Origin: Oceanibaculum nanhaiense
GTDB lineage: Bacteria > Pseudomonadota > Alphaproteobacteria > Oceanibaculales > Oceanibaculaceae
Assembly (NCBI RefSeq): GCF_002148795.1
Contig: NZ_MPOB01000003.1
Location: forward strand, 1-64,000
Length of the DNA stretch: 64,000 nucleotides
Reading direction: 5' to 3'
The translations under genes were made by a program, and so were the position numbers. The notes under the pieces are model-generated. The model searched no databases. It had not been told where the DNA came from and saw nothing but the letters and a program-made list of their open reading frames with translations. Shown here in pieces: positions 1 to 64,000 of this stretch (its first letter is position 1; the number at the start of each line of letters is the position of its first letter).

Positions 1-190
1 TGCGTCTTTTGTGATGTGCCCGTTTGGCCAACGCATGGATAGATAGGGGTTCCCGCTAGGGGAAGGTCAAGCCCTGCCGGAACCAACCCCGTCCGAGCCC
101 AGGAATGACCGCTCGCGAGTTTCCACTCGAGCACCCACAGCGACTCCACACGGGCCGCTAAGTTATTGAAATATATAGGGTAAAAAGCGT
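1..190. other. Intergenic stretch, nothing recognised
   Basis: This stretch lies downstream of the tRNA-Glu gene. I see no convincing reading frame, RNA gene or strong terminator hairpin. On the minus strand a short T-run follows directly after the tRNA CCA end and could help 3' processing or termination. A gene entering from the left of the window cannot be excluded. Confidence 0.4.
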
Positions 191-266
191 TGGCGTCCCC
201 ACGGGGATTCGAACCCCGGTTGCCGCCGTGAGAGGGCGGTGTCCTAGGCCTCTAGACGATGGGGAC
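191..266 (-). tRNA. tRNA-Glu (anticodon CTC)
   Basis: Read on the minus strand, the 76 nt fold as a standard tRNA. The acceptor stem pairs GTCCCCA with TGGGGAC, the anticodon stem pairs CCGCC with GGCGG around the loop CTCTCAC, and the T arm is CGGGG-TTCGAAT-CCCCG. The anticodon is CTC, reading the glutamate codon GAG. The 3' CCA is encoded in the DNA at 191-193. It lies downstream of the threonine aldolase gene on the same strand. I see no duplicated 3' end that would suggest use as an integration site. Confidence 0.97.
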
Positions 267-383
267 CGCGAGGCAAGGCGCACTTGATAGCGAAAGCTTC
301 CGCACGGTTCAAGCGATTTCGTCGGGCTTTTCCGATTGATCGCCGGATTTATCCCTCTGGCTCTGCTGGCCTGCGCCAGCACC

Positions 384-1433
384 CTACTTCGCTGCCGAAC
401 GCGCGGCGTGGGCGGCGGCGTGCTCCACGAAGTTGCGGGCCGTCGCCTCCGCCGTGTTGAAGGCGGTCACCAGCCGGATGCTGGGCGTCTCGGCACTGCC
501 CCAGCGATAGAAGGCGAAGCCGTCGGCCAGCAGCCCGTCGATGACCGCCGCCGGCAGGCGCGCGAAGATCTCGTTGCCCTCGACCGGATGGTCCAGCTCC
601 ACCCCCGGCACGCCGGCCAGCCCCTCGGCGATCAGGGCGGCCATGCGGTTGGCGTGGCGCGCGTTCTTCAGCCACAGATCGCCCTCCAGATAGGCGTCGA
701 GCTGGGAAGAGAGGAAACGCATCTTGGAGAACAGATGCCCGCCGCGCTTGCGCCGGAAGGCGAAGTCGCGGGCGAGGTCCCTGTCGAAGAACACCACGGC
801 CTCGGCGGCCAGCGCGCCATTCTTGGTGGCGCCGAAACTCAGCACATCGACACCTGCCTTCCAGGTGAGTTCCGCCGGAGAGCAGTTCTGCGCCACCAGC
901 GCATTGGCGAAGCGCGACCCGTCCATGTGCAGCTTCAGGCCGTATTTCCGGCTGATTTCGCCGATGGCAGCCACCTCGTCCGGGCTGTAACGCGTGCCGG
1001 CCTCGGTCAGGTTGGTGAGGCTGACGCAGGCCGGCTGCACATGATGCACCGTACCGATGCCGGCATTGCCGAGCCGGCGGTCGAGTTCTGCCGCGTCAAT
1101 CCGGCCGTGCGGCCCATCGACATGCACCAGCTTGGCTCCCCCCGAGAAGAATTCCGGGGCGCCGCACTCATCCTCCTCGATATGCGCATTGGGGTGGCAA
1201 TAGATCGCCCCCCAGGACGGAGTCAGGCAGGAGATCGCCAGCGCGTTCGCTGCCGTACCGGTGGCGACCGGGAAGGCCGTGACCTCTTTCTCGAAGATCG
1301 CCGACAGTTTCTCCTGCACCTTCGCGGTCAGCGGGTCGTTGCCATAGGAAGTGACGCTGCCTTCGGCCGCGCCGGTCAGTGCCGCCAGGATTTCCGGCGA
1401 GGCGCCCGTCACATTGTCGCTGCTGAAATTCAT
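384..1433 (-). CDS. Low-specificity L-threonine aldolase family protein
   Basis: 349 aa, the usual length for this PLP-dependent family, which splits threonine or allo-threonine into glycine and acetaldehyde in the cytosol. The start matches the family N-terminus (FSSDN followed by a GxxP-type loop). The probable PLP-binding lysine is near residue 204 in SFGATKNG, and the cofactor-contacting aspartate is near 171 in LHMDGSRF. The dense SYGND region near residue 30 is also typical. The gene stands in tandem downstream of a small membrane-protein gene on the same strand. Some relatives act on beta-hydroxy amino acids other than threonine, so the exact substrate is inferred. Confidence 0.9.
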   Translation of the reverse strand: MNFSSDNVTGASPEILAALTGAAEGSVTSYGNDPLTAKVQEKLSAIFEKEVTAFPVATGTAANALAISCLTPSWGAIYCHPNAHIEEDECGAPEFFSGGAKLVHVDGPHGRIDAAELDRRLGNAGIGTVHHVQPACVSLTNLTEAGTRYSPDEVAAIGEISRKYGLKLHMDGSRFANALVAQNCSPAELTWKAGVDVLSFGATKNGALAAEAVVFFDRDLARDFAFRRKRGGHLFSKMRFLSSQLDAYLEGDLWLKNARHANRMAALIAEGLAGVPGVELDHPVEGNEIFARLPAAVIDGLLADGFAFYRWGSAETPSIRLVTAFNTAEATARNFVEHAAAHAARSAAK

Positions 1434-1449
1434 CGGTCCCTACCCTTAT

Positions 1450-1487
1450 TGCGCCGGCCCTCACTGCGCCGGCCCTCACTGCGCCGG
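1450..1487. repeat. 15-bp tandem duplication carrying a stop codon
   Basis: The unit TGCGCCGGCCCTCAC occurs at 1450-1464 and 1465-1479, followed by 8 more matching bases. The second copy contains the stop codon of the small membrane-protein gene (1476-1478, minus strand). The next unit repeats an in-frame TGA at 1461-1463, and an in-frame TAA follows at 1446-1448. The coding text therefore reads PAQ-stop two or three times in succession. See the matching sites at 45311, 42771 and 51783. Confidence 0.95.
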
Positions 1488-1805
1488 TTCGAGCAGGAAG
1501 GAGCCAAGCACGCGGCCGCCGGCCATGTCGAGCACCATCAGCACATCCCTGCCGCCCTCGCCCGCCATGTGCAGGACCAGCCGGTTCCCGGCCGGCACGA
1601 TCTGCTGCAGCCGCGCGCCCGATGGCAGCGGCACCGTCGCCGGATCGAAACTGGCCAGCGGTGCCCCCGGCACAAGTGGCATCGCGATGGCAGGCTCCGG
1701 CTCGGACGCACCGCCCAGGCGCTTCGCGATGGTCACGCCGATCACCGCCACTCCGACGACAATCATGACACCCATCACCACGACGGCTATGTTCAAGGCT
1801 TTCAT
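1476..1805 (-). CDS. Small membrane-anchored protein (DUF6476-like)
   Basis: 109 aa, starting at the ATG at 1805 because the N-terminal MKALN segment leads straight into one hydrophobic helix (about residues 5-27). The rest is a small soluble domain with repeated hydrophobic/glycine strands, including a stretch with MLVLDMAGG near the C-terminus. It resembles short single-helix proteins annotated as DUF6476 in alphaproteobacteria; the name is from memory and the function is unknown. The gene is divergent from rluD, with 70 bp between the starts. Its last codons and stop lie in a tandem repeat. Confidence 0.65.
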   Translation of the reverse strand: MKALNIAVVVMGVMIVVGVAVIGVTIAKRLGGASEPEPAIAMPLVPGAPLASFDPATVPLPSGARLQQIVPAGNRLVLHMAGEGGRDVLMVLDMAGGRVLGSFLLEPAQ

Positions 1806-1875
1806 CGGCTTGGCCCCAATCTTCTCTCGGTCAGGCTTGCGAGACTCCGACGACCGGGATAGGCATTCGCCCCGC

Positions 1876-2901
1876 ATGACGCAACCGAAATCCGATCTCC
1901 CGGCCGTTTCCCCCGACCGCCGTACCGTCGCCGTCGAAACGGGCGAAGCCGGCGAACGGCTGGACCGGTTCCTGGCCGCAAGGCTGGGCGATCTGTCGCG
2001 CAGCCGGGTGAAGGCGCTGATCGAGCAGGGCATGGTTGCTGAGTCAGAGGGACCAGCCACCGATCCGTCGCAGAAGGTGAAGCCCGGCCAGTGCTTCACC
2101 GTGACGCTGCCGCCGCCGGAAGCGGCCACGCCCGGCGCGCAGGATATCCCGCTTACCGTGGTCTATGAGGATGATGATCTGATCGTCATCGACAAGCCCG
2201 CCGGCATGGTGGTTCACCCTGCCCCCGGCAACCCTGATTCGACACTGGTGAACGCGCTGCTTGGGCATTGCGGCGATACGCTAAGCGGCATTGGCGGGGT
2301 GAAGCGCCCTGGTATCGTGCACCGCATCGACAAGGATACCAGCGGCCTGCTGGTGGCCGCCAAGAACGATCTCGCCCATGCCTCGCTGACCGGGCAATTC
2401 GCCGCTCATTCCATCGACCGCGCCTATCTGGCGCTGGTCTGGGGCGTGCCGATGCCTCCCGCCGGCGAGATTGCCGGCAATATCGGACGCAGCAACCGCG
2501 ACCGCAAGAAGATGGCCGTGGTCGGCACCAGCGGGAAGCACGCGCTGACGCGCTACCGCACGCTGGGACGATATGGGGCGCTGGTCAGCCTGGTCGAATG
2601 CCGGCTGGAAACCGGCCGCACTCACCAGATCCGCGTCCATATGGCATCCATTGGCCACCCGCTGGTCGGCGACGCCCCCTATGGCGGCCGGCGTAATCGC
2701 AGCCCGGCCAATAAGAACACGGGCAGTAACGATCCCGTGAAGGCTGCGCTGTCAGGCTTCACGCGCCAGGCCCTGCATGCGCGCGAACTCGGGTTCCAGC
2801 ATCCGCGGACCGGAAAAAGAATGTTGTTTCAGAGTGCCTTACCAGCGGATATGGCGGAAATACTCGCGCTGCTCGGCCTCTCCCTCCCGGCTGGAAATTA
2901 A
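1876..2901 (+). CDS. rluD: RluA-family 23S rRNA pseudouridine synthase
   Basis: 341 aa from the ATG at 1876. An N-terminal S4 RNA-binding domain (about 25-75) precedes the pseudouridine synthase domain. The catalytic aspartate is near residue 152 in the signature HRIDKDTSGLLV, and the TGRTHQIRVH motif follows further on. RluD makes the pseudouridines of helix 69 in 23S rRNA in E. coli; RluA-family members differ in targets, so the exact sites are inferred. The gene lies immediately upstream of rpoH on the same strand, an arrangement common in alphaproteobacteria. The open frame extends upstream of 1876, but the S4 domain makes the longer form unlikely. Confidence 0.93.
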   Translation: MTQPKSDLPAVSPDRRTVAVETGEAGERLDRFLAARLGDLSRSRVKALIEQGMVAESEGPATDPSQKVKPGQCFTVTLPPPEAATPGAQDIPLTVVYEDDDLIVIDKPAGMVVHPAPGNPDSTLVNALLGHCGDTLSGIGGVKRPGIVHRIDKDTSGLLVAAKNDLAHASLTGQFAAHSIDRAYLALVWGVPMPPAGEIAGNIGRSNRDRKKMAVVGTSGKHALTRYRTLGRYGALVSLVECRLETGRTHQIRVHMASIGHPLVGDAPYGGRRNRSPANKNTGSNDPVKAALSGFTRQALHARELGFQHPRTGKRMLFQSALPADMAEILALLGLSLPAGN

Positions 2902-3019
2902 TTGTTTCCCCCGGCCACATTTATGCCATCGGCCATATGGTATATTTGGAAGCAATACCGATATCCCTAGGCCCGGTCGATACACCGGATCGGGGATCTT
3001 CTTGGAGGGAGTTTAAACA

Positions 3020-3907
3020 ATGGCAGCTGCGATCCCGTCGATTTCGGTCGTCAGCCCCGAAGGCAATCTGTCGCGCTACTTGCAGGACATCCGCAAGTTC
3101 CCGATGCTCACCCCAGAAAGCGAGTTCATGCTCGCCAAGCGCTGGACCGAGCATCAGGACGTCGATGCCGCGCACCAGATGGTGACCAGCCATCTGCGCC
3201 TTGTGGCGAAGATCGCCATGGGCTATCGCGGCTATGGCCTGCCGGTCGCCGAGCTGATCTCGGAAGGCAATCTCGGCCTGATGCACGCGGTGAAGCGTTT
3301 CGACCCGGACCGGGGCTTCCGCCTCGCCACCTACGCCATGTGGTGGATTCGCGCCGCGATACAAGAATACATCCTGCATTCCTGGTCGCTGGTGAAAATC
3401 GGCACCACGGCGGCGCAGAAGAAGCTGTTCTTCAACCTGCGCAAGCTGAAGGGCAAGCTGAACGCCATCGATGAGGGCGACCTCAGCCCGGAGAATGTCA
3501 CCAAGATCGCCACCGCGCTGGAAGTGCCGGAGCAGGATGTGGTGAACATGAACCGCCGGCTCGCCAGCCCGGACCATTCGCTGAATGCGCCGCTGCGTGT
3601 GGATGGCGATGGCGAGTGGCAGGACTGGCTGGTCGATGATTCGGAGACCCAAGAGACGATGCTGGCGGAGCATCAGGAAGTCAGCCGCCGGCGCAAGCTG
3701 CTGACCCAGTCGATGAAGGTGCTGAACGAGCGTGAGCGCAACATCCTGACGCAGCGCCGGTTGAGCGAGGATCCGATGACCCTGGAGGATCTGAGCCAGG
3801 AATATGGCATCAGCCGCGAGCGTGTCCGGCAGATCGAGGTGCGCGCCTTCGAGAAGCTGCAGAAGGCGATGAAGAACGCCGCGATCGAGGAGAAGCTGGC
3901 GCACTGA
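3020..3907 (+). CDS. rpoH: RNA polymerase heat-shock sigma factor sigma-32
   Basis: 295 aa, full length. Sigma-70 region 2 spans about 50-120. The RpoH-specific box is present as QKKLFFNLR at about 133-141, which separates RpoH from RpoD and RpoS. Region 4 with its helix-turn-helix is near 250-280 (GISRERVRQIEVRAFEKLQ). It directs RNA polymerase to heat-shock promoters for chaperones and proteases. A clear rho-independent terminator follows. The upstream gap (2902-3019) is A+T-rich for this genome and probably holds the promoter, but I cannot assign it to a sigma class. Confidence 0.97.
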   Translation: MAAAIPSISVVSPEGNLSRYLQDIRKFPMLTPESEFMLAKRWTEHQDVDAAHQMVTSHLRLVAKIAMGYRGYGLPVAELISEGNLGLMHAVKRFDPDRGFRLATYAMWWIRAAIQEYILHSWSLVKIGTTAAQKKLFFNLRKLKGKLNAIDEGDLSPENVTKIATALEVPEQDVVNMNRRLASPDHSLNAPLRVDGDGEWQDWLVDDSETQETMLAEHQEVSRRRKLLTQSMKVLNERERNILTQRRLSEDPMTLEDLSQEYGISRERVRQIEVRAFEKLQKAMKNAAIEEKLAH

Positions 3908-3938
3908 CCCGCCAGCCCCACTCCCTGTCGCGCAAACG

Positions 3939-3967
3939 AAAAGCCCCCGGAAACGGGGGCTTTTTTT
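3939..3967 (+). terminator. Rho-independent terminator after rpoH
   Basis: A hairpin pairs AAGCCCCCG with CGGGGGCTT around a GAAA tetraloop and runs into seven T residues. It starts about 32 bp after the rpoH stop. The convergent membrane-protein gene ends at 3991. Confidence 0.95.
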
Positions 3968-3990
3968 GTCTCGAAAGATCACACCGGGTT

Positions 3991-4602
3991 TCAGCTCTTG
4001 GCCTGCTCGCCGTCGGGTTCCCCCTCCTCCGGCTTGGCAAGCGCGGCGGGCTTGTCGCCCGCCGGCTCGGCGCTGGCGCTGCGGGTAATGCTGTCGCCCC
4101 ATTCCGACACCAGATCCTTCTGGTATTCACGCAGCTTCTGGATTCGCCGGTCGAGCTGGAAGCGCAGATAGGCGGCAACGACATGTGGCGCCGCATAATA
4201 GATGATCCAGCCGACGGACGCGGCGGCATACATCACCATCCAGGAGACCGGATCGCCGACGATCCGCCAGGCCATCGCGAAGCTGTGCTCCTGCGTCCAC
4301 AATTGCAGCATGAAGGGCAGGACACCGCAGAAATTCATGCAGCCAACCGAGAAGGCGGCATATTTCTCGCGCCGCCCATCGACAATATAGGCGACCAGCG
4401 TCGGCATCATCCCGACCGCCGCGACGACCATCGTCGGCAATACCGCCAGCCCCAGCCCCAGAACCACGACCAGCATCAGCAGCTTCCAGCCGCCCCGGCT
4501 TTGCTGCTTGTTCTTGCCCCCTGGGCCGCCGGGCCGCCGACCGCCACCGCCACCGCCGGGTGGCGCCTTGGCTTTCGCCTTCGTCTTCGCCTTGTCGCTC
4601 AT
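3991..4602 (-). CDS. Membrane protein with a Lys/Ala/Gly/Pro-rich N-terminus
   Basis: 203 aa from the ATG at 4602. Residues 1-36 are basic and low-complexity, with a KAKTKAKAK run and a poly-glycine stretch. About three or four hydrophobic segments follow, near 38-58, 62-75, 82-103 and 119-147, then a charged tail of about 55 residues. No enzyme motif is visible and I do not recognise a named family. It lies 28 bp downstream of the kinase-like gene on the same strand, so the two are probably co-transcribed and may form one membrane complex. That pairing is inference from spacing. Confidence 0.75.
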   Translation of the reverse strand: MSDKAKTKAKAKAPPGGGGGGRRPGGPGGKNKQQSRGGWKLLMLVVVLGLGLAVLPTMVVAAVGMMPTLVAYIVDGRREKYAAFSVGCMNFCGVLPFMLQLWTQEHSFAMAWRIVGDPVSWMVMYAAASVGWIIYYAAPHVVAAYLRFQLDRRIQKLREYQKDLVSEWGDSITRSASAEPAGDKPAALAKPEEGEPDGEQAKS

Positions 4603-4630
4603 GATCCCGGTGCCAATCGCATTACATTCG

Positions 4631-6628
4631 TCATACCAGATAAAAGGCCAGAATCGCGAAAGACGCCAGGCCGCCAATGACGCCACTGGCCACAGCCGAC
4701 ACCTGCTCGCCCAGCACTCTGGCTGTATATTCCATATAATTCGCCTCGTTTTGCAGAGTCTTCACCTGCATGTCGGCCCGCCCGAAGCTCGCAATCGCCG
4801 CCCGGTACCCCTGTTCGTCCTTGGTGCGGGCCTGCGTATCCTCCACCAGGACCATCATCTTGCCAATGATGCCCGATTTCGCCGCCACCTCCAACTCGCT
4901 CAACATCTGCTTGCGGCGTTTCAAATTGTGAAACTGGCTCAGCACCGGGCGAAGATGGATTTCCAGCCAGCGGCACAGGTTCGGCAAGGCGCCGTTGCTC
5001 GACAAGCCCTGCACGAACGCCATCAGCCGGACCTGCGCCACGATGCGCGCAAAACCGTCCGAATCGTCGGCCAACGGCCGCACCCAGCGGTCCGTCACCT
5101 GCCGGCAGCGCGCGGCGATAAAGGCCGCCGTATGCCGGTCCAGCGGCTCGTTGGAGGGCAGCCTTTCAGAGACCGCCGCCTCCATCGCCGGCAGCAGATC
5201 CTCGTAATTCACGATCATCCGGCTTTCGATCAGCGGGCTGAGGCAATGAAACGAGGCGCTCAGCTCGTAAATCACCCGCTCATAACCGAAGCCCGGGCCG
5301 GTCTGCGCCATCATCGTCGCCATGCGCTCCAGCAGGCTTTGTTGCCGGGCCAGATCGCTGCGCTGGGCAGTATTCGTGGAAAACCAGGTGGACGGAACCT
5401 TCGCCGCCAGCAATTCGCCCAGCTTCTGCCGCTGCGCCTGATTGCCGGCACTGGCCGGCACCATATAGGCGATGCCGTCCGGATTGACGCTGATCCCCTT
5501 GAAGCTGATCGGCGATGACGGAAACAGCACCATGCAGGCCCGCGACAAGGCCTTGGCATCCGCCGGTTCCGGCCCGGTGCCACCGACGATGCCGTGCAGT
5601 GACTTGGCCATCTCTTCGACATGCAGGCTGCGGCGCAGCCAATTGTCGAAGGCGGGGTTGCGCACCATCTGCGCGCCGCTTTCCCAGTCCAGGGACAGCC
5701 GGAAGGCTGCCGACTGGCTGGTCACGCATTCCGCCTTGCCAATGGTGATCGCGCGGGCGGCCTTTGGCGGCAGCTTGCCGCGCAGCGTCTTGCGGTGCCG
5801 GCCGGCAAGCCAGTGTTCCAGGTCGGTAATGCCCCAGCGGTCGCGCGGATCGTCATTCAGCAGCCCGCGCAGCATTTCCACGATGGGAAGCGACAGGGTA
5901 TAGCGGCTGGCCAGCGCGGAGAACGAGCCCAGCTCCATCTTCAGATGCAGCAGGTCGTTGCCGCCCCCCTCCGCTTCGGGTTTCTTGCCCAGCAGCAGGC
6001 ACAGGATGGTGGCACCCAGCGCGTAGTAATCGTCTGTATGCTCACCATCGCCGCGGCCCAGCGGATCGGCCATGGCGCTCTCGATCGGTTCCAGAAAGTC
6101 AGGCTGGTCGGCCGCAGGCGGCGCCGAGAAGCACTCGCCCAGCACCAGCCCCCTATTGTCGCCGGAATGAAACAGGTTGGAGGGCCGGATGGCGCGGTGC
6201 GTGACGTTGCGCACCTGCAACTCCTTCAGCACCGGCAATATGCGTGGCAGTATCTGCCGCTCGATCGCCTCTTCCGGAAACGGCTTGAAGGGCGCATCGC
6301 CGCCTGGCGACAGCCGTGCGCCCGCCGGCCGCTCATAGATCAGGCACATCTGCCGATGGGCATCGCCGCGCCGGCCGGTCTGCCCGGAATCCAGCAGCGT
6401 CAGCAGGCCCGGCAGGCGGCAGTCGCGCATCTCCTCCATCGCCGACAACCGCACCGGCAGCCGGCGGTCCAGCAGCAGCCCCATCAGGGGAAGCGGCCGG
6501 TCACCCTGGCTATCGATCACCGAATAGGCTTTGGCGCGCGGTGAATCGAAGGCCGGCAGGGGATCGTCCATGACGATCTCGTACCGCCCCTTCAGCGTCA
6601 GCTTGCCGTTTGCCGCCGCCTCGGCCAT
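4631..6628 (-). CDS. Tail-anchored serine/threonine kinase-like protein, probable pseudokinase
   Basis: 665 aa. Residues about 15-275 look like a Hanks-type kinase fold. The catalytic-loop equivalent reads THRAIRPSNLF where active kinases have HRDxKxxN, so the catalytic Asp is Ala and the following Lys is Arg. The DFG position appears as LGECF. No glycine-rich loop or VAIK lysine is evident, while the late-lobe pattern DDYYALGATILCLLLG is kept. Residues about 280-640 are an unrecognised helical region, and the protein ends in one hydrophobic helix of about 20 residues, suggesting a C-terminal membrane anchor with the kinase-like part in the cytoplasm. It precedes a small membrane-protein gene. 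Loss of activity is inferred from the motifs; some kinases tolerate unusual catalytic residues. Confidence 0.75.
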   Translation of the reverse strand: MAEAAANGKLTLKGRYEIVMDDPLPAFDSPRAKAYSVIDSQGDRPLPLMGLLLDRRLPVRLSAMEEMRDCRLPGLLTLLDSGQTGRRGDAHRQMCLIYERPAGARLSPGGDAPFKPFPEEAIERQILPRILPVLKELQVRNVTHRAIRPSNLFHSGDNRGLVLGECFSAPPAADQPDFLEPIESAMADPLGRGDGEHTDDYYALGATILCLLLGKKPEAEGGGNDLLHLKMELGSFSALASRYTLSLPIVEMLRGLLNDDPRDRWGITDLEHWLAGRHRKTLRGKLPPKAARAITIGKAECVTSQSAAFRLSLDWESGAQMVRNPAFDNWLRRSLHVEEMAKSLHGIVGGTGPEPADAKALSRACMVLFPSSPISFKGISVNPDGIAYMVPASAGNQAQRQKLGELLAAKVPSTWFSTNTAQRSDLARQQSLLERMATMMAQTGPGFGYERVIYELSASFHCLSPLIESRMIVNYEDLLPAMEAAVSERLPSNEPLDRHTAAFIAARCRQVTDRWVRPLADDSDGFARIVAQVRLMAFVQGLSSNGALPNLCRWLEIHLRPVLSQFHNLKRRKQMLSELEVAAKSGIIGKMMVLVEDTQARTKDEQGYRAAIASFGRADMQVKTLQNEANYMEYTARVLGEQVSAVASGVIGGLASFAILAFYLV

Positions 6629-6742
6629 CCGCCTACCTCATCAGCCAGTCGATAATCGTTATTATGCTAGCACCTATGGGGCGATCTCCACGAGAAAACT
6701 TCACATTGCTTTCCAAGCAAAAACCGAATGGCGGAAACGGCT

Positions 6743-8032
6743 TTAATCTGCAAAGGGGTCTTTCATCAGAATGGTGTCATCGCGATCCGGGCTGGTGGAC
6801 AGCAGCGCCACCGGCGCCTCGATCAGCTCTTCAATACGGCGGATATATTTGATCGCGGTAGCCGGCAGATCCTTGTAGCTGCGGGCGCCTTGGGTGCTGT
6901 CCTGCCAGCCTTCGAAGGTCTCGTAGATCGGCTCGACCTTGGCCTGCAATTCCTTGCCGGCCGGAAAGTGATCATATTCCTTGCCATCATGGCGATAGCC
7001 GATGCAGACCTTGATCTCATCCAGCCCATCCAGCACGTCCAGCTTGGTCAGCGCGATGCCGTCGATGCCGCCGACCTTCACCGCCTGACGCACCATCACC
7101 GCGTCGAACCAGCCGCAGCGCCGCTTGCGCCCGGTGACCGTGCCGAATTCGCGGCCACGCTCGCCCAGGCGCTGGCCGATCTCGTTCTCCTGCTCGGTCG
7201 GGAACGGACCGGAACCGACGCGCGTCGTGTAGGCCTTGGTGATGCCCAGCACATAGCCGACTTGGCTCGGCCCGATACCCGCACCGCTGGACGCCTGCCC
7301 CGCCACCGTGTTGGAGGAGGTGACATAGGGATAGGTGCCATGATCGATATCCAGCATGGTGCCCTGCGCGCCTTCCAGCAGCACCCGCTTGCTCTGCTTG
7401 CGGGCTTCCTCCAGATGGCGCCAGACGCTGTGCGCATAGGGCAGCAGCTTCGGCGCCACCTCCTGCAAGGCGGCCAGCAGGGCGGCGGCGTCGATCTCCT
7501 CCACGCCAAGGCCACGCAGGAAAGCATTGTGGTGGGCGACCAGGTCATCGACCTTCTCGGCCAGCGTCTCCGGCTCGGCCAGATCGCAGACGCGGATGGC
7601 GCGGCGGCCGACCTTGTCCTCGTAGGCCGGGCCGATGCCGCGTCCGGTGGTGCCGATCTTGCGCACGCCCTTGGCCTCTTCGCGCGCCTGGTCGATGCGC
7701 TGGTGCAGCGGCAGGATCAGCGCCGCATTGTCGGCGACCAGCAGGGTTTCGGGGGTGATGTTCAGCCCCTGGGCGCGCACCGTCTCGATCTCGCGCAGCA
7801 ATGCCCAGGGATCGACCACCACGCCATTGCCGATGATTGACAGCTTGCCGCGCACCACGCCCGACGGCAGCAGGCTGAGCTTGTAGGTCTGGCTGCCGCA
7901 GACAATGGTATGGCCGGCATTGTGGCCGCCCTGGAAGCGCACCACCACATCGGCGCGCTCGGAGAGCCAATCGACAATCTTGCCCTTACCTTCATCGCCC
8001 CACTGGGCGCCGATGACCGTAACGTTGGACAT
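6743..8032 (-). CDS. purA: Adenylosuccinate synthetase
   Basis: 429 aa, the usual length. The P-loop-like [10 protein letters not shown] lies near residues 9-18, followed by [10 protein letters not shown] near 35-45 and the conserved GSGPFPTE segment in the C-terminal half. PurA joins IMP and aspartate using GTP to make adenylosuccinate, the first committed step to AMP, in the cytosol. It lies 54 bp downstream of hisZ on the same strand, a pairing common in alphaproteobacteria, and the two are probably one transcript. Confidence 0.98.
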
Positions 8033-8086
8033 GCTGCTTACTCGCGGTTTCGTGCGTTACTGAAGATAGTCTGTAGCGTGATATGC

Positions 8087-9247
8087 CTATGACGCGACAG
8101 GCGAAACGGTTTCATTCTGCAGCCAGTGGCCGCAGCCCAGCCGCCGCGCCTCCGCCTGACTGTCGGCCACCGGTTCCAGACCGGTCACGATTGTCCAGCC
8201 TTCCCCGGCCAGACGCACGGCGGTGGCGCGCGGCGTACCGTAGGGCAGGAACAGAAGCCGGCCATTGGCCAGCGCCGGCAGGGCGCGCATCACGGTGTCC
8301 ATATAGAGCGTATAGCCGGTCGCCGGTTCATCCGACTGGCCAGCCAGATAGCGGCCGCCGCGCCCAAGCTCCCCCCGGATGCCGCGCGCGAACAGGCTGA
8401 AGCTGATGCCGGTATGATATTCGAAACCGCGATTCTCCACCGGATCGATGGTGATGGTGACATCCGGCCGGGCGGCGCGCATCAGATCGACGACCTGGCG
8501 CAGCCGTGCCAGCACCTCCTGCCCTGCCGGCGGCAGGTCGAGGTCGGCAAGCTTCTCAAAGGCGCGATTCACCGGGCCGCTGGCCTGCAACAGCGTCGCC
8601 AGCAGACTGCCGATATCACCGCCCACGGATGCCACCTCCGCTGCGTCCTTGCGGTCGAGCGCTGCGCGCACCCGCGCGATGTCGGAAGTCCCCAGCCCGG
8701 CGGCGGCGCAGATCGCGGGCACCAGGGTGGGCATCATCAGATCGATGGAGGTGTTGCGCACACCGACGGCGGCCAGCGCTTCCAGCGCCATGACGCAGAT
8801 TTCCGCATCGGCGGCGGCGGACGGGCTGCCGATCAGCTCCGCGCCGACCTGGACGAACTCGCGCTCCGGCGACAGCTGCGAGCCCAGCACGCGCAGCACC
8901 TCGCCGGCATAGGATAGGCGCAGCGGGCGCGGCGCATTGGCCAGCCGCGTGGTGGCGATGCGCGCGATCTGCATGGTCATGTCCGCGCGCACGCCCATCA
9001 TGCGCTGCGAGACCGGGTCCATGACACGGAAAATGCGGGTGCCCATCTTCGGGCTGGCGCCGTCCAGCAGGCTGCCTTCGAATTCGACCAGGGGCGGCTT
9101 CACGAGCTGGTAGCCGAAACCGCGCATATAATCCAGCAGCGTCCGGACAGCTTCGGATTCCTGGGCCGCTTCGGGCGGCAGCACGTCGCGCAGGCCGTTG
9201 GGAAGCAGCGCGCGCGGGCCGGTATCGCCGGCGTTTTGCGCCGTCAC
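8087..9247 (-). CDS. hisZ: ATP phosphoribosyltransferase regulatory subunit
   Basis: 386 aa from a GTG start at 9247, chosen because GGAGG lies about six bases upstream; a longer form adds 18 basic residues that do not look like the family. It is a histidyl-tRNA synthetase-like protein without aminoacylation function. It has the class II core with motif 2-like segments around residues 80-120 and a GxEYHTGISF segment near 280. HisZ pairs with the short HisG to form the first enzyme of histidine synthesis. It is probably co-transcribed with purA; hisG is not in this window. Confidence 0.92.
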   Translation of the reverse strand: MTAQNAGDTGPRALLPNGLRDVLPPEAAQESEAVRTLLDYMRGFGYQLVKPPLVEFEGSLLDGASPKMGTRIFRVMDPVSQRMMGVRADMTMQIARIATTRLANAPRPLRLSYAGEVLRVLGSQLSPEREFVQVGAELIGSPSAAADAEICVMALEALAAVGVRNTSIDLMMPTLVPAICAAAGLGTSDIARVRAALDRKDAAEVASVGGDIGSLLATLLQASGPVNRAFEKLADLDLPPAGQEVLARLRQVVDLMRAARPDVTITIDPVENRGFEYHTGISFSLFARGIRGELGRGGRYLAGQSDEPATGYTLYMDTVMRALPALANGRLLFLPYGTPRATAVRLAGEGWTIVTGLEPVADSQAEARRLGCGHWLQNETVSPVAS

Positions 9248-9379
9248 CTGTATCCTCCGGGTTCTTCGAGAGACCGCCCGCTTACCTACCGGGTTTGCCA
9301 CGATTGGGCAAACGGAAAACCGGCAGGCCGGCGAACGGTCCCTGAAAATCCCCCAGACAGCTCCCCTGGAAAGCTGTGG

Positions 9380-11359
9380 TCAGAAGCTGCCGCGCACCCC
9401 GAACAGCGCGGTCAGGCCACGCCCGGCAAAGCCGTTCGACGGCTCATACTCGCGGTCGAACAGGTTATAGACCTTGCCGAACAGCGAGACATCCTCACGC
9501 AGCTGGTAGCTGCCCGACAGATTGACCAGCGTGTAGGAACCGTTACGCCGGTTGCCTAGGAAGCTGCCGGCGTCGTCATAGGCGACATCCAGCCGGCTGC
9601 CGACATAGACCAGCTCCGGTCCGAAGCTGAGGTCATGCATCGGCTTCAGATCGACCGAAAGCGAGCCCTGATGGCGCGGCCGGCGCAGCAGCATCTGGCC
9701 GGTATCCTCGTTGCGCGCCTGCATCCAGGTATAGTTCAGCCTGGTCTCGATCCAATCGGCCGGACGCAGGGCGATGAAGCTCTCCACCCCCTCGCTCGAC
9801 GCCTCGCCGATATTCACCACGGTCTGCTGCACGAAATCGTTGGTGATGAGGTCATCGGTCTTCGTCCTGAAATAGGTCGCACCGAAGCTGACCGCCTTGG
9901 CCCGGCCGCGAACCGGCAGGTCGGTCTCGAACCCCACCTCCCAGGAGAAGGATTCCTCCGGGCTCAGGTTGGTGTTGCCGCGATAGCCGTAATTATCCAC
10001 GCCGAACCGGTCATACAATGTCGGCGCCTTGTAGGCGGTGCCGACCGCGCCAGAGAAGCGCGTCAGGATTTCCGGCACCGCGACCACCGCGCCGATCCGG
10101 TAGGTCAGCGTATTGTCGTAATCGTCCGGCACGTCGTAACGCAGCCCCGCGGTCACGTCGATGCGCTCGCTTACCCGCGCCTGCAGGTTGGTATAGAGCG
10201 CATAATCGTTGGAATCGGCATCCAGCGACTGGGTGAACGGCCCCCAGACGCTGACCGAATTCGTGCTGGTCTCCACCGTGCTGCGCGCGGCACTGCCGCC
10301 GAACACCAGCACCGTGTCGCGCAGGCCACCCAGATCGCCGATCCGGTAGGTATTCTGCAACTCGGCGAAGCTGCGCACCGATTCGTAGCTGTCATCTGTC
10401 AGATTCGCGCTGGCGGCGTCGGGCCGGTTGGTGAAGCTGCGGTCGTGACGGCTCTGCCCGATATCGAGGCGCGAGGTCAGGCTGCCATCGAACAGATAGG
10501 CCTCACCGCCCAGCTTGTAGAGGAAATGCTCGTTCTCGCCGGTATAGTTCGGCTCCTCGTTCGGGACATTATCGAGGTCGAATTCGTTGCGGCGGTAGCG
10601 CATCAGCGCATCCACCCGCCCGGCATCGCCGATATTGTAGCCCAGCTTGCCGGTGATGGTGGTGACTTCCGATCCGTCCTTCTCGTCAATATTGCCGGCG
10701 ATACGTGACGGCGAAAGATTGATACCGTCGGTGCGGAAATGCTCGGCGCTGACCATATAGTCGAAACCGTCCGAGCGGCCGCGCAAGCCTGCCTGTGCCT
10801 GCACCGTTCCATGGCTGCCGCCGGCCGCCTGCCCGAAAATTTCGGCCTTCTTACGCGACGGCGCGCGGGTGATCATGTTGATGACGCCGCCAATGGCATT
10901 GCTGCCATAGAGGCTGGAGACCGGCCCGCGCACCACTTCGATGCGCTCCAGATCGCCGACCAGGTCGTCGCCGAAATTATAGGCGCCGCCCGCCCCCGAC
11001 GGATCGTTCACCGGCACGCCATCGACCAGCACCAGCACATGGTCGCTGTTGGCGCCGCGCATGAACACCGAGGTCTGCTGACCGGGGCCGCCCAGCCGCA
11101 CGACGGCGAGGCCCGGCACGGTGCGCAGCGCCTCCTCCACGGTCTGGTAGCCGCCACGGTCAATGGCCTCGCGGTCGATGACGGTAACCTGGGCGGGGAT
11201 ACGCTCCAGTTCGGTTTCGGCGCGGGTCGCGGTGATGACGATGTGCGGCATGAGCTGGGCGACGCTGTCGCCCGGCTGGCTCTGCGCGCGAACGGCGGCA
11301 GCGGGAAGCGCGACAACGCAGAGTGCGCTGCCGATCAGCAGGGAAGAACGGAATGACAT
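9380..11359 (-). CDS. btuB: TonB-dependent outer-membrane cobalamin receptor, BtuB-like
   Basis: 659 aa from the ATG at 11359, which opens a clear signal peptide (about 1-26, ending AVRAQ). A TonB box-like HIVITATR segment lies near 36-43. The plug domain follows to about 165, and the beta-barrel ends in an aromatic C-terminal residue (VRGSF), as outer-membrane barrels need for assembly. It would take up vitamin B12 or a related corrinoid with energy from TonB-ExbBD. The assignment to cobalamin rests mainly on the cobalamin riboswitch in its leader. Confidence 0.92.
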   Translation of the reverse strand: MSFRSSLLIGSALCVVALPAAAVRAQSQPGDSVAQLMPHIVITATRAETELERIPAQVTVIDREAIDRGGYQTVEEALRTVPGLAVVRLGGPGQQTSVFMRGANSDHVLVLVDGVPVNDPSGAGGAYNFGDDLVGDLERIEVVRGPVSSLYGSNAIGGVINMITRAPSRKKAEIFGQAAGGSHGTVQAQAGLRGRSDGFDYMVSAEHFRTDGINLSPSRIAGNIDEKDGSEVTTITGKLGYNIGDAGRVDALMRYRRNEFDLDNVPNEEPNYTGENEHFLYKLGGEAYLFDGSLTSRLDIGQSRHDRSFTNRPDAASANLTDDSYESVRSFAELQNTYRIGDLGGLRDTVLVFGGSAARSTVETSTNSVSVWGPFTQSLDADSNDYALYTNLQARVSERIDVTAGLRYDVPDDYDNTLTYRIGAVVAVPEILTRFSGAVGTAYKAPTLYDRFGVDNYGYRGNTNLSPEESFSWEVGFETDLPVRGRAKAVSFGATYFRTKTDDLITNDFVQQTVVNIGEASSEGVESFIALRPADWIETRLNYTWMQARNEDTGQMLLRRPRHQGSLSVDLKPMHDLSFGPELVYVGSRLDVAYDDAGSFLGNRRNGSYTLVNLSGSYQLREDVSLFGKVYNLFDREYEPSNGFAGRGLTALFGVRGSF

Positions 11360-11550
11360 GAAAACCCCATCGAGAGATGACGCGAAAACAGGTTGCGCGT
11401 GACCGGAAGGGGCATGGATGCCCCACGATGGAGAGATAGAGACCCGCGACAGCTCATAGCCCTTCCGCCTCCGGCAACCCAGCCAATGGATTGGCGTCAC
11501 CGCTGCGGACAGCCGTTCCGACGATTCACCCCGATCGACGGTCGCGGGAC

Positions 11551-11735
11551 GTGCTCACGCTGGCAGGTCTCCTGACTCGCGGGTCGCTGCACCTGCCCTG
11601 CCTTCCCGGTTTCCCAGTGGCCTGTTTGGACCGGCGCTCGCCGCTTACAGTTGCGGGGACAGTCGCGGCATTGCCCAGCCGAAGCCGGACGCACCGCGTT
11701 CCCTTTTCATCCCTTGCGGGAACCAACGCTGGGTC
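11551..11735 (-). promoter_or_regulatory. Cobalamin riboswitch
   Basis: Read on the minus strand this 185-nt block carries the conserved elements of the adenosylcobalamin aptamer in order. They are a GGTTCCCGCAAGGGA-type P2 region followed by TGAAAAGGGAACGCGGTG, then CCCCGCAACTGTAAGCGG, then GCCACTGG with GGGAAGGC, and finally the B12 box AGTCAGGAGACCTGCC near 11562-11578. About 190 nt separate it from the receptor start. Binding of cobalamin should reduce receptor expression. I could not identify the expression platform with certainty. Confidence 0.96.
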
Positions 11736-11767
11736 TAGTTCTATAAGAATGCTGCATGCCGAGGCAA

Positions 11768-11794
11768 GCACGCATACCACAGGCACGCATACCA
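11768..11794. repeat. Tandem 15-bp-period duplication upstream of the riboswitch
   Basis: The 12-mer GCACGCATACCA occurs at 11768-11779 and again at 11783-11794, a period of exactly 15 bp. It lies in the non-coding gap between the cobalamin riboswitch and the divergent flavin reductase-like gene, probably near one of the promoters. Its period matches the duplications found at coding boundaries elsewhere in the window. Confidence 0.85.
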
Positions 11795-11910
11795 TATGGC
11801 CCTAATAGCCTCTGGCATCCCCGCTTCGGCCTCGCTACTCTCTTGCCATCTCGTTGGCTGCGCCGCCGTCCGGCAGGCATCGGCCTCCCATCTCAGGAGC
11901 GACTCCCCTT

Positions 11911-12537
11911 ATGTTCTACGAACCCGACAAGAAGAATCACGGCCTGCCGCGCGACCCGTTCAAATCGCTGGTGGTACCGCGCCCAATCGGCTGGATTTCC
12001 ACGCTGGACGAGGATGGCCGGCCCAATCTGGCGCCCTACAGCTTCTTCAACGCCGTGGCGTCCGACCCGCCCTGCGTGATGTTCGCCGCCGGCCTGCGCC
12101 CGGAAGCCGTGGCGTTCAAAGACAGCCAGGCCAATGCCGAGAAGACCGGCGAGTTCGTGGTCAACATGGCGACCTATGATCTGCGCGAGCAGATGAACAT
12201 CTCCTCCGCCGGCCTGCCCGCCGGGCAGAACGAGTTCGAGGCCGCCGGGCTGGAGACGCTGCCGTCCAGCATGGTGAAGCCGCCGCGCGTGAAGGGCGCC
12301 CCCGTGCATCTGGAATGCAAGTATCTGCAGACCGTGAAAATGCCGAGCTGGGATCCCGAGCGCGGCAATTACGTGATCTTCGGGCGCGTGGTCGGCATTC
12401 ACATCGCCGACGAGGTCATCAACGATAAGGGCTTCGTCGATGTGACGCGCTTCCGCCCGATCTCGCGCCTCGGCTACATGGAATATGCCGTGGTGAACGA
12501 AGTGTTCGTGATGAACCGGCCCGGCGGCGCAGGCTGA
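11911..12537 (+). CDS. Flavin reductase-like (FMN-binding split barrel) protein
   Basis: 208 aa from the ATG at 11911; an AGGAG motif lies 11 bp upstream. The pattern PRPIGWISTLDEDGRPNLAPYSFF (given here as a family signature spanning about residues 25-48) and the following MFAAGL segment fit the flavin reductase/DIM6-NTAB group, which binds FMN and often supplies reduced flavin to a monooxygenase. No monooxygenase gene is adjacent, so the partner is unknown. The gene runs divergently from the cobalamin receptor and converges on the ppx gene 13 bp away. Confidence 0.85.
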   Translation: MFYEPDKKNHGLPRDPFKSLVVPRPIGWISTLDEDGRPNLAPYSFFNAVASDPPCVMFAAGLRPEAVAFKDSQANAEKTGEFVVNMATYDLREQMNISSAGLPAGQNEFEAAGLETLPSSMVKPPRVKGAPVHLECKYLQTVKMPSWDPERGNYVIFGRVVGIHIADEVINDKGFVDVTRFRPISRLGYMEYAVVNEVFVMNRPGGAG

Positions 12538-12550
12538 ACAGCATCGGGCC

Positions 12551-14080
12551 TTATGGCAGGAGAGTAATCTCTCCGGTCTGGCCCAGGGCGGCGGCAAGCG
12601 AGTCGAGCCGCCGCTTCACCACATCCCCGGACAGGGCGGCATGGGGCTTCGCGATCGCGAAGCCCAGCTTGCCAAGCCCGGGGCGCAGCGGTGTCTCCCG
12701 CAATATGCCGGGCGCGCCACCGGTGAAGGTATGGGCAAGCCGCAGCGCCAGCCCCAGCACCAGGGCCTGGCTGGTCTGCTCCTTGTCCAGCAGCTTCTTC
12801 GCGATGTCCGCCGCCGGCAGGTCGATATTGCCGACATAGCGCGCCATCAGCGCCAGGGCGACGAAAGCGCGGCCGGCATGGTCGAAACCGGGTATCGGCG
12901 CGCGCAGCACCTTCCAGAAGACATTTTCCGCGCGATAGTCGGGATGTTCCGCCCAGGCGGTGTCCGACAGGATGCACGCCGCATGGCGCAGCCGCCGGCG
13001 CAGCGGCGTATCCTCCGGAAACAGCGGTGTTGTCCAGTCCAGCAACTCCTCGCCATGCGGCGGGAAACGCCCGGCCGCAGCGGCGAATTTGCGCGCCGAT
13101 TCGATGAGCGGGTCCAGGCTCTTCGCCTCGTCCGGCAGCAGATCGAACAGGCAGCCCTCACGCAGGCCATAGGCGGAGAACACGACGCAGGACGGCTCGG
13201 CCAGCGTCAGCAGCCGGCGCATCAACAAGGCAGCCATCGGGATGGTTTCCAGCCGGCGCTTCGACACCCCGTTGATGGCTTTCATCTCGGACTTGCCGAT
13301 TTGCTGCAGCCGGTCCAGGAAATCCAGCAGCGCCGGCGTCTGCAGGCGGTATTCGTGCAGGATGTGCAGCGGATAACCGGTCATGTCCATATGCGCCTTG
13401 GCGATGGAGCGCCAGCCCCCGCCAACGGCATAAAGCGGCCGCCCCTTCAGGCCGGACAGCCAGGGCACACTGGCCAGATGGCGGTCGATATGGGCAACCA
13501 GTTTCTTGCGATTCGCCGGCCCGTCGAGCGCCGACAGACGCAAGGGCCCCAGCGGCAGTGTCGTCTGCTGGCCGATGCTGCCGACACGCAGATCGACCAG
13601 TTCCATGCTACCGCCGCCCAGATCGCCGGCCACGCCATCGGCCTGCGGCATGGCGCAGAGCACGCCGAGTGCGGAGAGCCGGGCTTCCTCGGCGCCCGAG
13701 AGGACGCGTACATCGAAGCCCAGGCGACCTTCCACTTCGGCGACGAAAGCCGCGCCATTCTCGGCATCGCGCACGGCGGCTGTCGCCAGCACATGCAGCG
13801 TCGCCACCTCCATGCCGCGCGCCACGGCGGCGAACCGCGCCAGGCTGTCAAAGGCAGCATTCACGCCGTCTTCCGACAGCCGGTTGGTCTCTGTCAGCCC
13901 CTTGCCGAGGCCGCACAGTGCCTTTTCGTTGAACAGCGGCAGAAAGCCGCGCTCCGGACGGTCATAGACCACGAGGCGGATCGAGTTGGAGCCGATGTCG
14001 ATGACCCCGACATGGCCGCCGATACCCATCGTCCCCGAACTCAGCCTGGCGGCCGGATCGTCGATCCGTTTTTCCTGCAT
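12551..14080 (-). CDS. ppx: Ppx/GppA phosphatase family exopolyphosphatase
   Basis: 509 aa. The N-terminal ASKHA domain starts with VIDIGSNSIRLVVYD near residue 25, the nucleotide/phosphate-binding motif typical of the family. A second motif, GDLGGGSMEL, lies near 150. A C-terminal HD-like helical region follows. The family removes terminal phosphates from polyphosphate or converts pppGpp to ppGpp. The neighbouring polyphosphate kinase, transcribed into this gene with 28 bp between them, points to polyphosphate turnover. The first residues may be a little long: an internal ATG at residue 18 is also possible. Confidence 0.92.
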   Translation of the reverse strand: MQEKRIDDPAARLSSGTMGIGGHVGVIDIGSNSIRLVVYDRPERGFLPLFNEKALCGLGKGLTETNRLSEDGVNAAFDSLARFAAVARGMEVATLHVLATAAVRDAENGAAFVAEVEGRLGFDVRVLSGAEEARLSALGVLCAMPQADGVAGDLGGGSMELVDLRVGSIGQQTTLPLGPLRLSALDGPANRKKLVAHIDRHLASVPWLSGLKGRPLYAVGGGWRSIAKAHMDMTGYPLHILHEYRLQTPALLDFLDRLQQIGKSEMKAINGVSKRRLETIPMAALLMRRLLTLAEPSCVVFSAYGLREGCLFDLLPDEAKSLDPLIESARKFAAAAGRFPPHGEELLDWTTPLFPEDTPLRRRLRHAACILSDTAWAEHPDYRAENVFWKVLRAPIPGFDHAGRAFVALALMARYVGNIDLPAADIAKKLLDKEQTSQALVLGLALRLAHTFTGGAPGILRETPLRPGLGKLGFAIAKPHAALSGDVVKRRLDSLAAALGQTGEITLLP

Positions 14081-14108
14081 TGCGTCCTAAGTCGCGTTTC
14101 GGTGCGGA

Positions 14109-16247
14109 TCAGCTCACCACCAAACGCGGCAGCGGCTGCGACTTCTTAAGGGCACTGCCCCGGCCGGACAAGCTCGGATTCGTCATGAAGTAGTGATGAA
14201 CATTGAAATCGCCCTCGCCAGCGGGCAGCCGGATATAGTTGCCATCGGGCCGCAACCGCCAGCTTTGCTGCACATCCTTCAGGTTGGCGACCATGATCTG
14301 GTCGAGAATCTGTTCATGCACTGTCGGATTGTCGATCAGCACCAGCGTCTCGACGCGGCGGTCCATATTGCGCTGCATCCAGTCAGCCGAGGAGATGAAC
14401 ATCTTGTTCTCCGGCGACGGCATGGGGTGCCCGTTGGCAAAGCAGGCGATGCGGCCATGTTCCAGGAAGCGGCCGACGATGCTCTTCACCTTGATGTTCT
14501 CCGACAGCCCCTTGATGCCGGGCCGCAGACAGCAGATGCCGCGCACCACCAGTTCGATCGGCACCCCGGCCTGCGATGCGATGTAGAGCGCATCGATCAG
14601 CTTCTCGTCCACCAGCGAGTTCAGCTTTACCCAGATACCCGACGGCTTGCCGGCCTTGGCGTTGCGCACCTCGGTGCGGATATGGGCGAGCAAGGTATCG
14701 CGCAGGCTGAACGGCGCCATCGCCAGCTTCGTCAGCTTCGCCGGCTGGGCGTAGCCGGTCATGAAGTTGAACACGCTGGCGGCGTCCTGGCACAGTTCGG
14801 GATCGCAGGTGAAGAACGACAGGTCGGTATAGATCTTGGCCGTCACCGGATGATAATTGCCGGTGCCGAAATGGCAGTAGGAGCGCAAGCTGCCACCCTC
14901 GCGCCGCACTACCATCGACACCTTGGCGTGGGTCTTCAGATCCATGAAGCCATAGACCACCTGACAGCCGGCGCGTTCCAGATCGCGCGCCCACTGGATA
15001 TTCGCCTCCTCGTCGAAGCGCGCCTTCAGCTCGACCATGGCAGTGACCGACTTGCCGCTCTCGGCCGCCTCGATCAGCTCCTTCACGATCGGCGAATCCT
15101 TCGAGGTGCGATACAGCGTCTGCTTGATCGCGATGACCGCCGGATCGCGGGCCGCCTGACGCAGAAACTGCACCACCACGTCGAAACTCTCGAACGGGTG
15201 ATGGACCACGATGTCCTTGTGCCGGATCGCCGCGAAACAGTCGCCGCCGAAATCCCGGATCCGCTCAGGGAAGCGGGCGTTGAACGGTTCGAACAGCAGA
15301 TCGGTGCGTTCCGAGACGATGAGCTGCGACAGATCGTCGATGCCGATCATCTCCTCCAGCGAGAATACATCCTGCGGACCAACGCCCAGCTGGTCGATGA
15401 CGAAGCTGCGCAGATCGTCCGGCATGCTGCCATTCACCGTCAGCCGGATCACGCTGCCGCGCCGCCGCCGGCGCAGGGCGCTCTCGAACAGGCGGACCAG
15501 ATCCTCCGCTTCCTCGTCGATTTCCATTTCGCTGTCGCGCAGCACGCGGAAGATGCCGCTGCCCAGAAGCTCGAAGCCCGGAAACAGCTTCTCGTAGAAC
15601 TGCACGATGAGATGTTCCATCGGCAGGAAGCGGATCGCCGCCCCCGGCAGGCGGATGAAGCGGCCGATCTGCGGCGGCATCGGCACCAGCGCCTCCAACC
15701 GGCGCTTGTCGGCACCGCGCTGCAGCTGCAGCACGATGGATTTGCCCCTGTTCGGCAGAAACGGGAAGGGATGCGCCGGATCGACGGCCAGCGGCGTCAG
15801 CGTCGGGAACACCTGCTCCATGAAATAGCGTTCGAGCCACTTCTGGTCGGAGCGGGTCAATTGCGACCATTCGACCATAGCCAGTCCGACTACGCGCAGC
15901 TCCTCACGCAGGGCGCGCCAGCAGCTCTGCTGCTCGGTCACCAGCTTCGCCGTCGCCTGCCAGATCGCCTCCAGCTGCTGCGCCGGGGTCAGCCCGTCCT
16001 GGCTCTGGGTGTTCACATTGGCCTCGACCTGGCCCTTCAGGCCGGCGACGCGCACCATGTAGAACTCGTCCAGATTGGAGGAGGAAATCGACAGGAAGCG
16101 CAGCCGCTCCAGCAGCGGATGCTTCGGATTCCCCGCTTCCTCCAGAACCCGGCCGTTGAAGGCCAGCCACGACAGCTCGCGGTTGAAGAACCGCTTGGGG
16201 GAATGGATGTCCACCGCGTCGGCAGTCTCGATCTCGGCTGTCGTCAC
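14109..16247 (-). CDS. ppk1: Polyphosphate kinase 1
   Basis: 712 aa from a GTG start at 16247, supported by GGAGGAGAG about five bases upstream. The N-terminal domain starts with [13 protein letters not shown], a hallmark of PPK1. The autophosphorylated histidine is in [10 protein letters not shown] near residue 440, and a second conserved histidine is in FLEHGRI near 600. PPK1 reversibly transfers the gamma phosphate of ATP to polyphosphate at the membrane. It is followed by ppx in the same direction, so synthesis and breakdown appear to be in one operon. Confidence 0.97.
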
Positions 16248-16379
16248 GTCGCTCTCCTCCGGCCACCGGTCGTGCGCCCAGCCAGCGGGGCGCGAAACGC
16301 CTATTGAAATAGCATGAGGCCGGGGCGCTGTCATGCAAGCCCCGGCCCCAACACGTGACGGATTCGTGAAGTTTTCGGC

Positions 16380-17159
16380 TTACAGCGTGCCGTTATAGGC
16401 GCCGCCATCCATCACCAGATTCTGTCCGGTGACAAAGCCGACATGGCCACTGCACAGATAGGCGCAGGCGGCCCCGAACTCCTCGATGGTGCCGAAGCGG
16501 CCCGCCGGGTTCTGCTGGCGCCGCGAATCGAGCACCTCGTCGATGCTCTTGCCGGCCTGCTTGGCGGCACTTTCCGCCGTCTTGCGCACGCGGTCGGTCT
16601 CGAACGGGCCAGGCAGCAGATTGTTGATCGTCACATTGTGCTTCACGATCTGCCGCGACAGGCCGGCGACGAAGCCGGTCAGGCCGGCGCGCGCGCCGTT
16701 CGACATGCCGAGGATCGGGATCGGCGACTTCACCGAGGCCGAGGTGATGTTCACGATGCGCCCGAACTTGCGGGAGATCATGCCGTCCACCGTCGCCTTG
16801 ATCAGCTCGATCGGGGTCAGCATGTTGTCGTTCAGCGCCTTGTTCCAGTCATCCAGCGACCAGTCGCGGAAATCGCCCGGCGGCGGGCCGCCGGCATTGG
16901 TCACCAGAATGTCCGGCGCCGGGCAGGCCGCCAGCAGCTTGGCCCGGCCTTCCGGGGTGGTGACGTCGCAGGCGATGGCGGTCACCTTGGCACCGGTCTC
17001 CTTGCGGATTTCCTCTGCGGTGGCCTCCAGCGCCTCCGCACCGCGGGCGGAGATCACCAGCTCAACCCCCTCGCCGGCCAGCGCCAGGGCGCAGCCCTTG
17101 CCGAGACCCTTGCTGGAGGCACAGACGATCGCCTTGCGCCCCTTGATGCCCATATCCAT
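16380..17159 (-). CDS. Atypical short-chain dehydrogenase/reductase lacking the YxxxK pair
   Basis: 259 aa with an SDR fold. The N-terminal cofactor loop reads CASSKGLGKGCA instead of TGxxxGIG. NAGGPPPGD near residue 90 corresponds to the NNAG motif. Where most SDRs have Ser-Tyr-x3-Lys, this one reads LGMSNGARAG, so Tyr and Lys are replaced. A named subgroup of SDRs annotated as beta-ketoacyl-ACP reductase-like has the same loss, so this is a known variant rather than decay. The substrate is unknown. The gene lies 3 bp downstream of hdaA on the same strand and is probably translated from the same message. Confidence 0.85.
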   Translation of the reverse strand: MDMGIKGRKAIVCASSKGLGKGCALALAGEGVELVISARGAEALEATAEEIRKETGAKVTAIACDVTTPEGRAKLLAACPAPDILVTNAGGPPPGDFRDWSLDDWNKALNDNMLTPIELIKATVDGMISRKFGRIVNITSASVKSPIPILGMSNGARAGLTGFVAGLSRQIVKHNVTINNLLPGPFETDRVRKTAESAAKQAGKSIDEVLDSRRQQNPAGRFGTIEEFGAACAYLCSGHVGFVTGQNLVMDGGAYNGTL

Positions 17160-17162
17160 GGA

Positions 17163-17897
17163 TCAGTTTCCTTCCTGTTTATTGTCATCATCCTGCCGCA
17201 CCGGCATGTCCGCTTCCTCCGGCCACTCCTGCGAGAGGATTTCGCGCGCCAGCGGCACGGTGATGTTGCGCCGGGAGGCAAGCGCCGCCCGGTCCAGCCG
17301 GTCAACGATGGCGCGCAGATAGCCGAAGGAACGTTCGATGCGGGGCAGCAGGAACTGCACAAGGTCCTGACTTACCATGAGCTGCCGGTCGGCGAACAGC
17401 TTTACCATAACGGCGGCCAGCAGCGGCTCGTCCGGCGCGCCGAGCCCGACGGCCGGCAGCGCGGCCAGTCGGGAATGCAGGTCAGGCAGCCTGGCCGCCA
17501 GCCGCGCCGGCGCTTCCCGCATGGTCAGCAGCAGATGGCCGTCGCGCTCGCCCAGCAGGTTCAACAGATGCAGCAGGCCGCGTTCATCCACGATCCGGTC
17601 GGCATCGTCCAGCACCAGCGCCGTGGCGTCGTCCAGCAGCGCCGGCACCGCCGCCTGGGTCACCGACAGGGCGTCGGTCCGCCTTGCACCGCTAATCCCC
17701 TGCCAGACCGAGGCCAGATGCGTCTTGCCGCAGCCCGCCGGGCCATAGATCACCAGCGCATGCGGCAGCCGCCCGACGCGCGGCCAGTCCGGCCAGCGGT
17801 CCAGCCAGGCGACGGCGTCCGCATTGCTGTCGGCCACTAGAAAATCCTCCCGCCCGAGCGCGGGCCGGTGCGGCAGATCGAAGGCAAGCTGTTTCAT
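17163..17897 (-). CDS. hdaA: DnaA-homologous regulator of replication initiation (Hda-type)
   Basis: 244 aa. The N-terminus QLAFDLP resembles the beta-clamp-binding motif of Hda proteins. A Walker A motif (GPAGCGKTH) lies near 52-60, a Walker B-like LVLDDAD near 95, and sensor 1-like LLLTMRE near 123. The length and the lack of a DNA-binding domain IV exclude DnaA itself. With the sliding clamp it stimulates ATP hydrolysis by DnaA and so limits re-initiation. Its start overlaps the stop of the upstream AI-2E family gene by 4 bp, so they are translationally coupled. Confidence 0.88.
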   Translation of the reverse strand: MKQLAFDLPHRPALGREDFLVADSNADAVAWLDRWPDWPRVGRLPHALVIYGPAGCGKTHLASVWQGISGARRTDALSVTQAAVPALLDDATALVLDDADRIVDERGLLHLLNLLGERDGHLLLTMREAPARLAARLPDLHSRLAALPAVGLGAPDEPLLAAVMVKLFADRQLMVSQDLVQFLLPRIERSFGYLRAIVDRLDRAALASRRNITVPLAREILSQEWPEEADMPVRQDDDNKQEGN

Positions 17898-19009
17898 GGC
17901 AAGTCGTCGTCGGACAATTCGTCGCCAGGCTGCGTCTTCTGGTCCTTCGGTGCGCGGCCGCGATGCTCATAGAGCGGGCTTTGCAGATATTGCTGGATCG
18001 CAAACCGCGCCATGACACCGACCACGGCAGCGACCGGCACCGCGACCAGCACGCCGACGAAGCCGAACAGCGCGCCGCCGGCCAGCAGCGCGAACATCAC
18101 CCAGACCGGATGCAGCCCGACCTTGTCGCCGACCAGATTGGGCGTCAGGAGATTGCCTTCAATGGCCTGGCCGATCACGAAAATCGCCGCCACCGCGACC
18201 ACCCAGGTGAGGTCGCCGAACTGCACCAGCGCCAGGCCGATGCTGGCGATCCCGCCGACGATGGAGCCGACAAAGGGAATGAAGGAGATCACACCGGCGA
18301 ACAGGCCGATGACCAGGCCGAAATCGAGCCCGACCAGCGTCAGGCCGATGGCGTAGAACAGCCCCAGCAGCAGGCAGACCATCGCCTGGCCGCGTACGAA
18401 GCCGGAGAGGGTTTCGTCGATCTGCCGGGCAAGATGGCGGATGGTCGGCGCCTGCTCGCGCGGCAGCCAGCCGTCCACCCGCTCGACAATCCGGTCCCAG
18501 TCGCGCAGCAGGTAGAAGGCGACGATGGGCGTGATGAGGATCAGCGACAGCAGGTTGGCCACGGCAGCACCGCCGCTGATGAGGTTGCCCACGACGCCCG
18601 CCGCCCATTTCAGCACCGCGCCGGAGGAACCGATGATGTCCGACATGCCGTTGTCCGGCTTGTCCGCCAACCGGCGCTGCAGTTCCGCGACCAACGGCCC
18701 GAGCCGCTCATACAGGATTTCGATATAGCCTGGCAGCTTTTCGCTCAGCCGCACCGCCTGATCGTGCAGCAACGGCACCAGCAGGACGAACAGCAGCGCG
18801 AAGAAGCAGAAGAACAGCAGCAGCGCCAGCGCGGTGCCCAGCCAGCGCGGCAGCCGCGCCTGCTCCATCCGGTCCACAAGCGGGTCGAGGAAATAGGCCA
18901 CCGCCATGCCGGCGACGAAGGGCAGCAGGATGTTGCCGAGCAGATAGAGCGCCGCCAGCAGGACAAGGATTGCGCCCAGCCAGAAGCTGGCGCGTTGCCG
19001 GAGGGTCAT
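17894..19009 (-). CDS. AI-2E family (PerM-like) membrane transporter
   Basis: 371 aa from the ATG at 19009. About eight hydrophobic segments are present, including an N-terminal pair (about 8-45), a central region near 150-175 and a dense C-terminal set from about 210 to 340. This matches the AI-2E/PerM topology with an inserted cytosolic helix-rich loop near 95-140. The family is proposed to carry small solutes; autoinducer-2 export is only shown for a few members, so the substrate is unknown. It overlaps the upstream phosphatidyltransferase-like gene by 4 bp (ATGA) and the downstream hdaA by 4 bp. Confidence 0.87.
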   Translation of the reverse strand: MTLRQRASFWLGAILVLLAALYLLGNILLPFVAGMAVAYFLDPLVDRMEQARLPRWLGTALALLLFFCFFALLFVLLVPLLHDQAVRLSEKLPGYIEILYERLGPLVAELQRRLADKPDNGMSDIIGSSGAVLKWAAGVVGNLISGGAAVANLLSLILITPIVAFYLLRDWDRIVERVDGWLPREQAPTIRHLARQIDETLSGFVRGQAMVCLLLGLFYAIGLTLVGLDFGLVIGLFAGVISFIPFVGSIVGGIASIGLALVQFGDLTWVVAVAAIFVIGQAIEGNLLTPNLVGDKVGLHPVWVMFALLAGGALFGFVGVLVAVPVAAVVGVMARFAIQQYLQSPLYEHRGRAPKDQKTQPGDELSDDDLP

Positions 19010-19593
19010 TGCTGGCGCTCCCCGATCATCGCGCGGCTGCCCCATATCCACACATAGGCCGCACCGGAAAACAGCGTGGTGCAGGCGACCAGCGACGTCA
19101 GCACCTCCACCGGCCAGCCGCCGATCCAGGGATAGCCGGCCTGCGCCAGCACCGTGCCGCCCAGCACCGCCAGCACCAACCCCACCTGTGCCACCGTATT
19201 GGCCTTGGAAATCAGCAAGGGCGCCATTGCAACCTTATACCCCATTGTCTGCAGCAGGATGACACCTCCGACGATCAGGGTGTCGCGGAAAACCACCAGG
19301 ATGACCAGCCAGTTCGGCAGCCCTCCCAGATACCCCAGCGTCACATAGACCGACATCAGCAGCGCCTTGTCGGCGATCGGGTCGATATAGGCGCCGAATT
19401 CCGTGCGCGCATCGAAGCGCCGGGCGATATAACCATCCAGCGCGTCGCTGAGGCCCGCCAGCAGGAACAGCCAGAGCGCAACACCGGTCCGGCCGTCGAG
19501 CAGCGCCCAGATCACCACCGGCACGATGCCAATGCGCGCCAGGCTCAGCAGATTGGGCAACAGATAAAGGAAGGGCGCCAAACGGGCCTCCAA
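19006..19593 (-). CDS. CDP-alcohol phosphatidyltransferase family protein
   Basis: 195 aa integral membrane protein. The family motif DG-x2-AR-x8-G-x3-D-x3-D is present around residues 53-75, with all metal- and substrate-binding Asp residues in place. Five or six hydrophobic segments follow. The family joins CDP-diacylglycerol to an alcohol such as glycerol 3-phosphate. It is short and PgsA-like, but a cardiolipin-synthase-type member is also possible. The start is coupled to the AI-2E gene downstream by a 4-bp overlap. Confidence 0.88.
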   Translation of the reverse strand: MEARLAPFLYLLPNLLSLARIGIVPVVIWALLDGRTGVALWLFLLAGLSDALDGYIARRFDARTEFGAYIDPIADKALLMSVYVTLGYLGGLPNWLVILVVFRDTLIVGGVILLQTMGYKVAMAPLLISKANTVAQVGLVLAVLGGTVLAQAGYPWIGGWPVEVLTSLVACTTLFSGAAYVWIWGSRAMIGERQQ

Positions 19594-19626
19594 AAAGCAC
19601 GGTGCGATGCTGGATGTCCGGCCCGG

Positions 19627-20757
19627 TCATTGCAACGACAATCGCCAGACCGCCCCGACGGAGGCAGAAGGGTCGTTTGTGAGAGACAGGCCACGTTGTG
19701 CCAGGGCGGCGCGGAGTTGTTCCGGCTGGCCAGCATACCACAACACGATCTCCGCCTCGCCGCGCGACAGGGAAACCAGATTCTGCCGGCGGATCATGCC
19801 GATCTCGGCCAGTTTCCGGCGCAAGGCCGCCCATTCATCCAGCCCTGAAACGGCGGTGATGACCGATATCCGGTTTTCCAGGCCGGGCCTGACGGCGGCC
19901 GCGTTCTTCCAGCTCGCATCCAGCCGGCTGGAGACCTGCCGCACGGCGCGCGCCTGCAATTCCGTCCCGGTCTCGCCGGCCGGCGCTGTGACACGCTCAC
20001 TGTGGGTTTCCGGCTCACCAGCAGAATCATAGCGCGTGAAGCGGATATCGAGCGCCTGCTTGCCCTCGGATTCCGCCGGCTTGGCCACCGCCACCAGGCT
20101 CGCCACCGCGCCATAGCGCCGCGCCATGGCGGCCAGGCGCTCCCGGTCTCCGGCGGCCGCCTGCTCCGCCGAGATGCCGACAAGATCGGCCGCATCGGCA
20201 AGCGGCACGATGACCGGTACCAGGGCCTGTCCCAAGGCGACACGCGCCCAGGCGTCACGCCACGGGTTGGGATCGTCCCACAGCAGCAGCCCCGCCTCCG
20301 GCGACTGCCAGAGCGGCAGCACCAGCACCGGCTGGCTGGCCATGGTTACCGTCGGCAGATCGGTGCGCGCCAGCAGCGCCTGCACCTCGGCCGGGTTGAA
20401 CCGCACCACCATCCTGGCGATGTAACGCACGCCCGACGACCGCTCGTCGCGCACCTCGAAGCCCTGCACCAGCGCATCGAACGCCGCACCTGACGGAGTA
20501 GCGGGCAGCCGGCCATGCACCGATTCAGGGGTGAGCTTCTGCAGCAGCAGCCTGAAAGCGGCGCGCTGACCCTCTTCATAGGCCTGTTCGCGTGCGGCGA
20601 CGGCGCTGCCGGCCGTCACATCGACCGGCACATCCTCGACCGTGTAGAGCCTGGCCGCCGACTGCGCGGCAGCCGGACCGGTTTCCGCCAAAAGGCCGCT
20701 CAGGGCCAACAGGCCGATCAGAACAAGGCGGGTCGAAACCCTGTGGCGATGCACCAT
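19627..20757 (-). CDS. DUF2066 family protein, exported
   Basis: 376 aa with an N-terminal signal peptide: a basic MVHRHRVSTR start, a hydrophobic stretch to about residue 28 and a likely cleavage near AAAQ. The mature part begins LYTVEDVPVDV, then shows the REQAYEEGQRAAF helix typical of DUF2066 proteins. The biochemical role is unknown. In many alphaproteobacteria it lies between purM and the phosphatidyltransferase-AI-2E-hdaA set, as here. It is divergent from purM, with the two promoters sharing about 145 bp. Confidence 0.85.
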   Translation of the reverse strand: MVHRHRVSTRLVLIGLLALSGLLAETGPAAAQSAARLYTVEDVPVDVTAGSAVAAREQAYEEGQRAAFRLLLQKLTPESVHGRLPATPSGAAFDALVQGFEVRDERSSGVRYIARMVVRFNPAEVQALLARTDLPTVTMASQPVLVLPLWQSPEAGLLLWDDPNPWRDAWARVALGQALVPVIVPLADAADLVGISAEQAAAGDRERLAAMARRYGAVASLVAVAKPAESEGKQALDIRFTRYDSAGEPETHSERVTAPAGETGTELQARAVRQVSSRLDASWKNAAAVRPGLENRISVITAVSGLDEWAALRRKLAEIGMIRRQNLVSLSRGEAEIVLWYAGQPEQLRAALAQRGLSLTNDPSASVGAVWRLSLQ

Positions 20758-20903
20758 TGCAAAGCGTCCCGTATTCGTTATTGTCTGGCCGCCCGACGCT
20801 CCGGTCCGGCCCTTCTGGGGTCATAACGGCCTGGCGCGGCGCTTGATCCACTTACACGGCAAAATGGGGGCGAAGAGCACCCCATCGCAAGGGCTTATAT
20901 CCG

Positions 20904-22028
20904 ATGGCGGGTGACGAGACCACCAACCAGGCCTCCCAAGACCAGGCCGCTGGGCGCAACACCCTCACCTACCGCGATGCCGGTGTCGATATCGATGCCG
21001 GGGACGCGCTGGTCGAGGCGATCAAGCCGCTGGCGAAATCCACGGCGCGGCGCGGCGCCGATGCGGCGCTGGGCGGCTTCGGTGCGGCCTTCGACCTGAA
21101 AGCCGCCGGCTTCACCGATCCGATCCTGATCGCCGCGACCGATGGCGTTGGCACCAAGTTGAAGGTCGCCATCGATAGCGGCCATCACGCGACGGTCGGC
21201 ATCGATCTGGTCGCCATGTGCGTGAACGATCTTGTCGTGCAAGGCGCGGAGCCGCTGTTCTTCCTGGATTACTACGCCACCGGCAAGCTCGACCCGGCGG
21301 TTGCCCGCGATGTCGTCTTCGGTATCGCCGAGGGCTGCCGGCAGGCCGGCTGCGCGCTGATCGGCGGCGAGACGGCGGAAATGCCGGGCATGTACGGCAA
21401 GGGCGATTATGACCTGGCCGGATTCGCCGTGGGTGCGGTCGAGCGCGACCGGCTGCTGACCGGCGATGGTGCCGCCGAGGGCGATGTGCTGCTGGGTCTC
21501 GCATCCAGCGGCGTGCATTCAAACGGCTATTCGCTGGTGCGCCGCGTGGTCGCCGATCTGGGCGTCGATTATGAATTCCCCGCCCCCTTCGACATGGAGC
21601 AGACGCTGGGGGCCGCCCTGCTGGCGCCGACGCGCATCTATGTGAAATCCTGCCTCGCCGCTATCTCTGCGGGCGGTAAGGACGGCGTCAAGGCGCTGGC
21701 GCACATCACCGGCGGCGGCCTCGTCGAGAATCTGCCGCGCGTCTTCCCCGACAGCCTGTCCGCCCATATCGACGGCAACAGCTGGACCATCCCGCCGGTG
21801 TTCGGCTGGCTGGCGAAGGCCGGCGGCGTCGATCCCGCCGACATGCCGCGCACCTTCAACTGCGGCATCGGCATGGTCTTGGTGGTCGCCCCCGGCGCTG
21901 TCGAGGCCGTCACCGATGCACTGGAGCAGGCCGGCGAGCACGTCTTCCAGATCGGCCGCATGGTCGCCCGCGAAGAGGCCGGCAAGCCCGTGCTGATCGA
22001 CGGTCTGGAGGCACGGTGGAACGGCTGA
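20904..22028 (+). CDS. purM: Phosphoribosylformylglycinamidine cyclo-ligase (AIR synthetase)
   Basis: 374 aa. After about 25 variable residues the conserved [12 protein letters not shown] segment starts. [12 protein letters not shown] near 75 and [10 protein letters not shown] near 95 form the active-site region, and [11 protein letters not shown] near 155 is diagnostic. The enzyme closes the imidazole ring in purine synthesis using ATP. The stop overlaps the purN start by 13 bp, so the two are co-translated. Confidence 0.97.
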
Positions 22029-22666
22029 AGGTCGCGGTGCTGATCTCCGGCCGGGGCAGCAACCTGCAATCGCTGATCGATGCCTGCGCGGCCGCGGATT
22101 TCCCGGCGGAGATCGTGCTGGTGCTGTCCAACAAGGCCGACGCCTATGGGCTGGTGCGCGCCGAACAGGCCGGCATCCCGACGAAAGCGATCTCGCACAA
22201 GGACTTCCCCGACCGCGACAGCTTCGACGCCGCCGTGCATGATTCCATCGCCGCTGCCGGGGCCAATTTCGTCTGCCTCGCCGGTTTCATGCGGCTGCTG
22301 ACCCCCGGCTTCGTCGGCAAATGGCACGACCGCATGCTGAACATCCACCCCTCGCTGCTGCCCGCCTTCAAGGGGTTGCACAGCCATGAGCGCGCCATCG
22401 AGGCCGGTTGCCGCTTCACCGGCTGCACGGTGCATTTCGTGCGCGCCGAGATGGATGACGGCCCCATCCTCGTGCAGGCCGCCGTGCCGATCCACCAGGA
22501 CGACACGCCGGACGACCTGTCCGCCCGCGTGCTGGCGGCGGAGCATCGCTGCTACCCGCTGGCGCTGCGCCTGGTCGCCGAAGGCCGCGTGACCATCGCC
22601 GGCATGCGCGTGCTGGTCGATGGCATCGCCTCGCCCGCCGAGCCTGCGATCAACCCGCTGGGGTAG
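22016..22666 (+). CDS. purN: Phosphoribosylglycinamide formyltransferase
   Basis: 216 aa. The N-terminus [16 protein letters not shown] binds the substrate phosphate. The catalytic Asn and His region is [12 protein letters not shown] near residue 105-116, and the conserved aspartate lies in the DGPIL segment near 143. PurN adds a formyl group from 10-formyltetrahydrofolate to GAR. It overlaps purM by 13 bp. The gap after it holds repeat elements. Confidence 0.97.
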
Positions 22667-22723
22667 GGTTCTCCCCTCACTCGGCAGCGGCCAGATTCGC
22701 TTCTCGCCCCCACCTCACTCTGT

Positions 22724-22826
22724 CCGTCACCCCCGCATTTATTGCGGGGGTCCAGGCTTCCGCTTGCTGGATCGTATACCGAGTAAACCGAACCCTGGAT
22801 TCCCGGGACAAGCCCGGGAATGACGG
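22724..22826. repeat. Dispersed repeat element, copy 1 (double hairpin)
   Basis: About 103 bp with two inverted repeats: a CCCCCGC/GCGGGGG hairpin and a CCCGGG-rich hairpin (ATTCCCGGGACAAG with CCCGGGAAT), bounded by GTCAC at one side and TGACGG at the other. A copy in reverse orientation is at 62857-62958. Only the hairpin ends are conserved; the middle differs. It lies between the convergent purN and glmU genes. Confidence 0.9.
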
Positions 22827-22864
22827 CTGGTGCAGTTGCAATGAAGAGCGAACTCATCTTCCTT

Positions 22865-22936
22865 CCCTCTCCCCTTGCGGGAGAGGGTTGCGCAGCCTTG
22901 TAAGCGAAGCGAGCTAGGCGGAGCTGGGTGAGGGGG
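22865..22936. repeat. Second REP-like element, CCCTCTCCC hairpin
   Basis: The hairpin CCCTCTCCC-CTTGC-GGGAGAGGG is followed by about 45 bp ending in GAGCTGGGTGAGGGG. The same kind of element is familiar from intergenic regions of many alphaproteobacteria; this is general knowledge rather than a comparison made here. It sits between the convergent ends of purN and glmU and could reduce read-through in both directions. Confidence 0.75.
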
Positions 22937-22954
22937 TAACGGCGCCGGTAACGG

Positions 22955-24298
22955 CTACTTCTTGCGCTTGTCGCGGAACCGCTTCGCAGCACCTTCAAGG
23001 TCCGTCTGCTTGCCGCGTGCGACCGACAGCGCGTCCGCCGGCACGTCCTTGGTGATGGTGCTGCCCGCCGCCACCATGGCGCCGTCGCCCACTTTTACCG
23101 GGGCGACCAGCGCCGAATTGGAGCCGATGAACACCCCCGCGCCGATCTCCGTGCGGTGCTTGGCGAAGCCGTCATAATTGCAGGTGATGGTCCCCGCGCC
23201 GATATTCGTGCCGGCACCGATGGAGGCATCGCCGAGATAGGTCAGGTGATTGGCCTTCGCCCCCTTGCCGAGGCTGGCGTTCTTCACCTCGACGAAATTA
23301 CCGATATGGGCATCCGGCCCGATGACAGCACCCGGCCGCAGCCGCGCATAGGGGCCGACCACCGCGCCGCTTTCCACTATCGCCCCTTCCAGATGGCTGA
23401 AGGCCCGGATCTCGACCTTGTCCGCCACTGTGACACCGGGGCCGAACACGCAGAACGGCCCGATGGTCACGTCACGGCCCAGCACCGTATCCCAGCAGAG
23501 ATGGACGCTGTCCGGGTCGGTCAGCGTCGCGCCATTCTCCATCGCCCGGCGGCGCAGCGCCTGCTGCGCGATCTTCTCCGCCGCCGCCAGATCCATGCGG
23601 GTGTCGATGCCCATGACCTCCGCCTCCGGACATTCCACCACGGCGCAGGACTGGCCCCGCGACCGCGCCGCCGCAACGATATCGGTCAGGTAATATTCGC
23701 CCTTGGCATTGCCGTTGCCGATGTCGCCCAGCAAGTCACTCAGCAAGGCCGCATTAATAGCCATATAGCCGCCATTACAGAGAGTTATGGCGCGTTCTTT
23801 AGGCGATGCATCGGCGAATTCCACGATCCGCTCCAACCCGCCGGCGGCCCCTGCAACCAGCCGGCCGTAGCGTGCCGGATCGGCCGGACGGAACCCGACC
23901 ACCACCACGGCGGCCCCGGCCTCGCGCTTTGCCAGCATGGCGCGCAGCGTGGCCTCGGAGACGAAAGGGTCGCCACCGGCCAGCGTCAGAACCGTGCCCT
24001 CATCGAACCCTTCCAGCGCCGGCAGCGCCGCCATCACCGCATGGCCGGTGCCGAGCGGCGGGTCCTGCACAGCGGTCGGATACGGCGCCACCGCCTTCGC
24101 CACACCTTCCCCTTCCTTGCCCGTCACCACGACGATGCGGGCGGGATTCAGCGCCTCGACCGTCGCCAGCAGATGGCGGATCATCGGCCGCCCGGCGATC
24201 GGGTGCAGCACCTTCGGCAGGTCGGACTTCATCCGTGTGCCCTTGCCGGCGGCGAGGATCACGGCGGCGACAGGCTGGCTCGGCTGGTAATCGTTCAT
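22955..24298 (-). CDS. glmU: Bifunctional N-acetylglucosamine-1-phosphate uridyltransferase/acetyltransferase
   Basis: 447 aa from the ATG at 24298. The N-terminal uridylyltransferase domain starts with LAAGKGTRMKSDLPKVLHP (positions about 15-33), and the C-terminal left-handed beta-helix acetyltransferase domain has repeated [LIV]-G hexapeptides from about 260 on, ending with HLTYLGDASIGAGTNIG. It makes UDP-N-acetylglucosamine for peptidoglycan and lipopolysaccharide. It is divergent from gph, with 76 bp between starts. The open frame upstream of 24298 is long but not conserved-looking. Confidence 0.97.
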   Translation of the reverse strand: MNDYQPSQPVAAVILAAGKGTRMKSDLPKVLHPIAGRPMIRHLLATVEALNPARIVVVTGKEGEGVAKAVAPYPTAVQDPPLGTGHAVMAALPALEGFDEGTVLTLAGGDPFVSEATLRAMLAKREAGAAVVVVGFRPADPARYGRLVAGAAGGLERIVEFADASPKERAITLCNGGYMAINAALLSDLLGDIGNGNAKGEYYLTDIVAAARSRGQSCAVVECPEAEVMGIDTRMDLAAAEKIAQQALRRRAMENGATLTDPDSVHLCWDTVLGRDVTIGPFCVFGPGVTVADKVEIRAFSHLEGAIVESGAVVGPYARLRPGAVIGPDAHIGNFVEVKNASLGKGAKANHLTYLGDASIGAGTNIGAGTITCNYDGFAKHRTEIGAGVFIGSNSALVAPVKVGDGAMVAAGSTITKDVPADALSVARGKQTDLEGAAKRFRDKRKK

Positions 24299-24374
24299 CG
24301 TCAAAGACCTTGGAGCATCGGGACTTCCGGTTCTATCGTTGCGCGCCCTTCGCAGCAACGACCTTGAGTACATC

Positions 24375-25043
24375 ATGCCCCGCACCATTCTCGCCTTCGA
24401 CCTCGACGGCACGCTGATCGACAGCGCCCCAGACCTGTGCACCTCCCTGAACCGGCTGCTGGCGGAACTGGGCCGCCCGCCGGTCACGCTGGCGCAGGTG
24501 ACGGAGAGATTCGCCGGCGATGGCGTGCGGCTGCTGGTCGGCCGCGCCCTTGCCGCGACCGGTGATGAGGCATCGGAAGAAGAAACCAACCGTCATGTCA
24601 CGCGGTTCCTCGCCCTCTACGAGGCTATCCCCGTGACCCCGGCACAGCTCTATCCCGGCGTGGATGAGACGCTGGCGCGGCTGAAGGCGGACGGGTTCCG
24701 GCTCGGCCTCTGCACCAACAAGCCGCAACAGGCGACCGAAATCCTGCTGCCACAGCTTGGGCTTGGCGGGCTGTTCCATTGCGTGGTCGGCGGCGATGCG
24801 CTGCCGGTGCGCAAGCCCGATGCCGGCCATCTGCGCGCCGTGATCGAGCGGCTGGGCGGCACGCAGGCCAACAGCGTGATGATCGGCGACAATGATAACG
24901 ACGCCGCCGTCGCGGCGGGCTGCGGCGTGCCCTTCATCGCCATGGCCTATGGCTATCCGCGCGTGCCGATTGCCGAACTCGGCGCCGCGATTGTACTCGA
25001 ACGCTTCACCGATCTGCCGACGGCCCTGAAAGCCCTCGATTAA
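24375..25043 (+). CDS. gph: HAD-family phosphoglycolate phosphatase-like protein
   Basis: 222 aa from the ATG at 24375. The nucleophile motif is [14 protein letters not shown] near residues 7-20. Motif II is CTNKPQ near 112, the lysine of motif III is in RKPDAGH near 145 and the acidic motif IV is [10 protein letters not shown] near 170. It likely removes 2-phosphoglycolate formed during repair or oxygenation reactions, but HAD specificity cannot be read from motifs. It converges on the next gene: the two stop codons overlap by 3 bases within TTAA. Confidence 0.88.
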
Positions 25044-26170
25044 GCCTGCTCATCCAGAAGCGCCACCACCTTCTCGGCGATTGCCAGCGAGGAGGTGACA
25101 CCCGGCGATTCGATACCATAGAGCGCCACATGATTGGCGATGCCATGGTCCTGCGGCCCCTGGATCATGAAATCCTTCGCCGGTTCGCCCGGCGCCTGGA
25201 TCTTCGGGCGGATGCCGGCATAGCCGGGCTGCAGCGACCCATCGGGCAGGCCCGGCCAGTATTTGCGCACGGCGGCGTAGAATTTCTCCGCCCGGCCCGG
25301 ATCGACATCGTAATCGATGGCATCGATCCATTCGACATCCGGTCCGAAACGGCACTGCCCGCCCAGATCCAGCGTCACATGCACGCCGAGGCCCGCCTGT
25401 TCCGGCGCCGGATAGATCAGCCGGCTGAACGGCGTCTTCACGCCGGACAGCGTGTAGTAATTACCCTTGCAGAAATAGGCCGGCGGCACGGTCTCCGCCG
25501 GGATGCCCTCGATGGCCCGGCCCAGCGCCTGCGCGTACAGCCCCGCCGCGTTCACCAATATGTCGCAGGAGAGCGCCATCGGGCTGTCGCCGCCGGTCTC
25601 GATCTCGAAACCGCCCCCATTGCGCCCTGGGCCTCTGACCCGGCCCGACAGGACCGGCGTGTGGAAGGCCAGCATGGCGCCGTGATCCTCCGCCTCGCCC
25701 TGCAAGGCGAGCATGTAGGCATGGGTGTCGAGAATACCGGTCGAGGGCGAGATCAGCGCGCCGACGCTCTCCACCGCCGGCTCCATCGCCTTCACCTGTT
25801 CGGGCGTCAGCCAGTCCAGATCCGGCACGCCATTTTCCGCCGCGCGCTGCCTGATCTGTTCCAGCGCCGGCATCTGGTCGTCCGAGGTGGCGACAATCAG
25901 CTTGCCCATGCGGCTATAGGGAACGCCGCGGCTTTCCATATAGTCGTAGAGCAGATGCTTGCCGCGCACGCACAGCTCCGCCTTCAGGCTGCCCGGCGCG
26001 TAATAGATGCCGGCATGCACCACCTCGGAATGGCGGGAGCTGGTCTCGGTGCCGATGGCCTCGGTCTTTTCCAGCAGGATCACCTCGCGGCCGGACAGCG
26101 CCAGCTCGCGGGCGATGGCGAGGCCGACCACGCCGGCGCCGACCACGATGCATTCGACATGATCGCTCAT
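25040..26170 (-). CDS. lhgO: L-2-hydroxyglutarate oxidase-like FAD-dependent oxidoreductase
   Basis: 376 aa from the ATG at 26170. The FAD-binding [14 protein letters not shown] motif lies near residues 10-23. The [14 protein letters not shown] segment near 47-60 and the [14 protein letters not shown] segment at the C-terminus match the L-2-hydroxyglutarate dehydrogenase/oxidase family (DAO fold). The substrate is probably a 2-hydroxyacid; the exact one is inferred. It is divergent from the molybdopterin oxidoreductase gene, with 88 bp between starts. Confidence 0.85.
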
Positions 26171-26258
26171 CGCCGTCCGCTCCCCGGCTGCCGGGAATAT
26201 TTGCCGCGTTTCCGCGGTTTCGCTACTGTCAGGGAAATACAAGCAGGGGTCACTGTCG

Positions 26259-28325
26259 ATGCCACTCGATATCGTTCATTCGGTCTGTCCGCACGACTGC
26301 CCCAGCACCTGCGCGCTGGAGGTCGAGCGGTTGGATGCCCACACCATCGGGCGGGTGCGGGGCGCGCAGGACAATAGCTACACCGCCGGTGTCGTCTGCG
26401 CCAAGACCGCAAGATATGCAGAACGCGTGCATCATCCAGACCGGCTGGTGAAACCCTTGCGCCGCAAGGGCGAAAAAGGTGCCGAAAATAACAGCGCAAA
26501 CTGGCAGGAAATCAGCTGGGAATCGGCGCTGGACGAGATCGCGGACGGCTTCCTGAAGGCCGCCCAGCGCCATGGCAGCGAGACGGTCTGGCCCTTCTAC
26601 TATGCCGGCACGATGGGGCTGGTGCAGCGCGACGGCATCAACCGGCTGCGCCATGTCATGCGCTATTCCGGCCAGCATTCGACCTACTGCAATTCGATTT
26701 CCGACGCCGGCTGGGTGGCCGGCACCGGCCGCAAGGGCGGCCCGGATTCGCGCGAGATGGCGGAGAGCGATCTGATCGTCATCTGGGGCGGCAACCCGGT
26801 GCACACCCAGGTCAACGTGATGACCCACGTCACCCGCGCCCGCAAGGAACGCGGCGCGAAGCTGGCGGTCATCGATACCTACCGCACCGCGACCGCTGAA
26901 CAGGCCGATATCTTCCTGTGCGTGAACCCCGGCACCGATGCCGCCCTCGCCTGCGGCATCATGCATGTGCTGTTCGCCGAAGGCTTCGCCGACCGCGACT
27001 ATCTCGCCCGCTACACCGATGCGCCGGCGGAACTGGAAGCCCATCTCGCCAGCCGCACCCCGGAGTGGGCGGCGGCCATCTGTGGTGTGCCGGCGGCGGA
27101 TATCCGTTCCTTTGCAAGGCTCTACGGGGCGACGCCGCGCAGCTACATCCGCGCCGGCTATGGCTTCACCCGCAGCCGCAACGGCGCGGCGCAGATGCAT
27201 GCCGTCACCTGCCTGCCGACGATCACCGGCGCCTGGCAGCATCCGGGCGGCGGCGCGCTCTATGGCCAGGGTGCGATCTATCACTGGAACAAGAGTCTGA
27301 TTGAGGGGCTGGACCGGATCGACCCGTCGGTGCGGATGCTGGACCAGTCGCAGATCGGCCGGGTGCTGACCGGCGATGCGGACGCCCTGCGCGGCGGCCC
27401 GCCGGTGACGGCGCTACTGATCCAGAACACCAACCCGGCGACGGTGGCGCCGGAAAGCCTGCTGGTGAATGAAGGGCTGCGCCGCGCCGATCTGTTCACC
27501 GTGGTGCATGAGCAGTTCATGACCGAAACCGCGCAGCTGGCCGATATCGTGCTGCCAGCCACCACCTTTCTGGAGCATGACGATCTCTATCAGGCCAGCG
27601 GCCATTCCTTCATCCAGATCGGCCGCAAGGCGATCGAACCGCTGGGCGAAGCGCGGGAAAACCACTGGGTGATCTGCCAACTGGCCAAGAGGCTGGGCGC
27701 GGAGCATCCCGGTTTCGAGATGAGTGCCTGGGAGATGCTGGACGCCACCCTGCAGGCCTCCGGCTGGCCGGACGCGGAAACCGTTTGGAAAGACCACTGG
27801 CACGACGCCATCGGCGATTTCGAGACCATGCATTTCCAGAACGGCTTCGGGCATCCCGACGGCCGGTTCCGCTTCAGGCCGGACTGGGCGGCAATGGGGC
27901 CGCACCATGCTGGCCTGCCCGCCCTGCCCGACCATTGCGGGCTGATCGACAATGCAACGGCGGACCGGCCGTTCCGGCTGGTCACCGCGCCGGCGCGCAA
28001 TTTCCTGAACACCAGCTTCACCGAAACCCCCACCAGCACGAAGCGCGAAGGCCGGCCGACCCTGATGATCCATCCCGGGGACATGGCCGACCTCGGCCTG
28101 TCGGACGGCCAGCTGGTGCGGATCGGCAACGCCCGCGCCAGCATCGCCCTGCACGCCAAACCCTTCGACGGGGTGAACCCGGGCACGCTGATCTGCGAGA
28201 GCATCTGGCCGAACCAGGCCTTCGTGGAAGGTAGCGGCATCAACGCGCTGATCAGCGCCGATCCGGGCGGGCCGAATGGCGGCGCCGTTTTCCACGATAC
28301 GTCGGTGTGGCTGCGTGGGGCATAA
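26259..28325 (+). CDS. Molybdopterin oxidoreductase, DMSO reductase superfamily
   Basis: 688 aa. The N-terminus has a cysteine cluster CPHDCPSTC followed about 33 residues later by another Cys (VVCAKTA), consistent with a [4Fe-4S] cluster. The molybdopterin domain then spans to about 560, with [24 protein letters not shown] and [10 protein letters not shown] segments, and a C-terminal dinucleotide-binding domain ends with [15 protein letters not shown]. No twin-arginine signal is seen, so it is probably cytoplasmic. No electron-transfer subunit gene is adjacent. The substrate cannot be told from sequence; formate dehydrogenase-type annotation is common for such proteins but not safe. Confidence 0.85.
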
Positions 28326-28400
28326 CAGCACAGTCCCCTTGCGTCCGGACACAACCCAAAGTATGAAGATAGCATCAAGATAACGAGATTTAGTCGCGCC

Positions 28401-29279
28401 ATGTCGCTTGCCGAGTCCCCGTCCCTGCCCGAAGAAGAGAGCTGGCCGCCCGCCGAGCCGGCCTATGTCATCGTGGTTGGCAACGAGAAGGGTGGCTCCG
28501 GCAAGTCCACCACCGCCATGCACATCATCGTCTCGCTGCTGCGCGACGGCTATGAAGTCGGCTCGCTGGACCTGGACGCCCGGCAGGGCACGCTGACGCG
28601 CTACATCAACAACCGGCGGCGGTCAGCGGCCAACGGCGAAAACCTCCCCCTGCCCCGCCACCAGTTCCTGCAGCCCAGCGAATTGCCGACACGGTCGGAG
28701 GCCGAGACCGAGGACCGGGAGCGATTCGACCAGCTGTTCGCCGAAATGCGCGTGCTGTGCGACTTCGTGGTGATCGATACGCCGGGCGCCAACACCTATC
28801 TCGGTCGACTGGCGCATTCCCACGCCGACACGCTGGTCACCCCGATGAATGACAGCTTCCTCGATCTCGACATGCTGGCGACCGTCGATGGCACGGGCCG
28901 GAACATCGAGAAACTGTCGGTCTATAGCGAAATGGTGTTCGAGCAGCGCAAGGCGCGCATGCAGCGCGACCGCAGCTCGATCGACTGGGTGGTGATGCGC
29001 AACCGGCTGTCCAACCTGAACGCCCGCAACAAGCAGGACATCGCCGACGTGATGAACGCACTGACCCGCCGCGTCGGCTTCCGCATGGCGCCGGGCATCA
29101 GCGAGCGGGTGATCTACCGCGAATTGTTTCCGCGCGGCCTGACCATGCTGGACCTGCTGGAAGCCGGCGAGAGCGCCAGCATGTCGCATCTGGCGGCCCG
29201 GCAGGAAGTCCGCGCGCTGGTCGAGGCGCTGGGCCTGCCGGAGCGTTTGCCCAAGCAACAGCGCCGCGCCGCTGAGTAA
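28401..29279 (+). CDS. mipZ: MipZ-type ParA ATPase, division-plane positioning
   Basis: 292 aa. The deviant Walker A motif GNEKGGSGKSTTAMH is near residues 30-44; the two lysines that support ParA/MinD dimer formation are both present. The switch region has DLDARQGTLTRYINNRR near 58-74, where MipZ proteins keep the DLDxRQ pattern; ParA proteins proper differ. MipZ binds ParB near the chromosome origin and inhibits FtsZ ring assembly close to the poles in Caulobacter. Role here is inferred by family. ParB is not in the window. Confidence 0.9.
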   Translation: MSLAESPSLPEEESWPPAEPAYVIVVGNEKGGSGKSTTAMHIIVSLLRDGYEVGSLDLDARQGTLTRYINNRRRSAANGENLPLPRHQFLQPSELPTRSEAETEDRERFDQLFAEMRVLCDFVVIDTPGANTYLGRLAHSHADTLVTPMNDSFLDLDMLATVDGTGRNIEKLSVYSEMVFEQRKARMQRDRSSIDWVVMRNRLSNLNARNKQDIADVMNALTRRVGFRMAPGISERVIYRELFPRGLTMLDLLEAGESASMSHLAARQEVRALVEALGLPERLPKQQRRAAE

Positions 29280-29382
29280 CCTGCCGCACACCTTCTGCTT
29301 CGGCCCTGGGCTTGGGGTGGAAGTTTGGCCCGCCGCACCAACATAATGGAAAGCGGAATTCCCGGTGGAATGGCGGAGCTTC

Positions 29383-30111
29383 ATGGTTTCCGACAAGACG
29401 AAACTGCCCGATACGGACAATAAGGCGCTGTCCAGCCAATCGCAGGTGGACGCCTTCCTGCAACGCATCGCGGCCACCCCGAAGCCGGTGCCGCAGGGTG
29501 GGCGCGGCCGGCTGATCTTCGCCATGGATGCCACCGCAAGCCGGCAACCAAGCTGGGACACTGCCTGCCAGATCCAGGGCGAGATGTTCCGCGAAACGGC
29601 GGCGCTCGGCGGGCTCGACATCCAGCTCGCCTATTATCGCGGCTTCCATGAATTCGACGCCAGCCCGTGGCTGTCCGACACCGACACGCTGCTGGGCCGG
29701 ATGACGGCGGTGCAGTGCCGGGGCGGACAGACCCAGATCGACCGGCTGCTGCACCACACGATCGCCGAGACCAAACAGCGCAAGGTGCAGGCGCTGGTGT
29801 TCGTCGGTGACTGTTTCGAGGAGGATATCGACCGGGTCTGCCAGACCGCCGGGGCGCTGGGCCTGCTGGGCGTGCCCGCCTTCCTGTTCCATGAGGGTGG
29901 CGAGCCGGCCGCGCGCCGCGCCTTCGAGGAGATCGCCCGGCTGACCAAGGGCGCATACTGCCCGTTCGATGCCTCCAGCGCGCAGCAGCTGCGCGACCTG
30001 CTGTCCGCCGTCGCAGTCTATGCCGCCGGCGGGTATCGGGCGCTGGAATCCTACGGCAAGCGCAAGGGCGGGGCCGCACTGATGCTGACAAGCCGGCTGG
30101 GACGGGCGTAA
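29383..30111 (+). CDS. VWA-like domain protein of unknown function
   Basis: 242 aa from the ATG at 29383; GGAG lies about 6 bp upstream. The central part resembles a von Willebrand A fold: LIFAMDATASRQ near residues 46-57 corresponds to the MIDAS motif DxSxS (here DxTxS), and a strand LVFVGDCFEED near 150 may carry the second metal-contact region. A C-terminal helical part follows. No signal peptide. It is transcribed toward the J-domain gene, with its stop 9 bp before that start, so both are probably translated from one message. The function is unknown. Confidence 0.8.
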   Translation: MVSDKTKLPDTDNKALSSQSQVDAFLQRIAATPKPVPQGGRGRLIFAMDATASRQPSWDTACQIQGEMFRETAALGGLDIQLAYYRGFHEFDASPWLSDTDTLLGRMTAVQCRGGQTQIDRLLHHTIAETKQRKVQALVFVGDCFEEDIDRVCQTAGALGLLGVPAFLFHEGGEPAARRAFEEIARLTKGAYCPFDASSAQQLRDLLSAVAVYAAGGYRALESYGKRKGGAALMLTSRLGRA

Positions 30112-30120
30112 AACCGGGCG

Positions 30121-30840
30121 ATGCCATATCTCATCCTCGGCCTTGCCCTGCTTATCGGATTGCTGCTGGCCGCACGCTGGCTGACCGGCGCCGACCCGAA
30201 GAAAGTCGCCAACGCGCTGAAATGGTTCGGCGCCGTCCTGCTGGTGGCGGCCATCGGCATTCTGTTCGTGCGTGGACAGTTGGGCTATCTGATCGCGCTC
30301 GCCGGCGGCCTGGTGCCCTTCATCTGGCGCTGGCGCAGCATCCTGCAAAGCGTGCGCAACGCCGCCAAGGCAGCGCAGGGGCCGTCCCAGGGCCAAAGCT
30401 CGGAGATTGTCACGCGGCTGCTTTCCATGCGCCTCGACCATGACAGCGGCGAGATGCATGGCCATGTCCTCGAAGGGCAGTTCCGCAACCGCTCGCTGGA
30501 TACGCTGAGCCATACCGAGATGGCCGCACTGCTGAGCGAGTGCCACGCCGCCGACGCGCAATCGGCGCAGGTGCTGGAAGCCTATCTCGACCGTATGCAC
30601 GGACCGGACTGGCGCGCGGATTTCGGCGCGGAAGGCACGGCGGAGGCGGCGCAAGCCAGCGGGCCGATGACGCCCGATCAGGCCCGCGAGATTCTGGGGC
30701 TGGCGCCCGGTGCCACGCCGGAGGAAATCCGCGAGGCGCACAAGCGGCTGATGATGGCAAACCACCCGGACCATGGCGGCTCCACCTACCTCGCCGCGCA
30801 GATCAACCGCGCAAAGGACGTGCTGCTGGGGAAGAAGTAG
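30121..30840 (+). CDS. Membrane-anchored J-domain protein resembling Pam18/Tim14
   Basis: 239 aa. Two hydrophobic segments (about 1-18 and 38-74) put the rest in the cytosol or periplasm with a C-terminal J domain (about 185-239). The J domain has the HPD motif in NHPDHGGS near residue 214, then TYLAAQINRAKDVLL. This NHPD-GGS-YLA-IN-AKD pattern is the signature of mitochondrial Pam18/Tim14 and its alphaproteobacterial relatives, and differs from DnaJ. J domains stimulate the ATPase of Hsp70. The membrane-anchored J-protein role here is inference. It follows the VWA-like gene. Confidence 0.9.
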   Translation: MPYLILGLALLIGLLLAARWLTGADPKKVANALKWFGAVLLVAAIGILFVRGQLGYLIALAGGLVPFIWRWRSILQSVRNAAKAAQGPSQGQSSEIVTRLLSMRLDHDSGEMHGHVLEGQFRNRSLDTLSHTEMAALLSECHAADAQSAQVLEAYLDRMHGPDWRADFGAEGTAEAAQASGPMTPDQAREILGLAPGATPEEIREAHKRLMMANHPDHGGSTYLAAQINRAKDVLLGKK

Positions 30841-30851
30841 CCCGCCGCCCG

Positions 30852-31055
30852 CTATGCAATGATGTCGGGCAGCAGCTCGGATTCCACGCGCAGGATCTGG
30901 TCCTTCAGGATCAGCTTGCGCTTCTTCAGCCGCTGCAGCTTGATCTGGTCGAACGGCGCCTGCTCGGACAGGCGGGCGATTACCTCGTCAAGGTCACGGT
31001 GCTCGGTACGCAGCTCTTCGAGCCGCTCCTTTAGGCGATCTTCATCTTCGCTCAT
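30852..31055 (-). CDS. YdcH/DUF465 family small protein
   Basis: 67 aa from the ATG at 31055, chosen because MSEDEDRLKERL begins an all-helical, highly charged sequence. A LKRLKKRKLxLKDQI-like pattern is visible in the second half (about residues 40-55). This is typical of the DUF465 family, short coiled-coil-like proteins of unknown function. It is convergent with the J-domain gene and has a divergent neighbour, the 6-phosphofructokinase gene. Confidence 0.85.
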   Translation of the reverse strand: MSEDEDRLKERLEELRTEHRDLDEVIARLSEQAPFDQIKLQRLKKRKLILKDQILRVESELLPDIIA

Positions 31056-31167
31056 GGCTGGCGCAAATCCAAATCGGTGCCGGCGACGGCGTCCCCTCTG
31101 TCGCCGCGGCCCTACTTTCTGCTTTATTGCCAGAGTCCTGACCGCAGGAAAAGGGTAAGCTTCACCT

Positions 31168-32250
31168 ATGAGCAAGAAACATATCGGTATCCTGACCAGC
31201 GGCGGCGATTGCGCCGGCCTCAATGCCTGTATCCGCGCCGTCACGCTGCATGCCTGCCTCGGCCATGGCTGGCGCGTGACCGGCATCCGCTACGGCACGG
31301 CGGGGCTGATGCACAGCCCGCCGCAGACCCTGCCGCTGACCCCGGAACTGTTCGACACCAGCTATCTGCGCCGGGCCGGCACGCTGCTGGGCTCGGTGAA
31401 TACCGGCAACCCGTTTGCCTTCCCGATGCCGGATGGCAGCCGCAAGGACCGCTCGGAAGAAGTGATAGCCGGCTACCGGTCGCTGGGGCTGGACGCGCTG
31501 ATCGGCATTGGCGGCGATGGCAGCCTCGCCATCCTGCGCCGGCTGGCGCAGCAGGGCGGCATCCCCTTCGTCGGGATTCCCAAGACCATCGACAATGATG
31601 TGGCCCAGACCGAAAACGCGCTGGGCTACGCCACCGCCGTGCAGGTCGCCATCGAGGCGCTGGACCGGTTGCAGCCGACGGCGGCCAGCCACGACCGCGT
31701 GATGGTGCTGGAGGTGATGGGCCGCGATGCCGGCCATATCGCGCTGAATGCCGGTATTTCCGGCGGCGCCGACGTGATCCTGATCCCGGAAATTCCCTAC
31801 TCCATGGAAAAAGTGGCGGAAAAGGTGAAGGCGATCCGCGCCGGGGGACGGAACTTCGCCCTCATCATCGTCGCCGAGGCCGTGAAGACCGAAGGCGGAG
31901 TGGCCATGATGCGCGACCTTGGGCGCGGCGAGACCCGCTATGGCGGTATCGGCCATTATATCGGCGAGGCGGTGGAAAAGCTGACCGGGGCGGAGGTGCG
32001 CGTGACCGTTCTGGGCCATGTGCAGCGCGGCGCCGAGGCGGTGCCACAGGATCGGCTGCTGGCCAGCGTGTTCGGCGCGCATGCGATCGACATGGTGGCG
32101 GCCGGCCGGTTCGACCGGATGGTGGCCTGGCAGAACCGCGATACGGTCGAGGTGCCGCTGGCGGACATCGTCGATAAATCGCATTGCGTCGATCCCCATG
32201 GCGTGATGGTGGAGACCGCCCGGCAGCTTGGCATCTCCTTCGGGGATTAG
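31168..32250 (+). CDS. pfkA: 6-phosphofructokinase
   Basis: 360 aa. The N-terminus GILTSGGDCAGLNACIR binds the nucleotide. GIGGDGSLAI near residue 110 has Gly where PPi-type enzymes have Asp, which suggests ATP as phosphoryl donor. The catalytic segment GIPKTIDND near 135 has Lys, as in PPi-type and some actinobacterial ATP-type enzymes; the pair therefore gives a mixed signal. The enzyme phosphorylates fructose 6-phosphate in the cytosol. Many alphaproteobacteria lack this step, so it matters for glycolysis here. A GTG-start gene begins 3 bp after its stop. Confidence 0.9.
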   Translation: MSKKHIGILTSGGDCAGLNACIRAVTLHACLGHGWRVTGIRYGTAGLMHSPPQTLPLTPELFDTSYLRRAGTLLGSVNTGNPFAFPMPDGSRKDRSEEVIAGYRSLGLDALIGIGGDGSLAILRRLAQQGGIPFVGIPKTIDNDVAQTENALGYATAVQVAIEALDRLQPTAASHDRVMVLEVMGRDAGHIALNAGISGGADVILIPEIPYSMEKVAEKVKAIRAGGRNFALIIVAEAVKTEGGVAMMRDLGRGETRYGGIGHYIGEAVEKLTGAEVRVTVLGHVQRGAEAVPQDRLLASVFGAHAIDMVAAGRFDRMVAWQNRDTVEVPLADIVDKSHCVDPHGVMVETARQLGISFGD

Positions 32251-32252
32251 GC

Positions 32253-32744
32253 GTGTCTTCCCCGCCTCTGCCCCCAACCCCCGATTTCTGGTCCTTCTCG
32301 CTGGATTTCTATGGCCGCCCCGGCGTGGCGGAGGCCTGTCTGGAACTGCAGGAGCGGCACGGGCTGGATGTGAATCTGGTGCTCTATTGCTGCTGGCGCG
32401 GCGATGTCCTTAGCGAGGCGCAGATCGAGGCCGCCATCGCGCTGACCGCCCCCTGGCGCGCGGAGATCGTACAGCCCCTGCGTGCCCTGCGCCGTCGGCT
32501 GAAGCCCGGCTTCCCGCCCTTCCCCGAGGCCGAGGTACAGGGTTTGCGCAAGCGCATCGCCGATGCCGAACTGGAAGCCGAAAGGCTGCAGCAGCAGGCG
32601 CTGGACGCGCTGGCAAGAAACGAAGGGCCAATTCTCTTGCCCTCCCGGCAGGCGGCAACAGCCAATCTGATGCTGCTGGCGGCGCTTTGCCAGGCAGGAG
32701 ACAGCACCGGTGCGCTCGAACAGCTGGCCGGCCATCTCGACTGA
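32253..32744 (+). CDS. TIGR02444 family protein
   Basis: 163 aa from a GTG start at 32253, two bases after the pfkA stop. The N-terminus reads FWSFSLDFYGRPGVAEACL near residues 9-27, which is the signature of the TIGR02444 (DUF2390) family, followed by a NLVLYCCWRGD segment and helical regions rich in Ala and Leu. The family has no known function. It lies in the pfkA transcription unit and ends 14 bp before the SOS box of the next gene. Confidence 0.8.
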   Translation: MSSPPLPPTPDFWSFSLDFYGRPGVAEACLELQERHGLDVNLVLYCCWRGDVLSEAQIEAAIALTAPWRAEIVQPLRALRRRLKPGFPPFPEAEVQGLRKRIADAELEAERLQQQALDALARNEGPILLPSRQAATANLMLLAALCQAGDSTGALEQLAGHLD

Positions 32745-32758
32745 CGCCACGCATATTT

Positions 32759-32773
32759 GTTCTATATTTGTTC
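32759..32773 (+). promoter_or_regulatory. Predicted LexA box (SOS operator)
   Basis: GTTC-TATATTT-GTTC matches the alphaproteobacterial LexA box GTTC-N7-GTTC exactly. It lies about 50 bp upstream of the Y-family polymerase ATG, next to a run of T residues. This is the position expected for LexA repression of a damage-inducible polymerase. Binding is inferred from the motif. Confidence 0.85.
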
Positions 32774-32821
32774 TTTTTGTGCTAGACCTGCTTGTCCGAT
32801 ATCCCCGGACGAGATGCCCCC

Positions 32822-34093
32822 ATGCTGCCGCGCACGCCCTATCTGAAATGGCTGTTTCTCGACCTGAACGCCTATTTCGCCAGCGTCGAGCAACAGGCGC
32901 ATCAGCGCCTGCGCGGCCGTCCCGTTGGCGTGCTGCCGCTGCAGTCGGAAACCACCTGCATCATTGCCGCCAGCTATGAGGCCAAGGCCCGCGGTGTGAA
33001 GACCGGCACGCCGGTGTGGGAGGCCCGCCGGCTGTGCCCCGGCATCGTTCTGGTACCGGCCCGGCACGAACTCTATGTCGATTATCACCACCGAATCCTG
33101 AAGGAGATCAACAATCACATCCCGGTCTCCCGCGTCGGCTCCATCGACGAGATGGCCTGCGAACTGCTGGGCGACGAGCGCGAACCGGAAAAAGCCCTCG
33201 CCCTCGCGCGCCGGCTGAAGCGCGGCTTGCTGGACAATGTCGGGGAATGCCTGCGCTGTTCCATCGGCATCGCGCCCAGCCGCTTCGCCGCCAAGGTGGC
33301 CAGCGACATGCAGAAGCCGGACGGGCTGGTGCTGATCCGGCCGGAAGAGCTGCCGGAGCGGTTCTTCGGCCTGGAACTGCGCGACCTCGCCGGGATCGGC
33401 CCCAACATGGAACGCCGGCTGAACGCCGCCGGTGTCCATTCGGTGCGCGCGCTGACCGCGCTGCAGCCCAAGCATGCCCGGAAAATCTGGGGCAGCGTGG
33501 CCGGTGAACGCTTCTGGTACGGGCTGCACGGCGTCGATATCCCGGAAGCGCCGCCGGCGGCCAAACGCTCCATCGGACACAGCCGCATCCTGCCGCCCGC
33601 CATGCGCGCGCCGGATGAGGCGCGGCAGGTCGCCCGCCGGCTGCTGGCCAAGGCGGCCGGGCGGCTGCGGCGCTACGGGCTGACCGCCTCGGCGCTGGCC
33701 TGCTCGGCGCGGCTGGAAACCGGGCTGCGCTGGGGTGGAGAAACCCGCCTGGAGGCGACACAGGACAGCTTCGCCCTGCTGGCCGCCTTCGAGACGCTGT
33801 GGCGCGACTACAGACCGGTCGGCGGCAGCGGTCGCGTGAAGAAGGTCTCGGTCATGCTGCTGGGGCTGGCGCCGCTGGAACAGCAGACACCCGACCTGTT
33901 CGCCGCCGCCGAGCCGGGCCGGCAGCAGCGCCAGCAGATCCGCTCCAGGCTGGCCGGCGCCCTGGACCGGCTGAACGGCAAATACGGGTCCGACACGGTG
34001 ACGCTGGGGCTGCTGCCCAAGATCGGGCTGGAATATGCCGGCGCCAAGGTTGCCTTCACCCGCATCCCCGACCCGGAGGAGTTCAGCGAGTGA
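32822..34093 (+). CDS. Y-family DNA polymerase (DinB/UmuC-like)
   Basis: 423 aa from the ATG at 32822; a TTG 30 bp upstream is possible too. Catalytic residues are visible: DLNAYFASVEQ near residue 15, the AASYEAKARGVKTG segment near 49 and SIDEMACEL near 111. A helix-hairpin-helix (DLAGIGPNMERRL) is near 193, and a little-finger-like domain follows. It would copy damaged DNA. The alphaproteobacterial imuA-imuB-dnaE2 cassette is absent here, so this is a single polymerase gene, more like DinB than ImuB. The SOS box upstream predicts damage induction. It ends 10 bp before the convergent chemoreceptor stop. Confidence 0.9.
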   Translation: MLPRTPYLKWLFLDLNAYFASVEQQAHQRLRGRPVGVLPLQSETTCIIAASYEAKARGVKTGTPVWEARRLCPGIVLVPARHELYVDYHHRILKEINNHIPVSRVGSIDEMACELLGDEREPEKALALARRLKRGLLDNVGECLRCSIGIAPSRFAAKVASDMQKPDGLVLIRPEELPERFFGLELRDLAGIGPNMERRLNAAGVHSVRALTALQPKHARKIWGSVAGERFWYGLHGVDIPEAPPAAKRSIGHSRILPPAMRAPDEARQVARRLLAKAAGRLRRYGLTASALACSARLETGLRWGGETRLEATQDSFALLAAFETLWRDYRPVGGSGRVKKVSVMLLGLAPLEQQTPDLFAAAEPGRQQRQQIRSRLAGALDRLNGKYGSDTVTLGLLPKIGLEYAGAKVAFTRIPDPEEFSE

Positions 34094-34103
34094 GCCTCAT
34101 ATC

Positions 34104-35555
34104 TTATATCTTGTAGGCGACGCGGACCCCGCCCCAATGCCGCCCGCGCACGAAGATCGGCGCCGAGCAATCCTTCATCATCGCGAACTGCCCGCCGCCC
34201 ATATCGCGGCGGTAGGTCTGCAGCAGGAAAAGCGCCGTGCTGCGGCCGGCGGCCAGCCCGACCCTGTCGTTGAACATGCGCCGGTTGCGGCAATTGGCGG
34301 CGTTCCAGGTCGGGTCGCTGCTTTGGGGCTGCGAGAATTTCTTGTTATGCGTCGGCAGATAGCCATTCTCGTCCACGCTGGCACAGAACACGATGCGGCT
34401 GTCGCTGGTTGCCACCGGCTCCTGGATCGGCGGCAGCACCTTGTCGGTAAACAGGGTGAAGCGCGTCATGAATTGCTGCGGATTGCTGCCGGAAACCGGC
34501 TTGTAGTCGCGGTCGAACAGATCAGCTTCGGTGATCTCGCCGGCCGCCAGGCCAGCCTCATAGGCCTCGCCGATGCGCCGTGCCGCCTCCTTCGCCATGT
34601 CGATGAAGGGCGTGTCCAGCGTCTCGATGCCGGCCCCGGCGGTAATGCCGATCAGGCTTTCGGTGACGGTGACCAGCTTGTCGATCCGTTCCCGCGCCTT
34701 GCCGAGATCCTGACTTGAATGCTCGACATCGGCCGCGACCTCGTCGATGGCGTCAAGGAACCGCCCGCAGCTCTCGTCGATCTCCCCGGCCGAGGCGGTG
34801 ATGACCGAGGTTTCATTGCCGACGCTGGAGATCGCCTCGCCCACACCGGCCATTACCTGGCCGATGGAGGATGCCCCCTCCCGCACCGAATCGGCCTTGG
34901 CGGCGGCGGATTCGCTGCGGTCGATCAGCTGCTCGGACTCCGCGGCAAGCTGGGTCAGGGTGACGTTGATGTCCTGCGTCGCCGTGGCGGTCTGCCCGGC
35001 CAGCTGCTTCACCTCGGCGGCGACAACGGCGAAGCCCTTGCCGGCATCGCCCGCCCGCGCCGCCTCGATGGAGGCGTTCAGTGCCAGAAGGTTGGTCTGC
35101 TTGGCGATGGTGGCAATCTCCTGCGCGACAGTACCGACCTTAGCCAGCGCCTCGCGCAGCCCATTCACCTGGGCATGGATGTCTGCCACCGCCGTCACCA
35201 GATCCTGAATGTCACGAATCGAGGCGCCGATCCGGTCGCGCGAATCGGCGATCTGCCGCGCGGCCCCGTCGGTTACCTCGGAGACGCTGCGCGCCACCGC
35301 CGCGACCTTCTGGTTCTGCGCGGCCATGTCGCCCGCCGCTGTCCTGATGTCGGAAAAGACCTCGGCCTCGCGCCGGACGCGCGAATCCACATCGGTGACG
35401 CTGCCGGAAATATCGGCGATCTCAATCCCCAGATCGCCGACCTGCTCGGCAATCTTCTGCAAGGCATCGCGTTCGATCTGTCCCGCAGTGCCCCCGCCTG
35501 CATCACCAAGACGGCGCTCCATCAAGGTGGCCGCCTCTCCTTCATTTGCACTCAT
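34104..35555 (-). CDS. Soluble methyl-accepting chemotaxis protein with a C-terminal sensory region
   Basis: 483 aa with no membrane segment. Methylation helices and the signalling tip occupy the middle; the tip segment [21 protein letters not shown] near 145-167 is intact and flanked by predicted helical bundles. The C-terminal 150 residues form a separate domain with [15 protein letters not shown]-like and [12 protein letters not shown] motifs, resembling the terminal part of sensor domains in some soluble chemoreceptors; its ligand is unknown. It would report to CheA/CheW in the cytosol. It is convergent with the Y-family polymerase and probably has its own promoter in the A+T-rich gap 35556-35672. 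Confidence 0.87.
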
Positions 35556-35672
35556 TTTCCCTGTTGCCCCATTTTTTTGTTGTGGGTGCTCAAGAATAAC
35601 AGAGAAATGTTAATAAAGTGTCAGTCTAATATAAGAAGTAAGCAGAACAGACAAGTGAACGGAACAGCACGG

Positions 35673-37073
35673 CTAGAAGCTGGGCGGCTCCATCCCGACG
35701 GCGCGCAACGCATCGCCCAGCGCCTGCTTCAGCCGGGCCAGGCCGGCCTCATCCTTCGCTTCGCAGCGGGCCACCAGAACATCCTGGGTGTTGGAGGCAC
35801 GCAGCAGCCACCAGCCATCCGCCGTCTTCACCCGCACGCCATCGACATCGTTAACCTCGACGCCGGACTGCCCCTTCAGCCATTCCTTGACCTCACCCGC
35901 GACCTTGAACTTGCGCTCCTCGGCGCAGGGGAAGCGCAGCTCAGGCGTGTTCATCATTTCCGGCAGCGTATCGCGCATCTCGGCCAGGCTCTGGTCGCCG
36001 TTCGACAGAATCTCGATCAGCCGGATCGCCGCGTAGAGCGCGTCATCGAAGCCGTAATAATGATCGGCATAGAAGATATGGCCGCTCATTTCGCCGGCGA
36101 GCGGCGCCTTCACCTCCTTCATCTTGGTCTTGATGAGGGAATGGCCGGTGCGCCACATCAGCGGCACGCCGCCGGCCCTGGCAATCTCGTCATAGAGCGA
36201 CTGGCTGGCCTTCACATCGGCGATGATCGTCGCCCCCGGCCGTTCGGCAAGCACGGCGCGCGCCAGCACGATCATCAGCTGGTCACCCCACAGGATGCGG
36301 CCCTGCCCGTCGATCACGCCAATCCGGTCGCCATCGCCATCCAGCGCGATGCCGAGGTCGGCCTTGTGCTCGGCCACCGCCTCCATCAGCTGTTCCAGAT
36401 TTTCCGGCACGGTCGGGTCGGGGTGATGGTTCGGGAAGGTGCCATCCACCTCGACATTCAGCAGCACATGGCTGGAGGGCAGACGCATGCAGATTTCGTT
36501 CACCAGCGGGCCGCCAGCGCCATTGCCGCTGTCCCAGACGATCTTCAGCTGCTTGCCTTCGCGATAGTCGCGCATCATCCGGTCGGCATATTCCTGCACG
36601 ATGTCATGCCGGCTGACCGCGCCCGTGCCGCTCTCGAAATCGCCGCTGGCCGCCAGGGCGCCCAGGCGCTGGATATCGTCACCGAAGAACGGATCGTGCC
36701 CCAGCATCATCTTGAAACCGTTATAGTCCGGGGGGTTGTGCGACCCGGTCAGCATGATGCCGCCATCGGTATGCAGGTGATAGACGGAGAAATACAGCAT
36801 CGGCGTCGGCCCCATGCCGATCCGCCGGACATCGACGCCGCTGGCCGACAGCCCTTCGACCAGGGCTGCTTCCAGCATCGGCGAGCTGAGCCGCCCGTCA
36901 TAGCCGACCGCGACCGACTTGCCGCCCTTGCGCCGCACCAGCGTGCCGAAGGCGCGGCCGATGGCGCGCGCATCCTCCGCGGAGAGCGTCTTGCCGACGA
37001 TGCCGCGAATATCGTACTCGCGCAGGATGGTGGGATCGAAATTGTGCCCGGTCGTGTCAGCCGTATCGGTCAT
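35673..37073 (-). CDS. Phosphomannomutase/phosphoglucomutase
   Basis: 466 aa from the ATG at 37073. The catalytic phosphoserine is in [17 protein letters not shown] near residue 118. The metal-binding loop [11 protein letters not shown] is near 256, and the C-terminal phosphate loop is near 420 ([18 protein letters not shown]). The enzyme interconverts 6-phospho and 1-phospho forms of mannose or glucose. Being upstream in the ugd-galU set, it likely serves sugar nucleotide production for envelope polysaccharide. The ugd gene starts 22 bp upstream on the same strand. Confidence 0.95.
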
Positions 37074-37095
37074 GAAGGCGTGCCTTCCTTTTTCT

Positions 37096-38418
37096 TTATT
37101 CTTCGGGTTCGGGCGTGGGGCGCCCGACGCAAGTATAGCGGAAACCGGCCTCGACCATATCCTTCGGCTCATAGATATTGCGCAGGTCGATCATGACCGG
37201 CCGGGCGAGGACCTGCTGCATTCGTTCAACGGAGAGGCCGCGGAACTCGTTCCATTCGGTCAGCACCACCGCCGCGTCGGCACCTTCCATCGCCTCATAG
37301 GCGCCTTCGCACCAGCTAACGCCCTCGATATGGCGCGCAGCCTCCTCCATGCCGACCGGATCATAGGCCCGCACTGTCGCGCCGGCCGCCATCAGCGCCG
37401 GCAGGATGACCAGGCTGGGCGCGTCGCGCATATCGTCGGTGTTCGGCTTGAAGGTCACGCCCAGCACGGCGATGGTCTTGCCGGCGACCGAGCCGCCCAT
37501 GAACGCCACGATCTTCTCGGCCATGCGATGCTTGCGGCGGTCATTGATATCCACAACCGTCTCGACAATACGCAAGGGGCTGCCGGCCTCCTGCGCGGTG
37601 CGCACCAGCGCCATCGTGTCCTTGGGAAAGCAGGAACCGCCATAGCCCGGCCCCGGATGCAGGAATTTGCGCCCGATGCGGCCGTCGAGGCCGATGCCCT
37701 TGGCGACATCATGCACGTCCGCGCCCAGCTTCTCGCACAGATCGGCAATCTCGTTGATGAAGGTGATCTTGGTGGCGAGGAAGGTATTGGCCGCGTATTT
37801 GATCATCTCGCTGGTTTCCAGCGAGGTCATCACGATGGGCGTCTCGATCAGGAACAGCGGCCGGTAGAGATCGCGCATAATCTCCTGCGCCCGCGAGCTC
37901 TCGGCGCCGATGACCACGCGGTCAGGCCGCATGAAATCGCCGATGGCGGCCCCTTCGCGCAGAAATTCCGGGTTGGAGGCAACGTCGAAATCGGCATCCG
38001 GCCGTGTCTCCCGGATAATCCGCTCGACCTCGCGCCCGGTGCCGACCGGCACAGTGGATTTGGTGACCACCACCGTGTAGCCGTCCAGCGCCTCGGCGAT
38101 TTCCTTCGCGGCGGCATAGACATAGCTGAGATCGGCATGGCCATCGCCGCGCCGGCTGGGCGTGCCGACGGCGATGAACACGGCGTCCGCTGCCGCCACC
38201 GCCGACCGGACATCGATGCCGAAGCTGAGCCGCCCGGCCTTCACATTGCCGGCCACCAGCGCCTCCAGCCCCGGCTCGTAGATCGGCATCTCGCCCTGCA
38301 GCAGCCGGTCGATCTTGGCCTTGTCCTTATCGACGCAGGTGACGTCGAACCCGAACTCCGCAAAACAGGCTCCCGAGACCAGGCCGACATAGCCTGTGCC
38401 GATTATCGCGACGCGCAT
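37096..38418 (-). CDS. ugd: UDP-glucose 6-dehydrogenase
   Basis: 440 aa from the ATG at 38418, at the FAD/NAD-like motif [14 protein letters not shown]. The catalytic cysteine is in [12 protein letters not shown] near residue 260. The enzyme oxidises UDP-glucose to UDP-glucuronate with two NAD+. The ribosome-binding region is duplicated (a 14-bp period tandem repeat at 38419-38443). The gene lies between galU (substrate maker) and the mutase gene on the same strand. Confidence 0.97.
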
Positions 38419-38443
38419 GCCGTTCTCTCCTGGCCGTTCTCTC
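38419..38443. repeat. 14-bp-period duplication over the ugd ribosome-binding site
   Basis: GCCGTTCTCTC occurs at 38419-38429 and 38433-38443, a 14-bp period. On the minus strand each copy carries GAGAG, and the copy next to the ugd ATG acts as, or contains, the ribosome-binding site. The second purine-rich copy is 14 bp further upstream. Confidence 0.8.
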
Positions 38444-38468
38444 TCATGGCCTTTTGGGCCAACCGGGG

Positions 38469-39347
38469 TTAGCGGTAATTCTTCAATATCTCGCGCAGGT
38501 CGCCGGCCATGTCCTCGCGCTCCAGCGCGAAGGCGACATTCGCCTCCAGGAAGCCGATCTTGGAACCGCAATCGAAACGCCTGCCATCGAAGCGCAGCCC
38601 ATGGAACGGGTGCGTGCCGATCATGTCCGCCATCGCGTCGGTCAGCTGGATTTCACCGCCGGCGCCCTTCTGCCCCTTCGCCAGATGCTTGAAGACATCG
38701 GGCTGCAGGATATAGCGGCCGATAACCGCCAGGGTGGACGGTGCCTTGTCCGGTTCCGGCTTCTCGACCAGCCCCTTTACCTCGACCAGACGGCCATCGG
38801 CGCTGGTTGTGCCCGGCGAGACCACGCCATAGCTCTTGGTCTGCTCCTTCGGCACATCCATGACCGCCAGCATGTTGCCGCCGGTCTCGTGATAGGCCTC
38901 CACCATCTGTGCGAGGCAGGATTCCTCGGACAGGATCAGATCGTCCGCCAGCAGCACGGCGACCGGCTCATCATCGTCGATCATGTTGCGCGCGCACCAG
39001 ACGGCATGGCCAAGCCCCATCGGGTCCTGCTGGCGCAGATAGGCGACCTGACCGGGCCGCATCAGCATCTCGTCCAGCAGCTTCAGCTCCTTCTCCTTGC
39101 CACGCTCGCGCAACGTGTCTTCCAGCTCGTAGGAATGGTCGAAATGATCCTCGATGGCGCTTTTGCCGCGCCCGGTCACGAAGATGAATTCCTCGATGCC
39201 GGCTGCGCGCGCCTCGTCCACCGCATACTGGATCAGCGGGCGGTCCACGACGGGCAGCATTTCCTTCGGCAGCGCCTTCGTCGCCGGCAGAAAGCGCGTT
39301 CCCAGGCCACCGACCGGGAAGATCGCCTTGCGCACGGGTTTTGCCAT
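38469..39347 (-). CDS. galU: UTP-glucose-1-phosphate uridylyltransferase
   Basis: 292 aa. The nucleotide-binding start is FPVGGLGTRFLPATKALPKE near residues 10-29, and the conserved VEKP segment in the middle and the GLRFDGRRFDCGSKIGFLEA segment near the end are typical. The enzyme makes UDP-glucose from UTP and glucose 1-phosphate. The galU-ugd-mutase order gives a route to UDP-glucuronate. Start at the ATG at 39347. Confidence 0.96.
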   Translation of the reverse strand: MAKPVRKAIFPVGGLGTRFLPATKALPKEMLPVVDRPLIQYAVDEARAAGIEEFIFVTGRGKSAIEDHFDHSYELEDTLRERGKEKELKLLDEMLMRPGQVAYLRQQDPMGLGHAVWCARNMIDDDEPVAVLLADDLILSEESCLAQMVEAYHETGGNMLAVMDVPKEQTKSYGVVSPGTTSADGRLVEVKGLVEKPEPDKAPSTLAVIGRYILQPDVFKHLAKGQKGAGGEIQLTDAMADMIGTHPFHGLRFDGRRFDCGSKIGFLEANVAFALEREDMAGDLREILKNYR

Positions 39348-39506
39348 TGGATACTCCTAATGTTGCGGTACGGGCTTGTTGCAGTGCAAACGGACGGGAC
39401 GGCCGGGCGTTCCGAAGAATAAGGTATGAAGATACCTTGACCTGGAAGCTCTCTGGACTTCCCTACCTGCGCTGGCATGCCCGAAATAGGCTCTCTAAAG
39501 TGCGAT

Positions 39507-39623
39507 CGTTTTAAAGGCGATCCCGACAGGAACGCCTTTAAAACGTGAATCGCCCTCAACCCTTTTGATTAGAGGCGGATTCACGTTTCAGAGTGAATCA
39601 GCAGACTGATTCACTCTGAAACG
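39507..39623. repeat. Chain of three hairpins sharing ACGT junctions
   Basis: Hairpin 1 has arms CGTTTTAAAGGCG and CGCCTTTAAAACG (39507-39545), 13 of 13 pairs. Hairpin 2 spans 39543-39586 with arms starting ACGTGAATC, 13 of 15 pairs. Hairpin 3 has arms CGTTTCAGAGTGAATCAG and the complement, 18 of 18 pairs, around loop CAGA (39584-39623). The right arm of one overlaps the left arm of the next at ACGT. The arms of 2 and 3 also share GTGAATC. The 453-bp gap (39348-39800) holds this chain and the start region of purE; no gene is visible. Confidence 0.9.
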
Positions 39624-39800
39624 ATCCGGCTCTATGTGCCACAGACAGGGGGCATGAAGCAACCGCCGCCCCGGAACCGGAACTCTTCGCACCTGCGCAC
39701 TTGCCAGCCTCTTGGCACCCCCTATAATGCCGCGCTTTCCCGTTTCGCGGCCCCTGAAAGGCCCGTGCGAACCCAAGGTGGACAAGGGAGCCTGCAGGGC

Positions 39801-40304
39801 GTGACGAAAGCGAGCGACAAGCCGGTGGTCGGCATCATCATGGGCAGCCAGTCCGACTGGCCGACCATGCGCCATGCCTCGGAGATTCTGGAGCGGCTGG
39901 GCGTGGCCCATGAATGCCGCATCGTCTCCGCCCACCGCACGCCCAAACGCCTGGTGGAGTATGCCGAGACAGCGCGGGCACGCGGGCTGAAGGCGGTGAT
40001 CGCCGGTGCCGGCGGCGCCGCGCATCTGCCCGGCATGGTAGCGTCGATGACGCCGCTGCCGGTGTTCGGCGTTCCCATCGAGAGCAAGGCGCTGTCCGGC
40101 ATGGACAGCCTTCTCTCCATCGTGCAGATGCCGGGCGGCGTCCCGGTCGGCACCCTGGCCATCGGCAAGGCGGGCGCCATCAACGCCGCACTGATCGCGG
40201 CCTCCGTCATTGCCCATCTGGACCCGAAGGTGGCCGAAGCGCTGGACGCCTTCCGCGCCGAACAGACCGACAAGGTCGCCGAGATTCCCAGCGACGAAGC
40301 GTAG
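39801..40304 (+). CDS. purE: N5-carboxyaminoimidazole ribonucleotide mutase
   Basis: 167 aa from the GTG at 39801, chosen because the family N-terminus [15 protein letters not shown] follows directly; a GGGAG lies about 11 bp upstream. The open frame extends 55 codons further up but that part does not look like the family. The catalytic histidine is in SAHRTPKRL near residue 47. PurE moves the carboxylate from N5 to C4 in purine synthesis. purK starts 4 bp after the stop. Confidence 0.96.
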
Positions 40305-40308
40305 AAGC

Positions 40309-41388
40309 ATGGCAGGCAAGGACATTATCGCCCCCGGCGCCACCATCGGCATGCTGGGCGGCGGGCAGTTGGGACGGATGGCGGCGCTGGCCGCCGCCAA
40401 TCTGGGCTACAAGGTGCATGTGCTGACACCTGAGCGCGACAGCCCGGCCGCGCAGGTCTGCGCCACCACCACCATTGCCGACTATACCGACAGGGCTGCG
40501 CTGGAGGCCTTCGCGACATCCGTCGATGTGGTGACCTACGAGTTCGAGAATGTGCCGGTCGAGGCTGCCGAATTGCTGGCGGAAAAGGTGCCGGTGCGGC
40601 CCGGCGCAGAGGCGTTGCGCGTGGCGCAGGACCGGCTGCGCGAAAAGGAATTCGCGGCCAATCTCGGCATTGGCACCGCCCCCTTCCGCGCCGTTGGCGC
40701 CGCCGATGAGCTGGCCTCTGCCCTTGCCGCCATCGGCACGCCCGCCGTGCTAAAGACGCGGCGCATGGGCTATGACGGCAAGGGCCAGACCAAGATTCTG
40801 CCGGATACCGCCCCGGATGACTCCTGGGCGGCCATCGGCGGCCAGCCGGCGATCCTGGAAGGCTTCGTCAGCTTTAGCATGGAAATCTCGGTCATCGTGG
40901 CGCGCGGGCTCGACGGCCAGACCCTATGCTATCCACCGGTCGAGAACCGCCATGTGAACCACATCCTCGACACCACCATCGTCCCCGCGCCGATCCCGCC
41001 GGCCCTCGCCGCCGAGGCAGAGGAAATCGCCCGCAAGATGGCCGAAGCGCTGGATCTGGTCGGGCTGCTGGCGGTCGAACTCTTCGTAACCGGGGATGGC
41101 CGCGTTCTGATGAACGAGATTGCCCCGCGCCCGCACAATTCCGGCCACTGGACGATGGATGCCTGTGTCACCAGCCAGTTCGAGCAGCAGATACGCGCGG
41201 TGTGCGGCCTGCCTCTCGGCTCGGTCGAGCGCTATGGCGATGCCGAGATGAAGAACCTGATCGGCGACCAGGCGAACGGCTGGCTGGAGATTCTGCGCGA
41301 TCCCGCCGCCCGCTTGCATCTCTACGGCAAGGCGGAGGCCCGCCCCGGCCGCAAGATGGGCCATGTGAACCGGATCGTGCGGAAGTAG
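40309..41388 (+). CDS. purK: N5-carboxyaminoimidazole ribonucleotide synthase
   Basis: 359 aa from the ATG at 40309, starting at GATIGMLGGGQLGRM. ATP-grasp domain features include the TRRMGYDGKGQ segment near 150 and MNEIAPRPHNSGHWT near 265. PurK uses ATP and bicarbonate to carboxylate AIR; with PurE it forms the pair of steps. It is almost certainly translated from the purE message. Confidence 0.96.
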   Translation: MAGKDIIAPGATIGMLGGGQLGRMAALAAANLGYKVHVLTPERDSPAAQVCATTTIADYTDRAALEAFATSVDVVTYEFENVPVEAAELLAEKVPVRPGAEALRVAQDRLREKEFAANLGIGTAPFRAVGAADELASALAAIGTPAVLKTRRMGYDGKGQTKILPDTAPDDSWAAIGGQPAILEGFVSFSMEISVIVARGLDGQTLCYPPVENRHVNHILDTTIVPAPIPPALAAEAEEIARKMAEALDLVGLLAVELFVTGDGRVLMNEIAPRPHNSGHWTMDACVTSQFEQQIRAVCGLPLGSVERYGDAEMKNLIGDQANGWLEILRDPAARLHLYGKAEARPGRKMGHVNRIVRK

Positions 41389-41394
41389 GGTCCC

Positions 41395-42807
41395 CTACTC
41401 CGCTGCCTTCGCCGCGTCCTCCGGGTCGGGGCGCTTCTCGCGCATGGTGACGAACTCCTCCGCCGCCGTCGGGTGGATGCCGATGGTGGCATCGAAATCG
41501 GCCTTGGTGGCGCCCGCCTTCACGGCGATGGCAATACCCTGCACGATCTCCGGCGCGTCGGCGCCGACCATATGGCAGCCGACCACGCGGCCGCTGCCGG
41601 CATCGACCACCAGCTTCATCAAGGCACGCTCGTCGCGGCCCGACAGCGTGTGCTTCATCGGCTTGAAGCGCGAGACATAGACATCGACCTTGCCGTAGGT
41701 CAGGCGCGCCTGTTCCTCGCTCAGCCCGACCGTGGAGATCGGCGGCTGGCTGAACACGGCGGCCGGCACGTTGGTGTGATCCACCTTGCGCGGCGTACCG
41801 CCGAACACCGTATCGGCGAAGGCGTGCCCCTCGGCGATGGCGACCGGGGTCAGTGCGATGCGATCGGTCACATCGCCAACGGCGTAGATATTCTCCACCG
41901 TGGTGCGGGAGAATTCGTCCACCGCGATGGCGCCCGCCTTGTTCAGATGGACGCCGACTTCCTCCAGCCCGATGCCCTTGGTGTTGGGCGCGCGGCCGGT
42001 GGCGTACATCACCGCGTCGCAGACGATGGTCTCGCCCGAGTCGGTCAGCAGGCTGAGCTCGTCTTCCGTCTTCTCGATGCTGCGGATATTGGTGTTCGGC
42101 ACCAGCTTGACACCCTGTTTGGTCAGTTCCTCGGTCAGGGCGACGCGCACATCCTCGTCGAAGCCGCGCAGCGGCAGGTCGCGGCGGATGACCAGGCTGA
42201 CCTCGGATCCAAGCCCGTTGAAGATACCGGCGAACTCGACCGCGATATAGCCGCCGCCAACGATGACGATGCGGCGCGGCAATTCCATCATCTCCAGCGC
42301 CTCATTGGAGGTGATGGCATGCTCGATGCCCGGGATTTCCGGGAATTCCGGCCAGCCGCCGGTGGCGATCAGGATCGTGCCGGCGGTATAGCGCTTGCCA
42401 GCCACCTCCACCGTATGCGCGTCGATCAGCTTTCCGCGCCCGTCGATCAGTTCCACCCCGGCATCCTTCAGCAGGCGCAGATAGATGCCGTTCAGCCGGT
42501 CGATCTCGGTGTTCTTCCGCTCGATCAGACGCTTCCAGTCATGCGCCATCTCGCCCACATCCCAGCCGAAGCCAGCGGCATCCTCGAAATCGCCATGGAA
42601 GTGCGAGGCATAGACCAGCAGCTTCTTCGGCACGCAGCCCCGGATGACACAGGTGCCGCCGACCCGGTAATCCTCGCAGATTGCCACCCGCGCGCCGTGC
42701 CGGGCGGAAATCCGGCTGGCGCGCACGCCCCCGGAGCCGGCCCCGATGACAAAGAGGTCGTAGTCGTACTGGGCCTTGCTATCCTGGGCCTTGCTATCCT
42801 GGGCCAT
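41395..42807 (-). CDS. gor: Glutathione-disulfide reductase
   Basis: 470 aa. The redox-active disulfide is in GGTCVIRGCVPKKL near residues 45-58. FAD-binding (GAGSGGVRAS) and a second dinucleotide-binding motif (GGGYIAVEFA near 180) are present, and the C-terminal HPTAAEE near 450 carries the catalytic His-Glu pair. It reduces glutathione disulfide with NADPH. The first codons are MAQDSK-AQDSK-AQ, a 5-codon in-frame duplication (42771-42800), seen again at three stop sites. Convergent with purK. Confidence 0.95.
   Translation of the reverse strand: MAQDSKAQDSKAQYDYDLFVIGAGSGGVRASRISARHGARVAICEDYRVGGTCVIRGCVPKKLLVYASHFHGDFEDAAGFGWDVGEMAHDWKRLIERKNTEIDRLNGIYLRLLKDAGVELIDGRGKLIDAHTVEVAGKRYTAGTILIATGGWPEFPEIPGIEHAITSNEALEMMELPRRIVIVGGGYIAVEFAGIFNGLGSEVSLVIRRDLPLRGFDEDVRVALTEELTKQGVKLVPNTNIRSIEKTEDELSLLTDSGETIVCDAVMYATGRAPNTKGIGLEEVGVHLNKAGAIAVDEFSRTTVENIYAVGDVTDRIALTPVAIAEGHAFADTVFGGTPRKVDHTNVPAAVFSQPPISTVGLSEEQARLTYGKVDVYVSRFKPMKHTLSGRDERALMKLVVDAGSGRVVGCHMVGADAPEIVQGIAIAVKAGATKADFDATIGIHPTAAEEFVTMREKRPDPEDAAKAAE
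42771..42800. repeat. 15-bp perfect tandem duplication at the gor start
   Basis: GGGCCTTGCTATCCT occurs twice in a row (42771-42785 and 42786-42800), followed by GGGCCAT with the start codon. In frame it adds five codons, AQDSK, to the N-terminus. The flanking region of the protein tolerates it because the FAD-binding motif starts later. Confidence 0.95.
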
Positions 42808-42917
42808 GATCGTCCTTTCCAGCTGCCGCGCGCCGTTGCTGCGGGTTTTGTCCCATATAGGATCGGGTCAGCGCAACGGCCAGGGAAGATCGAGGGGGAC
42901 TGTTATGCCCCAGCCGC

Positions 42918-44408
42918 CTACGCCGCCGTCTGGGCTGCCTTCACGGCGGAGGCGCCGGCGATCTTGCCGAACACCGCGCCGGAGGTGAGGCCGGTGCCGC
43001 CCGGATAGTTGAAATAGAACAGCCCGCCCACCAGTTCGCCCGCTGCGAACAGACCGGGGATCGGCGTGCCCTCCATATCCAGCACGGCCGCCTCCTGGCT
43101 GACACGCAGCCCGCCGAAGGTGAAGGTGATGCCGCAGGTCACCGCATAGGCCTCGTAGGGCGGCGCGTCGATGGTGTTGGCCCAGTTCGATTTCTTCACC
43201 GCCAGCCCCTCGGTGCTGCGCCCGTCCTTCACATTCGGGTTGAACGGGGTGTCCTGCCGGACCGCCGCGTTATAGGCCTCGATCTCCGCCAGCGCCGCCT
43301 CGGCATTCACATCGTCCAGCTTGGCAGTCAGCTCCTCCAGCGTGTCCGCCGTCACCTTGGTGACCTGGCGGATGCGGTATTCGTCGCGCAGCAGGTGGGT
43401 CACCTTGGAATCGAAGATCTGCCAGGCGAACTGGCCCGGCTGCTCCAGAATCACGCGGCCATATTTCGCATAGGTGTAGTTGCGGAAGTCCGCGCCTTCA
43501 TCGACGAAGCGGCGGCCGGTCGCGTTCACCATGATGCCGAACGGGTAGCTGTGCTTCTGAAAGCCGTCGCCGACCGCGAGGTCGCCGAACTCCGGGGCGT
43601 TACGCTCCCACCCCACGGCGTGGCAGCCCGACCAGTTGCCATAGGGCTGCGCGCCAATCTCCAGCGCCATGCGGATGCCGTCGCCCATGTTGAAGCGGCT
43701 GCCGCGCACCTTGGCCAGATCCCAGCCTGGACCGAGATAGCGGGTGCGCCATTCCGAATTGGCCTCGAACCCGCCCGATGCGATCACCACCGCCTTGGCG
43801 GCAACGGCGACGGTCTTGCCGCCGCGCTTCACCTTCACCCCATGCACGCCGTCATCGTCGTGGATCAGCGACACCGCGCGGCTTTCGTACCAGATATCGA
43901 TGCCGCGCTTCCCGGCGGACTCGGTCAGCGCCTCGACCAGGCCGGGGCCGCCGCCCCAGGCCTCGACCGTCAACCCGCCCCAGAATTTGAACTTGCCATC
44001 CACCTTGAAGGCCTGCCGGCCATAGATCGGCACGAAGCGCACGCCCTTGGAGCGCATCCACAGCAGCGTTTCGAAGCTGCGCCGTACCAGCAATTCGGCC
44101 AGGTCCGGATTGGTGCGGTACTGCGTGACCCGGCCCATATCGTCGAAGAACTGGTCCTCGGTATAGGTGCCGAAATCTGTGTTCGCCTTCTCCTCCTCGG
44201 TGAGGTCGGGCATCAGCTTCGAGAGGTCCTCGACGCCATTATAGGCGACGCGCATGGCGCCCGCCGTGAAGCTGCTGTTGCCGCCGGCCTCGTCTTTCGG
44301 CGCCGCCTCCAGCACCAGCACCCTGGCGCCGTTCTCCTGCGCCGACAGGGCCGCGCAGAAGGCCGCGTTACCGCCGCCGATAACCACAACATCATACTCG
44401 CCCGACAT
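42918..44408 (-). CDS. tcuA: FAD-dependent tricarballylate dehydrogenase-like protein (TcuA family)
   Basis: 496 aa from the ATG at 44408. The FAD-binding motif VVVIGGGNAAFCAALSAQ is near residues 5-22, and the C-terminal YFNYPGGTGLTSGAVFGKIAG segment near 465 belongs to the fumarate reductase/succinate dehydrogenase flavoprotein fold. TcuA oxidises tricarballylate to cis-aconitate; the substrate here is inferred. No TcuB or TcuC partner is seen next to it; a TRAP transporter lies further along. It is divergent from a GntR regulator, with an operator-like sequence between the starts. Confidence 0.8.
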   Translation of the reverse strand: MSGEYDVVVIGGGNAAFCAALSAQENGARVLVLEAAPKDEAGGNSSFTAGAMRVAYNGVEDLSKLMPDLTEEEKANTDFGTYTEDQFFDDMGRVTQYRTNPDLAELLVRRSFETLLWMRSKGVRFVPIYGRQAFKVDGKFKFWGGLTVEAWGGGPGLVEALTESAGKRGIDIWYESRAVSLIHDDDGVHGVKVKRGGKTVAVAAKAVVIASGGFEANSEWRTRYLGPGWDLAKVRGSRFNMGDGIRMALEIGAQPYGNWSGCHAVGWERNAPEFGDLAVGDGFQKHSYPFGIMVNATGRRFVDEGADFRNYTYAKYGRVILEQPGQFAWQIFDSKVTHLLRDEYRIRQVTKVTADTLEELTAKLDDVNAEAALAEIEAYNAAVRQDTPFNPNVKDGRSTEGLAVKKSNWANTIDAPPYEAYAVTCGITFTFGGLRVSQEAAVLDMEGTPIPGLFAAGELVGGLFYFNYPGGTGLTSGAVFGKIAGASAVKAAQTAA

Positions 44409-44452
44409 GGTAGCTCCGTTCCTGGATGTTCCTTGATGAGGGTGGCACCCTC

Positions 44453-44471
44453 TTTGTATGCAAAAGTATAC
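44453..44471. promoter_or_regulatory. Candidate GntR operator in the tcuA/GntR gap
   Basis: The half-palindromic site GTATGCAAAAGTATAC (44456-44471) sits within TTTGTATGCAAA, and GTATGCAA occurs again at 44531-44538. FCD-type GntR regulators usually bind short A/T-rich inverted sites in the shared upstream region of the gene they control. The site lies 45-63 bp upstream of tcuA. Binding is not shown. Confidence 0.5.
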
Positions 44472-44611
44472 TGACCAAAGTGGGCGGCTCAAGCCTTCGA
44501 TACGCCCATCCATACGCAGGGCAAACATTCGTATGCAACTGTCGACAAGGCGATTGCCGGTTGGCAGAATACGTCCCTGCCTGCCACCAACGATAGAATG
44601 AAAGCGCCCCG

Positions 44612-45277
44612 ATGCGCCTGCTCCAGGCCGACGATTTCCGCAATGCCTCCCGTGCCGAGCTGGTCTATCGCGCGCTGCGCGCGGCGATTCGCGATGGCGA
44701 GATGGCAGCAGGCGAAAGACTGCGCGAGACCGACATCGCCGAGAAGCTGGGCGTCAGCCGCACCCCGGTGCGCGAAGCGCTGCAGCGGCTGACCGCGGAA
44801 GGGCTGCTGTCGGTCAGCCCCGGCCGGGGCGTCATCGTCACCGAGTTCGACAAGCAGCAGGTGCTGGAACTCTATGCGCTGCGCGAGGTGCTGGAGGGAG
44901 CGGCGGCGGCCTTCGCGGCGGAGCGGGCAAGCGAGGCCGATATCGAGACGCTGCGCCACCTGATGGAGGAGGAAGCCATCGGCAGCGACGAGGGCCGCAG
45001 CCTCGCGGCCACCAACCGCGCCTTCCATGCCGCCCTCTGCGAGGCGGCGCACAACCGCTATCTGACCGGCGCGATCAGTGCTTTGGCCGATTCCATCGAC
45101 CTGCTGCGCGGCACCACCCTGGCCGCCCCTGGCCGCCGGCGTGGCGCCGAAGCCGAGCACCGCGCCATCGTGGACGCGGTCGAGCGCCGCGACCCGGCAA
45201 CCGCCGAGCGCCTTGCCCGCGACCATATCCGCGAGGCACGGCGGCTTCGGCTGCGCATGCTCCCGCCGCAGCGCTGA
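44612..45277 (+). CDS. GntR-family regulator, FCD subfamily (first of two)
   Basis: 221 aa. Winged helix-turn-helix in the first 75 residues (KLGVSRTPVREALQRL near 48-63) followed by an all-helical FCD domain with the metal-contacting histidines in FHAALCEAAHN near 138 and a late RAIVDAVERRDP segment. Such regulators are often repressed or released by organic acids. It is divergent from tcuA and probably controls it. The start at 44612 fits the HTH position. A bidirectional-looking terminator follows 3 bp after the stop. Confidence 0.9.
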   Translation: MRLLQADDFRNASRAELVYRALRAAIRDGEMAAGERLRETDIAEKLGVSRTPVREALQRLTAEGLLSVSPGRGVIVTEFDKQQVLELYALREVLEGAAAAFAAERASEADIETLRHLMEEEAIGSDEGRSLAATNRAFHAALCEAAHNRYLTGAISALADSIDLLRGTTLAAPGRRRGAEAEHRAIVDAVERRDPATAERLARDHIREARRLRLRMLPPQR

Positions 45278-45279
45278 GC

Positions 45280-45307
45280 AAAAAAAGGGCGGCCCGAAGG
45301 CCGCCCT
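45280..45307 (-). terminator. Terminator after the membrane chemoreceptor (minus strand)
   Basis: A hairpin pairs AGGGCGGCC with GGCCGCCCT around TTCG-like loop CGAA, and on the minus strand it is followed by seven T residues. It thus ends the chemoreceptor transcript, about 35 bp after its stop. It also lies just after the convergent GntR gene. Confidence 0.85.
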
Positions 45308-45310
45308 GGA

Positions 45311-45346
45311 GTTTCAGGAGGAAAAGTTTCAGGAGGAAAAAGTTCA
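45311..45346. repeat. 15-bp tandem repeat with stop codons at the chemoreceptor end
   Basis: GTTTCAGGAGGAAAA occurs at 45311-45325 and 45326-45340, followed by a third partial copy containing the actual stop (45344-45346). On the minus strand this gives three in-frame TGA codons spaced exactly 15 bp apart. Only the first one met by the ribosome is used; the others are backups. Confidence 0.95.
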
Positions 45347-47035
45347 GCCGGCGCGGAGCGACTTCAGGAAGTCCCCGACCTTGGCCTGCAGGGTCTGCGA
45401 ATTGCTGGACAGATCATTGGCCGCTTCCAGCAGCTTCTCCGAGACGGCGCCGGCCTGATTGGCCGCATCGCTGACCTGACCGATATTGCCGGAAATCTGC
45501 TGCGTGCCGGCCGAGACCTGCTGCACATTGCGCACGATTTCCTGCGTCGCCGCCGATTGCTCTTCGATGGCGGCACTGATCGCCGTCGCCGATTCCGATA
45601 CCGAGCCGATGATCTCGCGGATATGGCTCATCTCGCCGGCCGCCCCGCCAACAGCGGTTCGGATACCGTCGATATGGCTCTTGATCTCTTCCGTCGCCTT
45701 GGCGGTCTGACTGGCCAGGTTCTTCACTTCCGACGCCACAACCGCGAACCCCTTGCCCATCTCGCCGGCACGCGCCGCCTCGATGGTGGCATTAAGCGCC
45801 AGCAGGTTGGTCTGCGCCGCGATGTCGGCGATCAAATTCAGCACATTGCCGATTTCCTCGGCAGCGCTGACCAGCCCCTGAATGGTGCTGGACGAGCGAT
45901 CCGCCGCGGTCACCGCCTGCTGGCTGACGTCGCGGGCATTACCGGTCTGCCGGCCGATCTCCTGGATCGAAACGGTCAGCTCCTCGGCGGCGGCGGCGAC
46001 CGTCTGCACATTATTGGCGGCATCCTGCGTGGCGCTCGTGGCCTGATTCGCCTGGTCGCGGGTGACCGACGAGACGCTGGCCATTTCCGTGGCCCCCTGA
46101 CGCACATCCTGGGAGGCGCTGGAGACCTGCACCACGACGCTCTCGATGGTCGTCTGGAACTGGTCGGCAATGCGGCGCAGATCGTCCTGGCGCGCCTGCG
46201 CGGCGGCCAGCTTCATGGCTTCCTGCTCGTTGCGCAGTTTCTCGGTCTCTGCGGCAGCGGCGCGCAACACCTCCAGCGAGCGGCCGATCCGGCCAATCTC
46301 GTCACGACGGCCCTGATCCGGCACTTCCCGCGACAGATCGCCAGCCGCCATGGCCTCCATCACGCCGGACACACCACGCATCGATGTGCTCACATCGCGG
46401 GAGATTACCACGGCGATGCCGATACCGATCAGCACCAGCACGCCCATCAGGGCGCCGACACGCAGCGCCTTCTCCAGGAAGGCGGCATCCAGATCGTCGG
46501 TATAGACGCCGGTGCCGACCATGATGTTCCAGCCCGGCACAAGCATGCCCCAGCTGATCTTGTTGATCGGCTCGGCATCCTTCACCTTCGGCCAGAGATA
46601 ATCGAACCGTCCGCCCTCGGGCCCGGATTCGGCAGCGCGGCGCATTTCGCGCAACACGAAGGTGCCGTTGGAATCCTGCAGGCCCCACAAATTCTTGCCC
46701 TGCATGTCGGCGCGGATATGGGCAAAATTGTCGCCTTCCAGCGTCCAGGCGAACAGATACTCAACCTTTTCATAGACCATGGAGCTGGTGGTAACGCGCC
46801 AGCTCTCCTTCGCCTGCTGCTCGGTCAGCTCGCCAGCGGCAACGCGCTTCTGCAGTGCCAGCGCCACATTTACGCTGGCCTCGGTCAGCGCCTTCACCTT
46901 GGCCAGCCGCTCGGCCAGCATCGCGCCATGCATGTTGGACAGGGTCAGGCCAACACCGAGCGCCATGGTCAGCACCAGCACCCCGATAATCACACCCAGC
47001 TTTGCGGAAATGGACAGGTTTTTGAAAAGCGACAC
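45344..47035 (-). CDS. Membrane methyl-accepting chemotaxis protein with a single Cache-like domain
   Basis: 563 aa. TM1 lies near 10-31, an extracytoplasmic domain (about 32-185) with a [15 protein letters not shown] and [10 protein letters not shown] pattern typical of single Cache domains follows, and TM2 is near 190-212. A HAMP domain runs to about 265, then the methylation helices and the signalling tip [21 protein letters not shown] near 395-415. Single Cache receptors often detect small carboxylates, which fits the neighbouring carboxylate uptake genes; the ligand is inferred only. Convergent with a GntR gene. Confidence 0.93.
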
Positions 47036-47155
47036 CGTGAATCCCCCGGAATCGATTGAGATGCCTTAGCCATACCGCACACATATAAAAAAAGTATTAA
47101 GTACCCCAAAAATGGGCGCTAACAGGTTGATGAGAGAGCCGATTGACGTTGCTCC

Positions 47156-47170
47156 GGTTATCAGACAACC
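47156..47170 (+). promoter_or_regulatory. Candidate GntR operator upstream of the second regulator
   Basis: GGTTATC-A-GACAACC is an inverted repeat with one mismatch (6 of 7 pairs) 8 bp before the second GntR gene's ATG. FCD-type GntR regulators often bind TNGT-rich inverted sites just ahead of their own gene. Autoregulation of the regulator-amidohydrolase-TRAP unit is inferred. Confidence 0.5.
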
Positions 47171-47178
47171 TGCGCGCC

Positions 47179-47904
47179 ATGCAGAAGTTCGACACCATCG
47201 CCAAGCCGCAGCGGCTGACCGACCAGATCGCGCAGGTGCTCGCCACCCGCATCCGGGACGGGCAGTTCCTGCCTGGCGAAAGACTGCCGACGGAAAAGGA
47301 TATGGCCGAGCTGTTCGGTGTCAGCCGCTCGGTCGTGCGGGAAGCCGTGTCGATGCTGAAATATGACGGTCTGGTGGAAACCCGGCAGGGCAGCGGGGTC
47401 TTCGTCAACAGCAACCCGAACACGCGCTCCTTCCGCATCGAATGCGGGCTGCTGGGCGGTCCCGCCGATCTGCGCGCCGTGTTCGAGCTGCGCGGCATCG
47501 TCGAATCGGCTGCCGCCGCGCTGGCGGCGGAGCGCCGCGCGCCCGAGGACATCGCCATCCTGCGCGGCCATCTGGAAGCGATGGCAACGGACATCGCCGC
47601 CGGGCGCGAGGGTGTGGATGCCGATACCGCCTTCCACACCGCCATCGCGCGCGCCGCCGACAATGCCTATCTGATGCGCTTCGCCGAATTCCTCGGCACC
47701 TCCCTGCGCGAGGCGATCCGCGCGGCGCGCAGCAATTCCGCCCGTTATCCGGGCACGCCTGACCAGGTGCAGGACGAACACCGCGCCGTCTTCGAGGCGG
47801 TTGCCGCCGGCGACCCGAAAGCAGCCGGCAAAGCCATGCGCCGGCACATCGAAAATGCGATGCGCCGGCTGGGTCTCGACATAGAAGAAAAGCTGGAGGA
47901 ATAG
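47179..47904 (+). CDS. GntR-family regulator, FCD subfamily (second)
   Basis: 241 aa from the ATG at 47179. The HTH is near 45-65 (LFGVSRSVVREAVSML), followed by an FCD domain with FHTAIARAADN near 155 and a terminal HRAVFEAVAAGDPKAAG segment. It differs from the first regulator in having a longer N-terminus and a different wing. It starts the amidohydrolase-TRAP unit and probably controls it. The amidohydrolase gene follows 2 bp after its stop. Confidence 0.9.
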   Translation: MQKFDTIAKPQRLTDQIAQVLATRIRDGQFLPGERLPTEKDMAELFGVSRSVVREAVSMLKYDGLVETRQGSGVFVNSNPNTRSFRIECGLLGGPADLRAVFELRGIVESAAAALAAERRAPEDIAILRGHLEAMATDIAAGREGVDADTAFHTAIARAADNAYLMRFAEFLGTSLREAIRAARSNSARYPGTPDQVQDEHRAVFEAVAAGDPKAAGKAMRRHIENAMRRLGLDIEEKLEE

Positions 47905-47906
47905 GA

Positions 47907-48803
47907 ATGAGTGCCACCATCGACGACGCCCCGCCCATCCCTGGACCGGACCGGTCCCCGCGCAAGCCAAAGCTGCTGCTGCCGCCGGGCAGCTGCGACT
48001 GCCATGCGCATGTCTTCGGCCCGATGGCGCGCTTCCCCTACTCCACCCCGCGCAGCTACACGCCGCCGGATTCGCCGCTGGCCGAGTATCTCGCCATGCA
48101 TGACACGCTGGGCGTCGAGCGCGGCGTGCTGGTGCAGCCCAGCGTCTATGGCACCGACAATGACGCGATGATGGAGGCGCTGCACGCGCATCCGGACCGG
48201 CTGCGCGGCGTCGCGGTCGTGGAGCCCACCATATCCGAGGCAGAACTGAAGGCGCTGCATGAGGGTGGCGTGCGCGGCGTGCGCGTGAATGTGCTGTTCA
48301 AGGGCGGCGTGCCGATCTCCGCCGCGCGCCCTCTGGCCGAACGCATCGCGCCCTATGGCTGGCATGTGCAGTTCCTGATCGACGTGTCCAACCATCCGAC
48401 ACTGGATGAAGAGCTGGCTGGTTTCCCGACGCCGGTGGTGATCGACCATATGGGCCATTGTGACGTCGCCAAGACGGCGACCGATCCCGGCTTCGCAGCG
48501 CTGCTGCGGCTGCTCGATGGCGGGCGCTGCTGGGTGAAACTGTCCGGCCCCTATCGTATTACCGCACGGCCTGCCGTCCCGTTCGACGATGTGACGCAGG
48601 TCGCCCGCACGCTGGTCGCCCGGCGCCCGGACCGTATGGTCTGGGGCACCGACTGGCCGCATCCGTCGATCAAGACGGACATGCCGAACGACGGCGATCT
48701 CGTCGAGATGCTTGCCGACTGGGTGCCCGACGCGGCAACGCGCCAGCGCATCCTGGTCGATAACCCGGCGGCGCTCTATGACTTCCCGCCGCTGAACAAG
48801 TAA
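47907..48803 (+). CDS. Amidohydrolase family protein, 2-pyrone-4,6-dicarboxylate hydrolase-like
   Basis: 298 aa. The metal-binding region starts CDCHAHVFGP near residue 30; the later histidine regions are VIDHMGH near 182 and the aspartate in WGTDWPHP near 250. This is the TIM-barrel metal-dependent hydrolase fold of the PDC hydrolase/ACMSD group. It would open a lactone or act on a carboxylated aromatic intermediate; the substrate is unknown. Co-transcribed with the preceding GntR regulator and TRAP genes, it probably converts the imported substrate. Confidence 0.85.
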   Translation: MSATIDDAPPIPGPDRSPRKPKLLLPPGSCDCHAHVFGPMARFPYSTPRSYTPPDSPLAEYLAMHDTLGVERGVLVQPSVYGTDNDAMMEALHAHPDRLRGVAVVEPTISEAELKALHEGGVRGVRVNVLFKGGVPISAARPLAERIAPYGWHVQFLIDVSNHPTLDEELAGFPTPVVIDHMGHCDVAKTATDPGFAALLRLLDGGRCWVKLSGPYRITARPAVPFDDVTQVARTLVARRPDRMVWGTDWPHPSIKTDMPNDGDLVEMLADWVPDAATRQRILVDNPAALYDFPPLNK

Positions 48804-48885
48804 GCCCACCACTGAACAAACAAGAAAGCGCCGAAGCGCCCATCACTAACCCTCCACCCCAAGAATCATCGGGAGAATCGACATC

Positions 48886-49881
48886 ATGACCATCGCACTG
48901 AAACTGAAAACCCTGTCGCTGGCCGTGGCGGTCGCCGCCCTCGGCATCGCCGCGCCGGCCTCGGCCCAGACCGTCATGAAGCTGGGCTGGACCACCTCCG
49001 ACGGCGCCAAGGATCCCTATGCCATCGGCGCCCGCGCCTTCAAGGACGAGGTCGAGAAGCGCACCGGCGGCAAGATCGAGGTGCAGCTCTACCCGAACCG
49101 CCAGCTCGGCGACGAGAAGGACATGCTGGAAGGCATGCGCTTCGGCACCATCGATGCCGGCATCATCACCAACGCCGTGGTCGCCAACGTCGCCCCGGCC
49201 TTCCAGCTGAACGACCTGCCCTTCCTGTTCTCCAGCGAGGAGCAGGCGCACAAGGTGCTGGACGGCGATGTCGGCCAGCGCCTCGGCAAGGAGCTGGAAT
49301 CCAAGGGGCTCTATGTGCTGGGCTTCATGGAAGGCGGTTTCCGCAACATGATCAACAACGTCCGCCCGGTCGTCGAGCCGAAGGATGTCGGCGGCGTGAA
49401 GTACCGCGTCATGCAGAACCCGGTCTATATCGACATGTTCTCCTCGCTGGGCGGCAGCGCCGTGCCGATGGCCTGGGGCGAGACCTTTACCGCCGTGCAG
49501 CAGGGCACCATCGACGGGCTGGAAATCCCGGTCGCGGTCATCAGCTCGAACAAATACAACGAAGTGACGAAGTTCCTGTCGCTGACCAACCACACCTATT
49601 CGGTGATCGAGCTGCTGGTTTCCAAGCGCAATTTCGACCGTCTGCCGGAAGACCAGCAGAAGGCCGTGCGTGAGGCAGCAAAGGCCGCGACCGCGGCGCA
49701 GCGCCAGGCCGCCTTCGCCAATGTGAAGGAGCTGCTGGCGGATCTCGAATCCAAGGGCATGCAGGTGAACAAGATCAGCGATCCGGCTGCTTTCCGCGCC
49801 TCGGTGAAACCGGTCTATGACAAGTTCCGCCGCCCGATCGGCGCCGACCTCATGGATGCCGCCCTTAAGGCAGTTCAGTAA
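48886..49881 (+). CDS. dctP: TRAP transporter substrate-binding protein (DctP)
   Basis: 331 aa. A signal peptide (about 1-26) ends in APASAQ. The mature part reads VMKLGWTTSDGAKDPYAIGA, and the ligand-contacting arginine region is KYRVMQNPVYIDMFSSLGG near 165, typical of the DctP family where Arg holds the substrate carboxylate. It is a periplasmic binder for an organic acid, delivered to DctQ and DctM. A hairpin follows its stop and may stabilise its message. Confidence 0.96.
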   Translation: MTIALKLKTLSLAVAVAALGIAAPASAQTVMKLGWTTSDGAKDPYAIGARAFKDEVEKRTGGKIEVQLYPNRQLGDEKDMLEGMRFGTIDAGIITNAVVANVAPAFQLNDLPFLFSSEEQAHKVLDGDVGQRLGKELESKGLYVLGFMEGGFRNMINNVRPVVEPKDVGGVKYRVMQNPVYIDMFSSLGGSAVPMAWGETFTAVQQGTIDGLEIPVAVISSNKYNEVTKFLSLTNHTYSVIELLVSKRNFDRLPEDQQKAVREAAKAATAAQRQAAFANVKELLADLESKGMQVNKISDPAAFRASVKPVYDKFRRPIGADLMDAALKAVQ

Positions 49882-49916
49882 GCGTCTGCCAAATAGCTTA
49901 CCTGAAATGGCAGTTG

Positions 49917-49944
49917 CGAGCGTGCGGGGAAACCCGCACGCTCG
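49917..49944 (+). promoter_or_regulatory. Intercistronic stem-loop between dctP and dctQ
   Basis: A perfect 12-bp stem CGAGCGTGCGGG with its complement encloses a GAAA tetraloop, a very stable fold. There is no T-run, so it is not a standard terminator. Such stem-loops after binding-protein genes often protect the upstream message and allow more binding protein than permease to be made. The function here is inferred. Confidence 0.75.
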
Positions 49945-49974
49945 TTCGCCTATTCGATCGCAGGAAAGTCTCGC

Positions 49975-50511
49975 ATGAACACCCCTTTCCCGATTCGCCT
50001 GCTGGACGGCCCAACTCGTCTGCTGGACGGGCTGAGCAGCCTCGCCGGACGTGCCAGCGGTTATGTCTCGGTCGCCATGACGCTGATCATGCTGGCCGTG
50101 CTCGTCGCGCAGGTGGCGGCACGCTATTTCTTCAATATCGCGCTCAGCTGGAGCGAGGAGTTGTCGCTGCTGCTGTTCACCTGGGTCGTGCTGCTGATCG
50201 GCAGCCTGGGCGTGCGCGAAGGCTTTCATGTGCGCCTGACGCTGCTGCCCGACCTGCTGAAACCGGCCCAGCAACGCTGGCTGGAGCGGCTGATCCTGCT
50301 GGGCATACTGGGATTTGGCGTCATGCTGGCGCTGGGCGGTTACACCTACGTCATCGAGACAGTCGGCCAGACCTCCGCCGCCATCGCCTATCCGATCGAG
50401 GTGCTGCATCTGGCGGCGCCGGTCTGCGGCGCGCTGGTCGCCCTGCATGCGTTGGCGAAACTCGCCACCTCTTTCCTTCCCGATCCTGCCATCCCGAGCG
50501 AGGCCGGCTGA
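49975..50511 (+). CDS. dctQ: TRAP transporter small permease (DctQ)
   Basis: 178 aa. Four hydrophobic segments are visible (about 32-53, 63-82, 101-122 and 140-158) with the SWSEELSLLLFTW motif near 55-67 that is diagnostic of DctQ. It forms the permease with DctM. dctM starts 1 bp after the stop codon, so the two are translated together. Confidence 0.95.
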   Translation: MNTPFPIRLLDGPTRLLDGLSSLAGRASGYVSVAMTLIMLAVLVAQVAARYFFNIALSWSEELSLLLFTWVVLLIGSLGVREGFHVRLTLLPDLLKPAQQRWLERLILLGILGFGVMLALGGYTYVIETVGQTSAAIAYPIEVLHLAAPVCGALVALHALAKLATSFLPDPAIPSEAG

Positions 50512-50512
50512 C

Positions 50513-51790
50513 ATGTCCGAAGCTGCCTGGATCCTGAGCGCCGGCTTCGCCGGCATGCTGCTGCTCGGCGTACCCTTCGCCTTCGCGCTGGGCATCGCCA
50601 CGCTGGCCGCCCTCATCGCCTCCGACATCGAGGTGATCGCGCTCGCCCAGAAGATGATCTCCGGCTCGCAATCCTTCAGCCTGCTGGCGATCCCGTTCTT
50701 CGTGCTGGCCGGCGATCTGATGACCGCCGGCGGCCTGTCGCGCCGGCTGGTCGCTGTCGCCAATTCGCTGGTGCGCCATGTCACCGGCGGGCTTGGCATG
50801 GTCGCCGTCATCGCGGCGATCTTCTTCGCGGCGATTTCCGGTTCCGCCCCGGCCACCACGGCGGCGATCGGCACCATCATGATCCCCGAGATGGAGAAGC
50901 GCGGCTATAACCGCGCCTTCGCCACCGCGCTGGCCGTCTCCGCCGGCATCATCGGGCCGTTGATCCCGCCCTCCATCCCGTTCGTGATCTGGGGTGTCAT
51001 CGCCGAACAATCGATTGCCCGGCTGTTCCTGTCCGGCCTCGTGCCCGGCATCCTGCTGGGCGTCGGGCTTATGGTTGTGTGCTGGTTCTATGCCCGCCGC
51101 CATGCGATCCCACGCGAGGAACGCGCCACCGGCCGCGAGATGGCCTTTGCCTTCTGGGACGGCAAATGGGCGCTGGGCGGCCCGGTCATCATCCTGGGCG
51201 GCATCTATGGCGGTATCTTCACCCCGACCGAGGCCGCCGTTGTCGGCGCCTTCTACGCCCTGGTCGTCGGCATGTTCGTCCATCGCGAGGTGAAGCTGGC
51301 CGACCTGCCGCGCATCACGCTGGGCGCGCTGCGCACCACTGCCATCGTCATGTTCATCATCACCGCCGCCGCCGGCTTCGGCTGGCTGGTCGCCTTCGAG
51401 CAGCTGCCGCCGAAGATTGCCGCCCTCATCACGCAAGTCTCCGACCATAACTGGCTGGTGCTGCTGACCATCAACGCGCTGCTGCTGCTGATCGGCGCGG
51501 TCATGGACAATGTCGCGGCCATGGTCATTCTGGGCGGCGTGCTGATCACCGCCGGCAACGATCTCGGCATGGACCCGATCCATCTGGGCGCCATGGTCAC
51601 CACCAACCTGACCGTCGGCATGGCGACCCCGCCCTTCGGCTATGCGCTGTTCGTCGGCGCCGCCGTCAGCAAGGTCAGCATCTGGAACATCGCCAAGGCG
51701 ATGGGGCCGATGATCGCGATCATGGTGCTGGTGCTGCTGGCCGTCACCTTCATTCCGGCGGTGAGTCTGGGGCTGCAGTCGTTGCTGTAG
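50513..51790 (+). CDS. dctM: TRAP transporter large permease (DctM)
   Basis: 425 aa from the ATG at 50513. It has about 12 hydrophobic segments, with GSQSFSLLAIPFFVLAGDLM near 45-64 and the GSAPATTAAIGTIMIPEM helix near 105-122, both typical of DctM. It drives uptake with the sodium gradient. It is the last gene of the TRAP unit. Its stop codon lies in a 15-bp duplication and the gene overlaps the convergent PaaK-like gene by 41 bp. Confidence 0.95.
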   Translation: MSEAAWILSAGFAGMLLLGVPFAFALGIATLAALIASDIEVIALAQKMISGSQSFSLLAIPFFVLAGDLMTAGGLSRRLVAVANSLVRHVTGGLGMVAVIAAIFFAAISGSAPATTAAIGTIMIPEMEKRGYNRAFATALAVSAGIIGPLIPPSIPFVIWGVIAEQSIARLFLSGLVPGILLGVGLMVVCWFYARRHAIPREERATGREMAFAFWDGKWALGGPVIILGGIYGGIFTPTEAAVVGAFYALVVGMFVHREVKLADLPRITLGALRTTAIVMFIITAAAGFGWLVAFEQLPPKIAALITQVSDHNWLVLLTINALLLLIGAVMDNVAAMVILGGVLITAGNDLGMDPIHLGAMVTTNLTVGMATPPFGYALFVGAAVSKVSIWNIAKAMGPMIAIMVLVLLAVTFIPAVSLGLQSLL

Positions 51791-53189
51791 CCCCCACTGC
51801 TGTAGCCCCTGCGCCCCCGCGCGCACGGTCGAGACGGGTCACATCCTGCCGCTTCCAGCGGTGGCCCCAGTCGATCCGGCCGGCCTGGGTGACGATGGCG
51901 GGCATCGGGTGTCCCAGCACCTTGGCAAGCATGGCCCGGAGGGCGTCCAGCTCCTCCGGAGCCAGCTTCCGTTCTGCCTCCACAAAGGCCTCGATCTGGC
52001 CGTCGGCATACTGCACCACACGGTAGTCGCGCACGGGGGCGATGCCGCGCCAGTATTCGCCGCTCAGCCGGGCCAGGCGGAGCGTGCCATCCGGCATGCG
52101 GATGAAGCTGCGCTCCCGCCCGTGCAGCGCGCCGATTACCGGCAGCGTCCGGCCGCAGGCGCAGACATCCTGCTGTGGCGCCCATTCAGCATAATCGCCA
52201 ATCTCATAGCGGATCAGCGGCATGGCGAGACCGTGCAGCGCGGTCAGCGCCACCCGACCCGCCTGTCCCGGCGGACAGGGCTGCCCGGCCTCGTCCAGGA
52301 TTTCCACCAGCACCGATGCGCTCAGCGTGTGATAGCGCTCCTCATGCGCCGGGCACTGAAAGGCGATCCAGCCAATCTCCTCGCAGGAATAGCGGTCGAT
52401 CACCCGCGCGCCGAACGCCGCCCGCACCCGCGCCCTGATCTCCGGCGTCACCGTCTCGCCGAAGGTGATGATCTGCTCCAGCCCCACCGGCCTGGGGCCG
52501 CCCACAAGAGAGAGTTCAGCTAATCGCAGGGCCAGCGCCGGTGTCGTCACCAGGTAGGGCACCCCGAGCCCGGCCAGCCAGGACAGGATATCCTCCGGCG
52601 CATGCCCGATCATGTTGCGGCAATGGGCAACGCCCTGGTGCCCCAGCGCCTCGTAGAGCGGCCCCCAGGTCGGCAGCACCGCATCCGCCATATCCTTGGC
52701 GATGGCGATCGGGCGCCTGGAATCGCGGCCATGCCAGCGATTGTCGAGAAAGGTGAGCGCGGTATAGAGCGGCTGGTGCATCGGCAGATAGCGTTCGACG
52801 GCGACCGGCACGCCGGTGGACCCGGAGGTCCGCGCGATGACGATCCTGTCCTCCGCCATCCACGGCGCGCGGGCCTTCAGGGCGTTCCCCTGTTCCTGCA
52901 GCACGGCACGGGTCAGGACCGGCAAATCCCGGATCAGATCCAGCGCGGTCTCGCCTTCCTGCAAGGGCCGGTCGGGATCAACGCCCGACGCCGCCAGACG
53001 GTCGCGCCAGAAGGGTGAGAAATCGCGGGCATGGCGCAGCAGCGTCCGCAGGCTGCCCAGCTGGCGCCTGTCCTGCTCCGCCGCGGGAAGACGCTCGAAG
53101 GCATCGAGCTGCGCCGCCAGATTGAGCGTCCGCGTCGCGGCGGGCGGCAGCGCACCGGCCGGCGCAGGCGGTAAATTGTCCTGATCCAT
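51750..53189 (-). CDS. PaaK-like adenylate-forming enzyme
   Basis: 479 aa. Residues about 120-140 carry the ATP-binding motif IARTSGSTGVPV, then a SCEEIGWIAFQCP region near 260 and a late GRERSFIRMPDG segment near 365. The fold is that of phenylacetate-CoA ligase and capsule-related CapK proteins, which activate a carboxylate with ATP. The carboxylate is unknown. Because it overlaps dctM at the end and points the other way, it is not part of the TRAP transcript. The Ala- and Thr-rich C-terminal 25 residues are the part that overlaps. Confidence 0.8.
   Translation of the reverse strand: MDQDNLPPAPAGALPPAATRTLNLAAQLDAFERLPAAEQDRRQLGSLRTLLRHARDFSPFWRDRLAASGVDPDRPLQEGETALDLIRDLPVLTRAVLQEQGNALKARAPWMAEDRIVIARTSGSTGVPVAVERYLPMHQPLYTALTFLDNRWHGRDSRRPIAIAKDMADAVLPTWGPLYEALGHQGVAHCRNMIGHAPEDILSWLAGLGVPYLVTTPALALRLAELSLVGGPRPVGLEQIITFGETVTPEIRARVRAAFGARVIDRYSCEEIGWIAFQCPAHEERYHTLSASVLVEILDEAGQPCPPGQAGRVALTALHGLAMPLIRYEIGDYAEWAPQQDVCACGRTLPVIGALHGRERSFIRMPDGTLRLARLSGEYWRGIAPVRDYRVVQYADGQIEAFVEAERKLAPEELDALRAMLAKVLGHPMPAIVTQAGRIDWGHRWKRQDVTRLDRARGGAGATAVGATATTAAPDSPPE
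51783..51812. repeat. 15-bp-period duplication with stop codons at the dctM end
   Basis: TGCTGTAGCCCC occurs at 51783-51794 and 51798-51809, a period of 15 bp. The first copy contains the dctM stop (TAG at 51788-51790), and the second has another in-frame TAG at 51803-51805. It also falls inside the C-terminal codons of the overlapping minus-strand gene. Confidence 0.9.
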
Positions 53190-53353
53190 GCCTCAAAATA
53201 TCGAGTGTCGAGGAGCCGGGCCAGCAGGCAGCGACGAAAAGATGGATAGAATGCGCACTAAGGAGTTGAGACGTCGTCTATGCCGGCCTAAACCGGAACG
53301 ATAAAGATGCGCATGATCCCCTTTTTGGCTGCCTGGAAAGACATCGACCGGCC

Positions 53354-54805
53354 ATGCTTGACGTAAGAACCCTGCTGGTGGTGATACTTGTGGTCGCGGT
53401 CCTTCAGGGCATCGGCTTCCTGGTATTGCACCGGACGCAGCCTGGCGTGCCGGGCCTGCGCAGCTATGGCATGGCCTTCATTATCTTCGCCATCGGCATG
53501 GCGCTGACCGCCGCGCGCGGCGCGATATCCGATCTGTACAGTATCCTGCTCGGCAATCTGCTCATCGGCCTTGGCCATCTGGTGCTTGCGGACGGCCTCT
53601 GCCGCTTCTTCGGCAAGCGCCGCCCGCACTGGCTGGATATGATCTTTGCCGTTAGCTACCTGGTGGTGTTTCCGCTCTGCGTCTTTCTTGACCCCGGTAA
53701 CACCTCGATCCGGGTATTGCTGTCCGGCCTGGTGCTGGGATCGGCCTTCCTCCTGATCGTCTGGCTGCTGTGGCAGGATGAGGATTATCCGCGGCCCCTG
53801 CGCTGGACGCTGATCACCCTGACGCTCATCCACGTCACGCTGCTGAACGGCCGTGGCATCGTCATGATCTTGACGCCGGGCCAGGTGGAGATGGTGGCGA
53901 ACGATCCGCTGCATGCCCTGCTGTTCATGGAGACCAATGTCTACATGACCTTCCTGTTCGTCGGCCTGGTCGGGCTGGTGATGGCGCGCATCACGGCCGA
54001 TATCGCGCGAAAGAACCGCGAGCTTACGACCGAAATCGGTATCCGCCGGCAACTGCAGGAGGATCTGTCGGTCAGCTTTGCGAAGGAAAGCGAGTTGCGT
54101 CAGCAGCAACAGCATCTCCTGCATCTGGTCAGCCACGAGTTCCGCACCCCCCTGGCCATCATCGAGCGTGCCGTGGAGATGATCGGCGTACTGATGACAG
54201 CGCCCCCCGCCGCCATCTCGGAACGGCTGAGCGCGATCCGCGAGGCGGTGCGCCGGCAGCGCCTGCTGGTCCAGACCTTCCTCGCCACGGAGCGGATCGA
54301 TGAGGGAATCGTCCAGAAGGAACCGCTCGACCTGCGGTCGCTGGGACAGGATGCCGTCTGCTATTTCGCCAGCACCGGGCAGGAGGCACGCATCCGCTTT
54401 TCTGCCACACAGGAATATCTCCCGATGATCGGCGATGCGGCAATGCTCTCAACCCTGTTCGTGAACCTGCTTGATAATGCCCTGAAATATTCGCCCGCGG
54501 ACAAGCCTGTCAATTTCGAGCTGCGCCGCGAGGGCGACAGGGCCATCACAAGCATCGCCGATCAGGGAATCGGCATTCCCCCCGAAGAGCTGGAGCATAT
54601 CGGCCAGCGTTTCTTCCGGGCCTCCAACGCCAGCAGCCATAGCGGCACCGGCCTCGGCCTGCATACGGCGATGCGTCTCGTCGAACTGCATGAGGGCGAG
54701 ATGCGGATCGACAGCAGCCAGGGTCAGGGGACAACGATCCTGGTGAGTCTACCGCTTTCGACATACGAGGTGAACACAAACCAGCCATCCCTTGTGAAAG
54801 CTTGA
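53354..54805 (+). CDS. Seven-helix membrane sensor histidine kinase
   Basis: 483 aa. Seven hydrophobic segments fill residues about 5-212, without a large periplasmic loop, so sensing is likely within the membrane. A coiled-coil linker follows. The phospho-accepting H box is VSHEFRTPLAII near 256-267, and the ATPase domain has the N box FVNLLDNALKYS near 370, then DQGIGIPPEELE near 400 and GTGLGLHTA near 425. It passes phosphate to the response regulator encoded 63 bp downstream. The signal is unknown. Confidence 0.92.
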   Translation: MLDVRTLLVVILVVAVLQGIGFLVLHRTQPGVPGLRSYGMAFIIFAIGMALTAARGAISDLYSILLGNLLIGLGHLVLADGLCRFFGKRRPHWLDMIFAVSYLVVFPLCVFLDPGNTSIRVLLSGLVLGSAFLLIVWLLWQDEDYPRPLRWTLITLTLIHVTLLNGRGIVMILTPGQVEMVANDPLHALLFMETNVYMTFLFVGLVGLVMARITADIARKNRELTTEIGIRRQLQEDLSVSFAKESELRQQQQHLLHLVSHEFRTPLAIIERAVEMIGVLMTAPPAAISERLSAIREAVRRQRLLVQTFLATERIDEGIVQKEPLDLRSLGQDAVCYFASTGQEARIRFSATQEYLPMIGDAAMLSTLFVNLLDNALKYSPADKPVNFELRREGDRAITSIADQGIGIPPEELEHIGQRFFRASNASSHSGTGLGLHTAMRLVELHEGEMRIDSSQGQGTTILVSLPLSTYEVNTNQPSLVKA

Positions 54806-54868
54806 GGCAAAGCTTGCCATCACTGTATGGTTAATAAGAGCAACTGAAAATAAGACGCAAAATTGACC

Positions 54869-55567
54869 ATGACATATATTCTGGTCGTCGAAGATGAGCC
54901 GTCGCTGCGGGCCGATCTCGTCGATTACCTCACAATCTGTGGCTACATCGCGGTGGGTGTCGGTAGCGCCGGATCGTTCGCGACAGAATTTGCGGCGCGC
55001 GAACCGGATGTTCTGATCCTCGATATCGGCCTGCCGGACGGCAATGGCCTCGATCTGGCACGACAGGCGCGGGCACGCTCCGATTGCGGAATCCTGATGC
55101 TGACCGCGCACAGCGAGTCCGAAATGCGAATCGAGGGGCTGGACAGCGGCGCCGATGCCTATCTGGTAAAGCACACCAGCCTGAGTGAGATCGCCGCGAC
55201 CGTTCGCAGCCTGCTGCGGCGGCTGGACCGGAGCGGCCACAGCGGCTCAAACGAGCACAACTGGCGCTTCGATCCGTCGGACTGGCTGCTGATTGCCCCG
55301 AACGAGACGAGTGTGCCGCTGACGGCGACCGAGGTCACCTTCATGACGGCGCTGATCGCCGCCAAGGGAAATATCTGCCCGCGCGACACGCTGCTGCAGG
55401 CCGTCAGCCGTCCCGGCGCACCGGCCAACGAGCGCAACCTAGATGCGATTGTCCGCCGGCTGCGCCGCAAGGTCGAAAGCACCACCGGCAGCAAGGCGCC
55501 GATCCGCATGGTCTATGGCCGGGGCTATCTGTTCACCGCCCGGCCGGACGAAACCGAACAGGACTAA
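54869..55567 (+). CDS. OmpR-family response regulator
   Basis: 232 aa from the ATG at 54869; a TTG two codons earlier would add two residues. The receiver domain has the acidic pair near 9-10 (VVEDEPS), the phospho-accepting Asp near 51 (LILDIGLPDGNG), Thr near 79 and Lys near 103 (VKHTS). The C-terminal winged helix ends with IRMVYGRGYLF, typical of OmpR/PhoB. It pairs with the sensor kinase upstream. A terminator follows. Confidence 0.95.
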   Translation: MTYILVVEDEPSLRADLVDYLTICGYIAVGVGSAGSFATEFAAREPDVLILDIGLPDGNGLDLARQARARSDCGILMLTAHSESEMRIEGLDSGADAYLVKHTSLSEIAATVRSLLRRLDRSGHSGSNEHNWRFDPSDWLLIAPNETSVPLTATEVTFMTALIAAKGNICPRDTLLQAVSRPGAPANERNLDAIVRRLRRKVESTTGSKAPIRMVYGRGYLFTARPDETEQD

Positions 55568-55571
55568 AAAA

Positions 55572-55601
55572 GCGGCGGCCCCGAAAGACCGCCGCCCTTT
55601 T
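55572..55601 (+). terminator. Terminator after the response regulator
   Basis: The stem GCGGCGG/CCGCCGC with a short loop is followed by a short T-run (TTTTGT). It sits 5 bp after the response regulator stop and 17 bp before the convergent aldehyde dehydrogenase end, and the A-run on the other side lets it work for the minus strand too. Confidence 0.8.
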
Positions 55602-55617
55602 GTATCGCTTGCCTGGG

Positions 55618-57078
55618 TCAGATGCCCATGCAGAGATATTTCATCTCCAGATAATCATCGATGCCGTATTTCGAACCCTCGCGGCCGAGGCCGGATTCCT
55701 TCACGCCACCGAACGGCGCCACCTCGGTCGAGATGATGCCAGTATTGATTCCGACGATGCCGTATTCCAGCCCTTCCGACACGCGCCAGACGCGGCTCAG
55801 ATCGCGGCTGTAGAAGTAGGAGGCTAGGCCGAACTCGGTATCGTTGGCCATCTTGATCGCCTCTTCTTCCGTCTTGAAGCGGAACAGCGGGGCCACCGGG
55901 CCGAAGGTTTCCTCGCGGGTCACCTTCATGTCGGTGGTCACCCCCGACAGCACGGTCGGCTGGAAGAAGCTGCCGCCGAGCTGGTGACGGCTGCCGCCGA
56001 CCACGATCTTGGCGCCCTTGCCGAGCGCGTCGGCGATATGCTCCTCGACCTTCTCCACGGCGGCCATGTCGATCAGCGGCCCCTGGACGACACCAGCCTC
56101 GAAGCCATTGCCGACCTTCAGCTTGGACACCGCCTCGGCCAGCTTCTTAGCGAATGCGTCATAGACGCCATCCTGTACCAGCAGCCGGTTGGCGCACACG
56201 CAGGTCTGCCCGGCATTGCGGTATTTGGAGGCAATCGCCCCCTCCACCGCCGCGTCTAGGTCCGCATCGTCGAACACGATGAAAGGTGCGTTGCCGCCCA
56301 GCTCCATCGAAGCCTTCTTCACCGTCCCGGCGCACTGCTCCAGCAGCACCTTGCCAATCTCGGTGGAGCCGGTGAAGGTGATCTTGCGCACGATGGGGTT
56401 GGACGTCAGCTCGCCGCCGATGGCCGAGGCCGAGCCGGTGACGACATTGAACACGCCCTTGGGCACACCGGCACGCTCCGCCAGCTCGGCCATTGCCAGC
56501 GCCGAATAGGGCGTTGCCGATGCCGGCTTGATGACGATGGTGCAGCCCGCCGCCAGCGCCGGGCCGGCCTTGCGAGTGATCATCGCCGACGGGAAGTTCC
56601 AGGGCGTGATCGCGCCGACCACGCCAATCGGCTCCTTGGTCACGACGATGCGCTTGTCGGCCTGATGACCGGGGATGGTGTCGCCATAGACGCGCTTGCC
56701 TTCCTCGGCGAACCATTCGATGAAGCTGGCGGAATAGGCCACTTCGCCCTTCGCCTCGGTCAGCGGCTTGCCCTGCTCCGCCGTCATCAGAGCCGCCAGA
56801 TCATCCTGATTCGCCATCATCAGATCGAACAGCTTGCGCAGGATGACCGCGCGTTCCTTCGCGGTCTTGGCGCGCCAGGCCGGGAACGCCGCGTTCGCCG
56901 CCTCGATGGCGCGGCGTGTCTCGCCGGCGCCCATCTTCGGTACCGTGCCCAGCTTGCCATTGTCCGCCGGATTGGTGACATCGATGGTGTCGCCCTTGTC
57001 GGCATCGACCCAGGCACCGTCGATATAGCATTGCTGACGGAACAGCTTGGGGTCCTTCAGGGGAATGGAAGTGCTCAT
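55618..57078 (-). CDS. gabD: NAD(P)-dependent succinate-semialdehyde dehydrogenase-like aldehyde dehydrogenase
   Basis: 486 aa from the ATG at 57078. Catalytic residues: Glu in MELGGNAPFIV near 255 and Cys in NAGQTCVCANRLL near 289. The C-terminus FGGVKESGLGREGSKYG fits the GabD class. It would oxidise succinate semialdehyde from GABA-type breakdown to succinate; aldehyde specificity is not certain from sequence. No GABA transaminase gene is nearby. Confidence 0.9.
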   Translation of the reverse strand: MSTSIPLKDPKLFRQQCYIDGAWVDADKGDTIDVTNPADNGKLGTVPKMGAGETRRAIEAANAAFPAWRAKTAKERAVILRKLFDLMMANQDDLAALMTAEQGKPLTEAKGEVAYSASFIEWFAEEGKRVYGDTIPGHQADKRIVVTKEPIGVVGAITPWNFPSAMITRKAGPALAAGCTIVIKPASATPYSALAMAELAERAGVPKGVFNVVTGSASAIGGELTSNPIVRKITFTGSTEIGKVLLEQCAGTVKKASMELGGNAPFIVFDDADLDAAVEGAIASKYRNAGQTCVCANRLLVQDGVYDAFAKKLAEAVSKLKVGNGFEAGVVQGPLIDMAAVEKVEEHIADALGKGAKIVVGGSRHQLGGSFFQPTVLSGVTTDMKVTREETFGPVAPLFRFKTEEEAIKMANDTEFGLASYFYSRDLSRVWRVSEGLEYGIVGINTGIISTEVAPFGGVKESGLGREGSKYGIDDYLEMKYLCMGI

Positions 57079-57249
57079 GGGATTTTCCTGCCTTCGCAAT
57101 GGATAACCGCGCCGGCTGGGCCAGCGCCTTTCTTAAAGGTCGGGGCAGTATGGACCGCATGCAACCGGTCGTTAAGGGGGAAGCACGCCCATCCGCCATG
57201 CGTGAGCGGCGGGCCACATGCCCCCATTGCTGGTATGGCCCGCAAAAGA

Positions 57250-57274
57250 AAACCCCGGCACAAGGCCGGGGTTT
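57250..57274 (-). terminator. Terminator after the cold-shock gene (minus strand)
   Basis: The stem AAACCCCGGC/GCCGGGGTTT with a short loop is followed on the minus strand by a T-rich run (TTTTCTTTTG). It lies about 25 bp after the stop of the cold-shock gene. Confidence 0.85.
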
Positions 57275-57298
57275 CCAAAATTCTCTGTCGATGCCCGC

Positions 57299-57901
57299 TC
57301 AGTCGTCGTAGCGCGAGCGCGAGCCACGCCCCTTGCCGCCACGGTCGCGGTCGTTGAACCCGCCCCGCCCCCGGTCGCCGAAGCCGCCCTTGTCGCCAAA
57401 ACCGCTGCGGTCACGGTCAGCGGGAGTGCCACGGTCACCAAAGCCGCCACGGTCACGATCGCCATAGCCACCGCGGTCACCAAAATTCCGGGGCTGCTCG
57501 CCATAACCGCCCCGGTCATTGCCACGATCGCCGCCATAAGGGCGGGGCTGTTCGCCGTAGCCGCCGCGATCCCGGTCACCGAAACCGCCCCGGTCACCAG
57601 GCGGGCGCGGGCGGTCGCCAAAATTCGTGGAACGGCGCGGCGCCGACGGCTCCGCCGTGCTGGTATCCAGCTCGGACACCTGGGAGACCTGACGTCCCTT
57701 CTGGCCTTGCTGTACCTGGCAGACGATGGTGGATCCCTGCGGCGCATCGTCGAGATTGGCCCGCTTCAGGGCGGAAATATGCAGGAACACATCGGGGGAG
57801 CCGTCCGACGGGGCGACGAAGCCATAGCCCTTCTCAGCGTTGAACCACTTCACCGTCCCCGTGATGGTGGCGTCTTCGCCACCGGAATTATAGTCACTCA
57901 T
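57299..57901 (-). CDS. Cold-shock domain protein with an FGDR-rich low-complexity tail
   Basis: 200 aa. Residues about 12-78 form a cold-shock domain with the RNA-binding strands GTVKWFNAEKGYGFV and VFLHISALK. Residues about 90-200 are a low-complexity tail dominated by FGDRGG, GYGEQPR and RDRGG repeats, resembling RGG/RG-type disordered RNA-binding tails. Ordinary bacterial cold-shock proteins are about 70 aa, so the tail is an extension. It probably binds RNA and may condense. The open gap upstream (57902-58241) may hold its leader. Confidence 0.93.
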   Translation of the reverse strand: MSDYNSGGEDATITGTVKWFNAEKGYGFVAPSDGSPDVFLHISALKRANLDDAPQGSTIVCQVQQGQKGRQVSQVSELDTSTAEPSAPRRSTNFGDRPRPPGDRGGFGDRDRGGYGEQPRPYGGDRGNDRGGYGEQPRNFGDRGGYGDRDRGGFGDRGTPADRDRSGFGDKGGFGDRGRGGFNDRDRGGKGRGSRSRYDD

Positions 57902-58241
57902 CTCGTTATGCTCTTTTCGGGAGTTGGGGTCTGGCCCGCGATCCTCTGCCTCAACGATATTCCGGCGATGCCTCAGTTCCTCGGGCCTGGAAGTTCATGG
58001 CTGGACCATATCCGAGCGCGCGACACTTCCCCTTCAGGATTACTCGAAATTGGCGATTCCCGCGCAATTCCGCAACTGATTTTAACCGTATTTACCTCAT
58101 GACAAGGGGCGCCCGCAGAATTCCGCCATTTTCTCTTTTCCCAATCTTTGCGGTTAGGCTATATGAAACCGCTATTTCAGGTCGTGGCCGTCACCGTGCG
58201 GCTTGCCGGACCATGTGTGAGGAAGAGGGGAAAACAGCGTC
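57902..58241. other. 340-bp gap between the cold-shock and subunit IV genes
   Basis: This divergent gap probably contains promoters for both genes and the leader of the cold-shock gene. I see no certain promoter, riboswitch or further gene in it. Confidence 0.4.
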
Positions 58242-58364
58242 ATGACGATGGATACCGAAACCAAGCGCCATCAGGAAATCTACAGCGGCTTCGTGAAGTT
58301 CTTCACCTATTCGACCGTGGCCGTGGTCATCTCACTGGTGCTGATGGCGATCTTCATCGTTTGA
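58242..58364 (+). CDS. aa3-type cytochrome c oxidase subunit IV
   Basis: A 40-aa peptide: an N-terminal polar part with KRHQEIYSGFVKFFTYST near residues 8-25 and one membrane helix VAVVISLVLMAIFIV at the end. This is the pattern of the tiny bacterial aa3 oxidase subunit IV family. It associates with the oxidase in the inner membrane; its role is not essential in known cases. No other oxidase subunit gene is nearby, so it is an orphan. Confidence 0.85.
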   Translation: MTMDTETKRHQEIYSGFVKFFTYSTVAVVISLVLMAIFIV

Positions 58365-58385
58365 TCGCGACGCAGCAGACGAAAA

Positions 58386-58415
58386 AAAGGCCGGGTAAAA
58401 CCCGGCCTTTTCTTT
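58386..58415. terminator. Bidirectional terminator between subunit IV and ndk
   Basis: The stem AAAGGCCGGGT/ACCCGGCCTTT has a T-run after it on the plus strand and an A-run before it, which is a T-run for the minus strand. It therefore can end both the subunit IV transcript and the convergent ndk transcript. Confidence 0.9.
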
Positions 58416-58434
58416 TTGCCTGAAACCGTCAGCC

Positions 58435-58857
58435 TTAGCCGACGATCTCGATCTGGGCGAAGAAGTAATCGATCTCGGTGGCCGCATTCTCCGGGGAATC
58501 GGAGCCGTGCACCGAGTTGGCCTCGATGGATTCGGCGAAATCCTTGCGGATCGTGCCATCGGCGGCGTTGGCCGGGTTGGTGGCGCCCATGATCTCGCGG
58601 TTCTTCACGACGGCGTTCTCGCCTTCCAGCACCTGCACCACGACCGGGCCGGAGATCATGAAGGAGACGAGCTCGCCGAAGAACGGACGCTCCTTGTGGA
58701 CAGCATAGAAGCCCTCGGCCTGTGCCTTGGTCAGCTGCAGGCGCTTCTGCGCGACGATGCGCAGGCCGGCATCCTCGAAACGGGCATTGATCTTGCCCGT
58801 CAGGTTGCGGCGGGTGGCGTCCGGCTTGAGGATCGACAGGGTGCGTTCGATGGCCAT
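58435..58857 (-). CDS. ndk: Nucleoside diphosphate kinase
   Basis: 140 aa. The catalytic phosphohistidine is in [12 protein letters not shown] near 112-123, and the N-terminus [15 protein letters not shown] is diagnostic. It equalises nucleoside triphosphate pools by transferring the gamma phosphate from ATP. It is followed by the shared terminator. Confidence 0.98.
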
Positions 58858-58937
58858 GTGAGTTGCTCCAGAAGGCTTGTGAGATGAACAGGTGGCGGGG
58901 TTATAGCGGGCGTGCTGCGTTGCGGCAACAGTGAGCT

Positions 58938-59387
58938 TCAGGCGGCCTTCTCCCAGCCGCCCTGCTCCTTCTGCCGCCAGTAGGCCAGCTCATGCCCGGC
59001 TGCCTTCAGCGCCTTCCAGCGCGCCCGCGCCGCCGCCAGCGCCTGCGGGTCGCGGCCATCGAACATGTCGTGGCAGCGCTCATAATCGTCCAGCTTCTCC
59101 GATACCGCGCCATCGGTCAGGAACAGATAGGCGGCACCGTTGGGGTTTTCGTCCGCCTCGGTCAGCCAGATCGGCTGCTCCGCCGGACTGCCATCCTTCG
59201 CATTGCCATGCGGCAGGAATGAATCGTCGCGATAGGTCCACAGATGCTGGGTCAGCGCCTCCACACGCTCGGGCGAGCCGGCCATGACCACGGCGCGCTT
59301 GCCGCGCGCCTGCGTCATCTCCAGCAGGCGCGGCAGCTCGTCTTCCAGCCCGCTGCGCAGCAATTGATAGAACCAGATCGTCGCCAT
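58938..59387 (-). CDS. holC: DNA polymerase III chi subunit
   Basis: 149 aa. The N-terminus has [19 protein letters not shown] near residues 4-22, and the middle segment has [13 protein letters not shown] near 49-61, which are typical of the chi family. It links the clamp loader to SSB. It is at the end of the acyl-CoA cluster, 10 bp after the carboxylase stop, on the same strand. Confidence 0.9.
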
Positions 59388-59397
59388 TTCTTCCCGC

Positions 59398-61005
<1,608 letters not shown>

Positions 61006-61015
61006 GCGGTCGTGC

Positions 61016-61630
61016 TCACCAGCCGCCGGTCGCCAGCCAGCGCTCCAGATGGTCCAGCCGGTCATTGCCCCAGAATGGCTCGCCCTCGACGATGAAATAG
61101 GGGGCGCCGCAGACGCCGGCGGTCACCGCCTCCTCATTGGCGAGGCGCAGCTTCTCCTTGATTTCCGGGTCCTGGCAGGCGGCCAGTGCCGCCCCCCGGT
61201 CGATGCCCAGCTTCGCCGCCACGTCGGCGGCGGCATCGGGCGAGTTCACCGCCACCGCCTCCTGAAAGGCGGTCGAGAACACCGCCTTGGCATAGGCGCG
61301 GGCGCGCGCCGCATCGTCCTGCGCCAGCCAGTAGAACAGCCGCGAGGGGGCGATGGCGGCGAAGGGGAAGCTCGAAGGCAGCCGGAAATCGACGCCCAGC
61401 AGGCGGGCGGTGCGGGCAAGGTCACGCTTGGCATACTCGCCCTTCAGCGGCTGGTCGAGCAGCGGCGTCGCGCCGGTGGTCTTGAACACCACCCCCAACA
61501 TGATGGGCTTCCAGACCACGGACCGGTCATACAGCTTCGCCACATCGTCGATGCGCAGGCTGGCGAAATAGGCATAGGGCGAGGAGAAGTCGAAATAGAA
61601 TTCGACCGGGGGTTTCGCAGCGTCGGACAT
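61016..61630 (-). CDS. 2-hydroxychromene-2-carboxylate isomerase-like (DsbA-like/GST kappa) protein
   Basis: 204 aa with a thioredoxin-like fold. The active-site region is [14 protein letters not shown] near residues 11-24, where Ser replaces Cys, as in this family. It would isomerise a substrate using glutathione. In its position within the acyl-CoA operon the physiological role is not clear. It lies 27 bp downstream of the acyl-CoA dehydrogenase stop. Confidence 0.85.
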
Positions 61631-61657
61631 GGGTTGCTTTTCCTCCTGTTGCTTGTT

Positions 61658-62794
61658 CTAGGCCGCCGCCAGCGCGCGGGAGATCACCAGCCGCTGGATG
61701 TCGGAGGTACCCTCATAGATCTGGCAGACCCGCACGTCACGGTAGATGCGCTCCACCGGAAAATCCTCCAGATAGCCATAGCCACCATGGATCTGGATGG
61801 CGTCGGAACAGACCCGCTCCGCCATTTCGGAAGCAAACAGCTTGGCCATCGCCGCCTCGGTCAGGCACGGCTCGCCGGCGTCGCGCTTCTGGGCTGCGTT
61901 CAGCACCAGCAGGCGGGCCGCCTCGATCTGTGTCGCCATGTCGGCCAGCCGGAACCCCACCGCCTGATGCTCGATGATCGGCTTGCCGAAGCTCTGACGT
62001 TCCTTCGCATAGGCCAGCGCCGCCTCATAGGCCGCGCGCGCCATGCCGACCGATTGCGCGGCAATGCCGATGCGCCCGCCTTCCAGGTTGGAAAGGGCGA
62101 TGCGGTAGCCCTGCCCGGCCTCGCCCAGCATCAGGTCTGGCGTCAGGCGCATCTCCTCGAACACGATCTGGCAGGTGTCGGAGGCATGCTGGCCCAGCTT
62201 GCGCTCGACGCTGGCGACCCGATAGCCGGGCGTCTTTGTCGGCACGATGAAGGCGGAGATGCCCTTCTTGCCGGCATTCGGATCGGTGACGGCGAAGACG
62301 ATGGCGATATCCGCCCGGTTGCCGGAGGTGATGAACTGCTTGGTGCCGTTCAGCACCCAGTGATTGCCGTCCAGCCGCGCCCGTGTGCGGATCGAGGAGG
62401 CATCGCTGCCGGCCTGCGGTTCGGTCAGGCAGAAGGCGGCCAGCATTTCGCCGCGCGCCAGCGGACCGAGGAAACGCTGCTTCTGCTCTTCCGTGCCGAA
62501 GCGCAGGATTGGCATGCAGCCGACCGAATTATGCACACCCATGATGGTAGAGCAGGAACCGTCGCCGGCCGCCACCTCCTCCAGCGCCAGGGCATAGGCG
62601 ACATTGTCGGCCGCCGCCCCGCCCCATTCCTCTGGCACCAGCATACCCATCAGGCCAAGCACCCCCATCTCGGCCACGGCCTCGGCGGGAAACTCATGCT
62701 CGCGGTCCCAGCGGGCGGCGTTGGGCAGCAGCTTCTCGCGCGCGAAATCCCGCGCCATGTCGCGGATCATCCGCTGCTCTTCACTCAACCGCAT
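61658..62794 (-). CDS. Acyl-CoA dehydrogenase, short-chain type
   Basis: 378 aa with the three acyl-CoA dehydrogenase domains. The FAD-binding signatures [12 protein letters not shown] near 120-131 and [10 protein letters not shown] near 153-162 are present. The catalytic glutamate is in [14 protein letters not shown] near 359-372, the position used by short-chain enzymes; isovaleryl-CoA dehydrogenases have Gly there and use a different Glu. So it is probably not the classical isovaleryl enzyme in spite of the mccB neighbour. Confidence 0.9.
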
Positions 62795-62856
62795 GCCGCC
62801 CTCCTCCTCATTTGGTCACCGCAGTACGATTGCCTCGAACCGCTGGTTCTCTCTGA

Positions 62857-62958
62857 CCGTCATTCCCGGGCTTGTCCCGGGAATCCAGGGTCCAGCCTAC
62901 TCGACCAACATCCAGCGGGCTGACCCTTGGACCCCCGCAACAAGTGCGGGGGTGACGG
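62857..62958. repeat. Dispersed repeat element, copy 2 (double hairpin)
   Basis: About 102 bp in the opposite orientation to the copy at 22724-22826. It begins CCGTCATTCCCGGG and ends GCGGGGGTGACGG. The hairpin ends match the other copy, while the central 30 bp or so is unrelated. It lies between the acyl-CoA dehydrogenase start and the SDR stop. Confidence 0.9.
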
Positions 62959-62976
62959 CTGGAGAATACTTATCCC

Positions 62977-63654
62977 CTACCAGGGGAATTCCGCCCCGTC
63001 ATAGTTGAAGAACTTGCCAGTCTTGGAGATATCCAGCCCGCCAATCACCTTGCGCAGGCCGCTGACGCTCTCATTCGTGGTGATGTCGGCGCCGGGGCCG
63101 CCCATATCGGTCTTCACCCAGCCCGGATGCATGACGGTGCAGGTAATGCCCCTGTCCTTCACCTCCAGCGCCAGGCAGCTGACCGCCATGTTCAGCGCCG
63201 TCTTGGACGAACGGTAGAAGGCACTGCCGCCGCCATTCAGCGTGATCGAGGCCATGCGCGAGCTGATGAACACCACCTGCTTCTTCTCTGACGCCTCGAC
63301 ATGCGGCAGGAAGGCCTGCGTCACCCGCAAGGGAGCGACGGCATTGACGCTCAGCACCTCTTCCCAGGCCTTGAAGTCCCACTCGCCGATAGCGAAGCCG
63401 CGCGGGCCGGAAATGCCGGCATTGTTCAGCAGCACATCGATCTTCGTACCGGCCAGCTTCTTGGCGAGGGCCGCGACCGAGGCATCGTCGGTCACCTCCA
63501 GCGCCTCGACCTGCACGCCAGGGACCGCCTTCAGCGCATCCGCCTTGCCAGGATCGCGGGCCGTGGCGATGACCTTCCAGCCATCGGCGGCATATTGTTT
63601 GGTGAATTCCAGTCCGATGCCGCGATTGGCGCCGGTGATCAGAACGGTCGGCAT
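62977..63654 (-). CDS. Short-chain dehydrogenase/reductase, CsgA-like
   Basis: 225 aa with a full SDR signature: LITGANRGIGLEF near residues 4-16, LLNNAGISGP near 76-85 and the catalytic YRSSK near 145, with a preceding Ser. It is an NAD(P)-dependent oxidoreductase of unknown substrate. The subgroup is like the C-signal SDRs, from general resemblance. It lies 52 bp downstream of the RidA-family gene on the same strand and may share its transcript. Confidence 0.88.
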   Translation of the reverse strand: MPTVLITGANRGIGLEFTKQYAADGWKVIATARDPGKADALKAVPGVQVEALEVTDDASVAALAKKLAGTKIDVLLNNAGISGPRGFAIGEWDFKAWEEVLSVNAVAPLRVTQAFLPHVEASEKKQVVFISSRMASITLNGGGSAFYRSSKTALNMAVSCLALEVKDRGITCTVMHPGWVKTDMGGPGADITTNESVSGLRKVIGGLDISKTGKFFNYDGAEFPW

Positions 63655-63706
63655 GATCTTCTCCCTCGATTTTCCGGTAGGACCGCCTTGCTTGTTCGCC
63701 CTGGGT

Positions 63707-64000
63707 TTATTCCCCCTCGGGCCGCTGGATGATGGCGGTCGTTTCGATCTCTATTCTGATCTTGGGATCGATGAACCGGGCGACAACCGTCGTGTTGGCC
63801 GGGCGGCATTCCGCGCACCATTTGCCGACGATGGGGGCGACGGTCTCGAAGTCGGACGGATCGCCCAGATAGATCACGATGCGGACGAGGTCGGCCATCT
63901 TCGACCCGGCCTCGACCAGTGCCTTGTCGATATTGCGGAAGCACTGCTCGGTCTGCTCGACGAGATCGTCGGAGATCGACATTTTCGCATAGTCGAAGCC
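63707..64000 (-). CDS. RidA family protein, partial at window end
   Basis: At least 97 aa are visible; the frame continues to the right past 64000 (GFDYAK precedes the internal Met). The visible part reads EQTEQCFRNIDKALVEAGSK, then VRIVIYLGDPSDF and the terminal KIRIEIETTAI segment with the RidA arginine-glutamate pattern. RidA proteins hydrolyse reactive imines/enamines. The true start lies outside the window. Confidence 0.85.
   Translation of the reverse strand, partial: GFDYAKMSISDDLVEQTEQCFRNIDKALVEAGSKMADLVRIVIYLGDPSDFETVAPIVGKWCAECRPANTTVVARFIDPKIRIEIETTAIIQRPEGE

Follow-up and report, generated by a model that had tools for sequence, protein, structure and literature searches.

Introduction

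Bacterial pseudokinases are barely characterised, and few of the seven families described so far (PMC12599244) have a known role. A gene in the 64,000-nucleotide stretch of Oceanibaculum nanhaiense DNA analysed here (the window; contig NZ_MPOB01000003.1) raises the question of what a kinase-like protein with degraded catalytic motifs and a C-terminal membrane helix might do. A first-pass annotation, made from the letters of the window, took the product, here termed PSK, for a bacterial signalling scaffold rather than an enzyme. Public records label the family "serine/threonine protein kinase", and literature searches found no paper on it. The features of the locus are collected in Table 1; scans for promoters and terminators around the gene gave no signal above chance level.

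Table 1. Features of the PSK locus, with positions in the window
Feature	Position	Strand	Basis or remark
Tail-anchored pseudokinase (PSK), 665 aa, ATG start	4631..6628	(-)	Family in 131/385 class genomes; model pLDDT 89.9
Kinase-like domain (predicted), aa 10-280	5789..6601	(-)	Profile match to MK2, E 2e-14; Foldseek probability 1.00 to PknB and WNK
Beta-3 strand, aa 48-54, LMGLLLD; VAIK Lys replaced by aliphatic residue, Cys or Ala	6467..6487	(-)	Column counts at aa 53 (n = 133)
Catalytic loop HRAIRPSN, aa 144-151; Asp replaced by Ala, Asn kept	6176..6199	(-)	Column counts in 133 sequences
GEC, aa 164-166; E165 in DFG Asp column	6131..6139	(-)	Profile alignment to MK2; column counts
Two-unit helical repeat domain, aa 289-420; beta hairpin and helices, conserved Trp	5369..5764	(-)	Found as well in DLHK proteins and in a single active kinase
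All-helical conserved region, aa 421-597; GxGxERxxY, C462 and PxDRHxAAF motifs	4838..5368	(-)	Y454 in 133/133, C462 in 128/133 PSK sequences
Long C-terminal helix, aa 598-664, ending in membrane anchor, aa 646-664	4637..4837	(-)	Model and hydropathy
MEM, 203-aa polytopic membrane protein, C-terminal LxxxWG motif	3991..4602	(-)	Obligate neighbour of PSK
purA, upstream neighbour; conserved order purA-PSK-MEM	6743..8032	(-)	Adjoins PSK in 21/32 context loci

Fold and domain architecture

The single PSK sequence scores 22.7 bits against Pfam Pkinase, under the cut-off of 31.7, and its best PDB chain reaches E 0.0015; the family profile, by comparison with PDB, matches MK2 (Table 1). The AlphaFold model (pTM 0.84) is placed by Foldseek among PknB/WNK kinases, including WNK1 and WNK3, with TM-scores of up to 0.73 on the target. 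Profile, model and structural search together predict that PSK has the bilobal fold of the protein kinase superfamily, in agreement with the kinase-like domain recognised at first pass. Matches of full-length PSK to kinase entries in Pfam, NCBIfam, PADLOC and PHROGs were all partial or sub-threshold, and the identities LanL, MAD6 and PD-T4-6 were rejected as kinase-domain cross-matches.

Between the kinase domain and the membrane helix lie about 365 residues that match no Pfam family, much as the roughly 360-residue unrecognised region of the first-pass annotation had implied. Modelled alone, the C-terminal region (380 aa) gives a pLDDT of 91. Foldseek comparison of this model with PDB returned no match better than E 1.0, with TM-scores under 0.25; these matches were rejected as chance, as were designed armadillo repeats, which covered about 25 residues in a PDB profile search. 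The C-terminal membrane helix of the window protein, also claimed earlier, has a hydropathy of 1.97, and such a helix is present in 38 of the 41 PSK sequences checked.

Catalytic residues across the family

Residue columns were counted in 133 PSK family sequences. The catalytic loop of the window protein had been read as HRAIRPSN in place of HRDxKxxN, and the family bears this out: the HRD Asp column (aa 146) holds A in 82, S in 22, G in 12, N in 6 and D in 2, leaving Asp absent from 131 of 133. The two exceptions, from Skermanella and Arenibaculum (L074 and L075, reading HGDIRPTN and HGDVRPTN), are both without DFG and the beta-3 Lys, and neither is an orthologue with intact motifs. Among the 133 sequences the catalytic loop contains no alternative conserved Asp. 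The glycine-rich loop and VAIK Lys, likewise noted as missing, are absent at family level too, with no Gly loop in the sequences read and Lys in 0/133 at aa 53 (C 72, A 15, L 14). Intact HRD and DFG were found together in 0/133 sequences, and the full set of an active Ser/Thr kinase (beta-3 Lys, HRD Asp and DFG Asp) likewise in 0/133. As far as sequence can tell, these counts support a loss of canonical catalysis that is ancestral to the family.

The motif reported as "GEC" at the DFG site requires a shift of register. Loss of DFG in the window protein stands, but the profile alignment pairs the DFG Asp of MK2 with E165, not G164, and the Phe with C166, so the PSK motif is x-E-C, one position off the GEC reading. 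Column 165 contains D in 64, E in 59, P in 6 and Q in 4 sequences, and is therefore acidic in 123/133 (92%); Asn151 is kept in 129/133 (97%). Because E165 occupies the DFG Asp position, the metal-site pair of Asn151 and an acidic residue at 165 is largely kept, and on this basis PSK may bind nucleotide or metal. The HRD His is retained in 123/133 sequences, R148 in 117/133 and R60 in 127/133, while Q175 and the alpha-F Asp D200 are invariant (133/133).

These retained residues bear on whether PSK could be a repurposed enzyme or nucleotide sensor, whose pocket would bind nucleotide or metal through N151, D/E165, R148 and R60 and then switch conformation or catalyse another transfer, as in SelO and SidJ. 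The conservation of all four positions is consistent with such a role, and SelO, SidJ and the arginine-lined pocket of DLHK pseudokinases offer precedents (PMC12599244). However, SidJ and SelO retain the Lys column (PMC12599244), whereas the beta-3 Lys is gone from all 133 PSK sequences and the Gly loop is missing from those read; we consider this reading unlikely. It is highly improbable that PSK is still a protein kinase with a non-canonical arrangement, such as the moved Lys of WNK: WNK1 and WNK3 are among its best structural matches and the public records name it a kinase, but the HRD Asp is missing in nearly all members, no other loop Asp is conserved and the Lys is absent. The database entries that call PSK a protein kinase thus appear to be mislabelled.

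Distribution, selection and descent

Of 96 genomes close to the window, 36 contain a PSK relative; in a class-wide sample of 385 Alphaproteobacteria genomes the number is 131, which counts strong matches and leaves aside 20 weaker ones (E above 1e-10) as other kinases, uninspected. Named members include Azospirillum, Magnetospirillum, Skermanella, Telmatospirillum and Terasakiella, taken from the best 80 of 298 matches to a nine-sequence subset profile and hence biased to near relatives. Comparison with the nearest congener gives a dN/dS of 0.10 for the whole gene, 0.14 for the N-lobe and 0.12 for the C-lobe, compared with 0.05 for purA and 0.16 for MEM. PSK is under purifying selection, and its low dN/dS together with its spread across many families of the class argues that it is more than a chance product. 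Genome G050, which spans 1.4 Mb and has a completeness rating of 100%, carries the gene together with that of MEM; this retention suggests that the function is a core one of the cell envelope or membrane rather than a niche one.

The repeat domain offers a route to the origin of the family. In a phylum-wide sample, strong matches to the repeat-domain profile all lay within Alphaproteobacteria. The profile also matched two other proteins with kinase-like domains (HRDLRPST and GFG) that run into DUF4011; since these features fit the published description of DLHK (PMC12599244), both are of DLHK type. A third repeat-bearing protein, L176 (genome G392, positions 364-3003, 879 aa), has intact VILK, HRDIKPGN and DFG motifs, several Trp-rich helical repeat units and hydrophobic C-terminal segments, although the equation of its repeat with the same homologous domain draws on a weak score (E 0.002) and a pattern judged by eye. 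Scored against the PSK kinase profile, L176 is the top active kinase at E 8e-27, ahead of the next one at 7e-16. As an intact kinase that scores best and carries the repeats, it makes descent of PSK from an active repeat-bearing kinase most likely. No further active relatives were found in its class, where L176 was the sole full-length match in 48 genomes.

In the kinase-domain tree all pseudokinase entries fall in one branch (support 100), which points to a single origin of the catalytic loss. The DLHK entry and L176 lie nearest to this branch (98), in a tree whose branches are long and whose inner order is unsure.

A membrane protein that accompanies PSK

Most context loci share the gene order serC-serA-hisZ-purA-PSK-MEM, with rpoH convergent. 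In the window MEM starts 28 bases downstream of PSK. The protein has three or four membrane helices, and its conserved LxxxWG motif follows a basic stretch. MEM adjoins PSK in 28/32 context loci, the other four being the second PSK of the window's own genus. Among the 385 genomes, 131 carry both genes, none PSK only, two MEM only and 252 neither; MEM is thus found in 2 of 254 genomes without PSK, both of them incomplete, with two MEM matches of E above 1e-5 not counted. The Fisher value for this co-occurrence (1e-102) ignores shared ancestry and is not readable as a probability. MEM lies directly downstream of 128 of 138 PSK copies, with a median of 38 bases between matches; five genomes hold the two genes apart yet retain both (two of the five were inspected), and PSK-MEM pairs duplicate together. 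These cases, and the correlated evolution described next, say more about the pairing than the co-occurrence count does.

The two proteins also evolve in a correlated way. Their distance matrices correlate at 0.83-0.86, and a partial correlation of 0.69-0.78 remains after removal of purA, rpoH or hisZ distances, a level reached in 0/1000 permutations but possibly inflated by these slow-evolving controls. Co-occurrence and distance correlation both partly reflect shared ancestry.

Single copies do not always follow this pattern. The window's own genome has a second PSK (L031, 6164-8209 on contig 5 of G000) with no MEM beside it, and two genomes (G017 and G149) have extra MEM copies without an adjacent PSK (L142-L145), one of which has a hybrid histidine kinase gene, encoding an Hpt domain, 75 bases away; the pairing is therefore not strict per copy. 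The second PSK borders type VI secretion genes in G000 (DotU, IcmF, ImpA) and in one congener, but not in two other congeners. A tandem PSK-MEM-PSK-MEM array in G136 (L153, 2582-10892) is followed, in the same orientation, by flhA and a MotA/ExbB gene, and one PSK copy adjoins a Wzi-like gene. As these contexts disagree, none of the flagellar, type VI and capsule roles was adopted as the function of PSK. An Azospirillum plasmid carries a further PSK-MEM pair (NZ_CP029830.1, 736280-738325), annotated as serine/threonine protein kinase and hypothetical protein.

The same observations could mean that PSK mainly serves to assemble or stabilise MEM, which would then be the functional unit, as a channel, transporter or lipid-handling protein. 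Strict dependence at genome level and the MEM copies without a neighbouring PSK would fit. PSK is, however, over three times larger than MEM and has strongly conserved motifs far from the membrane, and a PSK without adjacent MEM exists. We regard this arrangement as rather improbable.

Discussion

PSK is probably a tail-anchored pseudokinase that acts non-catalytically in an obligate inner-membrane complex with MEM. Its C-terminal anchor would keep the dead kinase fold on the cytoplasmic side of the inner membrane, and PSK would work by binding rather than phosphotransfer. Together, the kinase-like lobe and the helical repeats may form a cytosolic platform, with the long C-terminal helix and anchor placing PSK against MEM, the product of the gene just downstream. 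That the complex would be physical and obligate is suggested by the presence of MEM in all 131 genomes that carry PSK.

Loss of canonical catalysis and membrane anchoring, as first proposed, both hold. A signalling scaffold is a guess, and no signalling partner was found; the most economical account is a role in protein binding without catalysis. What counts against the simplest form of this model is the conservation of the Asn and the acidic residue of the metal site, as a protein acting purely as a scaffold could do without them. A tentative and rather doubtful extension would make PSK and MEM the core of an undescribed alphaproteobacterial inner-membrane complex, where the dead kinase fold, its metal site retained, serves as a ligand-responsive switch coupled to MEM by the coiled helix.

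PSK is ancient, is maintained by selection and occurs in a third of the Alphaproteobacteria genomes sampled, among them complete genomes of some 1.4 Mb. With MEM as a partner gene, the loose idea of a signalling scaffold becomes a two-protein complex that can be tested, and Azospirillum and Magnetospirillum are tractable hosts that carry PSK.

Among described bacterial pseudokinases, PSK fits none of the three families compared in full, GLW, CP1 and DLHK, and differs from each in stated features; the other four described families are ActPs1, ActPs2, ActPs3 and DYD. PSK resembles GLW in having a transmembrane region C-terminal to the kinase domain, but GLW does not replace HRD, whose His is mostly kept; relative to both GLW and ActPs3, PSK retains this His and the metal-site Asn and acidic residue. 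Its distribution differs from that of ActPs3, an actinobacterial family with a deleted activation loop; the published members of ActPs3 and DYD come mainly from other phyla (PMC12599244). CP1 is linked to COG3899 and lacks a transmembrane region, whereas PSK has a membrane helix and no Pfam ATPase domain. DLHK proteins (for example P. aeruginosa Q9I0B5) share a kinase-like domain ending in RGLLxDxxxRWxxxxVxxWLxG and followed by the same repeat domain, but they keep the HRD Asp, have no membrane helix and continue into DUF4011/helicase. L176 resembles PSK in its type of repeat and in having hydrophobic segments towards the C-terminus, but its catalytic motifs are intact, its repeats are several more in number and it comes from a single genome of another class.

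The closest parallel in working outline is EssB/YukC, a membrane pseudokinase that scaffolds the T7SSb of Firmicutes (PMC12599244). Like PSK it is membrane-anchored, and with all its catalytic motifs degraded it provides a precedent for non-catalytic scaffolding. PSK is not a member of that family. It differs in sequence and architecture, with a helical repeat and coil before the terminal anchor, and it is distributed in Alphaproteobacteria, where none of the examined context loci contains a T7SS locus and most have the serC-to-rpoH order described above.
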